In this document: piece after piece, positions 1-64,000 of the stretch | Layout: every line of letters starts with the position of its first letter | Numbering within the stretch: position 1 is the stretch's first letter | Source of the DNA: a virus | DNA: 64,000 bases | Reading direction: 5' to 3' (one strand) | Virus record (IMG/VR): IMGVR_UViG_3300025671_000044 | Coordinates: 33,760 to 97,759 of that record | Position numbers and translations under genes: made by a program | Notes under the pieces: model-generated | Seen by the model: the letters and a program-made list of their open reading frames with translations, nothing else | The model's database searches: none | Told to the model about the DNA's origin: nothing

Positions 1-627
1 ATACATATGACCGCCTTCGTTTACATGTAATGCCATTGCTCTTGCACCAGCTAAATGCTTGTATGGATATTTAAATCTTTCACCTGTTGGTGATTCAATA
101 TAAATTGAGCCAATTTTGCTGGTTCTGCTATTAGAACTTTCTACATTGATTGGAGCAGAATGCTTGATTGCTATTCTTGCCTTTCCAATTTTTTGATAAC
201 TTCTTGTTTCGTTACCATACATTTTAGATTCTGACATTGTATTTTCTCCGGGGCGATTTTGCGCTAAGTATTCATAATCTCTTTTGTCTAGGTTTGATTT
301 GTTAATATCTCTAACGTCAAATTTAAGCATACGTTTTTTGGCAAAATATCTTAATTCTTTTAAAAAATTATACCAATCATCTTGTATTGCTTCTACTTGA
401 TTTAACACTAAATCTTTTGCAACAATTACTGTTACGCCATTTTCTTCGTCTAACGATACACTTACTTTGCCCAATTCATTGCCTTGAGCGTTGTAACTGA
501 ACTCAAAAAACCTTGCATCCTCAGGTATATTTGTTACATTACCATTTTCGTCACCAATGGTAACGTCGGTAAAACGTCCTCTAATTTTATTGAACATATC
601 AGATGCAAATGTTTTAAACTTATTCAT
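1..627 (-). CDS. Hypothetical phage protein, C-terminus cut by window edge
   Basis: An open frame of 209 codons runs from an ATG at 627 to the left edge without a stop, so the gene is incomplete. It begins MNKFKTFASDMFNKIRGRFT and continues as a mixed, fairly charged protein with no membrane segment. The visible C-terminal part contains ESPTGERFKYPYKHLAGARAM, a soluble alpha/beta-looking stretch. I do not recognise the family. It lies 13 bases downstream of gp17 on the same strand and is probably co-transcribed with it, so a role in DNA packaging or head/tail assembly is possible but only inferred from position. Confidence 0.75.
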   Translation of the reverse strand, partial: MNKFKTFASDMFNKIRGRFTDVTIGDENGNVTNIPEDARFFEFSYNAQGNELGKVSVSLDEENGVTVIVAKDLVLNQVEAIQDDWYNFLKELRYFAKKRMLKFDVRDINKSNLDKRDYEYLAQNRPGENTMSESKMYGNETRSYQKIGKARIAIKHSAPINVESSNSRTSKIGSIYIESPTGERFKYPYKHLAGARAMALHVNEGGHMY

Positions 628-640
628 AGTAAAGTATTTA

Positions 641-2227
641 TCAATAGTTGCTGCTAACGAAGATAGGCATTGGCATTTCGTAATCTTCGTCTATAGAGGA
701 TTCCATTTGTGTGAAACTATTATAGATTGATGGATCCCAATCTTTCATCACTCCAATCATACGTAATGCAAGTAACATACTGCTAATCAAATCGTCAGTT
801 GCACCCGGTTTTGCTTGATAGCTACTTCCTGTTGCAACAAATGTTTTGAGTTCACTTATAAATGGCTTGCTATGTATTTTTAATTTTTCATTTTCAATCA
901 TAGTTTTCATTCTTGCACATGCAGTGACTTTTGCACTATGAGTTGTATTAAACCCTTTACGAAACTTGCGCACATGACCTTTGCGTATAGGTTCGCTTAT
1001 AAACAGTCCTGGAATATTTTCTTCGCCTAAATCTTGAATGACAAGTAGTGCAGCTTCTCCAAGACCGTTGTTTTCAACGCTCCAATAAATTCCATTATCG
1101 TCATGTCTTTCTGTTTCTAAGTATGTGCATATGTCTTTAAGCACACGAATTTGTCCTGGTATACTGGTTGTATTATGCTGCCATTCAGCTACTTGTTCAT
1201 AACTTGGTAACTCTACAACTTGTATAGCGGCATTATCTCCTCCAGTGCCCATACTTGGATCTAGTGCTACAGCGTAATTTTTTCCTGGTTCTGGTTTTTT
1301 ATACCAACGTGTTTGTCCCATGTTTATTACAGGAGAAACACCTTCCATTACAGTAAGGTGCAAACTACTAATTAAAGTTTCATCAAATACTAAAAATTCA
1401 CAGCCATATTCACGTCTAAATTTTTCTTCACCAATACGCCCAATTTCTTCTGCTTTCCATTTATCGTCACGATCAGGATGTTCCCACCAGTCTGCCCTAA
1501 ATGCATGAAATCCGTTTATACCAACATTATTTTCATTACCGTATTCGTCAAATTTATCTTCTGCTTGTTTCCAAATAGTAGCAAAAGTATCTTCGTCTGA
1601 GTTAGGTGTGCTAGTAATAATAGCACGACCACCTGTTGCTAGAGTAGGAGATATTGAAGTCCAAAACTCTTCCGCAATGTTAGGTTGCACAAACGCAAAC
1701 TCGTCACAGTATAGTAAGGAAATAGATAAACCACGTCCTGTATTACCTGTAGTGGTTTGGCTAATAATACGTGATCCGTTTTCAAATTCTATGCTGCCTT
1801 TGTTATAACTTGTAACACCTGCACGGATGTAGTTTGGACAGGTTTCGTATACATATCTAATACGTTGCATGATTTCTTGAGCACCTGTGTATTTGTGTGC
1901 TGCAATAAGAATAGTTTGATCTGGATTAAACATAGCATACCAACACAAATAGATACTTGCACATGTAGTCTTTCCTGTTTGTCTAGGCATCATATTAATA
2001 TTAAATCTAAAATTATGATAACTTTCTAATAATCCTAATTGATACTCATATGGGTCAAAAAGTAATTGTCCTTTTACAGGATGTTGTATATGAGCAAAGT
2101 GTTCTGCAAAATACAAATATCCATCATCAGGATCCATACACTTTAGTAAGTGTTCTACTTGTGCTTCTGTAAATGTTTCTTGTTTGTTGGCTTTTTTAAT
2201 TAATACGCCGTCTAATGATGTTGCCAT
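641..2227 (-). CDS. gp17: Terminase large subunit (gp17), packaging ATPase and nuclease
   Basis: This 528-residue protein is the motor that pumps DNA into the prohead and cuts the concatemer. The N-terminal ATPase has Walker A PRQTGKTT at residues 81-88 and Walker B LLYCDEF at 171-177, with the acidic pair D175/E176. After a linker, the RNase H-like nuclease domain starts near residue 316 with AVALDPSMGTGGD (D323 is the expected metal ligand) and continues with SVENNG. T4 gp17 is 610 residues, so this is a compact version. A late-promoter-like AATAAATA lies only 5 bases before the ATG and there is no obvious Shine-Dalgarno. Small subunit gp16 lies upstream on the same strand, separated by two unknown genes. 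Confidence 0.97.
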   Translation of the reverse strand: MATSLDGVLIKKANKQETFTEAQVEHLLKCMDPDDGYLYFAEHFAHIQHPVKGQLLFDPYEYQLGLLESYHNFRFNINMMPRQTGKTTCASIYLCWYAMFNPDQTILIAAHKYTGAQEIMQRIRYVYETCPNYIRAGVTSYNKGSIEFENGSRIISQTTTGNTGRGLSISLLYCDEFAFVQPNIAEEFWTSISPTLATGGRAIITSTPNSDEDTFATIWKQAEDKFDEYGNENNVGINGFHAFRADWWEHPDRDDKWKAEEIGRIGEEKFRREYGCEFLVFDETLISSLHLTVMEGVSPVINMGQTRWYKKPEPGKNYAVALDPSMGTGGDNAAIQVVELPSYEQVAEWQHNTTSIPGQIRVLKDICTYLETERHDDNGIYWSVENNGLGEAALLVIQDLGEENIPGLFISEPIRKGHVRKFRKGFNTTHSAKVTACARMKTMIENEKLKIHSKPFISELKTFVATGSSYQAKPGATDDLISSMLLALRMIGVMKDWDPSIYNSFTQMESSIDEDYEMPMPIFVSSNY

Positions 2228-2232
2228 AGCAA

Positions 2233-2240
2233 TATTTATT
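2233..2240 (-). promoter_or_regulatory. Late promoter AATAAATA for gp17
   Basis: The minus strand reads AATAAATA, then TTGCT, then the gp17 ATG. T4 late promoters are TATAAATA, read by gp55. The start of transcription expected about 6 bases downstream would fall on the start codon, giving a leaderless message. Confidence 0.55.
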
Positions 2241-2246
2241 CAAAAA

Positions 2247-2268
2247 AATAGCGCCAACAGGCGCTATT
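2247..2268 (-). terminator. Intrinsic terminator before gp17
   Basis: The stem AATAGCGCC/GGCGCTATT (9 bp) has a four-base loop and is followed on the minus strand by a run of seven T. It would end transcription from the upstream small genes just before the gp17 promoter motif begins. Confidence 0.85.
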
Positions 2269-2288
2269 GAAGTATCTGGGGGGATGAG

Positions 2289-2774
2289 TTATTTCTTAAA
2301 CTGCGGAGGCATTTTGCCTTTTTTTGCTTTTTTATCTTTGATGGCTTTTTTCATTGGTTCTTTTTTATCGCCATCTTTGTCCATATCTAAGAAGTCTGGT
2401 TTTGCTTTTTTTTCTTCTAATGCTTGCCATAAACGATCTTTGATTGATTCCATTGCCATTGGATTATCGCCTTGGCTTGCTGGTGGATACATAGTTTTCT
2501 TTTTATGCAAGTCATCACCGCTTGGTAGCACATCGTCAAGATCCATATATTCTTCTTCTGGCTCGTTGTCATATTCTTCAACTTCTTCTTCTTGTGCTTC
2601 AGCATTTTGCACCATTTGTAGTGCTTGAAGTAGTTGTGCCATTTGTTCTGCATCGTTTAATGCAATGTTAATACTTGGTTGTTGACCCATTTGTCCATCA
2701 GCTTCCGGAGGACATTCTGCAACTGATTTTTCAACTGCATCAAAGTTTCTTAAGATATCTAACATATTGCTCAT
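2289..2774 (-). CDS. Acidic then lysine-rich hypothetical protein with EF-hand-like loop
   Basis: This 161-residue protein has three visible parts: a helical N-terminus (MSNMLDILRNFDAVEKS), a strongly acidic centre (EEEVEEYDNEPEEEYMDLDD), and a lysine-rich tail ending KKGKMPPQFKK. Near residue 133 the segment DMDKDGDKKEP matches the DxDxDG calcium-binding loop pattern, although the final glutamate position is not kept. I do not recognise a named family. It lies between the gp16 and gp17 genes, 2 bases from the next upstream gene, and is followed by a strong terminator. A role as a head or packaging accessory protein is inferred from neighbours only. Confidence 0.8.
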   Translation of the reverse strand: MSNMLDILRNFDAVEKSVAECPPEADGQMGQQPSINIALNDAEQMAQLLQALQMVQNAEAQEEEVEEYDNEPEEEYMDLDDVLPSGDDLHKKKTMYPPASQGDNPMAMESIKDRLWQALEEKKAKPDFLDMDKDGDKKEPMKKAIKDKKAKKGKMPPQFKK

Positions 2775-2776
2775 AA

Positions 2777-3325
2777 TTAGCTCCCTATTGTGCTTTTGTT
2801 ATTTTGTGGATCTTCTTTTGTTGTTTCCATTTTAAATCCATCTTGTGCATCTGCTCTTTCTTTACGTGCAGTTTCTAATTCTTTTAGCAAATCCATAATA
2901 CGTGATTCGCCTGCTTGGTCCTGTGCAGAAACGCCTTCTAACTCTTCTTTGGTTAACATAGGCTCATACGGACCATCATCTTTTTTCTCTTGATATTCTT
3001 CTCTTGGATCGGTAGGACTTCTTACAATGATATGACTTTGTTCAATACCGCAACAGTTTCCAATATATTCTTGAATATAGTCTGGGGTGCTTGGATACTG
3101 TAATTCTGCTTCATAGTAATACACTTCGCAGTTTTCCAATTGTGGAAAGTCTAGTGGACGCTCTTGAATCGGAGTTTTCTTTGGCGCTGACAAACTTTTT
3201 ACAGCATATTTTTCAAGGCATTTTTTAAGATTTTCTTCACACTTGTCAGGAAGTTCTCCTGCAATGCCAATTTTAAATGGATACACTTTATGTGTTTCTG
3301 TTAGATATTCTGTAAAACTTTTCAT
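2777..3325 (-). CDS. Hypothetical protein in the terminase cluster
   Basis: The protein has 182 residues and begins MKSFTEYLTE, a start often seen in phage structural proteins. The first 110 residues look like a compact alpha/beta domain, including FPQLENCEVYYYEAELQYPS and IEQSHIIVRSPTD. The last 70 residues are charged and low in complexity, probably flexible or helical. No catalytic motif is visible and I do not recognise the family. A GATAAATA late-promoter motif lies 20 bases upstream, overlapping the end of gp16, and AGGAAA serves as a plausible ribosome site. It abuts the next gene by 2 bases, so the pair is likely co-expressed. Confidence 0.8.
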   Translation of the reverse strand: MKSFTEYLTETHKVYPFKIGIAGELPDKCEENLKKCLEKYAVKSLSAPKKTPIQERPLDFPQLENCEVYYYEAELQYPSTPDYIQEYIGNCCGIEQSHIIVRSPTDPREEYQEKKDDGPYEPMLTKEELEGVSAQDQAGESRIMDLLKELETARKERADAQDGFKMETTKEDPQNNKSTIGS

Positions 3326-3344
3326 TGTAATTTTCCTATATAAC

Positions 3345-3830
3345 TTATTTATCTTTATCTAGCCCTTTAAGACGTTCTAACAAGCTATTTCTGTCTGTGA
3401 CTACATAGCCTTCGCCTTCGGTCATTCCGGTAGGACTAGCAAAATTATCTCTATCCATTTTTTCTTTTTTAAGTTGTAGTTCTACCATTTTAAGTTTTTT
3501 ATCTAATTTTGCAACTTTAGCATCAAGGTTTGTTTTAAGCATAGTGCCTGCAACTTCAAATACTCTACCACTGTAACGGCTTTCAACATTCATACCGAGG
3601 TCCATTAAATCTTCATATGCTTGCATTGCTTTTTCAGATACTTCGTTGAGTTCTGCATCTGCTAATTCGCCTAAACCTTTTACCTGCGGTAGTGCAGCTT
3701 CAATTTTATCTAAGTCAGCAATATCTCTCACAGTATCTTGATGTGCTGCAGGCACAGATTGTGTTTTTTCTTCTTCAATTATTTCTTTAGAATCAGGTAA
3801 ATTTAACAAATCTTCAAGTTTTTTAGTCAT
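3345..3830 (-). CDS. gp16: Terminase small subunit (gp16)
   Basis: The product regulates packaging initiation by gp17. It is short and nearly all helical: an acidic N-terminus (MTKKLEDLLNLPDSKEIIEE), a central helix pair including AMQAYEDLMDLGMNVESRYS, and a long basic coiled coil (NLDAKVAKLDKKLKMVELQLKK reduced form), ending in a flexible tail. This order and length (161 residues, T4 gp16 has 164) match the T4-type small terminase. An in-frame ATG 12 bases earlier (3842) is possible; I prefer 3830 because GGAAAC sits 6 bases before it. Head-completion gp4 lies immediately upstream and an ACTAAATA late motif lies between them. Confidence 0.85.
   Translation of the reverse strand: MTKKLEDLLNLPDSKEIIEEEKTQSVPAAHQDTVRDIADLDKIEAALPQVKGLGELADAELNEVSEKAMQAYEDLMDLGMNVESRYSGRVFEVAGTMLKTNLDAKVAKLDKKLKMVELQLKKEKMDRDNFASPTGMTEGEGYVVTDRNSLLERLKGLDKDK
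3346..3353 (-). promoter_or_regulatory. Late promoter GATAAATA upstream of the 2777-3325 gene
   Basis: GATAAATA on the minus strand overlaps the last codons of gp16 and precedes an AGGAAA ribosome site and the ATG at 3325. The leader length fits the other late units of this genome. Confidence 0.5.
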
Positions 3831-3855
3831 AATAGTTTCCATTAAATACTACTAT

Positions 3856-3863
3856 TATTTAGT
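3856..3863 (-). promoter_or_regulatory. Late promoter ACTAAATA for gp16
   Basis: ACTAAATA lies on the minus strand 25 bases upstream of the preferred gp16 start. Its spacing to a ribosome site is typical of the late units here. Confidence 0.4.
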
Positions 3864-3871
3864 ATAAAATA

Positions 3872-4306
3872 TTATCCTCTTCTTCCTGTATGAAAGATAT
3901 CATTTTCAGTAACTACTCTAAAGCGTATTTTATTTTGTTTACAATATGCATTTGCAGCTGACCATTTTGCTTGATTTAACAAATAATGTGCTCTATTATT
4001 TTTGCTTGTAGCTTTTTCTTGAACTGTTTGATTAAACGGTTTGACTTCTATTAATTCAACATGCTTTTTACTGTTTGCATCTGTGTATACAATAAAAAAG
4101 TCAGGCACATATATAGTTTGTTTTCCAGTAAATGGATTTCGATAAGGTATTTTTACTGCTTCACTTGCCCATTTTTCTACACTTGGATGTTCATCGCAAA
4201 AACGCATGAATGCAAACTCCCAACTACTACGATAAGTTGGTGTTCTATTTGACATATATTTTTCAGGGTTTTTTAGATTATATTTTCCTTGAGCATATTT
4301 GGCCAT
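3872..4306 (-). CDS. gp4: Head completion protein gp4, PD-(D/E)XK nuclease-like
   Basis: This 144-residue protein begins MAKYAQGKYNLKNPEKYMS and carries the conserved YRSSWEFAFMRFCDEHPSV segment and the nuclease core motifs YVPDFFIVY and LIEVKP. Together these give the PD...ExK pattern of a TnsA-like endonuclease fold. In T4, gp4 acts on filled heads before tail joining; the size (T4 150 residues) and motif order agree. The protein is soluble and basic. Its start overlaps the stop of the upstream gene by one base, which suggests translational coupling. It lies between gp16 and the tube-initiator-like gene. Confidence 0.88.
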   Translation of the reverse strand: MAKYAQGKYNLKNPEKYMSNRTPTYRSSWEFAFMRFCDEHPSVEKWASEAVKIPYRNPFTGKQTIYVPDFFIVYTDANSKKHVELIEVKPFNQTVQEKATSKNNRAHYLLNQAKWSAANAYCKQNKIRFRVVTENDIFHTGRRG

Positions 4307-4671
4307 TATACTATGATGTTTCTTGCTGTTAAATTCTCTGCACTGTTATTGATTTTTTTCACACCAATTTTGCTAATTTTTGATCTATTAGCATTTAGTA
4401 TAGCTGTAATTAAATCAGTAAGTTTAATTCTGTCAAGTGTTTTAATATCTTCTAAAAGTTCCATAATATTTACACCATCAACTTTAGCTTGTGTCAACAA
4501 CACACTTGCAACACTTTGAGCAGCAGTAGTTTCAAATCCACGTGATTGAAAAAATCCAACAACAGCATCTACTGAATTACTTGGAAAACTTATTGATTTT
4601 TTGTTTTGATTACTGAAAACTTCTCTAGTTTCTACTAAAGAGTCTTGTAGTATTTGTTGAATTTCTGTCAT
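4306..4671 (-). CDS. Hypothetical protein between gp4 and the tube initiator
   Basis: This is a mostly helical protein of 121 residues. It begins MTEIQQILQDSLVETREVFS and includes VVGFFQSRGFETTAAQSVAS and a run of amphipathic helices ending near LTARNIIV. I see no catalytic residues, signal peptide or metal site. Its start lies 2 bases downstream of the gp54-like gene and its stop overlaps gp4 by one base, so all three are probably one transcript. The context suggests a neck, tail or head-completion accessory role, but the function is unknown. Confidence 0.75.
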   Translation of the reverse strand: MTEIQQILQDSLVETREVFSNQNKKSISFPSNSVDAVVGFFQSRGFETTAAQSVASVLLTQAKVDGVNIMELLEDIKTLDRIKLTDLITAILNANRSKISKIGVKKINNSAENLTARNIIV

Positions 4672-4673
4672 AA

Positions 4674-5759
4674 TTAAAATACCTTAGGTCGTGCGTTTGT
4701 AACACCTCTAGAGGATGCTGCACTTGTAAAATTTGCATTGCCAACAGCATCAACTAATAAATTTTCTCCCCCAGCAATTACTTCAGACACAAGACTACTA
4801 AAACTTAAATTCCTTGCGTTTCTAAAAGTATTAGCACCAGTAATTAGAGCACCTAAAACATTACCTTGCTGGAGATTGTTAATGGTAGCAGTTGTTCCTG
4901 CTAACACACCTCCAGTTCCAAAAAAACTACTTGAGCCGCCGCCGTTTATACTCAAAGGACTAGGTGAGGTGTCGTATCTTGAATCTCCAAATCCTGCCGG
5001 CACTACACCTACATCAGTGAAGTTTCTGTCCATAATGACTGCTTCATAACTGAATCTCATTGAGTTTGAACTAAACGCTGTAGATGCTGTATCAGCTTGC
5101 TGATGATCCCAACTGTCTACTAGAGGATTAATATATGTAAAACTTGTGTTTGTTGGTTTGCCATCTTGTGGGTGCAATTGAAAAACTTGTATGCTTGTAA
5201 AAAAATTATTAACTTTACCAGGTCTATCCAAACCAAATTTATAGTTTTGAAAAACACTTCCTGTTCCATAGCCGGTGTTTCTGCCTGCTTCTCTTAGATA
5301 TGCAGGATCTCCTATTTCGGGACTAGTTCCATTTGATGTTGTATGAGTAGCATCACTGAAATAATAATTAAAATAACTTTGCCATAAAAAATTACTTATA
5401 CCAGCATTATCATCATGCCATTCCATGCTAACTGGAGAGTATTCAACTCCTGTTTGCGTGACTTTTTTCCTATTATACTGGTTTAGTGTTGTTGTAGAAA
5501 TATTATAGGTTGGTAAGTCGATTCTTTTACAAAGTAAATTTATTTCTCTTTTTACTGAATTGTTAAATGTTCCAAAATTACTTAGAGTTATTTGTGGATT
5601 AATATTTAAAACTACATGAAATAAGTTTTCGTTTTTTGGAGCAAGACGCATGTTTCCGTCTACAAAAACATTAGATGCGTGAGAATAGTCTCCTAAATTA
5701 CCTTTAGGACTTAACGCACCTTTAATTAAATTATCAAAAAAACCACTGAATATTGCCAT
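4674..5759 (-). CDS. gp54: Baseplate tail-tube initiator, gp54-like
   Basis: The protein has 361 residues (T4 gp54 has 320). Tube-protein-like features are visible: LFHVVLNINPQI early on, ICKRIDLPTYNIS-type strand segments, PVSMEWHDDNAGI, and SMRFSYEAVIMDRNF, a pattern seen in proteins that share the gp19 tube fold (gp48, gp54). The C-terminal third is Gly/Ser/Asn-rich and probably flexible. In T4, gp54 caps the baseplate and starts tube assembly. Tube protein gp19 is the next gene upstream. A GATAAATA motif lies only 4 bases before the ATG with no ribosome site. A gp19 paralogue or gp48 are alternatives; a better gp48 candidate lies at 57291. Confidence 0.6.
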   Translation of the reverse strand: MAIFSGFFDNLIKGALSPKGNLGDYSHASNVFVDGNMRLAPKNENLFHVVLNINPQITLSNFGTFNNSVKREINLLCKRIDLPTYNISTTTLNQYNRKKVTQTGVEYSPVSMEWHDDNAGISNFLWQSYFNYYFSDATHTTSNGTSPEIGDPAYLREAGRNTGYGTGSVFQNYKFGLDRPGKVNNFFTSIQVFQLHPQDGKPTNTSFTYINPLVDSWDHQQADTASTAFSSNSMRFSYEAVIMDRNFTDVGVVPAGFGDSRYDTSPSPLSINGGGSSSFFGTGGVLAGTTATINNLQQGNVLGALITGANTFRNARNLSFSSLVSEVIAGGENLLVDAVGNANFTSAASSRGVTNARPKVF

Positions 5760-5763
5760 ATTG

Positions 5764-5771
5764 TATTTATC
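5764..5771 (-). promoter_or_regulatory. Late promoter GATAAATA, 4 bases from a start codon
   Basis: The minus strand reads GATAAATA, CAAT, ATG. As with gp17, a transcript started here would be leaderless or nearly so. Confidence 0.55.
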
Positions 5772-5797
5772 ACTTATTTAAACTGCGTATAAAATAA

Positions 5798-5827
5798 AAA
5801 GGAGTATATATTTCTATATACTCCTTT
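5798..5827 (-). terminator. Strong terminator after gp19
   Basis: A perfect 13-bp stem (AAAGGAGTATATA and its complement) with a four-base loop is followed on the minus strand by a T-rich tract. It ends the tail tube transcript 28 bases after the gp19 stop. A T-rich flank on the other side may let it work in both directions. Confidence 0.9.
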
Positions 5828-5855
5828 ATTATAATAGCAATCTGTATTTTAAGTA

Positions 5856-6479
5856 TCAGCCACCGCCTGTGACGTTTGTGCCTAACGATCTGCCTACTAA
5901 TGTTCCAACACCTGTGTTTTCAGGAGTTTGAATTGCATTGTCGTATTGAATACTTAATGTAATATTTACTGGTTCGTTGTTTGCATAAGCAAGTGAGTTA
6001 TAGTTTGCTTCAGTAATAAAACAACCATAACATTCCCAAGTCTCTAAAACATTCACGCCAAGTGCACCATTTCCGCCATCTAATATTTCGATGCGAGTGA
6101 CGAATTTGTAATCCTGTCCTGAGTTTGCACTTGCTTGTTCCATAAAGTCAAACTGTTTCTGTAATTGTTCACCAACTAGTTTTTGCACATTGTTGTTTAC
6201 GTCTTCACGTAGATTTAAACTCAATGGACTCCATGTGTGTTTACCAGCTAGATAAACTTTACTGTTATAGATTGGTATTTCCATGTTTTCAAATGTTAGC
6301 GTAGGACGAGTTATATCCATAACTTGTTTTGTTAACTCTGTAGTTGGAGTTGATACGCCAAAATTTTCAAGTGTAACACGGAAACGATATTGCAGTTTTG
6401 GCATTAACAAACCTTGACTGCTTGCGCTGTCATTTGTTGCTAATGGAACTGTTAATTTTGATAATGATGAGATTGCCAT
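5856..6479 (-). CDS. gp19: Tail tube protein gp19
   Basis: This is the major protein of the inner tail tube. It has 207 residues (T4 gp19 has 163) with the tube-fold landmarks LQYRFRVTLENFG near residue 30, DITRPTLTFENMEIPIYNSK in the middle, WSPLSLNLRED, VLETWECYGCFITEANY, and a C-terminal VNITLSIQYDNAI strand. The extra length is mainly a longer N-terminus and a Gly-rich tail. It has its own GATAAATA late promoter and AGGAG ribosome site, and ends at a strong terminator, as expected for an abundant protein made in its own transcript. Sheath gp18 lies upstream and the tube initiator downstream. Confidence 0.95.
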   Translation of the reverse strand: MAISSLSKLTVPLATNDSASSQGLLMPKLQYRFRVTLENFGVSTPTTELTKQVMDITRPTLTFENMEIPIYNSKVYLAGKHTWSPLSLNLREDVNNNVQKLVGEQLQKQFDFMEQASANSGQDYKFVTRIEILDGGNGALGVNVLETWECYGCFITEANYNSLAYANNEPVNITLSIQYDNAIQTPENTGVGTLVGRSLGTNVTGGG

Positions 6480-6499
6480 TTATTACTCCTATTCACAAG

Positions 6500-6507
6500 T
6501 ATTTATC
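6500..6507 (-). promoter_or_regulatory. Late promoter GATAAATA for gp19
   Basis: GATAAATA precedes an AGGAG ribosome site and the gp19 ATG with a 20-base gap. It lies 4 bases after the hairpin that separates gp18 from gp19. Confidence 0.6.
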
Positions 6508-6511
6508 ATTT

Positions 6512-6537
6512 GTAGGGGATTATCAAAAACCCCCTAC
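6512..6537 (-). terminator. Hairpin between gp18 and gp19
   Basis: The stem GTAGGGG/CCCCTAC (7 bp, 12-base loop) lies between the gp18 stop and the gp19 promoter. No T-run follows on the minus strand, so it may be a weak terminator or an RNA processing or stability element. Confidence 0.5.
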
Positions 6538-6546
6538 TTTATGATA

Positions 6547-9500
6547 TTATAGACTTGCAATTTCTCCTGTGTTTTTAAGACGTAGTGGAATGTAGATAAA
6601 TTCTACTGCTTTCACTGGTTCAATAGCAATATCTACATAAAGCTCGTTTCTGTCAATTCTTGCAGGTGTGTTGTTTGTTTCGTCACACACTACCAAGTAG
6701 TCAAAAATTGCTCTAAGTCCTACAAGTTCTACCATCAAACTTTCAACCTGTTGTTTAATTTCATCACGTGTGATTTTGTCATTTGGTTCAAAGATATATG
6801 GTTTTGCAAGTTTCTTAAGTTGGCTGCGTAGATATACTGTTAGACGTGCAACATTGATTCTGTCTAATGCACTTGCATTAGCAGCTCTTGTTTTCTGTCC
6901 AAATACAACTAACCCAGCACCATTAATAAATGTAATTGGGTTTACTGCATTACTGTATAGTGTATCTCTTTGTCCTTCATTAAGTGCTACACTTACAAAT
7001 TCGCCTTCGCTATTAACATAACCACTTGCTGTTGCGTTAGTAACACTACCACGTCTTGTGCCTGCTGGTGCAAACCATGGATACGCAACTTGGTCGTTAA
7101 GTGCAATAGTTCTTAGTGCCATGTGTGATGGTGGAACTACAACGTTGTTTCCTGCATTGTCACTTGTAAATCCACTTGGATAGTATACACCCAAATATTC
7201 ATTTCTTGTAACAAGTCCGTTGTCATTGTCTTCTACTGCAAGGTTAACATTAGAACTCCAGTTTTGTAAATCGGTTGTTGAAGATGCAAGTCTAAATGGT
7301 GAGTCACCAACAACAAATGCTGTTAAGCCTCTGTCAGTGTTAAGTGAGTTCATTTCACCAATTAGTTCTGGATATCCTGGTGCAGCAATCAAGTTAAAGT
7401 TTCTTGATTCATCATCGCGGATGTCTTCGTTGCTGTTTACACTTGCTTGTAATGCTTGCACTACAACTTTACGCTGTGCATTGCGTCCAAAGCTACCTGA
7501 ACCGTCTGCATTATTTGCACTTTCTGTAACCCAACGATTTGCATGATAACCGCTCATTGAGGCATCACTTTGTCTTGGGTTTGTGCCGTTTACATCAATG
7601 TAATCACGCTCATAACGTTTTACATTGAATCCACTTCTACGTGTGTTCCAAAGTAGCATGCCTTTTGGATATAATGCTGGATCTGGAGCATCTGGATCTA
7701 AGAAGTTGTTGTCAATCAAATCTGCAATAGCACCTGCTTCGTTGCTGTTAGCACCTGTAGTGTTGTAACGTGCATCAGCAAAAAGCACACCTGCTTCTGT
7801 TGTTTGATCAGTTTTGTCAACTAATACCCATTTACTTGTATCACCGTTATACTTGTAAATTGTAGGATAGTTTTCAAGATCTGCTGTGCTAATCCACAAG
7901 TCTCCGTTCTGTAATGCAGTTGTTCCGTCACTTTGTGTTGTTGGTTCGCTTGCACTTACAATTGGACCGTTATCGTCAATTGCACTTGATGCTCCTGTGT
8001 TTCCGTCGCCGGCATGATCAAAGTTTCTATAACCTACCCAAGTAGTTCCGTTATGAATCATCATATCTACTTCATCAATTACGCTGCTATACCAAAGTTG
8101 TCCTGTAGCTGGTGTTGCTGTAGGAGCAGTTGCTTTGGCTGTGTATGTAAGCACATTCCAATTACTTGCATTGAATTGTCTTGGTGATGTATTAGTATCT
8201 GTGCCTGGTGTAAAATAGAAATTGTTGGTTGAATTTGGATTTGTTGAATCATACACTGTAAACATAGTGTTTAATGGTGTGTTTGTTCCGTCAACAAATC
8301 TAATTTCGCCGCCATTTGCATGTGAAACAATAACTTGGTTTTTGCTATTTACACTTGCACTTACATTAGCAACTCCTGCGCCGTTGATTGCTCCTGCAAT
8401 TTCGTCAGCGTCTGTTGTTGCGCCAGTAAATGTCATGCTAACAGTAGTAAGTGAACTTAGACTTGCACTTCCTGTTGAAGTTGCTTGCATTTGGAAGTTT
8501 GCAGCGCCTGCTGGGAATGTAGATCCTGTGATTGCAGCACTTGTGATGCTTGTTGCACCTGATGCTGCTCTTACCATAATTTGGAAAGTTGCTTTGCCTC
8601 CTAACACATCTTCTGCAACGTTTGATCTTACATATACGCTACCTGCTGCAATTCCTGAGCCGCCGTTGCTTGAATCTAAAGCTGCAATAGCAGCATGGCT
8701 TGTTGCATACATTGGAGCACTTACTGTAGTCCATGCGTCTGCTGAAGCACTATACTGTTTTACACTCCATTTTGCACCCAAATTTGGATCGGTTGATTTA
8801 AGCCATACGCTACCTGTTGGTGCTGGACTTGAATCACGTGTTTTCCATTCTGGAACACTTGTATGTGGTGCATTTGCAAAACTTGTATATCTGTAAGTGC
8901 CTACAGCAATACCGCAATCAGTTAATACGTCACTTGTGGTTGACATTACAATTGTATCTACTGCTGTTGTACGCCCATCATAAAACAAATTCAATTTGTT
9001 TCCTGTTGAACTTGCACTAATACCTACTCCTGCACCGGCTGTGTTAATATCTGAAACAATTTGTGTCACAGTTGTGCCAGTTGTTGTTACTGCTGTTGCA
9101 ACACCGTTAATTGTAAATGTAATTGTGCCTGTGCTAGAAGCACTTGCTCCTGCTGTTCCGCTTGCAAATGGCCAGCTTGCTCTCCAAGCATCAGAACCTA
9201 CCTCTACCCAAGCACCTGAGCTATTTTTATACCATAGACGGTTTACATTGGATACTGCAACAACAGCGTAGTCTCCAATTGCACCTACGCTTGTTTTTGG
9301 AGTGTAAGGAGCACTGCCGCTTGTTTGTGACGAATCTGTAATAATTGTTGGAACTTTATTTGAGAAAGTTTGTCCGTTTGTTGTGGTCGCTGCTGCGCCG
9401 TTCCATTCAAACACGCCATATCTTGTATCATCTGTATCATACCACCATGCACCATCTGCTGGTTTGCCTGCTGCCTCGGTCGCACTTCCTGAGATTTCAT

Positions 9501-9849
9501 TTAAATCTAAATCTGCTCTAACTACATACGCTCTGTTTGCTACTCCTAAGAATGAGTATGCTGCCTGTAGTCCGTATTCGTTTTGTTCTCCGGCATGCAC
9601 TGGGTTGTTACTTGCATCAGTTATGAAAACTGGATCCCCAAATGTTTCTGATAGTTCACGTTGTGAACTCATCAAGTAAACTTTACCTGCATTTGCTTTT
9701 GTTGTGCCCGGGGCTACACCTGTGCCTCCTGGGTTTGTCTTATCTTGTGCAGTTGCTACAAAGATAAGAGGTGTTGTGCCTGGTTCTGCTGGAGTGTAAA
9801 AACTCTCGTCTATAACGCTAACCTGAACACCTGGTGATGTTAATGCCAT
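6547..9849 (-). CDS. gp18: Tail sheath protein gp18 with a very large insertion
   Basis: The product forms the contractile sheath. The N-terminus (MALTSPGVQVSVIDESFYTP) and the C-terminal core are clear gp18: ESRNFNLIAAPGYPELIGEM, VAYPWFAPAGTRRG, NPITFINGAGLVVFGQKT, ALDRINVARLTVYLRSQLKK and LVVCDETNNTPARIDRNEL. At 1100 residues it is far longer than T4 gp18 (659). The extra material lies roughly between residues 110 and 775. It is Ser/Thr/Ala/Gly-rich and holds about six copies of a short module of the form G-x-LW ... (Y/W)-N-G ... W-V (for example GDLWISTADLENYPTIYKYN, GQLWYSS ... HNGTTWVGY), likely outward-facing beta domains. A GATAAATA motif and GAGGAG ribosome site precede it. Confidence 0.95.
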   Translation of the reverse strand: MALTSPGVQVSVIDESFYTPAEPGTTPLIFVATAQDKTNPGGTGVAPGTTKANAGKVYLMSSQRELSETFGDPVFITDASNNPVHAGEQNEYGLQAAYSFLGVANRAYVVRADLDLNEISGSATEAAGKPADGAWWYDTDDTRYGVFEWNGAAATTTNGQTFSNKVPTIITDSSQTSGSAPYTPKTSVGAIGDYAVVAVSNVNRLWYKNSSGAWVEVGSDAWRASWPFASGTAGASASSTGTITFTINGVATAVTTTGTTVTQIVSDINTAGAGVGISASSTGNKLNLFYDGRTTAVDTIVMSTTSDVLTDCGIAVGTYRYTSFANAPHTSVPEWKTRDSSPAPTGSVWLKSTDPNLGAKWSVKQYSASADAWTTVSAPMYATSHAAIAALDSSNGGSGIAAGSVYVRSNVAEDVLGGKATFQIMVRAASGATSITSAAITGSTFPAGAANFQMQATSTGSASLSSLTTVSMTFTGATTDADEIAGAINGAGVANVSASVNSKNQVIVSHANGGEIRFVDGTNTPLNTMFTVYDSTNPNSTNNFYFTPGTDTNTSPRQFNASNWNVLTYTAKATAPTATPATGQLWYSSVIDEVDMMIHNGTTWVGYRNFDHAGDGNTGASSAIDDNGPIVSASEPTTQSDGTTALQNGDLWISTADLENYPTIYKYNGDTSKWVLVDKTDQTTEAGVLFADARYNTTGANSNEAGAIADLIDNNFLDPDAPDPALYPKGMLLWNTRRSGFNVKRYERDYIDVNGTNPRQSDASMSGYHANRWVTESANNADGSGSFGRNAQRKVVVQALQASVNSNEDIRDDESRNFNLIAAPGYPELIGEMNSLNTDRGLTAFVVGDSPFRLASSTTDLQNWSSNVNLAVEDNDNGLVTRNEYLGVYYPSGFTSDNAGNNVVVPPSHMALRTIALNDQVAYPWFAPAGTRRGSVTNATASGYVNSEGEFVSVALNEGQRDTLYSNAVNPITFINGAGLVVFGQKTRAANASALDRINVARLTVYLRSQLKKLAKPYIFEPNDKITRDEIKQQVESLMVELVGLRAIFDYLVVCDETNNTPARIDRNELYVDIAIEPVKAVEFIYIPLRLKNTGEIASL

Positions 9850-9885
9850 TTTAATTTCTCCTCGTGGATATGTTGTTGCTATTAA

Positions 9886-9893
9886 TATTTATC
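9886..9893 (-). promoter_or_regulatory. Late promoter GATAAATA for gp18
   Basis: GATAAATA lies 36 bases before the gp18 ATG, with GAGGAG near the start codon. A small hairpin region (9899-9926) lies just upstream. Confidence 0.55.
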
Positions 9894-9898
9894 AGTAT

Positions 9899-9926
9899 GC
9901 GGTGAAAATACCGCGATTTTAGCGGT
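9899..9926. other. Overlapping alternative hairpins upstream of gp18
   Basis: GCGGT, ACCGC and GCGGT follow one another, so the middle segment can pair with either flank (5 bp each). The region separates the minus-strand gp18 promoter from the plus-strand sigma70-like promoter and may act as a weak terminator. Confidence 0.35.
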
Positions 9927-9944
9927 TATATGCGTAGTTTATGC

Positions 9945-9973
9945 TTGACAATTGTAAAAAACTCTGTTATATT
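9945..9973 (+). promoter_or_regulatory. Sigma70-type promoter for the DUF3310-like gene
   Basis: A perfect -35 TTGACA (9945-9950) and a -10 TATATT (9968-9973) are separated by 17 bases. They lie 24 bases before the ATG at 9998, with an AGGAG ribosome site. This is a host-type early promoter inside a block of late genes. Confidence 0.8.
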
Positions 9974-9997
9974 AAATGATACTAAGAGGAGCATTAT

Positions 9998-10273
9998 ATG
10001 AACATTGATTATAAGTTTGACGAAAACAAATACATTGAAGAATTTTCAAAATATATTGATAAAACATACGATGGGCATTACAGCAGTAATAAATTTCAGT
10101 CAACAGAAGTAATCATTGATAGAGGTCACGGAACTGGCTTTTGTATGGGGAATGTTGACAAATATGCAAACCGTTATGGAAAAAAAGGAACCCGTGATGA
10201 TGCTCGTAAAGATTTGTTAAAAATTTTACATTACGCACTAATACAACTTTATGTGCATGATAATGATCTTTAA
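9998..10273 (+). CDS. DUF3310-like small protein
   Basis: The protein has 91 residues. Its C-terminal half, GTGFCMGNVDKYANRYGKKG followed by DARKDLLKILHYALIQLYVH, matches the DUF3310 pattern (a GN-x-x-KY-x-x-R-x-x-x-K-G core, then a D-L-x-K-x-x-x-Y helix). That family is common in phages and its function is not established; some members are annotated as nucleotide kinases on weak grounds. The gene is alone on the plus strand between minus-strand gp18 and gp13, has its own sigma70-type promoter and AGGAG site, and its stop codon overlaps the gp13 stop. It is probably expressed early, unlike its neighbours. Confidence 0.8.
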   Translation: MNIDYKFDENKYIEEFSKYIDKTYDGHYSSNKFQSTEVIIDRGHGTGFCMGNVDKYANRYGKKGTRDDARKDLLKILHYALIQLYVHDNDL

Positions 10274-11028
10274 CCTATAAGAAATCCGTAGCCTGTTCCA
10301 CCAGCTAATGCTAGTGCAGCTTCAGCTTCTAGTTTTTCCATTTCACTTTGTGCTTCTGCTTTAAGACTCGCTCCATTAAGGCTAGTGCCGCCTTGAGGAC
10401 CTGCGATAGTCGCAAACTTTTCACGTGCCTCTCCTAGCATATATTTACAACCAGCAAGTGTATAATCTTTGATCCATTGTTTGGCTCTATAATCGGTTAG
10501 CAATTGACTATCTGGTCTATAATTATAGCACCATAGTAACACTTCTTCGTTTGCTCTAGGACGTTGTAAAATTGTTAACAACTTTGTTGAGCTATTCCAT
10601 GTAAATTCAATAAAACTACCAAACATACGTCCAACTAATTCTTGACGTTGAGCAAACAATTCATACGAAGCTAGTCCTCCTACTCCGCTGGCTGCTAACA
10701 AATAAGTGTTAGTGTAAGCTAAATTGAATGGCTCAAATAAGGAACCTCCGTCACCACCGCCAGTGCGTGAGCCTACACTACGTCTATATATTTGTCTAAC
10801 TTCTTCAACTTCGTGTGGCAATGTATAGTTGTTTTTATCTTCTTCTAATTTTAGAGAAATATAACTTTCTTCTACGCTGTGTTCTGTGCGTTGTCTATAT
10901 TTTGAAAGTGCCTTAATCAAAGCACTTTCGTAATGTATAGGATCAAGTTCCACATCGACCATGCCTCCGCCTAAGAACGCATTTACATAATCAAATATTT
11001 CTTGTTTTTGTGTTACTAAATCGGCCAT
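10270..11028 (-). CDS. gp13: Neck protein gp13
   Basis: This 252-residue protein joins head and tail. Segments typical of the T4-like marine gp13 family are KALSKYRQRTEHSVEESYIS, NYTLPHEVEEVRQIYRRSVG, YELFAQRQELVGRMFGSFIE, LLWCYNYRPDS, WIKDYTLAGCKYMLGEAREK, FATIAGPQGGTSLNG, and the C-terminal GGTGYGFLIG. T4 gp13 is longer (309 residues). A CATAAATA late motif and a GGAGA ribosome site precede the ATG. The gene diverges from gp14 and gp15 across a gap of a few dozen bases, and its stop meets the stop of the small plus-strand gene. Confidence 0.92.
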   Translation of the reverse strand: MADLVTQKQEIFDYVNAFLGGGMVDVELDPIHYESALIKALSKYRQRTEHSVEESYISLKLEEDKNNYTLPHEVEEVRQIYRRSVGSRTGGGDGGSLFEPFNLAYTNTYLLAASGVGGLASYELFAQRQELVGRMFGSFIEFTWNSSTKLLTILQRPRANEEVLLWCYNYRPDSQLLTDYRAKQWIKDYTLAGCKYMLGEAREKFATIAGPQGGTSLNGASLKAEAQSEMEKLEAEAALALAGGTGYGFLIG

Positions 11029-11044
11029 TGATCTTCTCCAATAG

Positions 11045-11059
11045 TATTTATGCTAAATA
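11045..11059. promoter_or_regulatory. Back-to-back late promoters for gp13 and gp14
   Basis: CATAAATA on the minus strand (11045-11052) and GCTAAATA on the plus strand (11052-11059) share one base pair. The first serves gp13; the second lies 5 bases before the preferred gp14 start. Both could not be fully occupied at once. Confidence 0.5.
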
Positions 11060-11064
11060 TACAT

Positions 11065-12222
11065 ATGCCACGTTTATCATTATATAGACCAAATAAAACA
11101 AATGACTACGAATTCTTAGATAAAATTATCTATGAACAGTTTAGTATTGGCGGCACTGATATTAATATTCACAAATATTTAGGGTCAGTCAATCCAAGCG
11201 ATGTAGATGCAACTGCAACAACACCACAATACGATGCTGTAAAAGAAACAAATATACAGGATTTGCTATTTTTAGAAAATCGTGATAGAAAATATGACAC
11301 TGATGTTTATACTATGCGAGCAATTTATAATGTTGCAGACACTGATTTTAATTTAAGTCAATTTGGACTATTTTTACAAAATGATACATTGTTTATGACA
11401 ATACATATTAATAGCAGCGTGAAGACTCTTGGTAGAAAAATTTTAAGTGGTGATGTTATAGAATTTCCTCATTTAAAGGATGAATATGCACTTAATGATT
11501 ATAGTGTTGCTTTAAAAAGATATTATGTAGTAGAAGATGTAAATCGTGCAGCAGAAGGTTTTTCACAAACTTGGTATCCTCATTTATATAGAGTAAAATT
11601 AAAACAAATTTATGACGGACAAGAATTTAGCGAAATTCTTGATTTGCCTGCAGGTGACGAAGAAGGAAACACATTACGTGATGTGTTAAGCACGTTTGAA
11701 ACGGAAATGAATATCAATAATGCTATTGTTCAACAAGCAGATGCAGATTCAGCAAAAAGTGGATATGATACAAGTAATTTATATACATTACAAGTAGACA
11801 ACACTGGAGTTCCTGAGCTTGTTACAGCAGATATTAATACGCTTGATGTATCTCAAAAAAATATACTAGCTGATAGAATAAATCAAACACCTGCTCGAGA
11901 AGGATATAAAGGTTATCTCATAGGAGATAATATTGCTCCTAATGGTGAAGCATTTGGTAGTGGTATAACTTTTCCGACATCTAGTTTTTCAGGAGACTAT
12001 TTTTTAAGAACAGATATGTTTCCAAACAGACTATTTAGATATGACGGAAGTAGATGGGTGAAAATGGAAGACGGCGTCAGAATGACATTAAGTAACACAG
12101 ACGATCGTAGAACACAAAAGACCTCTTTTGTAAACAATACAACTACATCGACAATAGGTGGTGAAAGTGTTACAGAAAGACAAAGTATAAGTAAAGCGTT
12201 AAAGCCAAAGGCAGATAACTAA
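11065..12222 (+). CDS. gp14: Neck protein gp14-like
   Basis: The protein has 385 residues from the ATG at 11065 (MPRLSLYRPNKTNDYEFLDK); an ATG at 11050 in the same frame is an alternative. The first 200 residues carry the gp14 arrangement: a phage-connector N-terminus, then LSQFGLFLQNDTLFMTIHIN, GDVIEFPHLKDEY and ALKRYYVVEDVNRAAEGFSQ, then WYPHLYRVKLKQ. T4 gp14 is 256 residues; the extra C-terminus includes GDYFLRTDMFPNRLFRYDGS followed by RWVKMED, the same tryptophan module found in the gp18 insertion. The stop overlaps the gp15 start. The neighbours (gp13 and gp15) support the neck assignment. Confidence 0.75.
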   Translation: MPRLSLYRPNKTNDYEFLDKIIYEQFSIGGTDINIHKYLGSVNPSDVDATATTPQYDAVKETNIQDLLFLENRDRKYDTDVYTMRAIYNVADTDFNLSQFGLFLQNDTLFMTIHINSSVKTLGRKILSGDVIEFPHLKDEYALNDYSVALKRYYVVEDVNRAAEGFSQTWYPHLYRVKLKQIYDGQEFSEILDLPAGDEEGNTLRDVLSTFETEMNINNAIVQQADADSAKSGYDTSNLYTLQVDNTGVPELVTADINTLDVSQKNILADRINQTPAREGYKGYLIGDNIAPNGEAFGSGITFPTSSFSGDYFLRTDMFPNRLFRYDGSRWVKMEDGVRMTLSNTDDRRTQKTSFVNNTTTSTIGGESVTERQSISKALKPKADN

Positions 12223-13712
12223 TGCAACATTTTTATGACGGACAAATTAGAAGATATATTACACAAATTATTAGATTGTGTAGTAACTTTACATATAAAG
12301 ATGGCAATGGAACAATTAAAAGTATTCCTGTCACCTACGGTGATTTAACAAGACAAGTTGCAAATATTATTAGAGACAACAGTGAAAATAAACTGCCTAG
12401 TGTTCCACGTATGGCTGTATATATCACTAACTTAGAATTAGATAGAGAACGTTTAGCAGATGCTAGTTATGTAGAAAAAGTTAATATCAGAGAACGTGCA
12501 TACGACGAAAACGGTAATGAGTATTTAAACACACAAGGCAAAAATTATACAGTTGAACGTATTATGCCTACACCTTATATGTTGAGAGTTAACTTAGATA
12601 TTTGGAGCAGCAACACTGATCAAAAATTACAAATTATGGAACAAATATTAATGATGTTTAATCCAAGTTTGGAAATACAGACAACTGATAATTATGTAGA
12701 TTGGACAAGTTTGACTGCTGTATATTTAGAACAAATTAGTTTTTCTAACAGAACACAACCGATTGGCGTAGACAGTGAAATTGATGTAGGCACACTTTCT
12801 TTTAGCACACCTATCTTTATTTCACCACCGGCTAAAGTTAAAAAACTTGGTGTTATTACTCAAATTGTTACAAATATATTTGACGAAACTAGAGGCACAA
12901 TTAACTTAGGTGACTCATTTCCAGAACTTAGTGCATATGCAGATACTCCTGTGCCTATTAAGAAAACCACTTCAATAAATAGCGATCCAGCAACTAAAAC
13001 AGATATTACAGCGACAGTATCACAAAGGTCAACAGTGGCACACAATTATAGAAATTATGGTGTTTATATTTTAGGAACCACAGCTAGATTAATTGATAAA
13101 AATGTAGTTGGTAAAACCAATTGGAGAACAGTAATTGAATCTTATCCTGGAACATATACAGCCGGATTAAGCCAGATACGTTTGCAGACAGCAAGTGGTA
13201 GTTTTGTAATAGGAGATATTACACTAAACAGTTTAGACGAAACGCAATTGGTTGTCAACTGGGATACAGACACTTTACCTACAGGAGATATTATTGAAGG
13301 ACCTGCAAGAAATTCAAACAGCTACACAAGTTTTGATAAAATTGTTGAACCTTCGATATACAATCCAACTAATGATAAAACACCTGGACTCAGACTGCTA
13401 TTGTTAGAACCATTAAATCCAAGCGAAAATGTAGGAGGAGACGTAGGTGATACTCCATATAACTATCTATATGATGGTCCAGACGCTTGGAAAAATTCCA
13501 ACGGCACAGATTTTGTAGCAAATGCAAATGATGTTATTGAATGGGACGGAAGCCGTTGGCACATTGTAATTGATAGCACAGATAGCACAAATGGTATTAA
13601 TCAAAGAAATTTAGCCACTAATGTTATGTATACATGGACAGGCGAAGAATGGATACAAAGCTACGAAGGTGAATATTCAGTAGGAACATGGGAAATATAC
13701 CTTGATCCATAA
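12222..13712 (+). CDS. gp15: Tail sheath stabiliser gp15 with C-terminal extension
   Basis: In T4, gp15 closes the tail end and binds the neck. The first 220 residues match: MQHFYDGQIRRYITQIIRLC, IKSIPVTYGDLTRQVANIIR, LPSVPRMAVYITNLELDRER, RIMPTPYMLRVNLDIWSSNT, then EQILMMFNPSLEIQTTDN and a strand-rich LSFSTPIFISPPAKVKKLG. T4 gp15 is 272 residues, so the C-terminal 230 residues are extra. This extension is beta-rich and ends with two tryptophan modules (VIEWDGSRWHIV and MYTWTGEEWIQSYEG). The start overlaps the gp14 stop by one base, so the pair is translationally coupled. The Nudix gene follows 8 bases later. Confidence 0.88.
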   Translation: MQHFYDGQIRRYITQIIRLCSNFTYKDGNGTIKSIPVTYGDLTRQVANIIRDNSENKLPSVPRMAVYITNLELDRERLADASYVEKVNIRERAYDENGNEYLNTQGKNYTVERIMPTPYMLRVNLDIWSSNTDQKLQIMEQILMMFNPSLEIQTTDNYVDWTSLTAVYLEQISFSNRTQPIGVDSEIDVGTLSFSTPIFISPPAKVKKLGVITQIVTNIFDETRGTINLGDSFPELSAYADTPVPIKKTTSINSDPATKTDITATVSQRSTVAHNYRNYGVYILGTTARLIDKNVVGKTNWRTVIESYPGTYTAGLSQIRLQTASGSFVIGDITLNSLDETQLVVNWDTDTLPTGDIIEGPARNSNSYTSFDKIVEPSIYNPTNDKTPGLRLLLLEPLNPSENVGGDVGDTPYNYLYDGPDAWKNSNGTDFVANANDVIEWDGSRWHIVIDSTDSTNGINQRNLATNVMYTWTGEEWIQSYEGEYSVGTWEIYLDP

Positions 13713-13720
13713 TTATATAT

Positions 13721-14155
13721 ATGAGTCAAATTATTTGTAGTGGTGCACTATTTTATACATTAGATACACAAAGATTTTTATTCCTACATAGAACACAAAG
13801 TAAGAATAAAAACGTGTGGGGTCTTGTTGGTGGAACCAACGAAGACAAAGAAACTGCTTGGGAAGGTTTACGTAGAGAAATCAGAGAAGAAATAGGCAGT
13901 ATTCCTGAAATCAAAAAAACAATACCATTAGAAACATTTATAAGCAAAGACGAAAACTTTTTATTTCATACATATCTTTGTGTAATTGAAAAAGAATTTA
14001 TCCCAGTTTTAAATAATGAACACAACGGCTATGCTTGGGTATCATTTAACAGTTGGCCAAAGCCTCTGCACAACGGATTAGCAAATACATTACGCAGTAA
14101 ACAAAACCAACAAAAATTACAAACTGTTTTTGAACTTATTGAATTGTTCGTATAA
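13721..14155 (+). CDS. Nudix hydrolase
   Basis: This 144-residue enzyme has a complete Nudix box: GTNEDKE, seven residues, then REIREEIGS, that is G-x5-E-x7-REUxEExG. Upstream is a strand (ICSGALFYTLDTQRFLFLHR) and WGLVGG, as in MutT-type pyrophosphatases acting on nucleoside diphosphate derivatives. The substrate cannot be told from the sequence; dNTP clean-up, cap removal or nucleotide-sugar hydrolysis are all possible. It is the last gene of the gp14-gp15 plus-strand unit. Its last 39 bases overlap the end of the minus-strand repeat protein tail to tail. Confidence 0.92.
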   Translation: MSQIICSGALFYTLDTQRFLFLHRTQSKNKNVWGLVGGTNEDKETAWEGLRREIREEIGSIPEIKKTIPLETFISKDENFLFHTYLCVIEKEFIPVLNNEHNGYAWVSFNSWPKPLHNGLANTLRSKQNQQKLQTVFELIELFV

Positions 14156-17100
14156 CCAATCAAAGTCATTAATTTTATTTAAATAATCTAAGTTTTTCGC
14201 AGCATATTCACCGTATTTTTTGCCTTGATTAGCACCGTTAATCGCCGCATTACCAAACGGTTTATCTTTACCTCTTGTGCACCAAGCATTCAATCTAAAT
14301 TCAGTTTCTTCATCTAGTTGTCCGTCAATTGCACGTGAACTTAACTTTACACATTCTCTAAAGGCACTGCGCCATGTGCTGAATTCGTCTGTATCAAATT
14401 TTGTAATATTAGAAATCTTGTTTACTACTTTGAACAATGGACTTATACTTGTTGTCATATCAGGTTTGTTAGTATCCATATTCAATGTTAACTCTCTAGG
14501 CAATAGTTTTACAGCACCATAACCATAAATTAGTCCATTTATTGGATTTTTAGATTTCCAAACGTGAACGGTGCGTTTGCTATCAGGATCGTAATTAGGA
14601 ATGTAGTAATCAAAGTTAAAATCATCTACAATTTGTGCATCAGCATCTACTACATAAAACATCTCAGTTTCAGCAGTTTTTGCAGCCATGATATGTGCTT
14701 GATGAATGCCTTCAATGCCATGAACTCTGTGTATTGTTTTGTCTGGAAATTGATTTAATAATCTTTCAAAGTTTTCATCTGCACTTTTTTCATCTTTGCT
14801 AATAAACACAATATCATAAGGTTTTGGTTGACTAGCTGTAATATTGTATTCTTTTTTGTTTGCAAAAAACCGCATTTGAATTTCTCGTTCTGTAATATTA
14901 GATTTTTTGCTTACTAGTGCTACACCATCCCAAGCATTGCCATTTTTAAACACATGATTTGTAGATCTTTCAAAATCTTGGTCATGTGAAAAATACAAGT
15001 CAAAATCAAAATTAGGTTCTATATTGACTTCTCTTGGTATAATCCAAAACATTTCTGTCTTTGACATGTTATATGCTTTTTTGTAATCGTTATATGTGTT
15101 AATTGTAAACCTATCATACACTACAGGGCCACTAGCAACAATATCCCATTCTTTACGTCTACCTATAGTTCTATACTCAATTTCTTTTTGTGTTAACGGT
15201 GCATGTTTTGTAAACAAAAATAATCCGTTGTATTTTTCTTTACCGTTCACGCTATGCTTAAAAGCATGGTTAATTGTTCTATCATAACTGTTGTGTATAT
15301 CAATATACATGCGCATATCAAAATCTTCACGTATTTTAATATTAGGTGTAGTTCCCCAGAACATATTTGACGGTGATTCATCAAATGCATTGAGATAATC
15401 ATTATATGTTTCAATATTATATACAGGAAAAGGTTTTGGTGTGCTTGCAACTACATCATGTTTCTTACTGTTAGCATAAAATCTATGCTCAACTTCTTGC
15501 TGTGTCACAGGAGCATGTGTTGACATAAGAGCAATGCCATCCCAAAATTTGCCATTTTTAAACACATGATTTGTATTCCTATCAAAAACATTATCATGAG
15601 TAAAATACATTTCAAAATCAAAATCAATATCAACTTCCACATCACTAGGTATAGCCCAAAACATTTCAGTTGTTGCACTGTCCATTGCAGACAAGTAGTC
15701 AGTGTAGTTGTTTACTACAAATCTTTCGTATTTTACAGGTATACTAGCAACCACAGGCCAATTTTTTGCTTTTACTAAATGTCTGTGTTCAATTTCTTTT
15801 TCTGTAACAGGTGCGTGTTTGCTGAACAAAAACAAACCGTTTCTATATCCTTTGTCATTAACTTCATGTAAAAATGTATGGTTAATTTTTCTATCGTATT
15901 CATTATCGTGAGAGAAATAATAATCAAAATCAAAAATACTTGTATCAATGTTATTTGATAATCCCCAGAACATTTCTGTATCGCTTGCTTTTAAAGCATC
16001 TAAGTATTGACCATATGTTTCAATAACAAATTCATCATACATACATTCTTTACTGGCAACTATATCCCAATGTTTTGCATCAACTATATGTCTATATTCG
16101 ATTTCTTTTTGTGTTACTGGTTTGTGTTTGCTTAATAAAAATACACCATTATACAATTGCATTCCTTTTACTTCATGTATAAATGCATGATTTGTAAATC
16201 TATCAAATCTATTGGTATGGTCAAAATGTAAATCAAAATCCCAGTTATCAGTGTTAATGTTTCTACTTACCGCAAAAAATAATTCAGTAACACTTTTTTC
16301 CATTGCTTCTAAATATTCATCGTATGTATCTATAAAGTGTATATCATACTGAGCATATCTGCTTGCAACAACTTTCCATTCTTTTACATTTAAAATGTGT
16401 CTGTGTTCAATTTCTTTTTCAGTCACAGGAGATTTTTTACTAAACAAAAAATATCCATTGTAATTTACACTGTCAAATCCTTGATTGAGAAATGCATGAT
16501 TTATACTTCTATCATATTTGTTATCGTGTGTAAAACTCAATGTAAAATCAAAATCTTCGTCATCTTCTAAATTACTACACACTCCCCAGAACATTTCGGT
16601 TTTGCTGTGCGTAAACGCATACAAATAATCGCTGTATGTGTCAATGATAAATTTATCATACTTTACAGGAAAACTTCCTACAACACTATGCTGTTTGACA
16701 TTAACAAGATGCCTATGCTCAACTTCTTTTTGTGTTAAAGGGCTGTGTTTACTACATAAAAATAATCCATTATACAAACAACCAGCATGATCATCTACTT
16801 TGTGTAAAAATGCATGATTGATATTCCTGTCATATGTATTGCTATGTTCTAACACAAAATCAAAATCAAAACCACTTGTATTGATATTTCGACTGCTCAT
16901 CCAAAACATTTCTGTCCTTGAAGTTTTAAGTGCAGTTACATATTCGTCGTAATCGTCAATTTGAAAATATTCATAAGGTGCAGGCACACTCATAATTGTG
17001 TTGTGCTCTTTCCTGTTTACAGGATGTCTATGTGATATTTCATTTTCAGTTAATTTTATACTTTTAGGAACTAACATAAGCCCATTAAAATTTGAAATAC

Positions 17101-18607
17101 CATCGTGGTCGTGCTCAAACACATGAACTTGATTTCTGTCTATGATATCATGATGACTGATATAAAATTGATCTCTTGCGCTTTGATAATCGTTTATTTG
17201 TGGACTAGAAAGCCAAAACATATCTGTTGTAGCAGAACTTTTTGCATGTATATAATCTTCGTAAGTTTCTACTTCAAAAACATCAAAAGGTTTTGGTATA
17301 CTATAAACTTCTTCCCATTGTTTCTTCTTAGAATAAAATCTGTGTTCTACTTCTTTTTTTGATAACTTTGTATTAACATTGTATAATACAACGCCGTCGT
17401 AGGTTTTTTTATTTAGAAAAACATGTGTAATATTTCTGTCGTATTGATTGTGATGTGAAAAATATAAATCTAATTCTTTCACTACATCTACATCACTTGG
17501 TATACCCCAAAACATTTCTGTGGTTGTATTTTCCATAGCACGTTTGTAGTCAGACCAAGAATTAACTACAAACGTATCAAACTTTTTTGGACGGCTTGCT
17601 ACCACCTCGTGTTCTTTTTTCACTACAATAAATCTGTGTTCAAATTCTTTTTTTCCTATAGGACAATGTTTACTGAACAGCATAACACCGTCATAACTTT
17701 TGTCATTTAAGAACACATGATTTATATGCCTATCGTATTGATTCATATGATCTATATAAAAACTTAGATCAAAGTTTTCTTCAAGTTCAACGTCATTAGG
17801 TATCCACCAAAACATATCACCCTCGATATTATCTAATACTTTTCTGTATTCTTCGTATGAATTAAAATTGTATTGTGGGAATTTTTTTGGTTTACTTGCT
17901 ACAATGCTTACATCTTTTTTCTCAGCGTAAAATCTGTGCTGTAATTCGTTAGTTGTGGGATTATAATATTTACAGCCTAAAATGATTCCATCTTTACTAC
18001 GTGCAGAACCATTGCTGAACACATGAATATACTGTTGACTCCAATCATCGGGCATATATGAAAATTTAAAAAATTCACTGACTTCAACATCATTTGGCAC
18101 TAACCAAAACATATCAGTATCTGATTTATTTTGTGCATCGTAATAATCTTGTGCAATTTCAATGTTTGGAAAACGTTTGATTAATTTTTGATATTCATCG
18201 TCGGATTCTTTACCAATAAAAAATATGTTGAAACTTTCTTCGCCACATAAAACGTCATATTTTGCACAAATATGTTTTTGTTCAATTCTGTGTTCTGTAT
18301 CAATTTTTGTAGGAACCAGTTTAACTTTGTCCCAACTTATTATTCTTTTACTACGTTTATACACATACGGAAAACAATGAATTCCAACTTCTGTAGGTCT
18401 AAAATGCCAAGGAAAAGTGCGTAATGTTTCTATATTTTTATCTACTATCCATACATAATCATGATCTTGATAATCTTTTACAACAGAATAATCCATTGTA
18501 TCTTTTGTGTAATGTATAGGATATGAATGTAAAAAATGATTTTTTAGAACATCTTGTCCGTTGTAAATTTTTTGTCCATAGCGTTCAAATCTATCAAATG
18601 CTCTCAT
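14117..18607 (-). CDS. Giant tandem-repeat protein derived from a GT-A glycosyltransferase-like unit
   Basis: This 1496-residue protein has no family I can name as a whole. Residues 243-1263 are ten tandem units of 98-105 residues. The unit reads roughly YDxFxIxTYxDYLxA, then TEMFW, DFDFxxYFSHxNxYDRxINH, xFxxxxxYDGxxLFSK, VTxKEIEHR, and ends VVAS. Residues 118-242 form a longer, fuller unit. The C-terminal residues 1264-1496 hold the most complete copy: PYDIVFISKDE, TEMFYVVDADAQI (DxD at D1321-D1323), HVWKSKNPINGLIYGYGAVK, then a helical tail with FSTWRSAFRECVKLSS. The DxD plus GT-A-like layout suggests a glycosyltransferase origin; in internal units the first Asp of DxD is Pro or another residue. 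The start overlaps the upstream glycosyltransferase gene by 4 bases. Confidence 0.9.
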   Translation of the reverse strand: MRAFDRFERYGQKIYNGQDVLKNHFLHSYPIHYTKDTMDYSVVKDYQDHDYVWIVDKNIETLRTFPWHFRPTEVGIHCFPYVYKRSKRIISWDKVKLVPTKIDTEHRIEQKHICAKYDVLCGEESFNIFFIGKESDDEYQKLIKRFPNIEIAQDYYDAQNKSDTDMFWLVPNDVEVSEFFKFSYMPDDWSQQYIHVFSNGSARSKDGIILGCKYYNPTTNELQHRFYAEKKDVSIVASKPKKFPQYNFNSYEEYRKVLDNIEGDMFWWIPNDVELEENFDLSFYIDHMNQYDRHINHVFLNDKSYDGVMLFSKHCPIGKKEFEHRFIVVKKEHEVVASRPKKFDTFVVNSWSDYKRAMENTTTEMFWGIPSDVDVVKELDLYFSHHNQYDRNITHVFLNKKTYDGVVLYNVNTKLSKKEVEHRFYSKKKQWEEVYSIPKPFDVFEVETYEDYIHAKSSATTDMFWLSSPQINDYQSARDQFYISHHDIIDRNQVHVFEHDHDGISNFNGLMLVPKSIKLTENEISHRHPVNRKEHNTIMSVPAPYEYFQIDDYDEYVTALKTSRTEMFWMSSRNINTSGFDFDFVLEHSNTYDRNINHAFLHKVDDHAGCLYNGLFLCSKHSPLTQKEVEHRHLVNVKQHSVVGSFPVKYDKFIIDTYSDYLYAFTHSKTEMFWGVCSNLEDDEDFDFTLSFTHDNKYDRSINHAFLNQGFDSVNYNGYFLFSKKSPVTEKEIEHRHILNVKEWKVVASRYAQYDIHFIDTYDEYLEAMEKSVTELFFAVSRNINTDNWDFDLHFDHTNRFDRFTNHAFIHEVKGMQLYNGVFLLSKHKPVTQKEIEYRHIVDAKHWDIVASKECMYDEFVIETYGQYLDALKASDTEMFWGLSNNIDTSIFDFDYYFSHDNEYDRKINHTFLHEVNDKGYRNGLFLFSKHAPVTEKEIEHRHLVKAKNWPVVASIPVKYERFVVNNYTDYLSAMDSATTEMFWAIPSDVEVDIDFDFEMYFTHDNVFDRNTNHVFKNGKFWDGIALMSTHAPVTQQEVEHRFYANSKKHDVVASTPKPFPVYNIETYNDYLNAFDESPSNMFWGTTPNIKIREDFDMRMYIDIHNSYDRTINHAFKHSVNGKEKYNGLFLFTKHAPLTQKEIEYRTIGRRKEWDIVASGPVVYDRFTINTYNDYKKAYNMSKTEMFWIIPREVNIEPNFDFDLYFSHDQDFERSTNHVFKNGNAWDGVALVSKKSNITEREIQMRFFANKKEYNITASQPKPYDIVFISKDEKSADENFERLLNQFPDKTIHRVHGIEGIHQAHIMAAKTAETEMFYVVDADAQIVDDFNFDYYIPNYDPDSKRTVHVWKSKNPINGLIYGYGAVKLLPRELTLNMDTNKPDMTTSISPLFKVVNKISNITKFDTDEFSTWRSAFRECVKLSSRAIDGQLDEETEFRLNAWCTRGKDKPFGNAAINGANQGKKYGEYAAKNLDYLNKINDFDWLYEQFNKFKNSL
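14819..17881 (-). repeat. Ten tandem ~300-base coding repeats (GT-A-like units)
   Basis: The repeats code for residues 243-1263 of the protein above. Unit lengths are 100, 98, 104, 105, 104, 103, 103, 100, 104 and 100 residues. Two classes are visible. One has P-x-(D/E)-V after MFW and a shorter HVFxN...DG loop. The other has (S/T)-x-N-I or a similar segment and a longer HAFxH...YNG loop with HRHxV. DNA identity between units is low, so the array is old. Confidence 0.9.
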
Positions 18608-19179
18608 AATGTAAAACTCTTTGTTCCATAATGTGCTACATTATTACTTAATGTAGCGTCTACAAAAATGTCAAATCCTGCATCGTTTACATTTTTGCAA
18701 AAGTATATATCTTCACCCATCAACGATTGTGTTGCCTTATAATCAACATATTGATAATACGGTTGTTCTAAATATTCATATACTTTAGTGTTTACTAACA
18801 TACAACCCATTCCTACTGCCCAAACTTTATGTAATCCATTTGTTTCAGTAAGTCTTTTGTTAAAGTCATTAGAATCTACAAATGCTACGCTTTGATGCGG
18901 CGGCATACGTGTGCTATAGGTTGCTGCTACTATTTCTTTATCATGCGCTAATAATTTTATTGCTGTGCTTTCAGGAACATGCATGTCGCTGTCAAGCCAT
19001 AATATATGTGTGGCATTTTTTTCTAATGCTTCTTTTACCAACTGATTGCGTTGTTGTGGAATGATGGTTCCTAAGTTAATTAAAATTTCACAATCAATTG
19101 TTTTAGATATTTTAGCTAGAGAAAGAGCAAATCCTGCATGAACAAGATCTCTTGCCGGCACACATATAGCAAGTTTCAT
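18604..19179 (-). CDS. GT-A fold glycosyltransferase
   Basis: The protein has 191 residues and begins MKLAICVPARDLVHAGFALS, the typical first strand of a nucleotide-sugar-binding domain. It continues with IIPQQRNQLVKEAL, then THILWLDSDMHVPES, whose DSD is the expected metal-binding DxD motif, then LLAHDKEIVAATYSTRMPP and AVGMGCMLVNTKVYEYL, with GEDIYFCKNVNDAGFDIFVD near the end. This is the small glycosyltransferase type common in marine T4-like phages. The acceptor is unknown; tail fibre or virion protein glycosylation, or host surface modification, are possible. It overlaps the repeat protein start by 4 bases, so the two are made together. Confidence 0.88.
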   Translation of the reverse strand: MKLAICVPARDLVHAGFALSLAKISKTIDCEILINLGTIIPQQRNQLVKEALEKNATHILWLDSDMHVPESTAIKLLAHDKEIVAATYSTRMPPHQSVAFVDSNDFNKRLTETNGLHKVWAVGMGCMLVNTKVYEYLEQPYYQYVDYKATQSLMGEDIYFCKNVNDAGFDIFVDATLSNNVAHYGTKSFTL

Positions 19180-19556
19180 TAGGTAATTTTTTCAGAAATT
19201 GTATCAGTGTTTAGTGTTGCCTCTGCGGCTACTGTTTGATCGTTGAGTGTTCTTGCTTTTCCAACTGCTAATGCGACTGCTTCTGTAAAATCTTCTTCTG
19301 ATAGTGCTGCCATTTCTACCATATTTTCTGGTTGCACTTTTCCTAAAGCAAGTAGGTCTGCTGCTGCTTTATGTGCAATGACATTGATCCAATGATATCT
19401 GTCGTCATCTTCTGGAATATCCATTGCATTAACCATAGCAGTAGCTTCGTCAAATGTAATTTGATCAAGTTCTAATGCTGCTAATTTTGCATGTTTACGT
19501 GCTTTAGTATATTCTTGCGCCAAGTCAATATTCATGACTTCGTATAAACTTTTCAT
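19179..19556 (-). CDS. Small helical hypothetical protein
   Basis: This 125-residue, nearly all-helical, Ala-rich acidic protein begins MKSLYEVMNIDLAQEYTKAR. The centre (DDDRYHWINVIAHKAAADLL) and the C-terminal half show helix-heptad-like spacing. No catalytic motif or membrane segment is visible and the family is not recognised. Its stop overlaps the glycosyltransferase start by one base and it has a GGAGCAT-type ribosome site. It lies in the transcript that runs from the giant fibre region into the glycosyltransferase genes, so it may be a chaperone or adaptor for that block, which is inference only. Confidence 0.75.
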   Translation of the reverse strand: MKSLYEVMNIDLAQEYTKARKHAKLAALELDQITFDEATAMVNAMDIPEDDDRYHWINVIAHKAAADLLALGKVQPENMVEMAALSEEDFTEAVALAVGKARTLNDQTVAAEATLNTDTISEKIT

Positions 19557-19570
19557 AATATAATATGCTC

Positions 19571-19735
19571 CTATGTTCCTAGGCCACCAAATGATGCGCT
19601 TAAACTAATCGAACCAGAAGAAATACCAATATAAGCACCTAACGTGCCTCTTAATAAAATAGGCGTAGCAGTGCCACCAAAGTAATTTCTTACTTGAGAC
19701 ATTGTAATTGTATTTCCTGTGTTCGGTAACGCCAT
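19571..19735 (-). CDS. 54-residue tail-associated small protein
   Basis: A short ORF of 54 codons begins MALPNTGNTITMSQVRNYFG and ends SISLSASFGGLGT. The LP-x-(S/T)-G-x-I-(S/T)-(M/L)-x-x-(V/I)-R start is a signature of many small phage tail-fibre or collar-associated proteins. AGGAAT precedes the ATG and an ATTAAATA late motif lies 31 bases upstream, both supporting a real gene. It follows the 3567-residue fibre and precedes the small helical protein. The function is unknown; a fibre accessory role is inferred. Confidence 0.72.
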   Translation of the reverse strand: MALPNTGNTITMSQVRNYFGGTATPILLRGTLGAYIGISSGSISLSASFGGLGT

Positions 19736-19765
19736 TTAGATTCCTATTTTATAATAATAACATAC

Positions 19766-19773
19766 TATTTAAT
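19766..19773 (-). promoter_or_regulatory. Late promoter ATTAAATA for the 54-residue gene and glycosyltransferase block
   Basis: ATTAAATA on the minus strand lies 15 bases after a GC-rich hairpin and 30 bases before the small ORF. It is the only late-type motif I see ahead of the 14117-19735 block. Confidence 0.4.
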
Positions 19774-19788
19774 GTGTGTCAACGGTGT

Positions 19789-19806
19789 TGCCGGATTATT
19801 CCGGCA
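19789..19806 (-). terminator. Hairpin after the 3567-residue fibre gene
   Basis: The stem TGCCGG/CCGGCA (6 bp, six-base loop) starts just after the fibre stop codon. No T-run follows on the minus strand, so it may stabilise the 3' end or act as a weak terminator. Confidence 0.5.
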
Positions 19807-19811
19807 TACAC

Positions 19812-22800
19812 CTATTTATCGAGTAGTTTTTTCACCATTTCTTTCAATTCTGCAATTTCAGCTGCTTGCGCTTCAATCTTAGCATCTTGTTCTTTGATTG
19901 CTTCAATAAACAACGGAGCAAGTTTTTCATACTTAACTGTGATATAGTTTTCGCCTGATTTACTCTTATACTCTTTTGCTTCGCTATCCCATTCTGTATC
20001 AAATGGTGCTTTCGCAATTGCTTGTGGTAACACTGCTTCAACTTCTTGTGCAATAACACCAGCATCGTTTTTCATTGTTACTGGATGGAAACCTAAATCA
20101 TTAACTTCTGCTTTCCAATCAAAGTTTACACCATGTAGAGATTTTACTTTATCCAATGCGTTTTCAATTGGAACAATGTTTTCTTTGAGTCGTCTATCAG
20201 ATGAATAAGCAGTAACTTCGCCTACAGCACTAAGACTACCACCCATTTGAGCATTGTTGTTTGTTAAGTTCCAATAAGCTGGCCACTGACTGTTTACCTG
20301 TGTCCAACTGGTTGAGTCATCTGCACCACGTAGAATATAGAACAAGTCGCTATTGGTATGTAGCATAGCAACATTGTGATCAGTATCACGGAAATATAAT
20401 GTTGGTGATGTATTTCTGATGTAAATGTTTTGACTTGCTGTAGCAGTGCTTCGTATAAAGCCTGTGCTGTCAATACCATCGAGTGTATCAGCATCAGAAG
20501 CTGTAACACCAGTAATACCACTACCGTCACCTGTAAATGTAGCGGCTGTTATATTGCCAGTAATGTTGATACTACCTGCGCCGCTGATTGTTCCAGAGAA
20601 GCTGTCGTTTGCATCACTGCGTAAGAAACTACCGCTATCTACTCCGTCCAATGTATCTGCATCTAGTCCACTTGCAGAGCCATCATTACCAGCATGCCAA
20701 ACTGTATAATTTGTTCCGCCAACATTGTAAGTTAAACCATTTACACCACTGTTGATATCAAGATATTCATCAGTTCTATCATTGTAGATACGCATTGCTC
20801 CACCATTTACATACTGAATATAACCTCTGCGAGTTCCTGCTTGATAGAAACTAATGTATGGACTTTGTGTCGAACCTTGTGTTTGCAAACGTAGTTGCTC
20901 ACTGTTGTTGCGATTTATTGTAAGCAATCCTGTTGTAGTATCGTTTTCATCACTGCGTAAGAAACTTGCGCTATCAATGCTGTCTAGGGTAGCAGCATCA
21001 ACACTAGTTAATCCACTACCATTACCAGTAAATGTGCTTGTGCCAATGTTGATGTTTCCAAAATTACTGGTAATGCTACCTGCATCAAGTGCACCAGTTC
21101 CTGTTAAGTTGCTGTATGTTCCGTCAATACGTGCATTTGGAACAGTTCCTGTGCCTAAGTTGCTTGCATTTAGGCTTGTAAGTCCGCTACCGTTACCGTT
21201 GATTGTGCCATTTACATATACATCTTTAGCAATGCCAACACCACCGTCTACAATAAGAGCACCATTTGTTGAAGCTGTTGATTGTGTTGTATTATCAATG
21301 TTAACAACTGTTGAACTGTTAAAGTTAATGCTTACACCATTGTCTGCACCAATTGTATCCAATGCAATGCTACCAACATTAGTAATGTTATTATCGTTAA
21401 AGCTGGTTGCACCTAAACTTACACTACCTGTCGCTGTAAGATTATCAGCACCAATATTAATTGAACCAAATCCGCTAGTGATACTACCTGCATCAAGTGC
21501 GCCTGTGCCTGTAATATCTAATTGGTGCTGAACAACACTGCTTGAACTGATTCTACCATCTGGAACAGTTCCGCTTGTCAAATTGCTTGCATTGAGTGCA
21601 GTTAAGTTTGTGCCTACACCACTGAAACCATTTGTTCCGCTATATGTAAAACTTGTGGTAGTAACAGTTGTGTTAACACCAGGAATACTTAAACTATTGT
21701 TTGATGCATTACCAATTTGCATAAAGTTGCTTGTTGTGTTTGTAGCAGTTTCAATACCTTTACCAATCAAGATATTGTTACTACCCGAAGTAAGTGTTCT
21801 ACCTGTGCTTGCACCAAGCACTGTGTTATCACTACCTGTAACAATCTCAAGAGCTTGATATCCTACACCGGTGTTATCATCACCAGCTGTGCTGTTTGCC
21901 ATTGTGTCTGCACCAACACTGGTGTTGTTATTACCTGCATTGGTTCTTTGTTCTTGGCTGTCTGAACCAATAGCAGTGTTATTGTTAGCACTTGTAAGTG
22001 CGCTCAGTGCCACATAACCTACAGCAGTGTTTTTATCACCGCTTAGAGCACCATGTATACTACCACTACCAATACCAGTATTATATTGTGCACCAGTAGT
22101 AATACTATCACCATCGCCAAATATTAAGTTGGTTGATTCAGCTAATGCACCTTGACCAATTCTAAATCCATTTACAGTAATATCGCTTGTAAATGTTTTA
22201 CCTGCTTGACTAGTTGGCAATCTAGCATCGTTTACAGTTCCACTTGACAAGTTAGTTGCATTAAGTGTTGTGAGTCCGCTACCGTTACCGTTAAGTATTC
22301 CACCTACGTGTAAGTTTTTAGCAATACCAACACCGCCATCTACTATAAGTGCACCATTTGTTGAAGCTGTCGATTGTGTTACATTGTCAATGTTTACAAC
22401 AGTTGAACTTGCAAAGTTCATACTTGAACCATTGTCTCCGCTGATTGTATCAAGTGCTATGCTACCTACATTAGTAATATTATTATCACCAAAACTTGTA
22501 GCACCTAGTGTAATAGTTCCTGTTGCTGTAAGATTGCTTGTTCCAATATTAATGTTACCAAAGTTGCTTGTAATACTACCACCGTCAAGTGCGCCAACAT
22601 TTTGCAAACTACTGTTAATAACATTTGTTCCAAGTGTATTTGCACTTAGAACTTCTGTGTTATTAATGCGATACACTTTTCCGCTTATGATGTTTACATG
22701 CTCACTGAAGTCCCAACTATCGTTAGCATTTGACCATGTAATAGTATGATCTGTTGCGCCTTTAAGTGTAATACCGCCGCCATCTGCTGTAGTATCAGTT

Positions 22801-25800
22801 GGAGTAGCGACAGTTCCTAATTCAATGTTTTTGTCATCAATTTGTAGTGTAGTTGAATTAAGAGTAGTTGTTGTTCCGTTTACAGTTAAGTCACCTGTTA
22901 CAACAACATCACCAGCTATGTTAGTGTTACCAGTTGCATATGCAATAGTAAATTTAGTTAAACTATCTCCAAAACCTAAATCACCAGTTGCACCAATTTG
23001 CATACGCTGAGTGCCTGCTGTTAAAAAATCGAGCTCGTCATTATCGGCACCAGCACTTGTCTCTGGTCTAATAAGTGTGTCTTGGTCAACGTCTTTAACA
23101 CCACCTAGTGAACCCCAGTTACTTCCATCGTAACCTTCAAATGTGCTGTCGCTTGTATTATAGCGAATTTGACCTTGTGCAGCAGTTACATATATACCTG
23201 CTTCACCTGGACGCTGCGCACTTGTTCCTACAGGAACTTTTATACCAGTTGTATCTGTGAACTTTGTATATCCAGTTACAGTCATAACACCTTCTGTATC
23301 AATACGCATACGCTCTGTAATGGTTTGTAGTGCTTCTCCTGTAGTGCTTTCTTCGCCAGTTTCAACAATAAAGTCGCCGCCGGTTGCATTACCAGTTCCA
23401 ATGCCTGGACGTAGCGTCAAAGAACCGCCGCCTATATTTGTGCCAATGCCGCCTTCGCCTTTAATTAGTGCAGGTAATGGACTTGTTCCGAATTCACCAC
23501 CACCAATTACAACGTTTTGGTTTTTAATAACAATAGTATTTTCTTTTGATATTGTTCCAATCTGTGTCACAGCTGGATTAGCGTTTACGTTGTTGTTTGT
23601 TCTAATTGTAAAAGAAGTAGCATTTTCAGTTGCACCAATAACCGGCCATTGTCCGTCAAGATTTGCAATCCCACTACTTGCAACAATAACTGTATCTCCT
23701 ACTCTAACACCAAGTGTTAATGGTGTATTTGTAAAAGTAATAGTTGTTCCTGTTAAAACACTACCTGTTAAATCTTGGCTTAAAAATACTTCGTCATCTG
23801 TGATACCAGTTACAGTTGTGTTAGCTGGAATACTACCACTACCGGCCACAGTCATGCCAAATGCAACTTGAGAGGTATCACCAAACAACAATACCTTTTC
23901 GCCGTTTGCACTTGCAGAAGAAGTTGATAAATTAATAGCTGATAAATTAACAACTACATCTTGAGTGTTAGTTGCTTCATATGTATCAACACTTGTGCTA
24001 ATATTTCTGCTATCACTGTTTTTACCTATTTTTACATTTTCAGCATCGCCACCAATTTCGAGTGTAGAAACGTTTTGATTGTAAACTTGGCCTAGTGATG
24101 TGCTGCTAGAACTTAGTTTAGCTGATCCAACATCCAAACCTTCTGCAAGATCAAGTGCTGTGCCCCATTCGGGGGTAACACCATTTGATTTTAAGAATGT
24201 GTTAGCTCTACCAATGTTAAGTGTATTCAAACTTGCAGCTGATTGTGCATACAAAAGATCACCAATTGCATAAGTTGTGATATTGGTTCCACCTCTATTA
24301 ACTGGCACAGGACTAGTTAGGTTAGCAGGGTTTAAGAAATAAGCACTATCCAAGCTGTCCAAGGTTCCTGCATCTACAACACCGTCTTTGATGAAAACTT
24401 CACCACTACCGTTTGAGTTAACATCAAATTGGGTTTGTAGGAATCTACTTGTTCCAAGTGTTGAGAATGTTCCAAGTGGATCGTAGTCAGCGTTAGCTAT
24501 ACCAATGTTTACTGGATCACCGTAGAATTCAGCATTTGAACTTGATCCTGTTAAGGTGATTGGGTTATCTGTTGTGTTTGCTTTTTTTAGACTTTGAACA
24601 ACAGTGTCATATCTGCTATCACCAAATAGAACTGTGTCGCTATTAGCAACCCCACTTGAACCAAGTCTACTTGGAGAAATAGTTCCAGAAATAATGTTTT
24701 CTGCATCAATATTTGTAGCAGCTAGTGTGTTCCAGTTTGACTTAATTCTACTTGAAGTGTTTACAATTTCAGTTACTCTTGTATTACTTGGCGTAATTCT
24801 TGCAGCACCTACACCTTTTGTTCCGATGTCTTTTCTGTTTGTAACAAGTCCGTTAATACTACTCAACGCATCTGAACGTAGTGTGTGTAATGTAAACGAG
24901 TTTGTAGTTACTGATCCTACAAAGAATCTTGATCCGTCTACAATTTCTTTACCGTCAATGTTTGGAAGAGCGTTAGAAGTAGACCCATCTGTTAATGTGT
25001 TAATTCTTATAGCATCAGCTGTTGTAAGTCCGTGGTTTTGAACTATAATACTATCGTCTGTTAAGTTAACAGCATGTCTACTAAAATTATGATTGTTGTT
25101 TAACGGAGTTGTTAGGAATTCAATTTTATTTAACAAACTGTAATCTTCGTAGACTTCGATAGTATCGACATCAATGCGTTTAGCATAATACACACTACCA
25201 TTTAAAAGACCGCCAATAGCAACATTGCCCAATGTATCGTATGTAAGCGGATCGCCGTCTAGCAATCCGTGTCCAGCAATAGTAATTCTGTTTGTAGTGT
25301 AATCAACACTACCACCACCTGCAGTTGTGCCTGCTAAGAAGTTCAAGCTAATTACATTGTCAAGTCCTATATCAAATGAATTGTTTACAGCATCAACGTC
25401 TTCGATAAAGTCAATACTTGAACTAGATGCAACAAACAATTCTCCGCCAAGAATATTTACATATATACGTTTTTCTATAGCAGATACATCTATTTCAAAA
25501 CTACTACCTGTGCCACCTATGTCTGCTGCGTTTGCACTTAATCTATCTCCAACAACATACCCTGTGCCACCTCTCCTAAGGTCTACATCGCTTACTGCGC
25601 CTGCCGTTACAGTAATATCTGCTTTTGCACCTGATCCAACACCTGTTATACTTGTTAAAGAAACATTTTCGTAAATTTTATTACCTTGTGTTGGAGTATA
25701 CCCGCTACCGCCAGTGATATTTGCGTTGTCTACATTAACAGCAACACCGTATCTTTCTTCTGTAACTGCACCTTGTGCATTACCGTCAGCACTTGTTACA

Positions 25801-28800
25801 ACACTGAAAACATTGCCTGTTCTACTAATAGTTGAAACATCTATACCAATATTAGCAATCGTAAAAGAAGTCGATGTAGGAGTAGATAAAACTTCGCCGT
25901 TTACGTTGAATGTCTCGTCTTCAACACATTCGACTCTTACTTGGTTACCAACATATAATCCATGAGCAGAACTTGTAACAATAGTTTGAATATTACTTGC
26001 TCTAGATACACTACTTAGACTTACAATTGTAAAATTATAATCAAGAGAAGGATCTAATATCAAATACTGACTGGTGTTGGAACTTTTTAGGAAGTAGTTG
26101 TCAATAATAGCAGTTGATGCACCTTTGCTTGTTGGATAAACTCCTGAGTCTACACCATCAACAAACAAGTTTAAGTTGTTTGTGATATCCCAAGGATCGC
26201 CAACACTGTCGTCTGTTTCGTCCCAAGCAAGTCCTGTTGTTGCAACTAAAATATTTCCACTGGTGCTAAATGTTCCTTTTGCGTATCCAGTAGCACCAGT
26301 TACACCTGGTTGTGTAATAACTGCACCATCTGATGCTGTGATATTGCCACTAAGAGTCAATTGGACTTGTTCAAAGTTTTCTGTTCCGATATCACCAGCA
26401 GACAAATTAACTGCTGGAATTTCGTCGACTTGTGTTAGTCTTGAATTATATCCTTCTGTGTTTGTGTTGGTAAACTGACGTGTTGCAGGAATAAGTTCGC
26501 CGTTGAGCTGACCATTTGTGTTCAACTGAACAATAGCACCTGGAACAGCAGCAGTTGACACAGTTTTGTCAACAAAGCCACCTAACCTGTTTGAAATAAA
26601 ACTTCTTACTGCTAATTGTGTTGAAAGTCTAGCATTACTCGGGCCGCCAATTTCGTCATCACCCAAGTTCACATCTGTTGAAATTTCTTCAATAGCAACA
26701 TTAGACAGACTTAGTTTTAGAGCATCTAGTTCGTCCACCTGAACTTTGTTTCTAAATGTAATGTTACCAGTTCTGTTAAACGCTGTAATAAAGTCACCAA
26801 CTTTAAAGTCACCAAGTTCGTTTGTTCCTGATGAATAAACTCGTCCTGGCAATTCTTCGTATTGTTCGTATTCTGCTCTTGTGTTACCACCGTTTTGTGG
26901 AAGTGCGTTATAGTCTGTTCCTGAACCAGCATATTCCCAAGTGTGTGCAGATGAGTTAACAATACTCGGTCTGTGGAACCATATTTGTTTTTCTGGTAGA
27001 TTGGCAGTATTTGTAACACTGCTACTACCGTCTGTAGCTGTAATAGAGAATGTTGCTGTGCCTAATCCAGTTTTTGCAGATACTTCATTGATTGCAATAG
27101 TTGTATTTGGACTAGGAGAATGGTCTTGTGTAATTGTGCTGGTTGCATCAAATTGAATTCTCAATACGCTTGATCCTACAGCTACTTCTTCAATACTTAC
27201 AATAAGTCTACGTTCTTCTGGTTCCCAACTATGCACAAATGCACTGTTGTTGTTTGCACCTGTTGTTCCTTGAATTGCTCTACCAGGAACAAAATAATAG
27301 CTTTCAGATCCTGATTCGAGAATCAATGTTTGATATGTTTGGTGTGAACTTAAAATTTCTTCAACATAGAATTCTATAATGTCTGTTCTAAAAATATGTG
27401 TGCCACTATTTGTAGCATTTGTAAATAGATCTACTGGAAATTCTAAGCTGTCATCAAATGTTAAACTGAATGTATTTTCATCTAACACATTAGCATAGTA
27501 TGTTTGTTCGTCGTTTAAACCACCAATAGACGGATTTCCATTGTTATCGTAAATTAATTTTTCGCCGTTTGTAAATCCATGTCCGGTAATAGTAAACACA
27601 CCTGTGCCTAAATTAATATCTGTGGCCGCATTAAAGTTTGTTGTAGTAGGAGTTGGAATAAAGCTGTTTGTTATATCGCCTTCACTTGTTACTTCTGCAG
27701 GTGATGGAATTTCTTCTGGAGCTCTAATTGCTTCACTTACAATATTAAATCTACCTTGGACAAAATCTTCAATAGCAGTTGTAATTCCAGTTTTACCTGT
27801 AATCACTGCATTTGTATAAGTAGCAGCTTGTTGGATAGCTGCAATTGTTTGCAATTCTTCGCCTGCAAATACACTTCTAGTTGAGTCTGCTAGGTTGGCA
27901 GTAAAGTAGCTTAAACCTGCACTACGAGAATATCTATTACCTGTATCCCAAGTGTCTTTTGCTACTGCATCAATAATTAATTTTGTATCACGTAAACATT
28001 TGCTTTGATCGTATGTAAAGTTATACCATTTTGCTGCATCAATACTTTCGTTAATATAACGTGTGACTCTTTGCGCAATGTTTGCTTGTCCAACTGCGTC
28101 TAATCTGATAAAGTCATCTTGTAATGTTTGTGATACACCTAATGCATTTAAATCAGGCTCAATTAGAGTTATATCAACTGTGCCATCTTGATCTAAATAG
28201 CCAACAATTTCTCCAATTCTTGCTTCAACAAAAGACTCTTCAGTTACAGTTGCTGGTGTTCCGCTAGTGTCTTGTGTTAAAACGTTTCCTGTTGAAACTG
28301 CTACTGCTGTTTCTGTAACAATTTCACCAACAACAATTTTTAACCTATTGTATGCTGCAATAGTTTCATCTTTTTCACCTGACCCAAATTGTGCATTTGT
28401 TCCAACAAAATATTGTATAGCTGCATCTATAGTTTGTAAGTTACCATTAGTAGATAAGTCATACACAAGTGCATCAATAATCAAACCAACATCATTTTCA
28501 CATTTTGCTGCGTTGTATGTAAACGTAGTTGAGAATGGAGCAGTTCCTGCTGAAACTTGACTTGCAATCCATGCAGTAATTTCTTTTTTAATAAATTCTT
28601 TGTTTGCAATAAGTTGGTTTCTTGCATTTAATGCATTTGTATTAATTGCAGTTGGTAATACTCTAGCGTCTACTAAATCATCTCCAGCAACACTTGCACT
28701 ACTTCCAGCATCTAATACTTCTACTATTTCGTCCCAAAGTGCATCAGATCTTGATTCAAAAGTTGCATCTTGTATAATTTGTGCTGTAAATGTTTTAGCA

Positions 28801-30515
28801 TTTTGGTAAGCATCAATATGTTGCTCTTTTTGAGTAGCAAAAAGAGTTGGATCAAATCTACCGTTGAAGTAAGTTAATACAGATGAAATAGTTCTAGCAT
28901 TAGAATTTAATGCAGCGTCATATCTAATAGCATCTACTAATAGCCTTGTATCTCTTGCGCATTTTGCTTCGTTATAACTAAATCCTGCGTAGATACTTGG
29001 CGAGCCAGCTGCATTAGAAACTTGTAAGTTTACCCAATCAACTACATCTTGTGCAATTTCATCTCTTTTATTATCAATTAATAGTTTTGCAAATTTATAA
29101 CCAGGATCTCTAAAACGCAAAACAAATTCTTCAACTGGAGCATCTCGATTTATACCCGTAATAGTAATAGTTTGTTTACCTTCACTAGCACCAGTTGACA
29201 CAACATGAGCACGGTCAAATTCAAATGCTTTAGGCGAATAGCCTGAACTTCGTAGCGCATATAAACCAAAGTTTGTAGCAGAGTTGGTAATAGAACAATA
29301 TCCGCCTGATTGTGTATAAACACCATTGAGTAGGAAAATTTGGAAACAAGACACGATCTGTGCATAAGCATCGTTAAGTAGTCGCCAACCTGTGCCTCCA
29401 AATGAAAGCATGGTATATGCGTTAGCAACCATTGATTTACCTTGTTCAGGTATAGAACCAATGACTGGATTCTCAGCCTCAATATTGTAACGTGGAACGT
29501 TTGGAGATTCAACTAATGCACCGTCAATTTTAGCACCACTACCTCCTAAGAACGAAATAATTGAACAGTTCTGTGTATATGGAGAAGTAACAATTGTTGG
29601 TTTTGTATTTGGCAAGTTTGTATATTCAGCACGGTCAGTTACATCAGTAGCATTTGGATCGTCAAACACTGTAGCGTAATCCCATGTAATCAACGGAACT
29701 TGGTTATCATCAACCCCGTCTCTAAATGTAAATTCACCAAAGTAACATGCGTTACGAACACGTAGCATGTCCAAGTTAGCATTTGCAGGACGGATAATAC
29801 AACCACGCAAACCGTCACCTTTGATAACAACGTTATCAGGAACAATAACTGGGTTATCTTCTGTGTAGTCACCAACAGCAACTTTAATGTTTACTCTAGT
29901 TCCGTTGACTAAGCCGCTAGGGTTATAAACTAATGCGGAAGCAAGTTTACATGCTCTTTTAACAGTTTTTACCGGAGCACTCTGTCCGTCATTAGCGTCA
30001 TCACCTTGTTCAGCAGAAACGTAGATAACGTTACCACCAAATACGTCAGCATCAGCAAATTCTAGTTGTCCGTTACCATCTGTTTTAAGTATTTGTCCAA
30101 CAGTTCCATTGACAAGAGGCAGAGTCAAATTATAACTATTAGGCAAGTTGTAAGGTGCTTGAATACTAATACCATCTTCACCAGATGCAATACTTTCACG
30201 CCAAGTAATTTTACCAAAATCTTCCATGTCAAGGTCGTCTTTGATATTGAAGCCTGCGTTAGTGACTGTCATTTTTTCGTCGCCGTTGACAGTCATGCTG
30301 ATTTCAGCACTTGCACTATCTAACAAGTCATCTACTCTAACTTCAGTATTTCCTTCAAAAATTCTTTTTGTGATATCTTGGACAGTGTTATCATCTCTAA
30401 GTAGATAAACTTTACCGTCTGCTGTATTGATGGCTAATTCGCCGGATTCAAGTTGTGCTACACTAGGTTGATTACCAGCGACCGCACTTCGCTTGTGTCT
30501 AATTGTTGTTGCCAT
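19812..30515 (-). CDS. Giant tail fibre/adhesin with C-terminal S74 chaperone domain
   Basis: The protein has 3567 residues. N-terminal residues 1-60 (MATTIRHKRSAVAGNQPSVA ... ESGELAINTADGKVYL) are a common phage fibre attachment module. Residues about 155-300 look like a right-handed beta-helix (VSAEQGDDANDGQSAPVKTV, NVVIKGDGLRGCIIRPANAN). Three Cys-Arg-Asp-type helical repeats follow at about 510-900. A YadA/Hep_Hag-like beta-roll (NTAVGYVALSALTSANNNTA) lies at about 2800-2940 and is flanked by two long near-identical repeats. LDG(V/I)DS-type repeats lie near 3150-3390. The C-terminus is a Peptidase_S74 intramolecular chaperone (SSDRRLKENI, DAGVIAQEVEAVLPQA) with a final coiled coil, which normally cuts itself off after trimer folding. 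It probably binds the host surface. Confidence 0.92.
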   Translation of the reverse strand: MATTIRHKRSAVAGNQPSVAQLESGELAINTADGKVYLLRDDNTVQDITKRIFEGNTEVRVDDLLDSASAEISMTVNGDEKMTVTNAGFNIKDDLDMEDFGKITWRESIASGEDGISIQAPYNLPNSYNLTLPLVNGTVGQILKTDGNGQLEFADADVFGGNVIYVSAEQGDDANDGQSAPVKTVKRACKLASALVYNPSGLVNGTRVNIKVAVGDYTEDNPVIVPDNVVIKGDGLRGCIIRPANANLDMLRVRNACYFGEFTFRDGVDDNQVPLITWDYATVFDDPNATDVTDRAEYTNLPNTKPTIVTSPYTQNCSIISFLGGSGAKIDGALVESPNVPRYNIEAENPVIGSIPEQGKSMVANAYTMLSFGGTGWRLLNDAYAQIVSCFQIFLLNGVYTQSGGYCSITNSATNFGLYALRSSGYSPKAFEFDRAHVVSTGASEGKQTITITGINRDAPVEEFVLRFRDPGYKFAKLLIDNKRDEIAQDVVDWVNLQVSNAAGSPSIYAGFSYNEAKCARDTRLLVDAIRYDAALNSNARTISSVLTYFNGRFDPTLFATQKEQHIDAYQNAKTFTAQIIQDATFESRSDALWDEIVEVLDAGSSASVAGDDLVDARVLPTAINTNALNARNQLIANKEFIKKEITAWIASQVSAGTAPFSTTFTYNAAKCENDVGLIIDALVYDLSTNGNLQTIDAAIQYFVGTNAQFGSGEKDETIAAYNRLKIVVGEIVTETAVAVSTGNVLTQDTSGTPATVTEESFVEARIGEIVGYLDQDGTVDITLIEPDLNALGVSQTLQDDFIRLDAVGQANIAQRVTRYINESIDAAKWYNFTYDQSKCLRDTKLIIDAVAKDTWDTGNRYSRSAGLSYFTANLADSTRSVFAGEELQTIAAIQQAATYTNAVITGKTGITTAIEDFVQGRFNIVSEAIRAPEEIPSPAEVTSEGDITNSFIPTPTTTNFNAATDINLGTGVFTITGHGFTNGEKLIYDNNGNPSIGGLNDEQTYYANVLDENTFSLTFDDSLEFPVDLFTNATNSGTHIFRTDIIEFYVEEILSSHQTYQTLILESGSESYYFVPGRAIQGTTGANNNSAFVHSWEPEERRLIVSIEEVAVGSSVLRIQFDATSTITQDHSPSPNTTIAINEVSAKTGLGTATFSITATDGSSSVTNTANLPEKQIWFHRPSIVNSSAHTWEYAGSGTDYNALPQNGGNTRAEYEQYEELPGRVYSSGTNELGDFKVGDFITAFNRTGNITFRNKVQVDELDALKLSLSNVAIEEISTDVNLGDDEIGGPSNARLSTQLAVRSFISNRLGGFVDKTVSTAAVPGAIVQLNTNGQLNGELIPATRQFTNTNTEGYNSRLTQVDEIPAVNLSAGDIGTENFEQVQLTLSGNITASDGAVITQPGVTGATGYAKGTFSTSGNILVATTGLAWDETDDSVGDPWDITNNLNLFVDGVDSGVYPTSKGASTAIIDNYFLKSSNTSQYLILDPSLDYNFTIVSLSSVSRASNIQTIVTSSAHGLYVGNQVRVECVEDETFNVNGEVLSTPTSTSFTIANIGIDVSTISRTGNVFSVVTSADGNAQGAVTEERYGVAVNVDNANITGGSGYTPTQGNKIYENVSLTSITGVGSGAKADITVTAGAVSDVDLRRGGTGYVVGDRLSANAADIGGTGSSFEIDVSAIEKRIYVNILGGELFVASSSSIDFIEDVDAVNNSFDIGLDNVISLNFLAGTTAGGGSVDYTTNRITIAGHGLLDGDPLTYDTLGNVAIGGLLNGSVYYAKRIDVDTIEVYEDYSLLNKIEFLTTPLNNNHNFSRHAVNLTDDSIIVQNHGLTTADAIRINTLTDGSTSNALPNIDGKEIVDGSRFFVGSVTTNSFTLHTLRSDALSSINGLVTNRKDIGTKGVGAARITPSNTRVTEIVNTSSRIKSNWNTLAATNIDAENIISGTISPSRLGSSGVANSDTVLFGDSRYDTVVQSLKKANTTDNPITLTGSSSNAEFYGDPVNIGIANADYDPLGTFSTLGTSRFLQTQFDVNSNGSGEVFIKDGVVDAGTLDSLDSAYFLNPANLTSPVPVNRGGTNITTYAIGDLLYAQSAASLNTLNIGRANTFLKSNGVTPEWGTALDLAEGLDVGSAKLSSSSTSLGQVYNQNVSTLEIGGDAENVKIGKNSDSRNISTSVDTYEATNTQDVVVNLSAINLSTSSASANGEKVLLFGDTSQVAFGMTVAGSGSIPANTTVTGITDDEVFLSQDLTGSVLTGTTITFTNTPLTLGVRVGDTVIVASSGIANLDGQWPVIGATENATSFTIRTNNNVNANPAVTQIGTISKENTIVIKNQNVVIGGGEFGTSPLPALIKGEGGIGTNIGGGSLTLRPGIGTGNATGGDFIVETGEESTTGEALQTITERMRIDTEGVMTVTGYTKFTDTTGIKVPVGTSAQRPGEAGIYVTAAQGQIRYNTSDSTFEGYDGSNWGSLGGVKDVDQDTLIRPETSAGADNDELDFLTAGTQRMQIGATGDLGFGDSLTKFTIAYATGNTNIAGDVVVTGDLTVNGTTTTLNSTTLQIDDKNIELGTVATPTDTTADGGGITLKGATDHTITWSNANDSWDFSEHVNIISGKVYRINNTEVLSANTLGTNVINSSLQNVGALDGGSITSNFGNINIGTSNLTATGTITLGATSFGDNNITNVGSIALDTISGDNGSSMNFASSTVVNIDNVTQSTASTNGALIVDGGVGIAKNLHVGGILNGNGSGLTTLNATNLSSGTVNDARLPTSQAGKTFTSDITVNGFRIGQGALAESTNLIFGDGDSITTGAQYNTGIGSGSIHGALSGDKNTAVGYVALSALTSANNNTAIGSDSQEQRTNAGNNNTSVGADTMANSTAGDDNTGVGYQALEIVTGSDNTVLGASTGRTLTSGSNNILIGKGIETATNTTSNFMQIGNASNNSLSIPGVNTTVTTTSFTYSGTNGFSGVGTNLTALNASNLTSGTVPDGRISSSSVVQHQLDITGTGALDAGSITSGFGSINIGADNLTATGSVSLGATSFNDNNITNVGSIALDTIGADNGVSINFNSSTVVNIDNTTQSTASTNGALIVDGGVGIAKDVYVNGTINGNGSGLTSLNASNLGTGTVPNARIDGTYSNLTGTGALDAGSITSNFGNINIGTSTFTGNGSGLTSVDAATLDSIDSASFLRSDENDTTTGLLTINRNNSEQLRLQTQGSTQSPYISFYQAGTRRGYIQYVNGGAMRIYNDRTDEYLDINSGVNGLTYNVGGTNYTVWHAGNDGSASGLDADTLDGVDSGSFLRSDANDSFSGTISGAGSINITGNITAATFTGDGSGITGVTASDADTLDGIDSTGFIRSTATASQNIYIRNTSPTLYFRDTDHNVAMLHTNSDLFYILRGADDSTSWTQVNSQWPAYWNLTNNNAQMGGSLSAVGEVTAYSSDRRLKENIVPIENALDKVKSLHGVNFDWKAEVNDLGFHPVTMKNDAGVIAQEVEAVLPQAIAKAPFDTEWDSEAKEYKSKSGENYITVKYEKLAPLFIEAIKEQDAKIEAQAAEIAELKEMVKKLLDK
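27900..29030 (-). repeat. Three Cys-Arg-Asp helical repeats in the 3567-residue fibre
   Basis: Three copies share the core Y-(D/N)-x-x-K-C-x-x-D-x-x-L-(I/L)-(V/I)-D-A (for example YNEAKCARDTRLLVDA and YDQSKCLRDTKLIIDA), each followed by a TGN/NSN turn, a SYF-like helix and an AY/AI helix. Boundaries are approximate. The same unit occurs ten times in the neighbouring 2620-residue fibre. Confidence 0.8.
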
Positions 30516-30568
30516 TATGGCTGCCTCCTATATAGGTAACGGGTCAGGTCCTAAGACGCCCAATTAAA

Positions 30569-30597
30569 AACGATAGAGATCGTTACTACTATTTATG
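30569..30597 (-). promoter_or_regulatory. Late promoter CATAAATA and leader hairpin of the giant fibre
   Basis: CATAAATA (30590-30597) is followed within 5 bases by the hairpin AACGAT/ATCGTT with a four-base loop and then five T. The hairpin would sit at the very 5' end of a late transcript, or end readthrough from the upstream fibre gene. About 50 more leader bases and an AGGAGG site precede the ATG. Confidence 0.5.
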
Positions 30598-30621
30598 AAG
30601 GAAAGTAAAGTAGTAGCTTAA

Positions 30622-33600
30622 TTAAAAGCTACCACCGTCAATTGTGTCAGTCCAAACTGGAGTTGCATCACTACCACTTGTTACAGTAAGAATTTGGAAA
30701 CTGTTACTTGCGTCACTTGTTCCTGCTGCTGGAGTAACTTGAATTGGATTTTGTGCATTACCATACAAAATACCGTCTGTAGTAAATGTGCTTGCACCCG
30801 TGCCTCCGTATTGCACTTCAAGGTCGGTTACAAGTGTCAGTGTGCCTGCATCAAGATTTGTAACAATAATTCTATTGTTAACAGCATCAAGCATTTCTGT
30901 GCTATCGTCTGCAAAAATACTACCTCTAAATCCTGCTGCGTCAAGTATACCAGTTACAAACAAGTCTTGATCGATTTGAACATTAGTTGTAAACGTGCTT
31001 GTTGTTTCACTTAGTCTAAGTTTTTCAACACTTGCACCTGCAATTCTTGTTGTAAACACCATGTCAAAATCTTCGTCACCAGTGGTAACATCAGTGCTTA
31101 TAACATCTATTCTACCAGCAGTAACATAGTTGTTATTTGTAATTTCTTGTTCAAATGGTAGTCCTATGCCTGCGCCAACTGCTGCACCGCCTGTTTGGTT
31201 ATGGTGAGCAAGTATAATTGGATCAACTATGTTATCCGCAGCACTATCTGATTCGTTGCTAATAATTTTAAAGCTATCAGTTGTTCTAATAGTGTTAGCT
31301 GGAATAAAGATTTCATCTGTGGCTTTTTCAGTAAGTTGTAATACATCATTTTCGTTACCACTGATATAACCTCTAACATGTAAGTTTCTTGCTATTCCTA
31401 CACCGCCTGCTACTGTCACTGCACCAACATTGTATGCTGTGCTTTCAGTGGTGTTATCAAATTCTGTTAGAATTGAATCTTTAATACTTAATGTTGTTGG
31501 ATCAAGTGTAATTCTCTCAACACCGTTTGTAAAGAATTCAAGTGTATCTTCGTCTGCGCCGGGTGAAGTTTCTGGACGAATAAATGTATCTTGATCTACA
31601 TCTTTAACACCGCCTAATGTTCCCCAGTTAGCACCGTCATAACCTTCAAATGTCTCGTCTGTGGTATTGAAACGTATTTGTCCAATTGCTGCTGTTGAGT
31701 CGGCTCCACGTTGTGCTGTTGTTCCTACTGGAATCTGTAGTGTGCCAACACTGTTGAATATTACAATTTCACTGTTTACTTGGAATACACTGTCTGTTGA
31801 CACAGCACCCATTGTAATAGTAGTTGCATCTCCAAATGCATTTACAGTTTGAACATTTGCATTCAGCAAGTTAAACGTATCAATTCGGTTTGTTGTAATA
31901 TCACCACCGTCAACATTTAGATCTAAATCAATATCAACATTGTGTTTGATATTTGTAGTTCCGATACCAACTGCACCAATTGTTAAGTTTGTAGTGCCGC
32001 CGGCAAAGTTTAATATGTTAGCATTGTCATTTAACAAATTAAACGTAGTGCTTGTAGTTGTAATATCGCCGCCGTCTACTGCAAGATCAGCATCAATTTC
32101 TACATTGCCTAATACAGTTCCACCTGTGAGTTTGTTGAGATATCTATTTTCAACATAGTTTACAACTGCAACTTGTGTTGGAACAGTGTTAATGTCGCTT
32201 GCACCTGTGCTTGCTCTCAAATCTGAACTGTTGCTAACTTCTTTAAGTTCAACACCAACTGGAATACCAAAACGTTTAAATGGTCCAATACTTGCAATAC
32301 CACTTAAACTAATTTCCTCTGCATTAAGTGTAATAGCACCAGTAAGTGCGTTTACGTTAAAGAAGTTACCAACTCTAAAGTTACCAATTTGGTCAACTGT
32401 TCCGCCTGCAAATACTTTACCGTTGTCTGTTTCTGTAATTTCGTTTTCTGCTATAGCACTACCGCCAAAGAACGGAAGTGCGTTATAAGTAACGCCAGCA
32501 CCTACATATTCAAAAGCATGTCCTGATGTTGAAACAGTTGAAACGTTTTGCATACTACCAAGTGTGTTTTCTGCAACATATGTGATTTGTGGAAATACAT
32601 CAAGTTCTGCTACACCACCATATGTTAAGTTTAATAACCTTATTGCTTCATCTTCAATTGCTTGTGCGTCTGCTAATACTAATTCACGCTTTGCGTTTGC
32701 ACTAGTTTCTGCATTTGCTGCATAATCATGGTCAATTTCATTTGGTAAAACTGGATATATGCCTTGAGATATAACTTCGGCTATCTTAGTAACATTGTTT
32801 TCAATTGACAGTGTTGCACTTGATGTTCCACCTGTTGGATTATAGGTTTGTGTCAAACTATTGTCGTCACTTGCTACAACTTTTTGGTTTTGGCCAATCT
32901 TGCTCATTATGCTTGCAAGATGTTTGTAAGCAAATTCTGTAACTCCTTCTTGGTCAGCGTTACTACCTGCTGTAGTAATACCTGCAAGAATTGTTCCTGT
33001 ATAGTATGCTTCTCCTGCTCTGCGAGTTTGTTTGTTACCACCATACATCATATCGTAAAGTGCAGCATCAATTATGTATTTTGTATCTCTTTCACACTTT
33101 GCAACATTGTAGCTAAATCCAATAATGTTATCTCTAATAAAGTCAATCACGCCTTGTTGTATTGTTGTATTTGCAGTTGAAAGTGCATCAAGTGCAATAT
33201 TTGTTGACACTGTTACCCAACTTGTGTCAGGTTCTTGATCGTTTGGTGTGCTCAACAAGTTGCCTGCTGTAATAGCATCGATTGTAATGTTGAACAAGTT
33301 GTTAGAAGTTGTAGCTTCAGCACTTGTTCCATATGGTCCAACCAAAGACTGTGTTTCAGTGTTTCCTGCAGTTGGTGTTACTGTTATACCTTGAATTACT
33401 TGAGCAGCAACAGTTTTAACTCTTGTAATAGCATCAGCTGTTTCGTTTTCTTGTCCGTATACTTGACTATCTCCGTTAAGGAAATAGCTTCTTGCAGTTG
33501 CCAACGAACTTACATTTCCTGTATACAATAGATCGTGTGTTGTTGATTCAACAAGATATCCAATATCTCTGCGACATTTAGCTTGATCATAACTAAATCC

Positions 33601-36600
33601 ATTTTGATTTGTATTGATATAATCAATTACACCTTGGACTAAATCAGCACTAGAGCTGTCGCCAGTTGATTGTATTAAATCTCTGCTTGCAATTCTTGTG
33701 GAAGACGCACCTGTTTCGTCAACAGCAGTTTCAGTTGGCAATATTTCAAGTGTGTTTGCCCTAACTACATCCTCTACAATAGTAGAAAGCACGTTGACTT
33801 GTGTAGCTTCGGTAGCACTTGCATTACCAGCACTTGTATTTTGTCCTGGATAAGTTCCAACAACAATCTGTTGTAAAATTACCCCTAGCTGATTAAGTGC
33901 GTCTGCTGTGCCATCTCTTTGATCATATGGTAACACACTTGCACTGCCTTCAAAGTAAGATCTTGCATTTTGAATACTTGCAAGGTTAGTGTTATACATA
34001 ATATCATGACTTACTGCATCAACAATATATCCTGTGTCTCTTTCACATTTTGTTTGATCGTAAGTTAAATTTGGAAGATTTGTAGTAATCCAACTTATTA
34101 ATTCACTTATAATAAATGTTCTATTATTTTGTAGTTGCAGTTGTGCATTATTTCTGTTTGCATTTCCAGAAGGATTAGGAAAACTCAATGCGTCTGCATT
34201 GCCTGTGCCGTTTTGTATAATGTCAATTATTTCATCAAATAATGCATTACAAATTGCAACACTTGCACTATCTGATGCAATTAAATTAGCAACTTCGCCT
34301 TTTAAATGTGTAATTGCTGCAATTGTTTGTGTTATTTGATCGCTAATAACATATGCGCTCACTGCTCTGTAGTAAGACAATCCTGCTGTGATACTGTTAT
34401 AATTTGACCCTGTAATTAAATCATTGCAAACTGCATCTAGAATTAATTGTGTATCTCTAGCACACTTTGCACTGTCGTATACAAAGTATTGATTGTTAAT
34501 GTATGCAATTGCTTCTTCTTGCAAGAATGCTTTGTTTTCTTGTAGCTGTCTAGCTGCATCAATAAGTTCTTGACTTGCTGGCACTGGTGCTGGATATGTT
34601 TGTCCTTCACTTGGCAGTGTTTGGTATTCGAGTAGTGTTAATACAGTATCAAAACCGTCTGTTACTCTAGTTGTAGCAGTTGTGTCAGTAGTTGTATATG
34701 TGAGTGCTAAACGTTTTGCTTCTCTAATTGCAAGTATAGTTGCAGGCAATTGGTCATCTTTCACTGTAGATGCATTTGCTCTAATGTATGCTTGTCCTGC
34801 TACAATAGCATTATGGTTTGTGTTTAATCTTGCATCTCTTACTACCGCATCAATAATTAAACCTGTGTCACGTTTACATTTTTCTCTATCGTATGTAAAG
34901 TTTGGATAATTTGCAAGGATCCAAGTTGTTGATGCAGCGGCAAAGTTATCTTGTTGACCAAATATAGAACCAAATGCTGTTTGCAAGCTGGCGTCTGCCC
35001 AGTCAGTGACTGCTCTATTTGTAGCAGGTAAACTGTCAAGATTACCCGCAGTCAAAACATCGATAATGATTTGTATTAAACTAGTTGCGCTGCCTACTTC
35101 TGTTGCACTTGCAGGGTCACCTGCTGTGTTTTGTATTTCGTTGTTTCCAGGACTTTTTGTTAATGCTGATTCTAAAAGAATGCCTGTTACAACACCTTGC
35201 AAATGTGTATATGCTTGTATTGTAGCAGTTGTTTCATCTGTGCTTCCTAATTGGCTTGAAGTTCCTACAAAATAACTGGTTGCAGTTTGTCTTGTAGCAC
35301 TATTGCCTTCATATAAAATGTCGTATATTAAAGCATCAACAATGTATCCAACGTCTCTTTCACATTTGTCAGCATCATATGTTAATGTTGGATTTTGTTG
35401 ATTTACATAAGCTCTTACTTCTTTTTTAATAAAAGTTCTGTTTGCAATAAGCTGATTTCTTGCGTTTATTCTGTTTGTAATTACACCAGTTGGTAATGGA
35501 TATGTAATTGCATCAGCATTAGTGATATTACCAATTGTAATTTCTTTAATTACAGTATCTTGAATAGTTGTTTTTGCATTTTTCCAACTATTAACATCAG
35601 TTTGAATACCTGCTGCTGCCCATGTGTATGTTGGTTCAACAAGTGCTGGCATGCCGCTAACACTATTTGCTGTAATTACATCAGCAATAATTTTTACTAA
35701 ACCTTCTGCATCATCTACTTCATCTGAACTTCCTAAATTTCCTGTAGTAGTTTGTCCAGGATAGTTTTCAATAACAATTTGACTTACAATATTACTTGCT
35801 AAGTTGTTATATGCAGCCGCAGTAATTGCTCTTTGACTTTCTGGTAGCTGGCTTGTTGTGCCTTCAAAATATGCATCTGCTGCTCTGCGGGTTGCAAAGT
35901 TGCCTCCGTATTGAATGTCAAAACTTATTGCATCTACAATGTATTTTGTATCTCTTGTGCATTTTAATGTATCATAAACAAAAGTAGGATAATTAGCTGA
36001 AATCCACGCATTTACTTCGCTTGCAATAAAATCTCTGTTTGCTTGTAATAGAATTCTTGAATTTGTTGCGCTACCGTTTGTTCCTGGATCTGTCCAAGTA
36101 ATAGTGTCTGCTGAAACATCTGTGCTGACTTGACCATTCTCTAAAATATCTAAAATTTCATCAAACGCTGCATCTGATCTTGCTTCAGCAGTCGCATTTG
36201 ACATGTAAGTGCCAGTTGCAAGTGTTTTCATATATTGATAAGATGCTTTTGTCTGTTCAAACTGAGCACTCAAAACGTATGCACTATTTGCACGTTGATA
36301 TGATAATCCTGTAGTAACAGCATTGTAATTTGTTCCAAGTGCTACATCAAATGCAACACTATCAACAATATAACCAACATCTCTTCTACAAGTAGCAGAG
36401 TTATAAGCTCTACCTGTAATAATGTCAATAACTTCGTCCCATGCTGCTGTGACTCGTGTTGTTGCTGTTGAATCAGCAGATACATCAGATAATGCTAATG
36501 TTAATCCTTTAAGGTAGTTGTAAGCAGCTACCGTTACAGTAGTTTGAGATCCTGTAGTTGAAGAAGTAGTGTTATAAACATCAGCACTTGCTCTTGCATA

Positions 36601-38484
36601 TGCAAGTCCTGCTGTAACACTATTATAGTTTGTTCCGAGAACAGTGTCGTATGCAACTGCTTCGGTTATAAGTCTTACATCTCTTTCGCATTTTTCTTGA
36701 TCGTATGACAAGTTTGTAAATTGTTCTGCAATGTATTTTATTGTTTCTTCTACAATAAAATCTTTGTTTGCAATAATAGCATCTTTTGCAGCAACAGCAC
36801 CTGGGCTACTTGCATTTGTATCATCGTATACAATATCAGGTGCAGCACTACTGTCTTCGTTTGCAATAAAGTTTGTAATGATTGCAGTTTTTTCAATTAC
36901 ATCGTATCTATACTGTTCATTTGCAGGATCACTGTCAGGAATACGTGCAAGTATTTCGTCTCTAGTTGCTTCAATTCCGTATATAGTAGGCGCCAACTGT
37001 TGGTTAAGAACTTTTGCACTATTTGCTCTAAGATAGCTTCTACCTGCTGCGATACTTTGATAATTAGTTCCTAGTGCAACATCACCCATAATTGCATCAA
37101 TTATTCTTGCAACATCTCTTCTACAAACAGTTTCGTCATATATAAACGGCTGTTGTGTGATATTGTTGCCAGTTACATAATATACTGTTGAGTCGCCTTC
37201 AAACTTTATAATACTACCGGTTTGTGGAATATCACGCAAACTGTTCACTTCTATAGTTTGGTTTTTAATAAGGTTAGCTGTTGCAGTTGCTAGTGAACTA
37301 AATCCGCCACCCACGAGTGTGATAGTTGGCACACTTCTATATCCGCTACCAGGATCGTCAACTGTAATACTTGTTACTTCTCCTCGCAACAAATCAACAC
37401 TTGCTGTGCCTTGTGCAGTAGTTCCTCCTGGTTCTTCGGGTGGATCAAATACTACTGTAGGTGTTCCTGTGTATCCAGCACCTGTGCTGTTTACAGTTAC
37501 ACTACCTACATTTGATGTATATGTTTGTGATGGTCTTGCAGTTGTATATACTTTGTCAAACAATCCATCAGCAATAATACCATATGTGCCAAAGTCGCTA
37601 ACTGAGTTTGAAATTGATAAGTAGCCACCTTTTGTAGCCATAAATCCAATACGGGTGAAAACTGTAAAGCAGCTAACAATCTGTGTATAGCCAAAGTTTG
37701 TAATATGGAAACCAATACCACCTTGAGCAATTTGCGTAAAGGCATCAGCAACGAAACTGAACACCAAAGAACGTTGATCATAATCATTACCATCAACCAA
37801 CATACCATTGCCGCCGCCGTTAGTATTAACACGTTTTGCAAGTGGAACATTTGGATCGTTTTCTATTGGTCTTGCTCCTGCTGGAACACCTTCGATTTGT
37901 TCTGTAACAAAAGGAGTAAACTCTGTTCCATCGTTTAACCAAGGACCGTTCATGTTTGTGCAGTTTTGAACATATGGAGATACAGTTACTAATGCACCTT
38001 CTCTAATTCTTGCACACCAACCTGGATCTCTCAAACCACGAAATGTTACTTGGAATATATAACAAGCATTATCCATTAAGAAAATATCTTTAGTAGGATT
38101 GTTTGGATAAATTTGACAGTTACGTAAACTATCACCTCTAACAGTCATACGCTCTTTTAACGTAATTGGATTGTCTTCGTAAAAATCGCCTGGTGCAAGT
38201 TGAATAGTTGCACCTGCTGGTGCTGCTTCAACTGCTGACTTAATTGTTCTTTTGGCTCTTGATGCGCCTGCACCTTTACCATCGTTGTCATCGCTACCTT
38301 CTAAAGAAACATAGTATATAAGATCGTTAGTTGGACCTGAGCTTGATCCAGTAACTTTCAAGTCACCTGCAACTTTCACTGTTCCTGTGGACGGTGTAAG
38401 TTCAATCGTGCCGTCATTGTTAATGATCAACTCGTTGTTGTCAATTTTTCTCTGATATATACTCTGTTTCTTTACGTATTCCAT
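30622..38484 (-). CDS. Second giant tail fibre with ten Cys-Arg-Asp repeats
   Basis: The protein has 2620 residues. The N-terminus (MEYVKKQSIYQRKIDNNELI) leads into a fibre-type DGTIELTPSTGTVKVAGDLK strand and a beta-helix-like domain (YVSLEGSDDNDGKG, GATIQLAPGDFYEDNPITLK, MTVRGDSLRNCQIYPNN). Residues about 455-1830 hold ten helical repeats with the core YDxxKCxRDxxxIxDA. The rest is beta-rich fibre shaft with GGVGIARNLHVRGYISGNEN and KDVDQDTFIRPETSPGAD, segments nearly shared with the 3567-residue fibre, so the two proteins are partly paralogous. No S74 chaperone is present; the end is IPVWTDTIDGGSF-like. It probably forms part of the baseplate or long-fibre apparatus. It abuts the 109-residue gene with no gap. 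Confidence 0.88.
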   Translation of the reverse strand: MEYVKKQSIYQRKIDNNELIINNDGTIELTPSTGTVKVAGDLKVTGSSSGPTNDLIYYVSLEGSDDNDGKGAGASRAKRTIKSAVEAAPAGATIQLAPGDFYEDNPITLKERMTVRGDSLRNCQIYPNNPTKDIFLMDNACYIFQVTFRGLRDPGWCARIREGALVTVSPYVQNCTNMNGPWLNDGTEFTPFVTEQIEGVPAGARPIENDPNVPLAKRVNTNGGGNGMLVDGNDYDQRSLVFSFVADAFTQIAQGGIGFHITNFGYTQIVSCFTVFTRIGFMATKGGYLSISNSVSDFGTYGIIADGLFDKVYTTARPSQTYTSNVGSVTVNSTGAGYTGTPTVVFDPPEEPGGTTAQGTASVDLLRGEVTSITVDDPGSGYRSVPTITLVGGGFSSLATATANLIKNQTIEVNSLRDIPQTGSIIKFEGDSTVYYVTGNNITQQPFIYDETVCRRDVARIIDAIMGDVALGTNYQSIAAGRSYLRANSAKVLNQQLAPTIYGIEATRDEILARIPDSDPANEQYRYDVIEKTAIITNFIANEDSSAAPDIVYDDTNASSPGAVAAKDAIIANKDFIVEETIKYIAEQFTNLSYDQEKCERDVRLITEAVAYDTVLGTNYNSVTAGLAYARASADVYNTTSSTTGSQTTVTVAAYNYLKGLTLALSDVSADSTATTRVTAAWDEVIDIITGRAYNSATCRRDVGYIVDSVAFDVALGTNYNAVTTGLSYQRANSAYVLSAQFEQTKASYQYMKTLATGTYMSNATAEARSDAAFDEILDILENGQVSTDVSADTITWTDPGTNGSATNSRILLQANRDFIASEVNAWISANYPTFVYDTLKCTRDTKYIVDAISFDIQYGGNFATRRAADAYFEGTTSQLPESQRAITAAAYNNLASNIVSQIVIENYPGQTTTGNLGSSDEVDDAEGLVKIIADVITANSVSGMPALVEPTYTWAAAGIQTDVNSWKNAKTTIQDTVIKEITIGNITNADAITYPLPTGVITNRINARNQLIANRTFIKKEVRAYVNQQNPTLTYDADKCERDVGYIVDALIYDILYEGNSATRQTATSYFVGTSSQLGSTDETTATIQAYTHLQGVVTGILLESALTKSPGNNEIQNTAGDPASATEVGSATSLIQIIIDVLTAGNLDSLPATNRAVTDWADASLQTAFGSIFGQQDNFAAASTTWILANYPNFTYDREKCKRDTGLIIDAVVRDARLNTNHNAIVAGQAYIRANASTVKDDQLPATILAIREAKRLALTYTTTDTTATTRVTDGFDTVLTLLEYQTLPSEGQTYPAPVPASQELIDAARQLQENKAFLQEEAIAYINNQYFVYDSAKCARDTQLILDAVCNDLITGSNYNSITAGLSYYRAVSAYVISDQITQTIAAITHLKGEVANLIASDSASVAICNALFDEIIDIIQNGTGNADALSFPNPSGNANRNNAQLQLQNNRTFIISELISWITTNLPNLTYDQTKCERDTGYIVDAVSHDIMYNTNLASIQNARSYFEGSASVLPYDQRDGTADALNQLGVILQQIVVGTYPGQNTSAGNASATEATQVNVLSTIVEDVVRANTLEILPTETAVDETGASSTRIASRDLIQSTGDSSSADLVQGVIDYINTNQNGFSYDQAKCRRDIGYLVESTTHDLLYTGNVSSLATARSYFLNGDSQVYGQENETADAITRVKTVAAQVIQGITVTPTAGNTETQSLVGPYGTSAEATTSNNLFNITIDAITAGNLLSTPNDQEPDTSWVTVSTNIALDALSTANTTIQQGVIDFIRDNIIGFSYNVAKCERDTKYIIDAALYDMMYGGNKQTRRAGEAYYTGTILAGITTAGSNADQEGVTEFAYKHLASIMSKIGQNQKVVASDDNSLTQTYNPTGGTSSATLSIENNVTKIAEVISQGIYPVLPNEIDHDYAANAETSANAKRELVLADAQAIEDEAIRLLNLTYGGVAELDVFPQITYVAENTLGSMQNVSTVSTSGHAFEYVGAGVTYNALPFFGGSAIAENEITETDNGKVFAGGTVDQIGNFRVGNFFNVNALTGAITLNAEEISLSGIASIGPFKRFGIPVGVELKEVSNSSDLRASTGASDINTVPTQVAVVNYVENRYLNKLTGGTVLGNVEIDADLAVDGGDITTTSTTFNLLNDNANILNFAGGTTNLTIGAVGIGTTNIKHNVDIDLDLNVDGGDITTNRIDTFNLLNANVQTVNAFGDATTITMGAVSTDSVFQVNSEIVIFNSVGTLQIPVGTTAQRGADSTAAIGQIRFNTTDETFEGYDGANWGTLGGVKDVDQDTFIRPETSPGADEDTLEFFTNGVERITLDPTTLSIKDSILTEFDNTTESTAYNVGAVTVAGGVGIARNLHVRGYISGNENDVLQLTEKATDEIFIPANTIRTTDSFKIISNESDSAADNIVDPIILAHHNQTGGAAVGAGIGLPFEQEITNNNYVTAGRIDVISTDVTTGDEDFDMVFTTRIAGASVEKLRLSETTSTFTTNVQIDQDLFVTGILDAAGFRGSIFADDSTEMLDAVNNRIIVTNLDAGTLTLVTDLEVQYGGTGASTFTTDGILYGNAQNPIQVTPAAGTSDASNSFQILTVTSGSDATPVWTDTIDGGSF
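33050..37170 (-). repeat. Ten Cys-Arg-Asp helical repeats in the 2620-residue fibre
   Basis: The core is Y-(D/N)-x-x-(K/T)-C-x-R-D-x-x-x-I-(V/I)-(D/E)-(A/S), then a TNYNS or TGN turn and a short aromatic helix (AGLSYxRA or ARSYF). Spacing between cores is about 100-200 residues because linkers differ in length. Cys is kept in all ten copies. Confidence 0.85.
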
Positions 38485-38814
38485 TTATACTTCCAAATAA
38501 CTTATAGTTGCGCTCAATCTATTTGAGTCAGGGCTATTCAAGACTACAGAGTCTCCTTCCTCTAAAATTAGACGTTCAGTGTTAAACGAAAATGTTTCCT
38601 GAGCTGGCATATCAATTGTATTCAATACTTTGTTAGCGTTGCTTTTTGAACTACCACTTGGTATCACATGCATGTTAAAACTACTATTAAAACTTACATC
38701 ACTTGTTGTAGCGTAGTTGCACACTACTATTGTTGTAATTGCATATTTTTTGCCAGCAGGGACTAACAGTATCGTTGTGTCTGTTGCTAATATTAGGTTA
38801 CTGTTAATTGCCAT
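38485..38814 (-). CDS. Small beta-rich fibre-cluster protein
   Basis: This 109-residue, strand-rich protein begins MAINSNLILATDTTILLVPA and includes KYAITTIVVCNYATTSDVSF and ERLILEEGDSVVLNSPDSNR. The pattern fits a small beta-sandwich, similar in look to small virion proteins of other marine T4-like phages, but I cannot name the family. It lies between the two fibre-type genes and abuts the 2620-residue fibre directly, so a fibre adaptor or decoration role is likely by position. Confidence 0.78.
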   Translation of the reverse strand: MAINSNLILATDTTILLVPAGKKYAITTIVVCNYATTSDVSFNSSFNMHVIPSGSSKSNANKVLNTIDMPAQETFSFNTERLILEEGDSVVLNSPDSNRLSATISYLEV

Positions 38815-38825
38815 TTGCTTTTCCT

Positions 38826-39863
38826 TTAAAATATAATACTATACAATAGTGCTTTGTTTCTACTAATAATTTCGTCTTGCGTTGAGTTTTCGTTTATAAA
38901 ATATATACCAGTTCCTCCGTCTGCTTCGGTTTTTGCGTAAATTTTTACGCCATCACTTGGTGCTACTGGATCTGTAATTTTTGGAAACAGAGCCGGAGTG
39001 CCAAATTCAACACTACCTGTTCCAGTGCCTTCTATAACAACGTTTGAGTTTAAGTTTATAGTTGAAATTCTATTTGTTTCAATTTTAACTTCTAATAACT
39101 CTATACTTGCTTGATAAAATTTTGCAACTTCACTGCTATCTACAGTAATCATTGCTAAACTTTGACTACTGGTTTCGTCTTGATCAGCAACAGATACAGT
39201 TGTATCTCCGCTTTCAATTGTATCAGTAAAGTTATAGGCGTTGTATGCTTTTACATAATCTTTTACTGCTCTAATGTTTGGAATAGCATCATCGTCATAT
39301 GGAGCAGAAAGTCTATCTTCTAAGTTTACATTTGGAGTTATGTCATCTCCACTATAAGGCCATAGTTGTTTCTCATAAGATACTGTTCCTCTAACAGAAA
39401 CAACATTTTGTCCTTCGCCTAGTAAAACTAAATCGTCATCAGCAAACGTTCCGACAAAATTGGTAAAAATACCTATTGTTTGATTATTGTTGTCTTTAAA
39501 TACCCAACCACCTTTGTTAGCATCAACACCTCCAGTTCTTGAATCATACCAAGTAACATCTTCGTCATACAAAAGTTTTGCATCTGGAAAATTACCTCGA
39601 TCGATTATAAATCCTGCTGTGTTTAATGTAACACCATTTCCGGTTTCACCATTGTTAAGGACAATTACATTATCTGTGATATTTAAATCTTGGCTATCTA
39701 AAGTTGTTGTAGTGCCAACTACGTTTAAATTGCCGTAAAAATTAAATGTTCCTGTGGTCGCAGGAGTAAGTCCGTCTCCAGCACGGAAATCTACAGTTCC
39801 ACCATCATTAATTTTTACTCGATACAGATCAACGTTGTATTCACTTATCTTGGCGCTAGGCAT
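38826..39863 (-). CDS. Putative tail fibre/structural protein
   Basis: The protein has 345 residues and begins MPSAKISEYNVDLYRVKIND. It contains fibre-type segments also seen in the giant fibres, such as TFNFYGNLNVVGTTTTLDSQ and LNITDNVIVLNNGETGNGVT, which are shared by many phage fibre shafts. The middle is a beta domain (WVFKDNNNQTIGIFTNFVGT) and the end is KIYAKTEADGGTGIYFINEN, a common head-domain motif. It is probably a short fibre or the proximal part of a fibre assembly. It lies 11 bases from the 109-residue gene. Confidence 0.8.
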   Translation of the reverse strand: MPSAKISEYNVDLYRVKINDGGTVDFRAGDGLTPATTGTFNFYGNLNVVGTTTTLDSQDLNITDNVIVLNNGETGNGVTLNTAGFIIDRGNFPDAKLLYDEDVTWYDSRTGGVDANKGGWVFKDNNNQTIGIFTNFVGTFADDDLVLLGEGQNVVSVRGTVSYEKQLWPYSGDDITPNVNLEDRLSAPYDDDAIPNIRAVKDYVKAYNAYNFTDTIESGDTTVSVADQDETSSQSLAMITVDSSEVAKFYQASIELLEVKIETNRISTINLNSNVVIEGTGTGSVEFGTPALFPKITDPVAPSDGVKIYAKTEADGGTGIYFINENSTQDEIISRNKALLYSIIF

Positions 39864-39879
39864 TTAAGTAACTCCTAAC

Positions 39880-40341
39880 TTATGACTGGCGAGGTAATGC
39901 TACACTAAGAGTCGTATTAGGGTTGTTACTATCTTCTAAAGCACTTGCGTCATAACCAATGTTATAAATTGCTCCGTCTCCTGTAGTCACAGTTGCCGCT
40001 CCGCCGCTGCCTTCTAATTGCACAGTTCTATTGCGTAATTTTGTTACTTGATAAACTGTTGAATCTGAACCTACAGCATCGATTCTAAATTCGCCTGCAC
40101 TCATTGCACCGTTTGCTTTGTTTACAAGTGTCATTATTTCGTCGCTTGCTGCTGATCCTGCTGCTGGTGAAAAAGTTCCTGTTGCATCAGAATCTAGTCT
40201 GATCATGAATTTTGCATCTCCAACTTGTTTTACAATGTGTGCTGCTGTTGTTGCTTCTGACCCGCCTGTAAAATAGTGGCGACTTACTGCGATACGGCCT
40301 GACCCGTATCCGATTTTATCTTTATTAATTGGACGTCCCAT
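39880..40341 (-). CDS. Hypothetical structural protein upstream of the fibre genes
   Basis: I place the start at 40341 (MGRPINKDKIGYGSGRIAVS), because AAGGAG lies 8 bases before it; the longer frame to 40419 has no ribosome site and would code through a structured leader. The 153-residue product is beta-rich: RHYFTGGSEATTAAHIVKQV, FMIRLDSDATGTFSPAAGSA, VYQVTKLRNRTVQLEGSGGA. No catalytic motif is seen. Similar small proteins precede fibre genes in marine T4-like phages, but I cannot name it. A late-type GCTAAATA and a roughly 80-base leader with hairpins precede it. Confidence 0.75.
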   Translation of the reverse strand: MGRPINKDKIGYGSGRIAVSRHYFTGGSEATTAAHIVKQVGDAKFMIRLDSDATGTFSPAAGSAASDEIMTLVNKANGAMSAGEFRIDAVGSDSTVYQVTKLRNRTVQLEGSGGAATVTTGDGAIYNIGYDASALEDSNNPNTTLSVALPRQS

Positions 40342-40430
40342 TTTTTTCTCCTTTTGACGTTCTAGGTCTACGCGGGTGGGTCCGCATAAGTCCTCATCGA
40401 GAGGCTCTCCTCTTGACACATGTATTTAGC
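40342..40430 (-). promoter_or_regulatory. Late promoter and structured leader of the 39880-40341 gene
   Basis: GCTAAATA (40423-40430) is followed by an untranslated leader of about 80 bases. The leader can form AGAGG/CCTCT with a four-base loop and GCGG/CCGC with a six-base loop before the AAGGAG site. It is more GC-rich than its surroundings. The function is unknown; transcript stability or translational control is possible. Confidence 0.4.
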
Positions 40431-40450
40431 CTTTTTGTAAAAATGGGTTA

Positions 40451-40642
40451 TTATGTGTCATGTTCTAATACAACCGCCCAACATCTACCATTTTGCAGTT
40501 CGTATGTAAACAAAACTTTATCACCTATTTTAAATTTTTTTTCTGTGTTTTTAAATAAAACATCTTGTCTAGATTGTCCAAACTCTTTAGGTCTAATACT
40601 TCCTGTGTTGCCAGTAAATTTGTATACTTGTCCTTTAAACAT
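40451..40642 (-). CDS. Cold-shock-domain-like small protein
   Basis: This 63-residue protein resembles a compact cold-shock/OB fold. FKGQVYKFTGNTGSIRP corresponds to the GxVKWFN...GFGFI region, QDVLFKNTEKK to the DVFVH region, and FKIGDKVLFTYELQNGRCWA then VVLE to the end of the domain. The usual RNA-binding aromatics are only partly kept, so nucleic-acid binding is plausible but not certain. It has an AAGGAG site and an AGTAAATA late motif, and follows the major capsid terminator. Its place between the capsid and fibre genes is unusual for a cold-shock protein. Confidence 0.65.
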   Translation of the reverse strand: MFKGQVYKFTGNTGSIRPKEFGQSRQDVLFKNTEKKFKIGDKVLFTYELQNGRCWAVVLEHDT

Positions 40643-40659
40643 TGCGATTCTCCTTGCAG

Positions 40660-40667
40660 TATTTACT
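40660..40667 (-). promoter_or_regulatory. Late promoter AGTAAATA for the cold-shock-like gene
   Basis: AGTAAATA lies 5 bases after the gp23 terminator and 17 bases before the ATG, with AAGGAG between. Confidence 0.45.
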
Positions 40668-40672
40668 CAATA

Positions 40673-40696
40673 AAATAGGCCCCGTAGGGCCTATTT
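40673..40696 (-). terminator. Terminator after the major capsid gene
   Basis: A 10-bp stem (AAATAGGCCC/GGGCCTATTT) with a four-base loop and a TTATT tail on the minus strand lies 26 bases after the gp23 stop. Confidence 0.85.
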
Positions 40697-40721
40697 GTTA
40701 AGTTTTTAAAGTTTGTATAAC

Positions 40722-41894
40722 TTAGCTGAAGCTTAGGTTTGCAGTTGTTACTGCAACTTTGCTTAGGTAATCAGCTGCGTTACCAAGAGACGAAGCTGTG
40801 TTGTTTAACTCAACATATCCGTAACGAGTCATAAATGATACAACTGGCTCGAATGTGTCTGGGTCAAGCACAACACCACTGCTCATCAATGGAATGTATG
40901 GGCAGTAGAACGCTGCTGCGTCTGATTCGCTTGTGCCTTTGTAGCCAACAAGAACATCATCTGAAGATGCATATGTGTTTACATATACTTTCATTGCGTT
41001 GTTCAATGTTCCAACTAGTTTTGTGTTAGTTGGTGCTTCAAAAGTTCCTTCAGTTGTTCTTGCGAAAGCTGAAGTTGTTGCTGATTGCAGGATTGTCAAT
41101 ACAGTTGGTGAAACAACAGCCCAGTTACCTGCGCCTCTGCGTGTGCGCTGAGCAATTAGGTTTGACACTTTGTTGATTTGAACTGCAAGAGCTGCATGTT
41201 CGTCGCCAACAAATGTTGCTGTCCCTGATACACCTGCTTGGTTGTATGTTTCAGCTGCTGAGCCTGCCAATGATGTTAGGCTTGCAATTACTTCTTGGTC
41301 GATTTCAGCAGTAATCTCTTGAGCAAGTGCTGCCATGATTTCTGCTTCTACGTCGATACCATGCTGTGACTGAGCGTCTTGAGCTGCTTCGAATGTCCAA
41401 CGTGCGCTTAGTTTGCGTGATTTGGCTTCGACTGTTTGCTTCAAGATTTGGATGCTTAGTCTGTTACCAGCTGCACCTTCAAGTGCAGATGTAGCTGCTG
41501 CTTTATCATCAGCTGCACCAGAATAACCTTCAGCAATTTTGAATGGGCTAAGAGCTTCATCGCCTGCTGCGGCATCTGTTCCACTTGTTGAGTTGAATGC
41601 GTCTGCATAACGAACTCTCAATGTGTGGATTTGACCAACTGGACCAGTCATTGGCTGAACGCCGACCAACTCGTTAGCAATAACGGTTGGCATAACACGT
41701 CTGATCACTGGGAGGATCACACGGTTTAATGTTGCGACATTACCAGCAGAAGTAGCACCAGCTGTTGCAGTCTCCATCAAATGCTTACGAGTATTTTCAA
41801 GAGTTGTTTCCATAACAGCTTTTTTGTTGCCTTTTAGGCCTTCAGTCAAGGCACTTTTTGTCTCCTGCCAGCGACTTTCTAATAGTTCTGACAT
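40722..41894 (-). CDS. gp23: Major capsid protein gp23
   Basis: This 390-residue protein forms the head lattice. It has the T4-like capsid landmarks NRVILPVIRRVMPTVIANEL, VGVQPMTGPVGQIHTLRVRY, SARWTFEAAQDAQSQHGIDV, AQEITAEIDQEVIASL, GAGNWAVVSPTVLTILQSAT and YCPYIPLMSSGVVLDPDTFE, ending FMTRYGYVEL. It is shorter than T4 gp23 (521). The N-terminus contains LME at residues 39-41, matching the gp21 cleavage rule (I/L-x-E), so mature capsid probably begins at T42. It follows the scaffold gene by 10 bases and ends at a strong terminator. Confidence 0.97.
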   Translation of the reverse strand: MSELLESRWQETKSALTEGLKGNKKAVMETTLENTRKHLMETATAGATSAGNVATLNRVILPVIRRVMPTVIANELVGVQPMTGPVGQIHTLRVRYADAFNSTSGTDAAAGDEALSPFKIAEGYSGAADDKAAATSALEGAAGNRLSIQILKQTVEAKSRKLSARWTFEAAQDAQSQHGIDVEAEIMAALAQEITAEIDQEVIASLTSLAGSAAETYNQAGVSGTATFVGDEHAALAVQINKVSNLIAQRTRRGAGNWAVVSPTVLTILQSATTSAFARTTEGTFEAPTNTKLVGTLNNAMKVYVNTYASSDDVLVGYKGTSESDAAAFYCPYIPLMSSGVVLDPDTFEPVVSFMTRYGYVELNNTASSLGNAADYLSKVAVTTANLSFS

Positions 41895-41904
41895 TTTCTT
41901 CTCC

Positions 41905-42990
41905 TTATATTCCAGCCAAGCGTTTAATGTCTACGACATTGTGATCGCTTGGTGAGTTAGAACTTTGTGTTTCTTTATTGCCTGTAATTTCTTTTGCCTC
42001 TGTAAGCTGTGCCTTCTGCTTTGCTGGACTATTGCCATCAATTACTGATGGAAGATACTTATCAAATGCAGAACGTAGTTTTGCAGTTTGAACTGATTCC
42101 AGTAAGTCTGTCATAATGTCTTTTTGGTCCTTGCTTAAAGGTCCAATAAGTTCGTTCATTACTTTTGAACGTTCTTGTGCTTCGACTAGACGCTTAACCT
42201 CTGCATCTCTTGCTTCTGCAATAGTTTTAGCTTTTATTGCTAATTCTTTTGCTTCTGCAATTTGTTTGTCTTTCGCATCAACAACTTTCAATAACTTTTT
42301 GGCTTCTGATTTTTCGTTTAGGTGTGAACCCATGTATTCATTAGCAAATGCTTCAAAAATCTTTCTACCAAAATCATTTTGACGTGCTGCGTCAATATCT
42401 TCTTTAAGTTGACTAATTTCTCCACGTAGGGCTGAGTCAACTGTTTCAGAGATTGCTTTAGCACTTCTTTCGATAAAGTTTTTGCGGACTTTATCGAAGT
42501 GTGCCTTACCTTCGCGCACTAGGCGCACTTTTGTTTCAGCAAGGTCTTTTTTGTCTTCATTAAACTCTGCAATTTCTTTTGCAAGTTGTTCAACAACAAA
42601 TTCTTCAAGCACGGTAAACTTGTTAGCCATAGCTTTTTGATCTTCGTGTAGTTCTCCGACCTCTTTAGCTAATGTTTCTGTTACAAACTTATTCATCAAG
42701 TTTGCATTTTCTTTCATAGCTACTGCATATTTTGCTTTTTGTTCAGCAAGTTGCTTACGGTCTTCTGCAAACTCAGCCATTTCTTCAGTTAACTTTTCAG
42801 TTACCATAGTATCAATAGCTTCAATCATCACACCTTTATCGTGCTCATATTTTTTTGCAAATTCCTCACGAAGTTCACTAGTAACAGCAAGGCGGTTTTC
42901 TTCCACTTTACTATTCCACGCTTCTTCAATTTCTTGTTTCATTGCTTCTGAAATTACATCGCTTTCTAAAAGGGATTTTAGTGCTTCCAT
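41905..42990 (-). CDS. gp22: Prohead scaffold protein gp22
   Basis: The protein has 361 residues, almost all charged heptad-like helix: EALKSLLESDVISEAMKQEI, MVTEKLTEEMAEFAEDRKQL, VEQLAKEIAEFNEDKKDLAE and so on, with three or four internal copies of the E-x-x-E-F-x-E-D-x-K segment. This is the internal scaffold that shapes the prohead and is later digested by gp21. T4 gp22 is 269 residues. The C-terminus is less helical and ends DIKRLAGI. It lies between gp21 and gp23, the standard T4 order, with an AAAGGAG ribosome site. Confidence 0.93.
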   Translation of the reverse strand: MEALKSLLESDVISEAMKQEIEEAWNSKVEENRLAVTSELREEFAKKYEHDKGVMIEAIDTMVTEKLTEEMAEFAEDRKQLAEQKAKYAVAMKENANLMNKFVTETLAKEVGELHEDQKAMANKFTVLEEFVVEQLAKEIAEFNEDKKDLAETKVRLVREGKAHFDKVRKNFIERSAKAISETVDSALRGEISQLKEDIDAARQNDFGRKIFEAFANEYMGSHLNEKSEAKKLLKVVDAKDKQIAEAKELAIKAKTIAEARDAEVKRLVEAQERSKVMNELIGPLSKDQKDIMTDLLESVQTAKLRSAFDKYLPSVIDGNSPAKQKAQLTEAKEITGNKETQSSNSPSDHNVVDIKRLAGI

Positions 42991-43001
42991 TATTTTCTCC
43001 T

Positions 43002-43628
43002 TTATTGGAGCCTGCTTATTATGTTTAATAAGCTCTCTGCAATGTATTTTTGTGCCTTTGGATCGCCTTGAACTTCTCTACTTGTGAGAAATGCCTTATA
43101 TCCACCTCTTTCATTCATGAGTTGTTCGTAAATTGGAGTTGGATATGCACCAGGGGCGCTGGGCTGAGCCACAACGTCCACAGTGATTATTTCAAAACCT
43201 TGGACATTACCTTGGTTATCAACTTCACCACTACCTCTCGATGAAACACCTAATTTTACTCCGCTTTCAAGCATTGTTTTAACTAGTTGTCCCATCGGAG
43301 TTGGTAAAATCTTCAACTTACCATAACCGTTTGGGCCATCCATCCACATATCTGTGATCATATGGCTTACACGATCTAAGTTAATATTAAGTCCTTCAGG
43401 ATGATCGACTTCACCGCACACTGAGTATCCGTTAGCTATCTGCTCATTGAGCGTGGTGACAGCCCTGCCAATTTCTTCTACCGGATAGACACGCTTATTT
43501 GCGTTAAGAACTCCACCCTGGATAAAGATGCCTTTCATGTGCAAATCTTTACCGCCTGTATCGTTTTCAGCAGACTCAACGACCATTCTAGCTTGGTCAA
43601 AACTCAGACATTCAGTTAATCGAAACAT
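43002..43628 (-). CDS. gp21: Prohead core protease gp21
   Basis: This 208-residue serine protease (herpesvirus assemblin-like, family S77) cuts the scaffold and capsid precursors. The likely catalytic His is H76 in CGEVDHPEG and the nucleophile is S129 or S130 in LGVSSRGSGEV. The N-terminus carries the substrate-binding region GIFIQGGVLNANKRVYPVEE, and the C-terminus VDVVAQPSAPGAYPTPIYEQ is typical. Length matches T4 gp21 (212). It has an AAGGAG site, and lies 11 bases from gp22 and 17 bases from the acidic core gene. Confidence 0.95.
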   Translation of the reverse strand: MFRLTECLSFDQARMVVESAENDTGGKDLHMKGIFIQGGVLNANKRVYPVEEIGRAVTTLNEQIANGYSVCGEVDHPEGLNINLDRVSHMITDMWMDGPNGYGKLKILPTPMGQLVKTMLESGVKLGVSSRGSGEVDNQGNVQGFEIITVDVVAQPSAPGAYPTPIYEQLMNERGGYKAFLTSREVQGDPKAQKYIAESLLNIISRLQ

Positions 43629-43645
43629 CTAAACTCCTTAACTTA

Positions 43646-44566
43646 TCAGCCACCCATTACAGGTTTTTTGTTGGCTGCTTCTCCAGCTTTCGCTGGGCTT
43701 TGCGACTTCATTGATTTTGAAGCCTTACCGCCTGGAGTGTTAACATTCCCTGCGCTATCTTCTTTTGGTGCTGCTGCGCCTGTTCCGCCTTTTTCATCAG
43801 CTGAACCTTGTGCGATATTTGCAGATGTTCCGCCCATATCGTTTTTACCTGCTACTGCTGATTTTGTGCCGTTTGTGCCAGTATCACCCATTTTTGGTGT
43901 GATTTTTTCTACATACTCACGCATTTGTTCGCTTGCTGTTTTTGCCTCTTTTGACTCTTCAACTTCTTCGTCAGCTGCTTCTTCAACTTCTTCGTCAGCT
44001 GCTTCTTCAACTTCTTCGTCATCTGCTTCGAATGCCATTGCTTCTTCTTCTGGCTCTTCGTCGCCTGGCTCTTCGTCGCCTGGCTCTTCGTCACCCATCA
44101 TTTTTTCAAATTCTGCTTTTAATGCTTCTAGTGCATCTTCTAGATCAGCCATTGCTTCTTCTGGACCTTCGGCTTCTTCGTCGTCGTCGCCTTCGTCGTC
44201 CATGTCCATGTCGCCTTCGTCGCCACCTTCAATGTCACCTATCATGTCCATTGCTGGATCTGCTTCCATTTCTGGCTCATCTAGTCCAAACATTTCGTCT
44301 AGATCGTCATCTTCTGACTCGTCAACTTCTTCATCAGTTGCTTCATCTAGATCGTCATCTTCTGACTCGTCTACTTCTTCGTCAGTTGCTTCATCTACTT
44401 CTTCATCTGTAGTCTCTTCAACTTCTTCGTCAGCTTCGTCTAAAATGTTTTGATAAATTTCTCTTGATTTTTCTACAACGATTTCGTGGAATAGTGCTTC
44501 TGCGCCATCACGGTCCTCGTTAACTAGTTTTTCGAGCATTTCCTCGAATTTTGTTTGATCAGTCAT
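43646..44566 (-). CDS. Very acidic prohead core-like protein (gp67/gp68 role?)
   Basis: I place the start at 44566 (MTDQTKFEEMLEKLVNEDRD) because AAGGAG is 6 bases upstream; the longer frame would translate the ribosome site itself. The 306-residue protein has a short helical head and then about 160 residues of Asp/Glu repeats (EEVDEATDEEVDESEDDDLD, GDEEPGDEEP), a short helix (LEDALEALKAEFEKMM), and a Gly/Ser/Lys-rich tail ending KKPVMGG. Acidic internal core proteins (T4 gp67, gp68) are made next to gp21 and are degraded in the prohead, so a core role fits. Identity with either is not shown. Confidence 0.8.
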   Translation of the reverse strand: MTDQTKFEEMLEKLVNEDRDGAEALFHEIVVEKSREIYQNILDEADEEVEETTDEEVDEATDEEVDESEDDDLDEATDEEVDESEDDDLDEMFGLDEPEMEADPAMDMIGDIEGGDEGDMDMDDEGDDDEEAEGPEEAMADLEDALEALKAEFEKMMGDEEPGDEEPGDEEPEEEAMAFEADDEEVEEAADEEVEEAADEEVEESKEAKTASEQMREYVEKITPKMGDTGTNGTKSAVAGKNDMGGTSANIAQGSADEKGGTGAAAPKEDSAGNVNTPGGKASKSMKSQSPAKAGEAANKKPVMGG

Positions 44567-44599
44567 GTCATTCTCCTTTATTGTCAAGGCTGTCAGTTA

Positions 44600-44607
44600 T
44601 ATTTACA
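44600..44607 (-). promoter_or_regulatory. Late promoter TGTAAATA for the prohead operon
   Basis: TGTAAATA lies 33 bases before the preferred start of the acidic core gene. It would drive the core, gp21, gp22 and gp23 unit that ends at the terminator at 40673. Confidence 0.5.
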
Positions 44608-44630
44608 CTTTATAGGAAAATATACGCAGA

Positions 44631-44652
44631 AATGGGCTCAAACGAGCCTATT
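44631..44652. terminator. Hairpin between the MptE-like and acidic core genes
   Basis: The stem AATGGGCTC/GAGCCTATT (9 bp with one G-T pair) has loop AAAC. A TTTT tract follows on the plus strand and ATTTC on the minus strand, so termination strength for the minus-strand operon is uncertain. Confidence 0.55.
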
Positions 44653-44662
44653 TTGTGCGCAC

Positions 44663-45424
44663 TTATGATAATTTTAAAGATTTTTTAAATTTTTCTATAG
44701 TAATGTGTCTTAAATTATCGTGTCCTTCTAAACTTTTTGGAGTAAAAAATCCTTCTTCAGGAACTACTCTTATATATCTAATTTTTGGATTTTTTTGAAT
44801 TACACTTGCTGTTTGTCTTTCCCAATTTCCAAAATAAGTTGCTCTATCATTGATGTTTTTATAGTTTTCGGTGCCAGCATACATATTGTTTACCAATTCA
44901 TTTCTAATACCTATGCCTTGATAGTCAAAACCAAGAATGTATATTTCTTTGGGTTTTTGTTGACTTGCAAAGTTCAATGCAGTAGGTCCACTGCTCCAAC
45001 CAAGATTAGGTTGAAATAGGTTTATATTTTGCACACTTCTACTATACTTGTTAGGATTTGTCCATACTGGATACTTGTGTTGATAACCGTTAGTTGATAT
45101 TTCCCTAATCATTTTTGTATCAACTGCTACCAAATAATCAGGAATAAACTCTCTATACAAAGCATTACAACCATAAATTGTGCCAAGCGGGCGTAGTTCT
45201 TCTAAAATTATGCCTTTTCTACTGGTTCCATTGCCTAATACAAAACAAGTGTCATTTTGTTTTATTTGATCACTAGGACCTGGGCTTATAGGTGGCGGAG
45301 GAGGTTTAGGTAATTCTCTTACCCGTGCATGAAGTTTAGCTGCTTGATTTATAGCTGCTTTCTCTTCTTTTTTTCTTGCTTTTCTTTGAGCTTTAGTTTC
45401 GCCAGGAATATATACTTTGGGCAA
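44663..45424 (-). CDS. MptE-like/DUF115-type Rossmann protein
   Basis: This 253-residue protein starts at a TTG (MPKVYIPGETKAQRKARKKE) with AGGAG 7 bases upstream. The first 50 residues are basic and then proline-rich (ELPKPPPPPISPGP). The rest is a nucleotide-binding alpha/beta domain: CFVLGNGTSRKGIILEELRP, GTIYGCNALYREFIPDYLVA with VDTKM, PNLGWSSGPTALNFASQQ, and EIYILGFDYQGIG. This pattern resembles the DUF115/MptE-like group linked to sugar or pterin chemistry and flagellin glycosylation. The role in a phage head cluster is unknown. It ends near a hairpin at 44631. Confidence 0.75.
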   Translation of the reverse strand: MPKVYIPGETKAQRKARKKEEKAAINQAAKLHARVRELPKPPPPPISPGPSDQIKQNDTCFVLGNGTSRKGIILEELRPLGTIYGCNALYREFIPDYLVAVDTKMIREISTNGYQHKYPVWTNPNKYSRSVQNINLFQPNLGWSSGPTALNFASQQKPKEIYILGFDYQGIGIRNELVNNMYAGTENYKNINDRATYFGNWERQTASVIQKNPKIRYIRVVPEEGFFTPKSLEGHDNLRHITIEKFKKSLKLS

Positions 45425-45434
45425 TAATTGACTC

Positions 45435-45686
45435 CTATGCTACTGCTTCTTCACCACCTTGAGCAGCTAGTCCATACATTGCCCTAACATATAGTAAGTC
45501 TTTTTCAGCTTCTCTTTTATGAGCATCGTCTGCCCTACGTGCCCTGTTTATATCTTTTAGCGTGAGTCTAGTTTTTCTTGTATCATCCATTGAAATTGGT
45601 GTTTCATCGTCGTCGGCGATGTATCTCTGGTCCTCTTTGGGTTCCATAGTCTGTTTATCAAAATAATATAACTCACGTAGTATCAT
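45435..45686 (-). CDS. Small hypothetical protein between portal and MptE-like gene
   Basis: This 83-residue charged protein begins MILRELYYFDKQTMEPKEDQ and contains LTLKDINRARRADDAHKREA then EKDLLYVRAMYGLAAQGG. A helical second half is likely. In marine T4-like phages a small gene of this kind commonly sits beside gp20; its function is not known to me. CATAAATA lies 5 bases before the ATG with no ribosome site, so its mRNA may be leaderless. It is separated from gp20 by 8 bases. Confidence 0.78.
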   Translation of the reverse strand: MILRELYYFDKQTMEPKEDQRYIADDDETPISMDDTRKTRLTLKDINRARRADDAHKREAEKDLLYVRAMYGLAAQGGEEAVA

Positions 45687-45691
45687 AGTAT

Positions 45692-45699
45692 TATTTATG
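45692..45699 (-). promoter_or_regulatory. Late promoter CATAAATA, 5 bases from a start codon
   Basis: The minus strand reads CATAAATA, ATACT, ATG. It overlaps the last codons of gp20. Confidence 0.5.
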
Positions 45700-47404
45700 C
45701 CTCTGTTGCAGTATCGTCTGCTCCTACCGCAGTTTCGTCACCTCCAGCTGCAATATCGTCAGTTTCTACTTCATCTCCTGCTGTAGCTTCTAAATCATTA
45801 TTGATGTCGCTTCCGGTGATACCTGCATCTCTTAATTGTGCTGCCGCATCAACATCACCTGCATTAAAGTATTCGTCGTTTTCTTCACGCCACAGTCTTT
45901 CGTTTTCTGCAATTTCCTCTTTGCTCAATCCTAAGAAACGTCCAAGAGCAAATCTATTGGAAATAAACGGAATTTGTTGCATTTGTGCAAAAGTTGATAT
46001 TCTGTTGTTATCAAGTTCAGCTTGTCTATAACTTGCAAAGTTTTGCGGAGGTTGCAGTTTTAGATCAAACATAGCAACATCGACATTGATACCTTTCTTA
46101 TTGAGATACAGTTTGAATTCATTGTTAAAAACATCAGTAATCATGCTTTGCAAGCGTTCGCAATAATTGTTGAAACGCAATTCTTGAATATACGCTGTGC
46201 CCACTCTACCATCATTGTATTGGCTTGCACTGTCATCTGCGCCAGTTGGCAAGTAGCTCGAAGGAATACGCAAGCCACGTAGTAATTTGTTTGTAAAATA
46301 CTTTAAATCGTCAATTTCTCCCAGATTTGTTCCGCCTGGTAGTGTTTCAACCTTACTGCCGCGGCCTTCAGCAGTTTGAGGAAAGAAGTAGTCTTCGTTA
46401 ATTGATAGCGGGTTGTAACTGCTGTCTATGACTGTTTGGCCACCGCCTGTCTTGGATGGGATTCTTCTTTGATGAATTTCCGTTTTTACACGCTCCACAA
46501 ACTGCATAGCAAGGTGTGATGGCATGTTGCCCACATCAACGTAGAATACTCTGCGCTCAGGCGCACGTTGGACACGATAGATAATAATCGCATCTTCAAG
46601 CAGTTCTTTTTGCTTGTATACTTTGAAAATACTTTCTAGCAAACTGTTGCCAAAAGGAAAGTTTTGGTCTAATCCTTCGCTCATTGACAAGTGAACCACA
46701 TGTTGTGCATCAACTGCTGTTTCATTTGCTTCGTTGCCAAATCTACTGTTGTTGCTGTCAGGTGTTCTTCCTGTCATATATTTTTGATCAAGTGTTTGAT
46801 AGCCAGCGCCGCCGCCTGGGCCATATGCTTGATTTGTGTTGATTTTTGTTGCACTCAGTGCTTCAAAGGCAATGTTAATGTCTTTGACAATATACTGTTC
46901 TGGACGTTTGCCTTGTGATTCGTTAACAATAATTTTAGTTACATTGGCTGGATCAACATGAAACCACTTTTGTGTTTCTGGATCTCTAATAAAGAACTGA
47001 TCGCCAAACTTAAACACGTTTCTAATAATTTTAAAGATACGCTTTTCAAATTCTTGTATCTTGCACCACTGTTTAAGATACTGGCCAATTACTTGAACTT
47101 CAGTGTTGGTTGGTGCTTTGCTGAATACCAGTTTAAATGGAGTTTGATTTTCTTTGTTTTTCTGCGAACAGAACTCTGCAAGTATGTCAAGAGCAGCATT
47201 TACTTCACTGTCGTTGTCCATGGTGTTGTATTGACCATAGCGTTCAATACGGTTTGGTGAACCAACATAAACATCTGGTAAGTGAGAACTGTAGTTTGCT
47301 GCTGCTGGACCTACGCCTTGGCCTTTGTTAAAGCTAAAAGGCGAATAGCTACCGCCAACATTCATACTTGTGGCTACTGGAGTAAAGTGTTTCTTCCAAC
47401 TCAT
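45695..47404 (-). CDS. gp20: Portal vertex protein gp20
   Basis: This 569-residue portal forms the dodecameric DNA gate and prohead initiator. Characteristic segments are NDSEVNAALDILAEFCSQKN, FGDQFFIRDPETQKWFHVDP, LHSMSEGLDQNFPFGNSLLE-type crown text (seen as VHLSMSEGLDQNFPFGNSLL), YRVQRAPERRVFYVDVGNMP, DYFFPQTAEGRGSKVETLPG, IDDLKYFTNKLLRGLRIPSS and YLPTGADD. T4 gp20 is 524 residues; the extra length is an acidic Asp/Glu/Ala-rich C-terminus. Its start overlaps the stop of the tape-measure gene by 4 bases, which suggests translational coupling. Confidence 0.97.
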   Translation of the reverse strand: MSWKKHFTPVATSMNVGGSYSPFSFNKGQGVGPAAANYSSHLPDVYVGSPNRIERYGQYNTMDNDSEVNAALDILAEFCSQKNKENQTPFKLVFSKAPTNTEVQVIGQYLKQWCKIQEFEKRIFKIIRNVFKFGDQFFIRDPETQKWFHVDPANVTKIIVNESQGKRPEQYIVKDINIAFEALSATKINTNQAYGPGGGAGYQTLDQKYMTGRTPDSNNSRFGNEANETAVDAQHVVHLSMSEGLDQNFPFGNSLLESIFKVYKQKELLEDAIIIYRVQRAPERRVFYVDVGNMPSHLAMQFVERVKTEIHQRRIPSKTGGGQTVIDSSYNPLSINEDYFFPQTAEGRGSKVETLPGGTNLGEIDDLKYFTNKLLRGLRIPSSYLPTGADDSASQYNDGRVGTAYIQELRFNNYCERLQSMITDVFNNEFKLYLNKKGINVDVAMFDLKLQPPQNFASYRQAELDNNRISTFAQMQQIPFISNRFALGRFLGLSKEEIAENERLWREENDEYFNAGDVDAAAQLRDAGITGSDINNDLEATAGDEVETDDIAAGGDETAVGADDTATEA

Positions 47405-50169
47405 ACTGTTAACGCTCCTTTCAAGAAGTCGTTGCTAATTCCGCGAACTCCGCGGTTGGTTTGATTTGTTGCTGCGAGTAATTGCATGGTAGTAGTATTT
47501 AACCGATTTATGGCAGCAACCACATCAGACTGACGAGTCATATTAGCTTCGCCTGCTGGTATAATCTGTTCTCCTCTATGCACAAACTGTAATCCATCTT
47601 TTTGTTCAAACGGATTTCCAGTTGCTCTTAATGTGCCAACTCTTTTGTTTGGTAATGCTGCATTTAGTTGTCCTAATAGTTCTAACGCTTCATTAGAAAT
47701 TGTTCCTTGTTGATTTTGTATTCTCAATTCATCCAATGCTCTGCTTAAATCGCCAACAGTTCTATTGTTACTCCACGAATTTTGGACGTTGCCAGCCCAG
47801 AACCCAGTGTCTAAGCCGCTTGCTGCGAATATCTTATTTACTAATTCTTGTCCACCCACTTCATTAACATCTGTTAATCCGTATAATCCAAATTTAGCAA
47901 GATCGTCAAAATTTAATAGTCCATCTCCTTGAATGTCATTTAATATAGTTTCTGCTCCAGCACTATCGGGTGTACCAGTAACTGATGTTCTTTTACCTTC
48001 TCCGGTAACAGCTTTTACCGCAGCACTTACTGCTGTGCTAATTAATGTTGGTATCTTTTCATTTATAATATCTAAAATTGAATTTGTCAAGTCTGTGACT
48101 AGTGAGGTTAATTTTTGTGTAAACGTTTCACCTGGAGACATACCAAGCCAGTCACGCAGACTGGTTTCTACAGTATCCATTGCATTTGATATAGCATCTG
48201 ACATTGCTTGTATTACAGTATTGTTCTTCATAAAATCACTAAAGGCAGTGCTTACACTAGAAATTACACCTTGATCAGAAAAAATACTTGAAATTGCATC
48301 ATTAATTTTTGTAATAAACCCTTGATCGCTTGTTAAGTCTGTGAATATTTTAGTTACTGCATTACTGATGTTTGTTATAAAACCTTGATCGCTTGTTAGG
48401 TTTGTAAAAATGTCAGTGACACTTTTTGTTACATCACTTATAAATGTTCCGTCTGCTGTTAGTTTTTCGTATACACCTTTAATACTATCACTGATACTAG
48501 TTAAAAAATTACTTGCACCGTCTCCGCTGAATGCATTTGCTATACCGTCTGTGATTTTTTTAAGTATGCCGCCAGCTCGTTGTCCTCTGTTTGGACCTCC
48601 AGGTTCACTTTCAATAGGACCTAACAAATAGTCAGCAATAGCATTACCTGCTTCTGTGACTTTCATTTTCAAAAATTCTAAAGGTGTTCCGCCTTCTGCA
48701 CTAAAGTTATTAAAATCATCTATAAATGCTTGTAACGGTTGAGTAATATTTTCAACAAACCATGTATCAATTGTTGTTGTAAAATTTTTAATGCCTTCGC
48801 TTGCATTAGCAAAAGCACCGCTTTCACCTTGTTCGCCAAACAATTGTTTGAATGTCTCAGACAGGCTGTTGCCAATTCTTTTCAAAGATTCAAACGTTTC
48901 ACTGTTCAAAAATTCCTCTAAGATAAATGATGACAATCTTGATATTGCATCTGAAAATCCTGCAAACAATTCTGTTAGTTTATTACGTTGTTCTTGTTCT
49001 TTTTCAGCTGCATCAGGATCAATGTTTGCCATTGCTCTAAAGGCAGGCATCGCATCAAACAGTGCAGCCAAAGGACTACCTTGTGCTCTCAATGCTCTAA
49101 TCTGTGCTGGATCCATTGCTGCAACAGTATTACCAATAAGAGGACCAAGTTGCTGCATGTTTCTTAGGAATTCAGTATTGCTCATACCTTCCATGTTTCT
49201 AATCAAGTTAACCATTTGTTGACCAGCAGCACTTTGACTCAAACCTATTTCTAATTGGCTACCACGCAATCCACTTGCCATGTCCATGATGTCGCCAGTA
49301 AAGCCTGGTAAGAAACTTGCAAGACTTGCCATGTTGCGTTCCAGTTGTCCTGCACCGTCAGCACTTGCTCTTGCTTGCAATGCCTGGAATGCTGCACTGT
49401 TTTGCAACTCGCTGGTTTGATTCAATAATTCTTGTCTGTTTTTGCCTGTTGCTTTTGCAAGCAAGTCAATTTCTTTTAGATAGTTTGCACTGCCTTCAAT
49501 TAACTCTGCATTGCTCATGCGTTGCAATAATCCTTGGCGTTGCATGTTGTTTGAATAAGACAGAAAGCCTTCGTTGATATCTTGAGCAGTAAATCCTAAT
49601 TGTAAAAGTCTTTGACCAAGATCACTTTGACGGATACCTTTTGATATTTCTGAGAAACGTTTTGCACCGTCTGTGACTGTGCCGCCTAGCATCCTTAACA
49701 CTTCGCTGTTGCCAGATATAGTTTCGTAAAACTGTGTCATAGCCATGCCACTGGTTGCAGCAACTTTGTTCATTTCAAAAATACTGTTGCTGAATCCTGC
49801 ACCAACTTGGCTTAGTTCTCTAAATTGATGTGTGCTTTGGTCAGCATATTCAACTAGTCTTTGTAGTGCGCTGTTGCTGCCTAAAATGTATTTGCTAAAG
49901 TCGCTTACACCACTAACACCGTGTTGCAAAACATTGGCATACTTGTTTAAACCTTTTCCAGCTAGGTCAGCTGCTTTACCAAGTAGTCCAAGTTCTTTTG
50001 TGCCTTTTGCTACAGAATCATTGTGTGCTTTGCGTAGTCTAGCTTCAGCTTGAGCCGCAGCATTGGTGCCTCTTTGCATTGATCTTGTTAATTCAACAAG
50101 TCTCATAAGAGTTGCTTCACTGGCTACACCATCTGGTCCACCTACATTACGAATATCTGTATCAGTCAC
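47401..50169 (-). CDS. gp29: Tail tape-measure protein (gp29-like)
   Basis: The protein has 922 residues and is mostly helical with long amphipathic and weakly hydrophobic stretches, as in tape measures that set tail length. Visible parts are an N-terminal helical region (TLMRLVELTRSMQRGTNAAA), a central Ala/Leu/Met-rich region, four imperfect 20-25-residue repeats (SVTDIFTNLTSDQGFITNI, AVTKIFTDLTSDQGFITKI), and a C-terminal domain with QFVHRGEQIIPAGEANM, a motif often seen near tape-measure ends. T4 gp29 is 590 residues. It is next to the portal rather than beside gp48, unlike T4. A large baseplate hub protein is the main alternative. Confidence 0.68.
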   Translation of the reverse strand: MTDTDIRNVGGPDGVASEATLMRLVELTRSMQRGTNAAAQAEARLRKAHNDSVAKGTKELGLLGKAADLAGKGLNKYANVLQHGVSGVSDFSKYILGSNSALQRLVEYADQSTHQFRELSQVGAGFSNSIFEMNKVAATSGMAMTQFYETISGNSEVLRMLGGTVTDGAKRFSEISKGIRQSDLGQRLLQLGFTAQDINEGFLSYSNNMQRQGLLQRMSNAELIEGSANYLKEIDLLAKATGKNRQELLNQTSELQNSAAFQALQARASADGAGQLERNMASLASFLPGFTGDIMDMASGLRGSQLEIGLSQSAAGQQMVNLIRNMEGMSNTEFLRNMQQLGPLIGNTVAAMDPAQIRALRAQGSPLAALFDAMPAFRAMANIDPDAAEKEQEQRNKLTELFAGFSDAISRLSSFILEEFLNSETFESLKRIGNSLSETFKQLFGEQGESGAFANASEGIKNFTTTIDTWFVENITQPLQAFIDDFNNFSAEGGTPLEFLKMKVTEAGNAIADYLLGPIESEPGGPNRGQRAGGILKKITDGIANAFSGDGASNFLTSISDSIKGVYEKLTADGTFISDVTKSVTDIFTNLTSDQGFITNISNAVTKIFTDLTSDQGFITKINDAISSIFSDQGVISSVSTAFSDFMKNNTVIQAMSDAISNAMDTVETSLRDWLGMSPGETFTQKLTSLVTDLTNSILDIINEKIPTLISTAVSAAVKAVTGEGKRTSVTGTPDSAGAETILNDIQGDGLLNFDDLAKFGLYGLTDVNEVGGQELVNKIFAASGLDTGFWAGNVQNSWSNNRTVGDLSRALDELRIQNQQGTISNEALELLGQLNAALPNKRVGTLRATGNPFEQKDGLQFVHRGEQIIPAGEANMTRQSDVVAAINRLNTTTMQLLAATNQTNRGVRGISNDFLKGALTV

Positions 50170-50244
50170 TTTTGATTCCTAAATTAACTACGCACTTAAT
50201 TAAATATGGTATATACTGTATAAGTTATTTATCCGGAGAAAAAT

Positions 50245-51099
50245 ATGAGCGAAATAACAGCAAATCCGCTGATGAAACATTTTCGTCAGCCCAAATTGTT
50301 TATCGATTTACCTAGTAAAGGGTTGTTCTATGCACCTGGATCGCTAGAAAAAACAGAAAACAATCAATATGCAGTTTATCCTATGACGGCAAAAGACGAA
50401 ATCATGATCAAAACGCCTGATGCATTGCTCAACGGACAAAGCACAGTCAATGTGATTCAAAACTGTGTGCCTGCTATCAAGAACGCATGGATGGTGCCAA
50501 GTATTGATCTTGATGCACTGCTTACAGCAATTCGTATTGCAACTTATGGTGAAATGTTAACTATGGATATAACTATTCCAGGCACAGCAGAAGAGCGTAG
50601 CTTTGAAACAAACTTAGTTGAATTACTAGACGAACTTAACAGTCAAACTTATGATCCAATCTTTGAACACAACGAGTTTAAAGTAGAAACACAACCAATG
50701 AACTATAGACAGTTTACAGATGTTGCACTCAAAACATTTGAAGAACAGCGTATTCTTCGTATTGTTGATGACGAAAAATTGAGTGAAGTAGAAAAACTAT
50801 CTCAGTTTAATGAAACATTCTCAAGACTCACAGAAATGAATCTAACAAGTGTGTATTCAAGTGTTGTAAGCATCACAGTAGGTGATCAAACTGTAACTGA
50901 TAAAAATCACATCATGGAGTTTTTACAGAACGCACCTGTTGAATTTTACAAGTCACTGCTTGACCATGTTGATAATCAACGCAAAAAATTTGCTGTAAAA
51001 CCAAGAAAAATTGTCACAACAGAAGAGGATAGAGCAACTGGCGCTCCTGAAACATTTGAAGTGCCTATTAACTTTGACGCTTCAAATTTTTTCGCATAA
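50245..51099 (+). CDS. gp26: Baseplate hub assembly protein gp26-like
   Basis: This 284-residue protein matches the T4 baseplate protein family that includes gp26: PKLFIDLPSKGLFYAPGSLE, YAVYPMTAKDEIMIKTPDAL, LNGQSTVNVIQNCVPAIKNA, SIDLDALLTAIRIATYGEML. The C-terminal half is helical with ETFSRLTEMNLTSVYSSVVS. T4 gp26 is 208 residues and works in hub assembly. CGGAG lies 7 bases before the ATG. The gene diverges from the tape-measure gene with a gap of 75 bases, in which only weak promoter-like sequence (TATACT, TATAAG) is seen. Confidence 0.8.
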   Translation: MSEITANPLMKHFRQPKLFIDLPSKGLFYAPGSLEKTENNQYAVYPMTAKDEIMIKTPDALLNGQSTVNVIQNCVPAIKNAWMVPSIDLDALLTAIRIATYGEMLTMDITIPGTAEERSFETNLVELLDELNSQTYDPIFEHNEFKVETQPMNYRQFTDVALKTFEEQRILRIVDDEKLSEVEKLSQFNETFSRLTEMNLTSVYSSVVSITVGDQTVTDKNHIMEFLQNAPVEFYKSLLDHVDNQRKKFAVKPRKIVTTEEDRATGAPETFEVPINFDASNFFA

Positions 51100-51104
51100 G
51101 GATC

Positions 51105-51323
51105 TTGGCTCTCCCCGTGGAGAAAATATTACAAGAGGTCAAGGTCCAAGAAGAAGAAATTAAACAACTCCGCTACGATTTAGCCAAAATGGTTTGGCAC
51201 ATGCGTGGTGGTTTGAGTTATGATGATGCTTTTATGCTGTCTCCAGAGGACAGAGAAGTTATAGCTAAACTTGCCGAAGATAATTTAGAAGTTGCTAAGA
51301 AAACACAACAGCCGTTTTTTTAA
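51105..51323 (+). CDS. Small helical protein after gp26, non-ATG start
   Basis: The 72-residue frame starts at a TTG (51105); a GTG at 51117 is in frame and gives MEKILQEVKVQEEEIKQLRY. No ATG is available. The protein is a charged helix (EKILQEVKVQEEEIKQLRYD) followed by LAKMVWHMRGGLSYDDAFML. It overlaps the stop of the next minus-strand gene. Its tight placement behind gp26 suggests it is a partner in hub assembly, perhaps in the position of T4 gp51, but sequence support for that name is lacking. Confidence 0.72.
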   Translation: MALPVEKILQEVKVQEEEIKQLRYDLAKMVWHMRGGLSYDDAFMLSPEDREVIAKLAEDNLEVAKKTQQPFF

Positions 51324-51997
51324 TCTTTAGTTACAGTGTAACCTGCTTTTTTCAAAAGTGCAATTGCTTTTTGTGTTGCATCACCTGGTGCACCCTGAGC
51401 AGACTTAAATGTTGCAGGTGGTTCGTCACCAGCAAATTTACCTTTTGAATATCCTGCTTTGCTAGTAAAGCCTTTTCTTACAACTTGGTCAATAACACTT
51501 TTGATTTGTCCGCCGCTTAATACATCGCCTGCTGCTGCTTCATCGTATTGACTTGCTGCTAGTCTTGCAATCTTCTGTTGATCAGCTGGCATCTTGTTAA
51601 TGCTTGCTGCACTTCCTTGATTGCCTAAACCAGCTGCGGCTGCTGCTTGACCAGCTGCTGTCTTTTGTGCTGCTGCTTGGGCTGCTGCTTTTTTATCCTG
51701 TGCAGCAGCTTTTGCTCTCATCTTGCTGCCTTTGCTTGGTAGTGCTTTAATAATAGCTGCTGCTTCTGCTCCGTAACCTTTTTGCTTCAAGTAATTTAAC
51801 AGTGTGCCAGCAGTTGCAGGCTGCTTGCTTGTTTTAAGAAATGCGTTAAACTCAATACGCAATTGATTTACTTCGTCTTTTATACTTTGTTTGCCAGCTT
51901 TATTTGCTGCACGTTGTTGACGAGCAAGTTTTCCAAACGGATTTAATCCAATTTCATCTAATTCATTTTGTTCTGCAATAACTTGAAATACTTTCAT
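51320..51997 (-). CDS. Ala/Lys-rich hypothetical protein
   Basis: The protein has 225 residues and begins MKVFQVIAEQNELDEIGLNP. The N-terminal third includes FGKLARQQRAANKAGKQSIK and a small helical domain (LLNYLKQKGYGAEAAAIIKA). The centre is a low-complexity Ala/Lys/Gln run (AAAQAAAQKTAAGQAAAAAG). The end contains VIDQVVRKGFTSKAGYSKGK and a short alpha/beta motif (IALLKKAGYTVTKD). This style fits virion or internal head proteins of marine T4-like phages, but no family name is supported. Convergent with the small plus-strand gene, overlapping at the stop codons. Confidence 0.75.
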   Translation of the reverse strand: MKVFQVIAEQNELDEIGLNPFGKLARQQRAANKAGKQSIKDEVNQLRIEFNAFLKTSKQPATAGTLLNYLKQKGYGAEAAAIIKALPSKGSKMRAKAAAQDKKAAAQAAAQKTAAGQAAAAAGLGNQGSAASINKMPADQQKIARLAASQYDEAAAGDVLSGGQIKSVIDQVVRKGFTSKAGYSKGKFAGDEPPATFKSAQGAPGDATQKAIALLKKAGYTVTKD

Positions 51998-52017
51998 GAG
52001 AGTTTCCTTAATATAAA

Positions 52018-52503
52018 TTATTTATCTTCTGCATATATTTGTTTTAACTTTTCATCAGCAAACACTTCTTTGCCACCTCTATCCTTGAAACCTAATCCAA
52101 GAATAATTTTATCACGTATTTCACAGGTGCTGCTCCAACTCAATGTGTTTGCTGCTTGAATAACTTTACCTGTTATCACAGCATTACCTAAAGTTGACTC
52201 TAACAGCAAAACAATTCGTGGCAATCTACTAGTGTCACTAGTAACTCTACCAACTGGCAATGTCCAACTTTCTTTGTATATATTTTTTATCTCTTTTTTA
52301 CGAGTGATAGTTTCATATTCATATCCTTTAAGCATATCAAGGAGTATGTTTAAATCTTTTTCATCAATATGAAACACGCCATCTTCTTCATCACTTGCCC
52401 AATTGCGTTCACACTTACCACACTGTCCACTATTAGGTGTTCTCCAACACATTTGTGGAGTATTTGCTTTTTTTACAATATTTCTTACTAATTCTGTTGC
52501 CAT
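52018..52503 (-). CDS. Hypothetical protein with Cys-rich segment
   Basis: I choose the ATG at 52503 (MATELVRNIVKKANTPQMCW); a longer frame would need a GTG at 52557 inside a hairpin. The 161-residue product has CWRTPNSGQCGKCERNW near residue 19, which could hold a metal, followed by a mixed alpha/beta domain (TLPVGRVTSDTSRLPRIVLL, TLSWSSTCEIRDKIILGLGF). No catalytic motif is evident. An AGTAAATA motif lies 4 bases before the ATG without a ribosome site. Unknown function. Confidence 0.75.
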   Translation of the reverse strand: MATELVRNIVKKANTPQMCWRTPNSGQCGKCERNWASDEEDGVFHIDEKDLNILLDMLKGYEYETITRKKEIKNIYKESWTLPVGRVTSDTSRLPRIVLLLESTLGNAVITGKVIQAANTLSWSSTCEIRDKIILGLGFKDRGGKEVFADEKLKQIYAEDK

Positions 52504-52507
52504 ATTA

Positions 52508-52515
52508 TATTTACT
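52508..52515 (-). promoter_or_regulatory. Late promoter AGTAAATA, 4 bases from a start codon
   Basis: The minus strand reads AGTAAATA, TAAT, ATG. It lies 7 bases after a perfect hairpin. Confidence 0.45.
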
Positions 52516-52522
52516 ACTATTA

Positions 52523-52541
52523 AGATGAACTACGTTCATCT
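52523..52541. terminator. Hairpin AGATGAAC/GTTCATCT
   Basis: A perfect 8-bp stem with a three-base loop lies between the structured RNA element and the Cys-rich gene. TGTGTTTTCG follows on the plus strand; no T-run follows on the minus strand. It may end the RNA element's transcript. Confidence 0.5.
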
Positions 52542-52576
52542 GTGTTTTCGTTGTCACTCAACACATATTTGTTTAT

Positions 52577-52869
52577 CTTAAGTGCGAAGCACTGTAGTTT
52601 CATACAGATTAATTGGTCAGACGGAACCTACTAGCGGTTCCATCTTCTCAAAGCTTCATACGAGTAGCATGGCCGAGATCGGAAGTAGGTATTTGACTAT
52701 GCTACTGGGCTCTGACCTTTCCCAACCTACGTCGACATCACGCAAAATGCGCTATCCCCCGCTTCGTTCCTAGTGCTAAGGGGTTTTCGTAGCATACAGC
52801 CTGTTGGACTTCACCAGTATCTGATCACGTGGTTACGTGAAGCTCAAGGTGGATCGAACAATTCCGATC
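52577..52869. ncRNA. Unidentified structured RNA-like element
   Basis: About 290 bases carry no convincing gene and are clearly richer in G+C than their surroundings. Stems that can form include AGTGC/GCACT (52581/52589), GGTCAGA/TCTGACC (52615-52621/52711-52717) enclosing GGAACC/GGTTCC (52623/52636) and AGTAGCAT/ATGCTACT (52663/52699), CGCA/TGCG (52741/52748), TGCTA/TAGCA (52774/52790) and TCACGT/ACGTGA (52825/52835). GTAGGT (52685) in the AGTAGCAT loop can pair with ACCTAC (52725), and CCCC (52757) with GGGG (52780), giving two pseudoknots. The strand is unknown; minus is likelier, following the GIY-YIG gene. I found no tRNA, tmRNA, RNase P or complete group I intron core. Confidence 0.6.
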
Positions 52870-53302
52870 AAACAGTGTCCTGATGTGCCTTTAAATTTTC
52901 TCTAAGTATTTTTGAACCACCAACTCGAACGTTTATAATACCATTGTAGTATTCATCTGTTTCTAAAACTCTACGTTCAAATTGTTCTCGTGCCTCTAAG
53001 TATGACATTTCGCCTCTAGATTTACAAAAGTAAAGTATTTCTCTAGTGAATTTGTTTTCGCCTAATTTTTCTACGTCTGCTATTAGTTTATCTGATGATC
53101 CCCAATAGTCTCGCCAATCTGATTCTTTGTGACCTCTGCGTTTGTTCTTTTTGCCTTTTAGAGGTGGCTTGGTTGTTTTAAATTTAGCTAGTTTTTTGCC
53201 TACATATTTGCGATTGTCTGTTAAATTGGTTATAAGGTAAACGAATCCTTCATATTCATCCGATATTTCGGTTATTTCTTTACCTTTGTAAGTCCAATTC
53301 AT
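52868..53302 (-). CDS. GIY-YIG endonuclease
   Basis: The 144-residue protein has the GIY-YIG core: GFVYLITNLTDNRKYVGKKL (VY and YVG strands), then a basic stretch (KPPLKGKKNKRRGHKESDWR), DYWGSSDKLIADVEKLGENK, and REILYFCKSRGEMSYLEARE, which carries the acidic residue expected late in the domain. Proteins of this size and order are widespread in T4-like phages. They may be homing enzymes or domesticated repair or restriction-type nucleases. It lies next to gp46/gp47, and its stop codon falls at the edge of the structured RNA element, so an intron- or RNA-linked homing role is possible but not shown. Confidence 0.88.
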   Translation of the reverse strand: MNWTYKGKEITEISDEYEGFVYLITNLTDNRKYVGKKLAKFKTTKPPLKGKKNKRRGHKESDWRDYWGSSDKLIADVEKLGENKFTREILYFCKSRGEMSYLEAREQFERRVLETDEYYNGIINVRVGGSKILRENLKAHQDTV

Positions 53303-53309
53303 ATAATAG

Positions 53310-53555
53310 TTACTTGTTTGTCTTTGCTTCTCGTGCCTTTTCTGGATTATTTTTTGCTCTGCCGTCTTTTACATGCCTAATATGTTCTTGTAGTATTTCT
53401 TCTCGCCTAACATTGCATAGATTGCGTAGTTCAGATAGCTTTTTACGCACCTTCCTACGCTTTAGTTCTGCAGGCCTGTGGTTGAATATTTCGTTTAGTT
53501 CAAAATATTCAAGGACTGCTAACACTATTTTGTCATGTGTATCCGATTCGTTCAT
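53310..53555 (-). CDS. Small basic hypothetical protein next to gp46
   Basis: This 81-residue, Arg/Lys-rich helical protein begins MNESDTHDKIVLAVLEYFEL and contains LKRRKVRKKLSELRNLCNVR, a plausible nucleic-acid-binding helix. The tail is charged and probably disordered (AKNNPEKAREAKTNK). The start overlaps the gp46 stop by 4 bases, so it is translated with the recombination nuclease. No family is recognised. Confidence 0.75.
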   Translation of the reverse strand: MNESDTHDKIVLAVLEYFELNEIFNHRPAELKRRKVRKKLSELRNLCNVRREEILQEHIRHVKDGRAKNNPEKAREAKTNK

Positions 53556-55330
53556 TCTACAATGTCAATGTCTGTTGCATAACTAGTGAACCCGTTTTCC
53601 TTTACCACTCTTAGAACATTGTTGACTCTACCAACTAGTTCGTCCTTGTGACTAATCAAGAAAACGTTCTTATCACGCTCTCTAGTCATCTTTTTCAGTA
53701 TGCCTATGCTGTTTTCTACGCCTGCTGTGTCCATTCCGCTATCAATAAGCTCGTCAATGAACAACAAGTTAATGCCTTGATATAAACTTTCCCAAACATC
53801 GCGGAATGCAAAGGAAAGACCGAGTATTAGCCTGTTACGTTCGCCACGTGACAAGTTATCAAAGTCTAAATCCTGTCCTAGCTGTGTAATTTCTACGTTT
53901 AAATCATTTTGGAACACAACTTGATGCGGTAAGCCTATTTTATCTAAGTAGTAAGTTAGCCTATTGTTTAGATATGCTAAGTTTTGATCAATAATCTTCT
54001 TTCTAATAAACGAATCTTTGTTTGTAAGTAACTTCAACAAGAAGTCTTGATGCTCTTTTACATTGTTTAGTTCGTTAATAGGTGCCCAATTGATCTCTTG
54101 TAATGCTGTATTGGTTAAATCGTTAATTTGTGCCTGGTAAGGATCTTCTTCTTGCTGTTTACTTAGCAAAGATTTCTTCAAATTATCTACATTGTTTCTA
54201 TGTTCATATGCTTCTTTTACAGTTTCATAAAATGTTGTAGGACGACCGTTGATATCACCAATTTTGTTAAGACCTTTAACAACATCATCTAATTTTCCAG
54301 CAACTTCTGTCTGATATGCCATAGAATCTTGCAAATCTTTGCTTTTAGTTGCAAGAATCTCTGCTTTTTTGTCTTCATGTAGTGCTTGTCCACATGTATA
54401 ACAAGTAGCATCGTCAAGTTCTGCAATATCCTTGGTTGCGTTATCTACACTTTTGTTTGCTCTCATTAGAGCACTTTCTAATGTGGCTTTTTCTTTGTTA
54501 AGTGCAGCAATTGCAGCGTTTAACTCAGTCCAATTTTGCAATTTTTCATGACTATCTAATTCTGCATCAATATCTAGTTGTTCTAGCTCTATAATAGCAG
54601 ACTCTAAACGTTCAATATCGGTATTATGCTTGGCTTTCCATGCACGTTGCGTTTGTTTTAGATTGTTAATAGTGTTTTCAATGCCTTCGTTGGCTTTTTG
54701 TATAGCTTCTATCTTTAATGTTTCTTCTGTAATAGTATCTTTTGTTAATCTGATACTGTCTTTTAATAAATTTGCCTTTTCTGTAAGTATTGTAATACCA
54801 AGTAGCTGTTCAATAATAGCTCTTTGGTCATTTGCTCGCATACTTAGGAAAGGTTCTGTGTATGTATTAAGTGCAACAATGTGTTTGAACATATCATGAC
54901 TCATATCCAACAAGTCATTGATAGTTTCTTGTGTTTTTCTACTGTCGCCTTGACTGTTATCTTCTAATTCATCAAGTTGTTCACTGTCGTTTACGTAAAA
55001 CTTTAGTATGTTAGGCGATCTACCACGTTCAATGCGGTATTTGTTACCACCTTTTTCAAAGTTTAGTGTAACCAACATGCCCTTGCTGTTGGTTTTGTTT
55101 ATCAAGTTGTTACGCTTGATATTTGTTAGTGCTTGGCCGAACAAGGCGTAAGATAATCCATTGATTATTGTAGTTTTGCCTGTTCCGTTTCGTGATCCAG
55201 TGTCGTCACCTCCTTGATCTAAATTTTCACCAAGCACTAGAGTGAGTTGATCCTCTTGGAAATCAACTGCTTGGGTAACATTACCCACACTCATAAAGTT
55301 TTTTACTGTAAGATCTTTTAATTTAATCAT
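53552..55330 (-). CDS. gp46: Recombination endonuclease subunit gp46 (SbcC/Rad50-like)
   Basis: This 592-residue SMC-type ATPase works with gp47 in DNA end resection, recombination-dependent replication and host DNA breakdown. Walker A is SRNGTGKTT at residues 46-54. A long coiled coil follows, with the zinc-hook CYTCG at about residues 306-310. The C-terminal half-site has the ABC signature LSRGERNRLILGLSFAFRD and Walker B INLLFIDELIDSGMD, then the switch His in FLISHKDE. T4 gp46 is 560 residues. It overlaps gp47 by 4 bases. Confidence 0.96.
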   Translation of the reverse strand: MIKLKDLTVKNFMSVGNVTQAVDFQEDQLTLVLGENLDQGGDDTGSRNGTGKTTIINGLSYALFGQALTNIKRNNLINKTNSKGMLVTLNFEKGGNKYRIERGRSPNILKFYVNDSEQLDELEDNSQGDSRKTQETINDLLDMSHDMFKHIVALNTYTEPFLSMRANDQRAIIEQLLGITILTEKANLLKDSIRLTKDTITEETLKIEAIQKANEGIENTINNLKQTQRAWKAKHNTDIERLESAIIELEQLDIDAELDSHEKLQNWTELNAAIAALNKEKATLESALMRANKSVDNATKDIAELDDATCYTCGQALHEDKKAEILATKSKDLQDSMAYQTEVAGKLDDVVKGLNKIGDINGRPTTFYETVKEAYEHRNNVDNLKKSLLSKQQEEDPYQAQINDLTNTALQEINWAPINELNNVKEHQDFLLKLLTNKDSFIRKKIIDQNLAYLNNRLTYYLDKIGLPHQVVFQNDLNVEITQLGQDLDFDNLSRGERNRLILGLSFAFRDVWESLYQGINLLFIDELIDSGMDTAGVENSIGILKKMTRERDKNVFLISHKDELVGRVNNVLRVVKENGFTSYATDIDIVE

Positions 55331-56340
55331 TCTAAACCGTTGTAAATGTTTAACAACAATGCCTTATCAAAGTTGTCACTGTCAATTGCCATAATTTCGT
55401 TGCTAACAATTTGATCAACACTTTCAAACTGTGCAATGTCAAGTTCTGTGTTTATTTCTTCAAGTTGTTTGTGTGGAATAAGTGTTATTTCACGGCAATC
55501 ATAATCTCTAATAAATGTTTCTTTAATGAAACTAGCTTCTTCATAACTTACTGGCAAGTCTAAGGTAACTCTTAGATACATTTTGCTTTTTAGCATTGTA
55601 TCTTTTTCATCGATCAACTGAGATAGCCTTACAGTTCTATACTTAGGGCAGTCTAGCCAGTTGATATACTCTGGTTCTGCACCATTCTCACGGTCTAATA
55701 TCATCATACCGCGGTCATCATCCCAAGCATCTGCATAGTTGTGTGGGAAAGCATTACCAATGTAGTGGATCTTGCCTTGCTTCTGACGCTTGTGGAAGTG
55801 TCCACTGAATACATACTCTTGATTTACAAAGTGTTCGCTTTTCAGTTCGCCGTGATCTGGCATTTGCACCATAGCATTCATGTAAAAACTAGGAAGTTCA
55901 AAGTGTCCAAACAGATACTTTGCTTCAATGCTACTCATACGTTTCCATTCGTCACCTACTAACCAAGGCACTAATGCAACGTCATCTTCGATATGTATAT
56001 CTTCAATAACTGTCACACCAGGTATATGTCTTGCAAATTCAGTAGATTTTACGTCACGTTTATCCTTGTAATACAAATCGTGATTGCCAGCAAACATATA
56101 AAACTTGTCAAATGCTGCACCTAGCTTTTCTAAACTGCGTATACCAGAATCCATAGTTGTTAAATTTAAGCTGTTTCTGTTGTGATTCCAGTCACCAGTA
56201 AACAAGGCTGTTTCACACCCATGTTCTTTTGCAGTTTTGATAAACCAATCTACATATTCTTCACAATCTTGGTTATGAACTCGCGAATTACCCTTCAATC
56301 CAAAGTGGATATCCGTAAAGACAGCGGCTTTTTTAAACAA
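55327..56340 (-). CDS. gp47: Recombination endonuclease subunit gp47 (SbcD/Mre11-like)
   Basis: The 337-residue partner of gp46 is a calcineurin-like metallophosphoesterase. The metal-binding motifs are in order: FTDIHFG (D10, H12), FTGDWNHN (D50), AGNHDLYYKD, a middle FGHFELP, and SGHFHKRQ. The C-terminal capping and coupling region follows (EEASFIKETFIRDYDCREIT). T4 gp47 is 339 residues, an almost exact match. It lies 50 bases downstream of gp55, with a plausible weak ribosome site (AGAAGGAAT). Confidence 0.96.
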   Translation of the reverse strand: MFKKAAVFTDIHFGLKGNSRVHNQDCEEYVDWFIKTAKEHGCETALFTGDWNHNRNSLNLTTMDSGIRSLEKLGAAFDKFYMFAGNHDLYYKDKRDVKSTEFARHIPGVTVIEDIHIEDDVALVPWLVGDEWKRMSSIEAKYLFGHFELPSFYMNAMVQMPDHGELKSEHFVNQEYVFSGHFHKRQKQGKIHYIGNAFPHNYADAWDDDRGMMILDRENGAEPEYINWLDCPKYRTVRLSQLIDEKDTMLKSKMYLRVTLDLPVSYEEASFIKETFIRDYDCREITLIPHKQLEEINTELDIAQFESVDQIVSNEIMAIDSDNFDKALLLNIYNGLE

Positions 56341-56390
56341 ATTGTTATTCCTTCTACCAACTTGTAGTATAAAACATTATTTTGAGATTG

Positions 56391-57215
56391 TCAATTACTT
56401 TCTTTTTCTCTACGCAAGGCTGCTTCCCATTCGCCTTGGTGCATTCTAGTATGACTTGGGTTAAGATCGTTCATTTCTAGTATATCGTCTCTAATATTTT
56501 GGTTACGTTTTTCCAAATTAATCACTCTAACAAAGCTATTTGTAACTGCGGCTGTGTAATATGCAAATGGGTTTTGTGATTTTGATTCATCAAACTGCAA
56601 ACCAATTTGTGCAAGTTGCAATATTGCTTGACCTTTCATTTCGTCATTATAAGTATATCCACGAACATTGCCTCTAGTAGCATATCTATCTACAAGTTTC
56701 ATCCACATCATAGCAAGTTTGTTAGTTGCCTTACCGTGATCTTTTGAAAAATGTCCATTTTCCATGCCACCAACCCAATGACTTTTGCCTACACAAATTA
56801 AATTATCGTTTTCATCAAACTTGTAGTGCTGATAAGGTGGAAAAGGTAGTTTTGTTTTTTTATCTGCTTCTGTTTTAGGGTTTTTCTTACGTCCTGGCTC
56901 TTCAGGAATGTGTTCAAATGTCATAATACGAAATATTAGTTCGTCTTTTTTGATTTTTCTGTAATCTACTTCGCATTCGGCTTGTTTAACTTTTTTACCA
57001 TTTGCTTTAGCTTGTTCATAAATTTCATTTGATTGTTTTTTTGCTTTTGCACGTTTTGCTTCAGCAATAGTTCTAACATTGATTTTATCAATACTATTCA
57101 AAATTAAATCGTAGTCTGCATGTTCTTTTTCTAAATAACTTGCAAATGAATTTTTTGATCTATGTATCTCAATTAACATGTCTTTGTTGTTGAGATAATT
57201 AACTCTTCTTGCCAT
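56391..57215 (-). CDS. gp55: Late-transcription sigma factor gp55
   Basis: The product directs host RNA polymerase to late promoters. The N-terminus (VNYLNNKDMLIEIHRSKN) matches the YVNNKELL start of T4 gp55. The sigma region-2-like core is near the C-terminus: MMWMKLVDRYATRGNVRGYT, NDEMKGQAILQLAQIGLQFD, then SQNPFAYYTAAVTNSFVRVI and LEKRNQNIRDDILE. At 274 residues it is longer than T4 gp55 (185); the extra is an internal stretch at about 60-150 (KKVKQAECEVDYRKIKKDEL ... GRKKNPKTEADKKTKLPFPP). Exact TATAAATA lies 16 bases before the ATG, so it may control itself. AAGGAG is present. Confidence 0.9.
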   Translation of the reverse strand: MARRVNYLNNKDMLIEIHRSKNSFASYLEKEHADYDLILNSIDKINVRTIAEAKRAKAKKQSNEIYEQAKANGKKVKQAECEVDYRKIKKDELIFRIMTFEHIPEEPGRKKNPKTEADKKTKLPFPPYQHYKFDENDNLICVGKSHWVGGMENGHFSKDHGKATNKLAMMWMKLVDRYATRGNVRGYTYNDEMKGQAILQLAQIGLQFDESKSQNPFAYYTAAVTNSFVRVINLEKRNQNIRDDILEMNDLNPSHTRMHQGEWEAALRREKESN

Positions 57216-57231
57216 GAGGTCTCCTTACTTG

Positions 57232-57239
57232 TATTTATA
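57232..57239 (-). promoter_or_regulatory. Consensus late promoter TATAAATA for gp55
   Basis: This is the only exact T4 late-promoter match I found in the window. It lies 16 bases before the gp55 ATG, with AAGGAG between. A CTACGTAG palindrome lies 5 bases further upstream. Confidence 0.75.
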
Positions 57240-57264
57240 ATAAACTACGTAGATAATTTTGTCA

Positions 57265-57272
57265 ACTAAATA
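57265..57272 (+). promoter_or_regulatory. Late promoter ACTAAATA for the baseplate operon
   Basis: ACTAAATA lies 18 bases before the gp48 ATG, with AGGAG between. It diverges from the gp55 promoter across about 25 bases and would drive gp48, gp53, the hub and gp5. Confidence 0.6.
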
Positions 57273-57290
57273 CTATATAGGAGATTGAAT

Positions 57291-58175
57291 ATGTCTGTAA
57301 TAAATGTAGTTGGTCAGCTGGTAAACACTGTGCAAACAGCTTTTAATAGTAATCCAATTGTAAAAACAGTGCGCACAATTGATGCTGCAAGAAAGGTATT
57401 TTCTTCTGGCAATGCAGAAGACTTTATTACCTTTGTAAGCCAGGGTAGATTAGGAACACAAGTAAGCTACGGTGCTTCACCTAATACTGCAACAGTAAGA
57501 CAAGCAAGATTAGCCGCAGGTAATCAACAAAACGGCGAAGATTGGCGTGTGCGTATTCATCTTCCTGCTGCACCGGATTATTTTACGCAAAGTCAAATTT
57601 TGTCACCTCTTTTTTTAAGTGATTACAGTTTAGTTTTTCCTACAACACCACAGATTCTTTTGTCTAGCATGGCAAATTATGATCAAATACAACCTGTGCA
57701 TACAAACTATCCTTATCATGTATATGAATCAAGTAGGATAGAAGATATCACAATTAGTGCAGAATTTCCTGTAGAAAACGAAAGAGACGGAGCATATTGG
57801 GTAGCAGCAGTGCATTTTTTAAGAAGTATTACAAAAATGTTCTATGGGCAAGGACCTTTGCAAGGTCATCCACCGCCTAGAGTGGCATTATCTGGATATG
57901 GTAATTTTATATTTGACCATACACCTGTTATTGTAAAGATGTTTAACCTAGATTTACCAAATGCAGTAGATTACATCAAAGTTCCTTTAGAAGATCAGGT
58001 ATCACTTGATGATCAAATAAATGTGTCTGGTAATTATTGTTACGTTCCTACATTAAGCACTATTAACGTAACAGTTGCTCCAGCATACAGTAGAACAGCA
58101 CAAAAGAATTTTAACTTAGAATCATTTATTAAAGGTGATTACATTGGCAATAAAACTAATGGAGGATTTATCTAA
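57291..58175 (+). CDS. gp48: Baseplate tail-tube cap gp48
   Basis: The ATG at 57291 (MSVINVVGQLVNTVQTAFNS) has AGGAG 7 bases upstream, so I prefer it to the in-frame TTG at 57285. The 294-residue protein has tube-fold segments WRVRIHLPAAPDYFTQSQIL, LVFPTTPQILLSSMANYDQI and RIEDITISAEFPVENERDGA, then YWVAAVHFLRSITKMFYGQG, and ends TINVTVAPAYSRTAQKNFNL, typical for the gp48 family. It joins the baseplate to the tail tube. T4 gp48 is 364 residues. Its stop overlaps the gp53 start by one base, in the expected baseplate order. Confidence 0.82.
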   Translation: MSVINVVGQLVNTVQTAFNSNPIVKTVRTIDAARKVFSSGNAEDFITFVSQGRLGTQVSYGASPNTATVRQARLAAGNQQNGEDWRVRIHLPAAPDYFTQSQILSPLFLSDYSLVFPTTPQILLSSMANYDQIQPVHTNYPYHVYESSRIEDITISAEFPVENERDGAYWVAAVHFLRSITKMFYGQGPLQGHPPPRVALSGYGNFIFDHTPVIVKMFNLDLPNAVDYIKVPLEDQVSLDDQINVSGNYCYVPTLSTINVTVAPAYSRTAQKNFNLESFIKGDYIGNKTNGGFI

Positions 58176-58474
58176 TGGCAAAATATTCAGCTTCAAGTCC
58201 TTACTTTGAAACACCTATAAATGAAAGTTACATGGATATATACCAACCAAGATTTTTACCCGCAGTAGAAAATGATGTAACATATACTATTGAACCGCAA
58301 TATACATATAGACCAGATTTGTTAAGTTTTGACTTATATGGTAATGCAAAATTATGGTGGGTATTTGCTCTACGCAACATGGATATTATCAAAGATCCAG
58401 TCTTTGATTTTAGAGCAGGAACAACTATTAAATTACCGCAAAAAACTACACTTGACTCTGTGCTTGGAGGATAA
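58175..58474 (+). CDS. gp53: Baseplate wedge protein gp53
   Basis: This 99-residue protein carries the gp53 signature LSFDLYGNAKLWWVFALRNM, then DIIKDPVFDFRAGTTIKLPQ, preceded by a short N-terminal tail (MAKYSASSPYFETPINESYM). In T4, gp53 (196 residues) helps join wedges around the hub; this is a short form covering mainly the conserved domain. It overlaps gp48 by one base and abuts the hub gene, so all are translated together. Confidence 0.9.
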   Translation: MAKYSASSPYFETPINESYMDIYQPRFLPAVENDVTYTIEPQYTYRPDLLSFDLYGNAKLWWVFALRNMDIIKDPVFDFRAGTTIKLPQKTTLDSVLGG

Positions 58475-61423
58475 ATGGCATTAGAAAACCCTTTAAACAG
58501 TTTTGCTACCTACAACTATAACTTTGAATTTGGTGTTTTAAACGCTAGACAAGCCAACGGCGAACAAAGTTATAAAGATGGTGCAGCAGTTACCATTATC
58601 AAGTCTGGAGGGTTCTCTGACAAAAGTATAACTACAGCTATTGAGGACGATACTGGAACAAATGTTGAATTTTTTATAGACAATGTTAATGCAAGCTACT
58701 TGCCTACTGCTAATCCAGGAACTAGTTTTTCAAATGCAATACAAATTGATTTTCAAGTAATAGAACCAGGTAGCGTTGGGTTATTTTTTCAAAGTTTAAG
58801 TATTGCAACTGAGCAAGCACTTGGTGTTGGTGTAAGTTATTTGAATGCACCATTTTTATTCAAATGCACATTTAAAGGTTTTGATGATAACAATAATACA
58901 AAAATATTGCCATCGCACAATTTAGTATTGTCTTTGATAAATGTAACGTTTGAAGTCACAGCAGCAGGTGCTATGTATCAAGTGAGTGCTATACCTTGGA
59001 ATCACAAAGCCTTTTTTGATCAAATATGTAGAATACCAAACGATGCTGCTTTAAAAGGGGGAAGTGTAGGAGAAATCTTATCTTGGGGAGAATTTAGTTT
59101 AGAAGAGCATCTAAACAAAATTGAAACTGAAAAAGCTAGACAAGATACAAATTATATTCCGCATGAATTTAGAATAGATTTCCCACAAGATATTAGTTTA
59201 TTAAATTCGGATGGAGCTTATATAACTACTTCTAGACAATACGAATATTCATTACGTGATAGAGCTAGAAGACAAAGAGATATTGCTGAAGGGCAAAGAC
59301 AAACAGCAGTATCAGATGCTAGATTAATTCGACAAGCAAACCAACCTAGAGTTACAGCATTAGAACAAACACTCTCTGGATTTGCAGATCCGTTTGAAAA
59401 ACTACAAGCTGAAAGAAATCTAGCACAAATCAATAGACAAATACCAAATCCTCGTAGTATAAGAGCAAATGCAGTTATAAATGAAAACGAAAACGAATTA
59501 GGACAAGCACTTATTACAGATGATCAATTTGCCTACGGAAATATTCCTTTTAAAACATTAGTTGACGGTCAAATAAGAGAAAACCCAGACGGAACAAAAG
59601 TGATTACTAGAGGATCAATGACATTTGATCCAGATAATAGAGAATTTCAATTTGGTGTTGGTGAAAAAATTGAAAAAATTATTGAAGGTGTTTTACTTGG
59701 AAGTGCATGGGGAAAGGCTAAAGCAGATGAACTTGCTGTAATAGATGGTTTTGGAGATCAAGGAGAAATAACTTGGTTTAAAATTCATTCTCGTAGCGAA
59801 ATAATTGATCCAAGTATGATGGCAAAAACAGGTAATCCTGCAATGCGTTATACTTACATTGTGACACCGCAGAGCATTCATTCAAGTAGAATTACTGGAC
59901 TAGCACCCCAAACTTACAGTCCTCAAATCAAAAAAGCAGTAAAACACTACAATTATGTGTATACAGGACTTAACACAGATATTATAGATTTTACTTTTAA
60001 TATTAACAATGCATTCTACAAAGAAATGACTAGACTTGGATCACAAGGCGGTCAGGACACTATGCAAAATTCAGGTAATAGGGCAGTAATAGAACCTACA
60101 TCACAAAGTGTTTCAAGTGTTGGCCCAGGATTTTCAGTTACAGCCAGCGAAGATTTTTCTAATCCGTCTGGTAATGTAGCCACAGGCAGTGGCACAACAT
60201 CACCGTCAGGCGGATCTGGTGACGATAGCGGTAAAAGAAGAATAGCAGAACATTTTAACAAGTTAATTCTCAACAGTGACCAAGATAATGTTATGCTTGA
60301 TTTAAGAATTTGGGGAGATCCTTTTTATTTTACTGAAGCTGACTTTGGCAACAATCATCCTCAATCTAGTGCAATTGGTGTAACAGACAAAGGACATCTT
60401 GATATTACAAGAGGCGAAGTTTTTGTTTTGATTAGTTTTAGGACAAGTGTAGATTTTGTTGGCAACCTTACTGCATTAGATCCTGCAAATGCTTTTAGCG
60501 GCGTATACAAGATTGTAACTTTCCGTAATGAATTTGCAAACGGAACATTTACACAAACTTTGAATTTAATGAAAATGCCAGGACAAACATTAGAAGATCA
60601 AAATTTATCTAATAGTTTAGTTTTATCAAATCTTTATTCTAATCCAAATTTAGTTTTAGGAAATATCAACAGAAAAATTGCAAGTCAATCAGTTGCAACA
60701 CAAGCTCTTTTACAAAAAACTGAATATGGTATAAACTCATTATTAACAGGATTTTCAAACAATCAAATTGATAAAATTCCTGAATTGTTTAGTGGCACAG
60801 CAATAAATGATATAGCACAAAATGTTTTTAGTGCATTTAATCAAATTAATTTAATTGCAAATACCTTGAACAGAACAATTGGTGCCCTGTCAAGTATTTT
60901 GCCAAGCGGATTTGGCGGTCAACTTAACAGTGCATTAGGTCAACTTAACCAAGGGTTACCAGCAGCAGCACAACAACTACAAAATCAAATACCTGGATTA
61001 TTTAATAACATTACAAGTAGTAGTCTTGCTAATGCAGTATTAGCTGGCAGTCAAGATATTAATGGCGATATTAGTAGAGTGATTGCAGGCGGCGCAGGAT
61101 TACAAGCCGAAATTAATGCAGCTATTGCAGCAGGACAACCGCAACTTGCGGCTGCACTATCACAAGCACAAGCACAACTGCCTATAACATTGCAAAAACT
61201 TTCTGCAGAATTGCCAGATGTTATGCAAAAATTCCAAGGACAATTGCCTGCTGAATTAGCAAATGCTGTCCAACAAATGCCTGCGTCAATACAGAAGAAT
61301 TTTGACAAGATACCTGGTTATATACAACAGGCAACTGTAACTTCTTTTGCACAAGCAGCAGAAAATTTCCAAAGCGGCGCCGCAGCAAGAATTACTAGAC
61401 AATTTGGAGGCAAGTTATTCTAA
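58475..61423 (+). CDS. Baseplate hub-like protein (gp27-type?), with long helical C-terminus
   Basis: The protein has 982 residues and no exact name from sequence alone. The first 200 residues are a beta domain of tube or hub type (NAIQIDFQVIEPGSVGLFFQ, APFLFKCTFKGFDDNNNTKI, NLVLSLINVTFEVTAAGAMY). A charged helical stretch lies near 270-330. A second beta domain follows (WFKIHSRSEIIDPSMMAKTG, YTYIVTPQSIHSSRITGLAP), then a Gly/Ser-rich linker, then LDLRIWGDPFYFTEADFG. The last 250 residues are Gln/Ala/Leu-rich helix. Position between gp53 and gp5 is the slot of the gp27 hub, so a hub role is likely. Confidence 0.62.
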   Translation: MALENPLNSFATYNYNFEFGVLNARQANGEQSYKDGAAVTIIKSGGFSDKSITTAIEDDTGTNVEFFIDNVNASYLPTANPGTSFSNAIQIDFQVIEPGSVGLFFQSLSIATEQALGVGVSYLNAPFLFKCTFKGFDDNNNTKILPSHNLVLSLINVTFEVTAAGAMYQVSAIPWNHKAFFDQICRIPNDAALKGGSVGEILSWGEFSLEEHLNKIETEKARQDTNYIPHEFRIDFPQDISLLNSDGAYITTSRQYEYSLRDRARRQRDIAEGQRQTAVSDARLIRQANQPRVTALEQTLSGFADPFEKLQAERNLAQINRQIPNPRSIRANAVINENENELGQALITDDQFAYGNIPFKTLVDGQIRENPDGTKVITRGSMTFDPDNREFQFGVGEKIEKIIEGVLLGSAWGKAKADELAVIDGFGDQGEITWFKIHSRSEIIDPSMMAKTGNPAMRYTYIVTPQSIHSSRITGLAPQTYSPQIKKAVKHYNYVYTGLNTDIIDFTFNINNAFYKEMTRLGSQGGQDTMQNSGNRAVIEPTSQSVSSVGPGFSVTASEDFSNPSGNVATGSGTTSPSGGSGDDSGKRRIAEHFNKLILNSDQDNVMLDLRIWGDPFYFTEADFGNNHPQSSAIGVTDKGHLDITRGEVFVLISFRTSVDFVGNLTALDPANAFSGVYKIVTFRNEFANGTFTQTLNLMKMPGQTLEDQNLSNSLVLSNLYSNPNLVLGNINRKIASQSVATQALLQKTEYGINSLLTGFSNNQIDKIPELFSGTAINDIAQNVFSAFNQINLIANTLNRTIGALSSILPSGFGGQLNSALGQLNQGLPAAAQQLQNQIPGLFNNITSSSLANAVLAGSQDINGDISRVIAGGAGLQAEINAAIAAGQPQLAAALSQAQAQLPITLQKLSAELPDVMQKFQGQLPAELANAVQQMPASIQKNFDKIPGYIQQATVTSFAQAAENFQSGAAARITRQFGGKLF

Positions 61424-64000
61424 TGCCAGAACCACGTAATATAAGAACTGAATTTACTAGGAAAAGCGATAACACCGTTACTTTTGATCCAGGCATATAT
61501 ATTGGAAGAGTAATAGGACATTTAGACCAAACTTTTATGGGTGGTTTAAAAGTTAATTTGTTAAAAGCAAATTCAAACGGTAATGATTGGGATGATACAG
61601 GACAAAGTATACAGTGTTTGTATGCAAGTCCTTTTTCTGGACAAACGCCTTTGCATCAAGTAGGTGCAAATAACACATATGCAGACACACAACAAAGTTA
61701 CGGTTTTTGGGCTGTGCCTCCTGATGTTGGCACAAAAGTTATTGTATTACTTGTGGAAGGAAGAAAAGATTTTGGCTATTGGATTGCATGTATACAAGAT
61801 ACGTTTACAAACTTTACAATTCCTGATGGCAGAACTTCTACTTACATAAACGAACTTGGTCAAAAATTGCCTGTAGGAGAATACAATAAAGCATTGACTT
61901 CTCCAGATGGCGAAAATCAACCTACAAAATTTTTAAAACCTGTTAATACAGATTTTGTAAATGTTTTAACTAGAGCAGGATTAATCACAGACGATGTAAG
62001 AGGACTTACCACAAGCAGTGCAAGAAGGGAACTACCGAGCACAGTGTTCGGTATGAACACTCCAGGGCCTTTTGATAAAAGACAAAATGCTCCAACCTAT
62101 CAACACGGTAAAGGCGAAATCGAATTTTATAAATCACGACTTGGTGGACACAGTATTGTTATGGACGACGGTGATGACAAATTTTTACGCAAAGGGAATC
62201 CGGAATCTACACCTTTTGAATATGCAGACATTGAAAACACAGAGGACACAGGTGATGTAACTAGACCTGCAAATGAATTGTTTAGAATTAGAACACGCAC
62301 AGGTCATCAGATACTTTTACACAATACAGAAGATTTAATTTATATTAGTAATAGTAAAGGGACTAGCTGGATAGAAATGTCTAGCAACGGCAAAATTGAT
62401 GTATACGCTCAAGATAGTGTTAGTATTCACAGTGAAAACGATTTAAACTTTACAGCCGATAGAGACATAAATCTAACTGCAAACGAAAACATGAATATCA
62501 GTGCAGGCAAAGATATTGCAATCGATGCTGGAAATAGCGTTGGCATTTCGGCACAGCAAGAAGTAGCAGTAAATGCTGGAGCAAACATTAGTTTGACAGG
62601 CCACGACGGCATTGGACTTTATGGTAATGATAACATTAGTTTAACCAGTAAAGGCACTCTCAATGTAATTAGCCAGCAACATTTGGCAGTTGGTAGTGCA
62701 GAAAGCGTAGGCATTGAAGGTTGCGAATTTGTAAAAATTACCACAGATGGTGATTATCATATGAAAGCATTAGGTAATAGTTATCATCAAGTAGATGGTC
62801 AAAATCATTTTAGTAGCGAACTGCAAACATATATAACTTCTGCAAATACATTAGAACTTTACAGCACAGGTGCAACTAAATTATATTCACAAGCATTGAT
62901 GAGTTTACAAGCAGATGGCGCCAACATTCAAACAACTGCTACTGAAATACATTTGAATAGTAGTAGTTATCCTGCTGACACTGCTATAGAATCTCGTGAA
63001 GCTACATTGCCACCTGCTCCTAATCCGTTTTTGCCAAATGCACCTGTAAGGGCAGCAGTTGCAGCACGAGTGCCTGAGCATGAACCGTGGCCACAGCATG
63101 AAAACTTAAATCCAGCAGCCTATACAGTTGAAAAAACTAGAGCAGGAACACAGCAAGTTAATAGTCATTTGAGTTCAACATTGCCTGATACTTTTGCAGC
63201 AGTCGGTGCCGGAAGTGTGACACCTGTTTCGAGTGCAGTAAAAGATGATGATATTAATAAAAAATCAAACAGAGATGCTGCTGCATTTCCAAATGCATCT
63301 GCAGGGCAATTTGCAGTAGTAGCTGTAGGTATAGAAGACATAGGCGATCCTGAGAAAGCAAAAGTTAACGTTAGAAAAATTATTGTTGATTTGAATGCAT
63401 TAGGATACAAAGTTGTAATTGTTTCACCAAATATAAATCCTCCATTTGGTCATCCTATTGAAAATGATTTGAAAACACTTGCAAGAGCTGTTAATGATGC
63501 AGCATTAGCAAATGGTGCTATAGTTGAAAATCCAGTGTATGATACAACTGATCCAACATTAATTACACCTGACGCTGCACAAGAAATTGCAGACAAATAT
63601 AGATCAACATCAAGATACTTTGGTAGTGCTACAGTAGGTTCTACAATTGCTTCAGCAGCAGGCGGATCTGTTGAAGTATCTGGAGGCACACAAGCTGTAG
63701 CTGAAGCAACAACCGATGTGGCAGTAGCGCAACTCCAACAAGATTATCCGCCAGCTGGAACAACAGGCACGCAATATGGATGCAATGGTCCTAGCGATGG
63801 ACCATTGTCGGCTCCTCCGGCAGGCTTAATAACTGGATTCACAGAGGCAGAAACTCTTGCTTATCTTAATGCTATTGGCTTTAGAGAAAGCGGTTTGCGT
63901 TATAATTGCACAAATAGCATTGGTTTTGCAGGAAAATATCAGTTTGGTGGCTATGCACTTAAAGAAGGCGGCTACATTAGAAAAAGCGTCCAAGGCGGCA
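61423..64000 (+). CDS. gp5: Baseplate hub/spike gp5 with SGNH-like and lysozyme-like C-terminal domains (truncated)
   Basis: The frame starts at 61423 (MPEPRNIRTEFTRKSDNTVT), overlapping the previous stop by one base, and is still open after 859 codons at the right edge. Residues 1-130 are the gp5/VgrG OB-fold (GIYIGRVIGHLDQ, SYGFWAVPPDVGTKVIVLLV, DFGYWIACIQD). Residues about 330-430 form a spike-like beta-helix (DLNFTADRDINLTANENMNI, DIAIDAGNSVGISAQQEVAV). Residues about 600-720 look SGNH-hydrolase-like (VVAVGIEDIGDP, KVVIVSPN, LITPDAAQEIADKY) but with no clear catalytic triad. From about 805 a lysozyme-type transglycosylase domain begins (AIGFRESGLRYNC, FAGKYQFGGYAL; likely Glu822). It probably opens the cell wall during injection. 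Confidence 0.88.
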   Translation, partial: MPEPRNIRTEFTRKSDNTVTFDPGIYIGRVIGHLDQTFMGGLKVNLLKANSNGNDWDDTGQSIQCLYASPFSGQTPLHQVGANNTYADTQQSYGFWAVPPDVGTKVIVLLVEGRKDFGYWIACIQDTFTNFTIPDGRTSTYINELGQKLPVGEYNKALTSPDGENQPTKFLKPVNTDFVNVLTRAGLITDDVRGLTTSSARRELPSTVFGMNTPGPFDKRQNAPTYQHGKGEIEFYKSRLGGHSIVMDDGDDKFLRKGNPESTPFEYADIENTEDTGDVTRPANELFRIRTRTGHQILLHNTEDLIYISNSKGTSWIEMSSNGKIDVYAQDSVSIHSENDLNFTADRDINLTANENMNISAGKDIAIDAGNSVGISAQQEVAVNAGANISLTGHDGIGLYGNDNISLTSKGTLNVISQQHLAVGSAESVGIEGCEFVKITTDGDYHMKALGNSYHQVDGQNHFSSELQTYITSANTLELYSTGATKLYSQALMSLQADGANIQTTATEIHLNSSSYPADTAIESREATLPPAPNPFLPNAPVRAAVAARVPEHEPWPQHENLNPAAYTVEKTRAGTQQVNSHLSSTLPDTFAAVGAGSVTPVSSAVKDDDINKKSNRDAAAFPNASAGQFAVVAVGIEDIGDPEKAKVNVRKIIVDLNALGYKVVIVSPNINPPFGHPIENDLKTLARAVNDAALANGAIVENPVYDTTDPTLITPDAAQEIADKYRSTSRYFGSATVGSTIASAAGGSVEVSGGTQAVAEATTDVAVAQLQQDYPPAGTTGTQYGCNGPSDGPLSAPPAGLITGFTEAETLAYLNAIGFRESGLRYNCTNSIGFAGKYQFGGYALKEGGYIRKSVQGG

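Follow-up and report, generated by a model that had tools for sequence, protein, structure and literature searches.

The window, a stretch of 64,000 nucleotides from a viral record (IMGVR_UViG_3300025671_000044), closes with a 3'-open reading frame from which 859 of 971 aa can be read (Table 1). Its end coincides with the contig end (G000:C1:97759), and the gene was therefore truncated by assembly. The last 3000 bases are matched at 2989/3000 by L085 and at 2992/3000 by L086, two near-identical contigs that continue past this point to a stop codon; reading the rest of the gene, as the initial annotation had proposed, yielded in L085 a complete protein of 971 aa, ATG to stop, with a lysozyme-superfamily C-terminus. 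The peptides quoted in that annotation (VVAVGIEDIGDP, LITPDAAQEIADKY and AIGFRESG...GKYQFG) were all located in this frame. Residues 20-393 matched phrog_13211, a baseplate hub/tail lysozyme family, at E 8.1e-47; a gp53-like gene lies upstream in the window, and downstream in L085 come a CHAP protein, gp25 and, by a weak match (E 0.047), a gp6-like protein. Given both the profile and the baseplate neighbourhood of a T4-type gp5 hub, we identify the product as a gp5/VgrG-type puncturing spike from a T4-related myovirus. A search of five records, possibly fragments, for the PAAR tip protein (PF05488) gave no match.

Table 1. Positions of the spike gene, its domains and the gp53-like gene in the window.
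Feature	Position	Strand	Basis
gp53-like baseplate wedge protein	58175..58474	+	PF11246 E 7.9e-5; phrog_7145 E 1e-27
gp5-type baseplate hub/central spike, 3'-truncated	61423..63999	+	ORF; phrog_13211; complete copies L085/L086
N-terminal OB/hub region, ~aa 1-290 (boundary approximate)	61423..62292	+	phrog_13211; Phage_base_V
Spike beta-helix, ~aa 291-560 (boundary approximate)	62293..63102	+	DUF2345
Linker, ~aa 561-627; aa 587-591 read LPDTF	63103..63303	+	
SGNH-related, apparently non-catalytic alpha/beta domain, ~aa 628-770	63304..63732	+	models, fold, profiles, residue counts
C-terminal transglycosylase/lysozyme-superfamily domain, start	63811..63999	+	phrog_27932; aa 797-971 in L086

The Phage_base_V match in the hub region (aa 91-123) was weak and below cut-off (E 0.042). 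The helix matched DUF2345, a domain known from VgrG/gp5-type spikes, at E 1.6e-10 (best stretch aa 343-427), and Gp5_trimer_C at only E 0.13. Of the 80 ORFs compared, 77 have DT(F/Y) within their final 500 aa. Spike, alpha/beta domain and lysozyme-like domain were found together in 15 of the 80 loci compared, and L049, cut at its 5' end, carried the latter two plus a spike remnant; several of these 16 loci are near-duplicates. Because this order recurs in the 15 loci and in L049, it represents a conserved architecture and no chance arrangement, and the observation of an SGNH-like and a lysozyme-like domain following the gp5 spike is confirmed. T4 gp5 shares with this protein the hub spike, the OB fold, the helix and a lysozyme-superfamily domain, but in T4 the lysozyme lies between OB fold and helix, whereas here the lysozyme-like domain comes after the hub and helix matches and belongs to another lysozyme family, so that the departure from the T4 order initially proposed holds.

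The C-terminal domain, initially described as lysozyme-like, is by its predicted fold lytic-transglycosylase-like (GH23-like), within the lysozyme superfamily. It matched phrog_27932 at E 6.2e-24 in L002 and at E 0.00096 in the window's cut copy; the predicted model resembled MltC and MltE (Z 10.7), Slt (9.8) and phiKZ gp144 (9.5), and matched phage hub/spike proteins in BFVD (E 1.3e-11 and 2.3e-11). Among the 50 fold matches listed for this model, the longer, two-domain one, 36 were lysozymes or transglycosylases; a Foldseek comparison with the PDB, run with the longer model only, gave a best E of 0.014 and none at E up to 0.001. Pfam at E up to 10 returned no match for the transglycosylase domain of L002 or L015, nor for the tail of L069, and the tail of L057 matched Transglycosylas below cut-off (E 0.0051). 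The E-S motif (E207 and S208 of alignment A7, aa 822 and 823) was invariant in 31/31 rows; 10 of these come from a set of 13 distinct clade rows, the other 21 from a set of 28 with the transglycosylase only. Glu822, the candidate catalytic residue (63886-63888), was kept in all the ORFs in which blastp detected the module (n = 122, many of them near-duplicates). From the fold and the kept Glu, muramidase activity is predicted for this domain. The C-terminal enzyme type differs among related gp5s, which carry GH24, GH19-like, M15, VgrG3-C, Phage_lysozyme2 or transglycosylase domains.

For the middle domain, an hhalign comparison of 10 gp5 rows with 28 bacterial SGNH proteins (30 loci less L309, which matches only from position 29, and L310, which failed the motif filter) gave a probability of 88, E 3e-6 and a score of 40.6, against a mean of 12.0 and a maximum of 15.8 for 60 column-shuffled versions. 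This match spans 67 columns from block III onward, covering only block III and the next strand and helix. The query columns after 76, block V-like part included, scored 10.2, 9.3 and 9.8, values reached by 16, 23 and 22 out of 50 shuffles. Taken by itself, the presumed block I/II half scored 10.7 against SGNH, a value reached by 6 of 50. The SGNH likeness initially assigned to the whole domain is thus upheld by profile for the block III half and stays at shuffle level for the remaining columns; judged from profiles, the first half is related to SGNH hydrolases. Pfam at E up to 10 found nothing for the middle domain of the window or L003, and for the middle segment of L015 gave weak matches to AA_kinase (E 0.1) and HNH_repeat (E 0.23); against PDB sequence profiles, A1 had no match and A5 a single chance-level one (acetylglutamate kinase, E 0.72). 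A contig scan with the domain produced 270 candidate stretches and no confirmed bacterial relative, and canonical SGNH (PF13472) had no match in the phage's own record or in six records of relatives, which are possibly fragments.

Fold comparison was less specific. About half of the 50 fold matches listed for the short model were titled SGNH/GDSL esterases (Z 6.2-7.3), although the best was a Usp domain (7ji4, Z 8.5); SGNH was absent among the 50 listed for the longer model, whose matches on the middle domain include HAD phosphatases and UDP-GlcNAc 2-epimerases (Z 6.7-7.9). These matches would suit a generic Rossmann-like domain (Usp, HAD or similar) with convergent SGNH likeness, as would a homologous cyanophage domain (described below), whose rows scored just above shuffles against Usp (18.9, shuffle maximum 18.4) and weakly against SGNH (24.3, probability 15, shuffle maximum 17.1). 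We nevertheless consider such an origin improbable, as the profile of the gp5 rows favours SGNH over Usp, the only two families compared, the Usp score (14.4) lying within its own shuffles (maximum 19.0). Construction of the Usp profile started from 30 loci: L328, L330 and L331 were set aside at the outset, the motif filter then passed 15 of the remaining 27, and four of those were removed on visual inspection as misread or odd, so that 11 remained.

The SGNH catalytic residues were missing from all 17 distinct rows: none had the GDS motif, none had the block III Asn (E, G, D or K stands in its place), and no column of the domain held His in more than 9 of the 17. A block III-like G-I-E-D is present at aa 636-639 and a block I-like F-G-S at aa 733-735, the block I-like element (FGS, YGD-T, FGD-K or IGD-Q) being located after block III and not before it. 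Because block III Asn, GDS and a conserved His are lacking, the middle domain is probably not an active esterase; this agrees with the initial remark that no clear triad was visible, and leaves the suggestion of a second catalytic wall- or glycan-acting domain without support. An esterase or deacetylase with a shifted catalytic apparatus, for instance one removing O-acetyl groups and so enabling the muramidase, would accord with the SGNH relation by profile, with OatA, an SGNH-fold enzyme on peptidoglycan O-acetylation in the available text of PMC5697884, and with circularly permuted SGNH families that keep a triad (AlgX, AlgJ and PatB1); against the absence of all these residues in 17 of 17 rows, we rate it very improbable.

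Taking the SGNH fold as alpha/beta/alpha with sheet order 2-1-3-4-5, the five alternating strands predicted for the middle domain, in a common Rossmann-like order, fit a permuted SGNH and a generic fold alike. From these strands, the domain may be an SGNH fold that starts anew at block III and runs in the order III-V-I-II. Model 2 has two more strands following the last SGNH-like helix, which is why an SGNH domain with its first half simply missing was rejected. From the first model-2 alignment, cyanophage row L111, which MAFFT placed in the wrong domain, was dropped; L143, which there reads like a duplicate of L148, was also dropped, and six more transglycosylase rows plus three from the clade were left out. 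Profiles gave no confirmation that these two strands correspond to blocks I and II; when aligned in global mode, the SGNH profile did better unrotated (34.5 over 98 columns) than rotated (24.1 over 137). Moved blocks are likewise described, in the source sections available, for AlgX/AlgJ and PatB1, but these have the order H-S-G-N and keep the catalytic triad, while the order suggested here is N-H-S-G with no triad (for SGNH hydrolases, see the available part of the review PMC9487903).

In close pairs the alpha/beta domain showed purifying selection, with dN/dS of 0.16 (L086/L087), 0.10 (L177/L105), 0.16 (L177/L197) and 0.17 (L181/L185); it was mostly less constrained than its neighbours, and in L177/L105 more constrained than both spike and last domain. 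Two distant pairs with high pS gave 0.42 and 0.40, and there it evolves faster than the rest of the protein; values of 0.31 (L183/L181) and 0.62 (L181/L173) come from near-identical pairs with very few changes. The window clade has 40 invariant positions, and 14 of them lie among the 33 residues assigned to the loops after predicted strands 1-3 (9 expected, p 0.03, a value that depends on ranges chosen by the analyst). SGNH enzymes have their active site on the side of these loops, and the clustering hints, modestly, at a retained ligand site; the view that invariant residues gather on that side was weakened by a recount (14/40). In L200 and L189 the same enzyme, at ~50% identity, is preceded by a linker (~80 aa) in place of the middle domain, which is therefore an insertion, and blastp did not find it in the compared gp5s outside the window clade, where this type of enzyme therefore occurs without the domain.

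The domain does have a homologue in a cyanophage tail protein, phrog_1200 (ACG-2014d gp010 and S-SSM4 CYXG_00219; E 1.2e-10, score 64.7, maximum of 60 shuffles 16.8), where a lysozyme-like stretch adjoins the SGNH-related domain, which lies on its upstream side. This protein differs in that no gp5 spike was seen in it and its lysozyme-like stretch is another one (in ACG-2014d identified by eye only). The phages that encode phrog_1200 are T4-like cyanophages.

A mere folded spacer or hinge, setting the muramidase off from the spike tip and binding nothing, would be compatible with the linker of related spikes, the faster evolution in the two distant pairs and the modest clustering of invariant residues. 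We hold it to be rather unlikely, given the purifying selection in close pairs and the reappearance of the domain next to a lysozyme-like stretch in another tail protein, for which a random spacer would not account. The reading that we place just on the probable side is a gp5 spike with a transglycosylase-like muramidase and a non-catalytic, probably permuted, SGNH-derived binding or positioning module. Once the tail tube reaches the periplasm, the C-terminal muramidase would cut peptidoglycan; the middle domain, putatively derived from the SGNH hydrolase fold with loss of the catalytic residues and probably re-started at block III, would most likely bind wall or glycan and position the muramidase, comparable to the peptidoglycan-binding part of the T6SS VgrG3cp. 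More tentatively, and on balance doubtfully, a dead, circularly permuted SGNH-derived wall-targeting module may travel with lysozyme-superfamily enzymes and have entered at least two tail proteins. These would be the cyanophage tail protein and, in a single clade of myoviruses, the gp5 spike.

A lysozyme after the spike is already known from RaK2, CBB and T6SS VgrG3. Like the window protein, gp078 of Klebsiella phage RaK2 combines a beta-helix with a C-terminal lysozyme domain, a composition called very unusual (PMC3622015), and CBB_240 a gp5 N-terminus with a C-terminal lysozyme domain (PMC5259590); identity to the window protein is 30.5% (query residues 21-391) and 28.1% (21-433), only the N-terminal half aligns, and the available parts of both papers describe no SGNH-like domain. 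VgrG3cp also has a spike, a middle peptidoglycan-binding domain and a C-terminal muramidase-type domain, but is a secretion-system effector with an immunity gene, and its binding domain is not described as SGNH-like in the portion available (PMC9927483). The VgrG3/VgrG3cp system compared is the T6SS of Vibrio cholerae. Sinorhizobium phage phiM9 gp5 carries the same transglycosylase-like module (phrog_27932; 34.8% identical over 90%) at aa 333-493, before a helix-type stretch (phrog_430, aa 515-739), that is, in T4-like order. The open-access literature searched yielded no description of gp5 spikes, or of the phrog_1200 cyanophage tail protein, as carrying an SGNH domain; the accessible part of PMC10684548 mentions SGNH for a tail fibre and lysozyme for baseplate spikes, but not both in one spike, and related work, likewise available in part, covers A-1(L) (PMC10966104) and includes PMC3779223.

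The spike of contractile-tail phages thus appears as a socket for different wall enzymes, much as T6SS VgrG carries effectors, and a recurrent, apparently non-catalytic companion domain can be named whose binding is testable. A wall-binding domain borne on the spike could help the muramidase to find its substrate in the short time of tail contraction.

The window runs from base 33760 to base 97759 of a virus record of 97,759 bases; its end is therefore the contig end, which cuts the gp5-type spike gene. The complete gene was found in two other IMG/VR contigs, L085 and L086 (2989 and 2992 positions identical to the last 3000 window bases, respectively), and its product in L085 has 971 aa. Reading it whole in both contigs bore out the arrangement described in the initial annotation, a spike beta-helix followed by an SGNH-like middle domain (about aa 628-770) and a lysozyme-like last domain (about aa 797-971). 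Residues 20-393 matched PHROG profile 13211 (baseplate hub subunit and tail lysozyme; E 8.1e-47), and Pfam DUF2345 matched with E 1.6e-10 (best stretch aa 343-427). A gp53-like wedge protein gene lies upstream, and in L085 a CHAP protein, gp25 and a gp6-like protein (weak gp6 match, E 0.047) follow on the 3' side. The CHAP protein, TIGR02594-like but under that model's cut-off, is a candidate for a second baseplate wall hydrolase. The upstream neighbour of gp5 has a weak likeness to apolipoprotein-type helices over aa 876-953 (E 0.0038 with Pfam ApoLp-III, under the cut-off). The window gp5 matched 66 GenBank phage records, none of them over 80% of the query; the best matches came from Pseudomonas phages of the PA5oct group (34%, with 45% of the query covered). 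The product is a hub spike related to that of T4, from a lineage that has no close isolate among the GenBank phages compared.

Coordinates of the spike gene, its neighbours and features of related loci (L-numbers)
Feature	Coordinates	Strand	Remarks
gp5-type spike ORF	61423 to window end, 3'-open	+	859 aa readable; last gene of window
Upstream neighbour of gp5	58475-61423	+	982 aa; phrog_11190 (virion structural protein)
CHAP protein	L085:4547-5350		just past window end, between gp5 and gp25; 267 aa; CHAP E 1.3e-7
L183/L181 gp5 ORFs	L183:768-3695; L181:1559-4516		basis: pS comparison by domain
L072 gp5	2873-4720 and 4699-6387		two overlapping ORFs, different frames; 616 and 563 aa
Tails with Phage_lysozyme2 domain	L031:5927-7294; L072:4699-6387		L031 by Pfam; L072 by eye
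C-terminal module of gp5 relative	L071:4450-5148		no Pfam match at E up to 1
C-terminal module of gp5 relative	L078:5954-6733		no Pfam match at E up to 10

The last domain belongs to the lysozyme superfamily and is of transglycosylase type, as had been proposed from the sequence. Its cut copy in the window matched phrog_27932 (tail lysozyme) with E 0.00096, and the complete tail of locus L002 did so with E 6.2e-24; Rhizobium/Agrobacterium phage tail lysozymes showed about 35% identity at up to 90% coverage. An AlphaFold model of L086 aa 616-971 (model 2; pLDDT 86.9, pTM 0.66) resembled the lytic transglycosylases MltC and MltE (Z 10.7) and Slt (9.8), as well as phiKZ gp144 (9.5). Foldseek searches with this model were weak on PDB (best E 0.014), and in BFVD retrieved a phage hub/tail lysozyme (E 1.3e-11) and a gp5/Vgr-type protein (2.3e-11). 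The E-S motif (Glu822, Ser823) was invariant across a 31-row alignment, and the Glu822 equivalent was present in all module-bearing ORFs among all loci (n = 122, many near-duplicates); we infer muralytic activity.

This module lay downstream of the hub or helix in all 111 ORFs (of the 122) that match either window part, confirming that the order differs from that of T4 gp5. Among the remaining 11, five are cut by contig ends (L178, L104, L193, L191 and L199; SGNH-like domain ahead of the module in two), four (L150, L174, L179 and L180) carry the module at aa 163-345, near the start of 1024-1072-aa ORFs without a match to the window's gp5 hub or helix, and L084 carries it C-terminally in a long ORF, whereas phiM9 (L083) has it at aa 333-493, ahead of a helix-type stretch, which is the T4 order. 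The window order itself is already known, since the available text of the respective papers describes a lysozyme after the helix in RaK2 gp078 (PMC3622015), a C-terminal lysozyme in CBB_240 (PMC5259590) and, in the T6SS protein VgrG3cp, the same succession of spike, middle part and muramidase-type domain, the middle part there being peptidoglycan-binding (PMC9927483).

Tails after the spike were sorted in 80 gp5-relative loci by blastp against ten typed representatives, each type having been assigned from the Pfam and PHROG matches that one or two representatives gave (GH19 matches below the Pfam cut-off). The counts, which sum to 80 and are not independent because of many near-duplicates, were SGNH-like plus transglycosylase (n = 16), two GH19-like groups (n = 17 and 11), M15 peptidase-like (n = 13), Phage_lysozyme2 (n = 4), GH24 (n = 4), transglycosylase only (n = 3), VgrG3-like C-terminal domain (n = 1), two untyped kinds (n = 2 and 1), short-tail closed ORFs (n = 5) and contig-end cut (n = 3). 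One short-tail ORF, in L072, continues in another frame, through a frameshift in either the genome or the assembly. Beyond Phage_lysozyme2, the L031 and L072 tails have a further stretch, by eye M15-like peptidase, and these spikes possibly carry two wall enzymes each. The sole PHROG match of the L078 module was a weak endolysin (E 0.23).

The middle domain was found by blastp in the window clade (16/80 loci) and in S-SSM4-type cyanophage loci, and a profile-guided scan gave 21 loci, mostly from the same contigs. When an AlphaFold model of aa 624-737 (model 1; 9 rows, pLDDT 88.4, pTM 0.82) was compared with solved structures, the top match was a Usp domain (Z 8.5), and about half of the 50 listed were GDSL/SGNH esterases by our own reading of the titles (Z 6.2-7.3); these mostly aligned model residues 1 to about 105 with the enzymes' second half (e.g. 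TesA 59-178). To decide between SGNH and Usp, profiles were built from 28 bacterial SGNH proteins (PF13472) and 11 Usp proteins. The 10 gp5 rows scored 40.6 against SGNH (probability 88, E 3e-6; 60 column-shuffled versions, 12.0 +/- 1.7, maximum 15.8) and 14.4 against Usp, inside the shuffles (maximum 19.0). With the 17 phage rows taken together, the scores were 38.4 for SGNH and 15.9 for Usp (shuffle maxima 18.5 and 15.9). The seven cyanophage rows alone gave 24.3 and 18.9 (17.1 and 18.4), which makes a weak case when they are taken by themselves. Query columns 7-76 matched, comprising block III with the helix, strand and helix after it; from there on, scores were at shuffle level. For this half, between the two families compared by profile, the SGNH relation of the gp5 rows is thus well supported.

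In model 2, two more strands (aa 731-734 and 750-753) and helices follow the last SGNH-like helix, and the first strand ends in FGS or YGD-T (gp5 rows) or in IGD or FGD (cyanophages), by eye resembling the block I GDS; together these suggest an SGNH fold cut open ahead of block III, with the order III-V-I-II. Against this, the supposed block I/II segment scored 10.7 with the SGNH profile, a value that 6/50 shuffles reached, and in global alignment the unrotated profile did better than its rotated version (34.5 and 24.1). Common Rossmann-like folds also share this topology. The permutation may be considered plausible, if unproven; it would differ from the H-S-G-N order described for AlgX, AlgJ and PatB1 in the available text of PMC9487903.

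Homology of the middle domain to a tail-protein domain of Synechococcus phage ACG-2014d is firm from profile comparison (E 1.2e-10; score 64.7, with none of 60 shuffles above 16.8); tblastn had retrieved that protein with E 0.6, and Foldseek in BFVD ranked it first (E 2e-7), ahead of an SGNH-annotated phage protein (E 0.0075). The domain is also present in S-SSM4. Both cyanophage proteins match PHROG 1200 ('endolysin') and carry the domain upstream of a stretch read as lysozyme-like (GRYQ and similar motifs), a reading made by eye alone in ACG-2014d and accompanied in S-SSM4 by a phrog_90 (endolysin) match of aa 519-755 (1.4e-12). That the domain neighbours a lysozyme-type stretch both in the gp5 spike and in this separate cyanophage tail protein speaks for a role linked to the wall.

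The second wall- or glycan-acting domain envisaged initially did not hold up as an SGNH hydrolase. The 17 distinct rows (10 gp5, 7 cyanophage) have E, G, D or K in place of the block III Asn, GDS is absent from all of them, and no column has a His common to more than nine; on present evidence the domain does not seem to be a working SGNH hydrolase. Of 40 invariant positions in aa 628-770 of the window clade, 14, where 9 would be expected, fall within 33 residues that we ourselves assigned to the loops following predicted strands 1-3 (p 0.03); this hints no more than modestly at a binding site kept on a dead enzyme fold. Binding or positioning is our best guess for its role.

The dN/dS of 0.10-0.17 in four close pairs indicates that the middle domain is maintained. 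A comparison of L183 with L181 shows near-identical SGNH-like and transglycosylase parts (pS 0.03 and 0.02) beside a divergent hub and spike (pS 0.46 and 0.54); the two near-identical parts were likely swapped together, recently, as one C-terminal cassette.

We lean slightly towards a spike with a transglycosylase-like muramidase, in which an SGNH-derived, non-catalytic middle domain would act as a wall- or glycan-binding, positioning module. That a dead, permuted SGNH-derived domain is a wall-targeting module accompanying lysozyme-superfamily enzymes in two phage tail proteins is a more speculative and rather doubtful proposal. Confidence in both is tempered slightly by the modest clustering of invariant residues and by profile support ending before block V. 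A lysozyme-type domain after the spike is known, and the window gp5 adds to it an SGNH-related middle domain, a variant on that theme.
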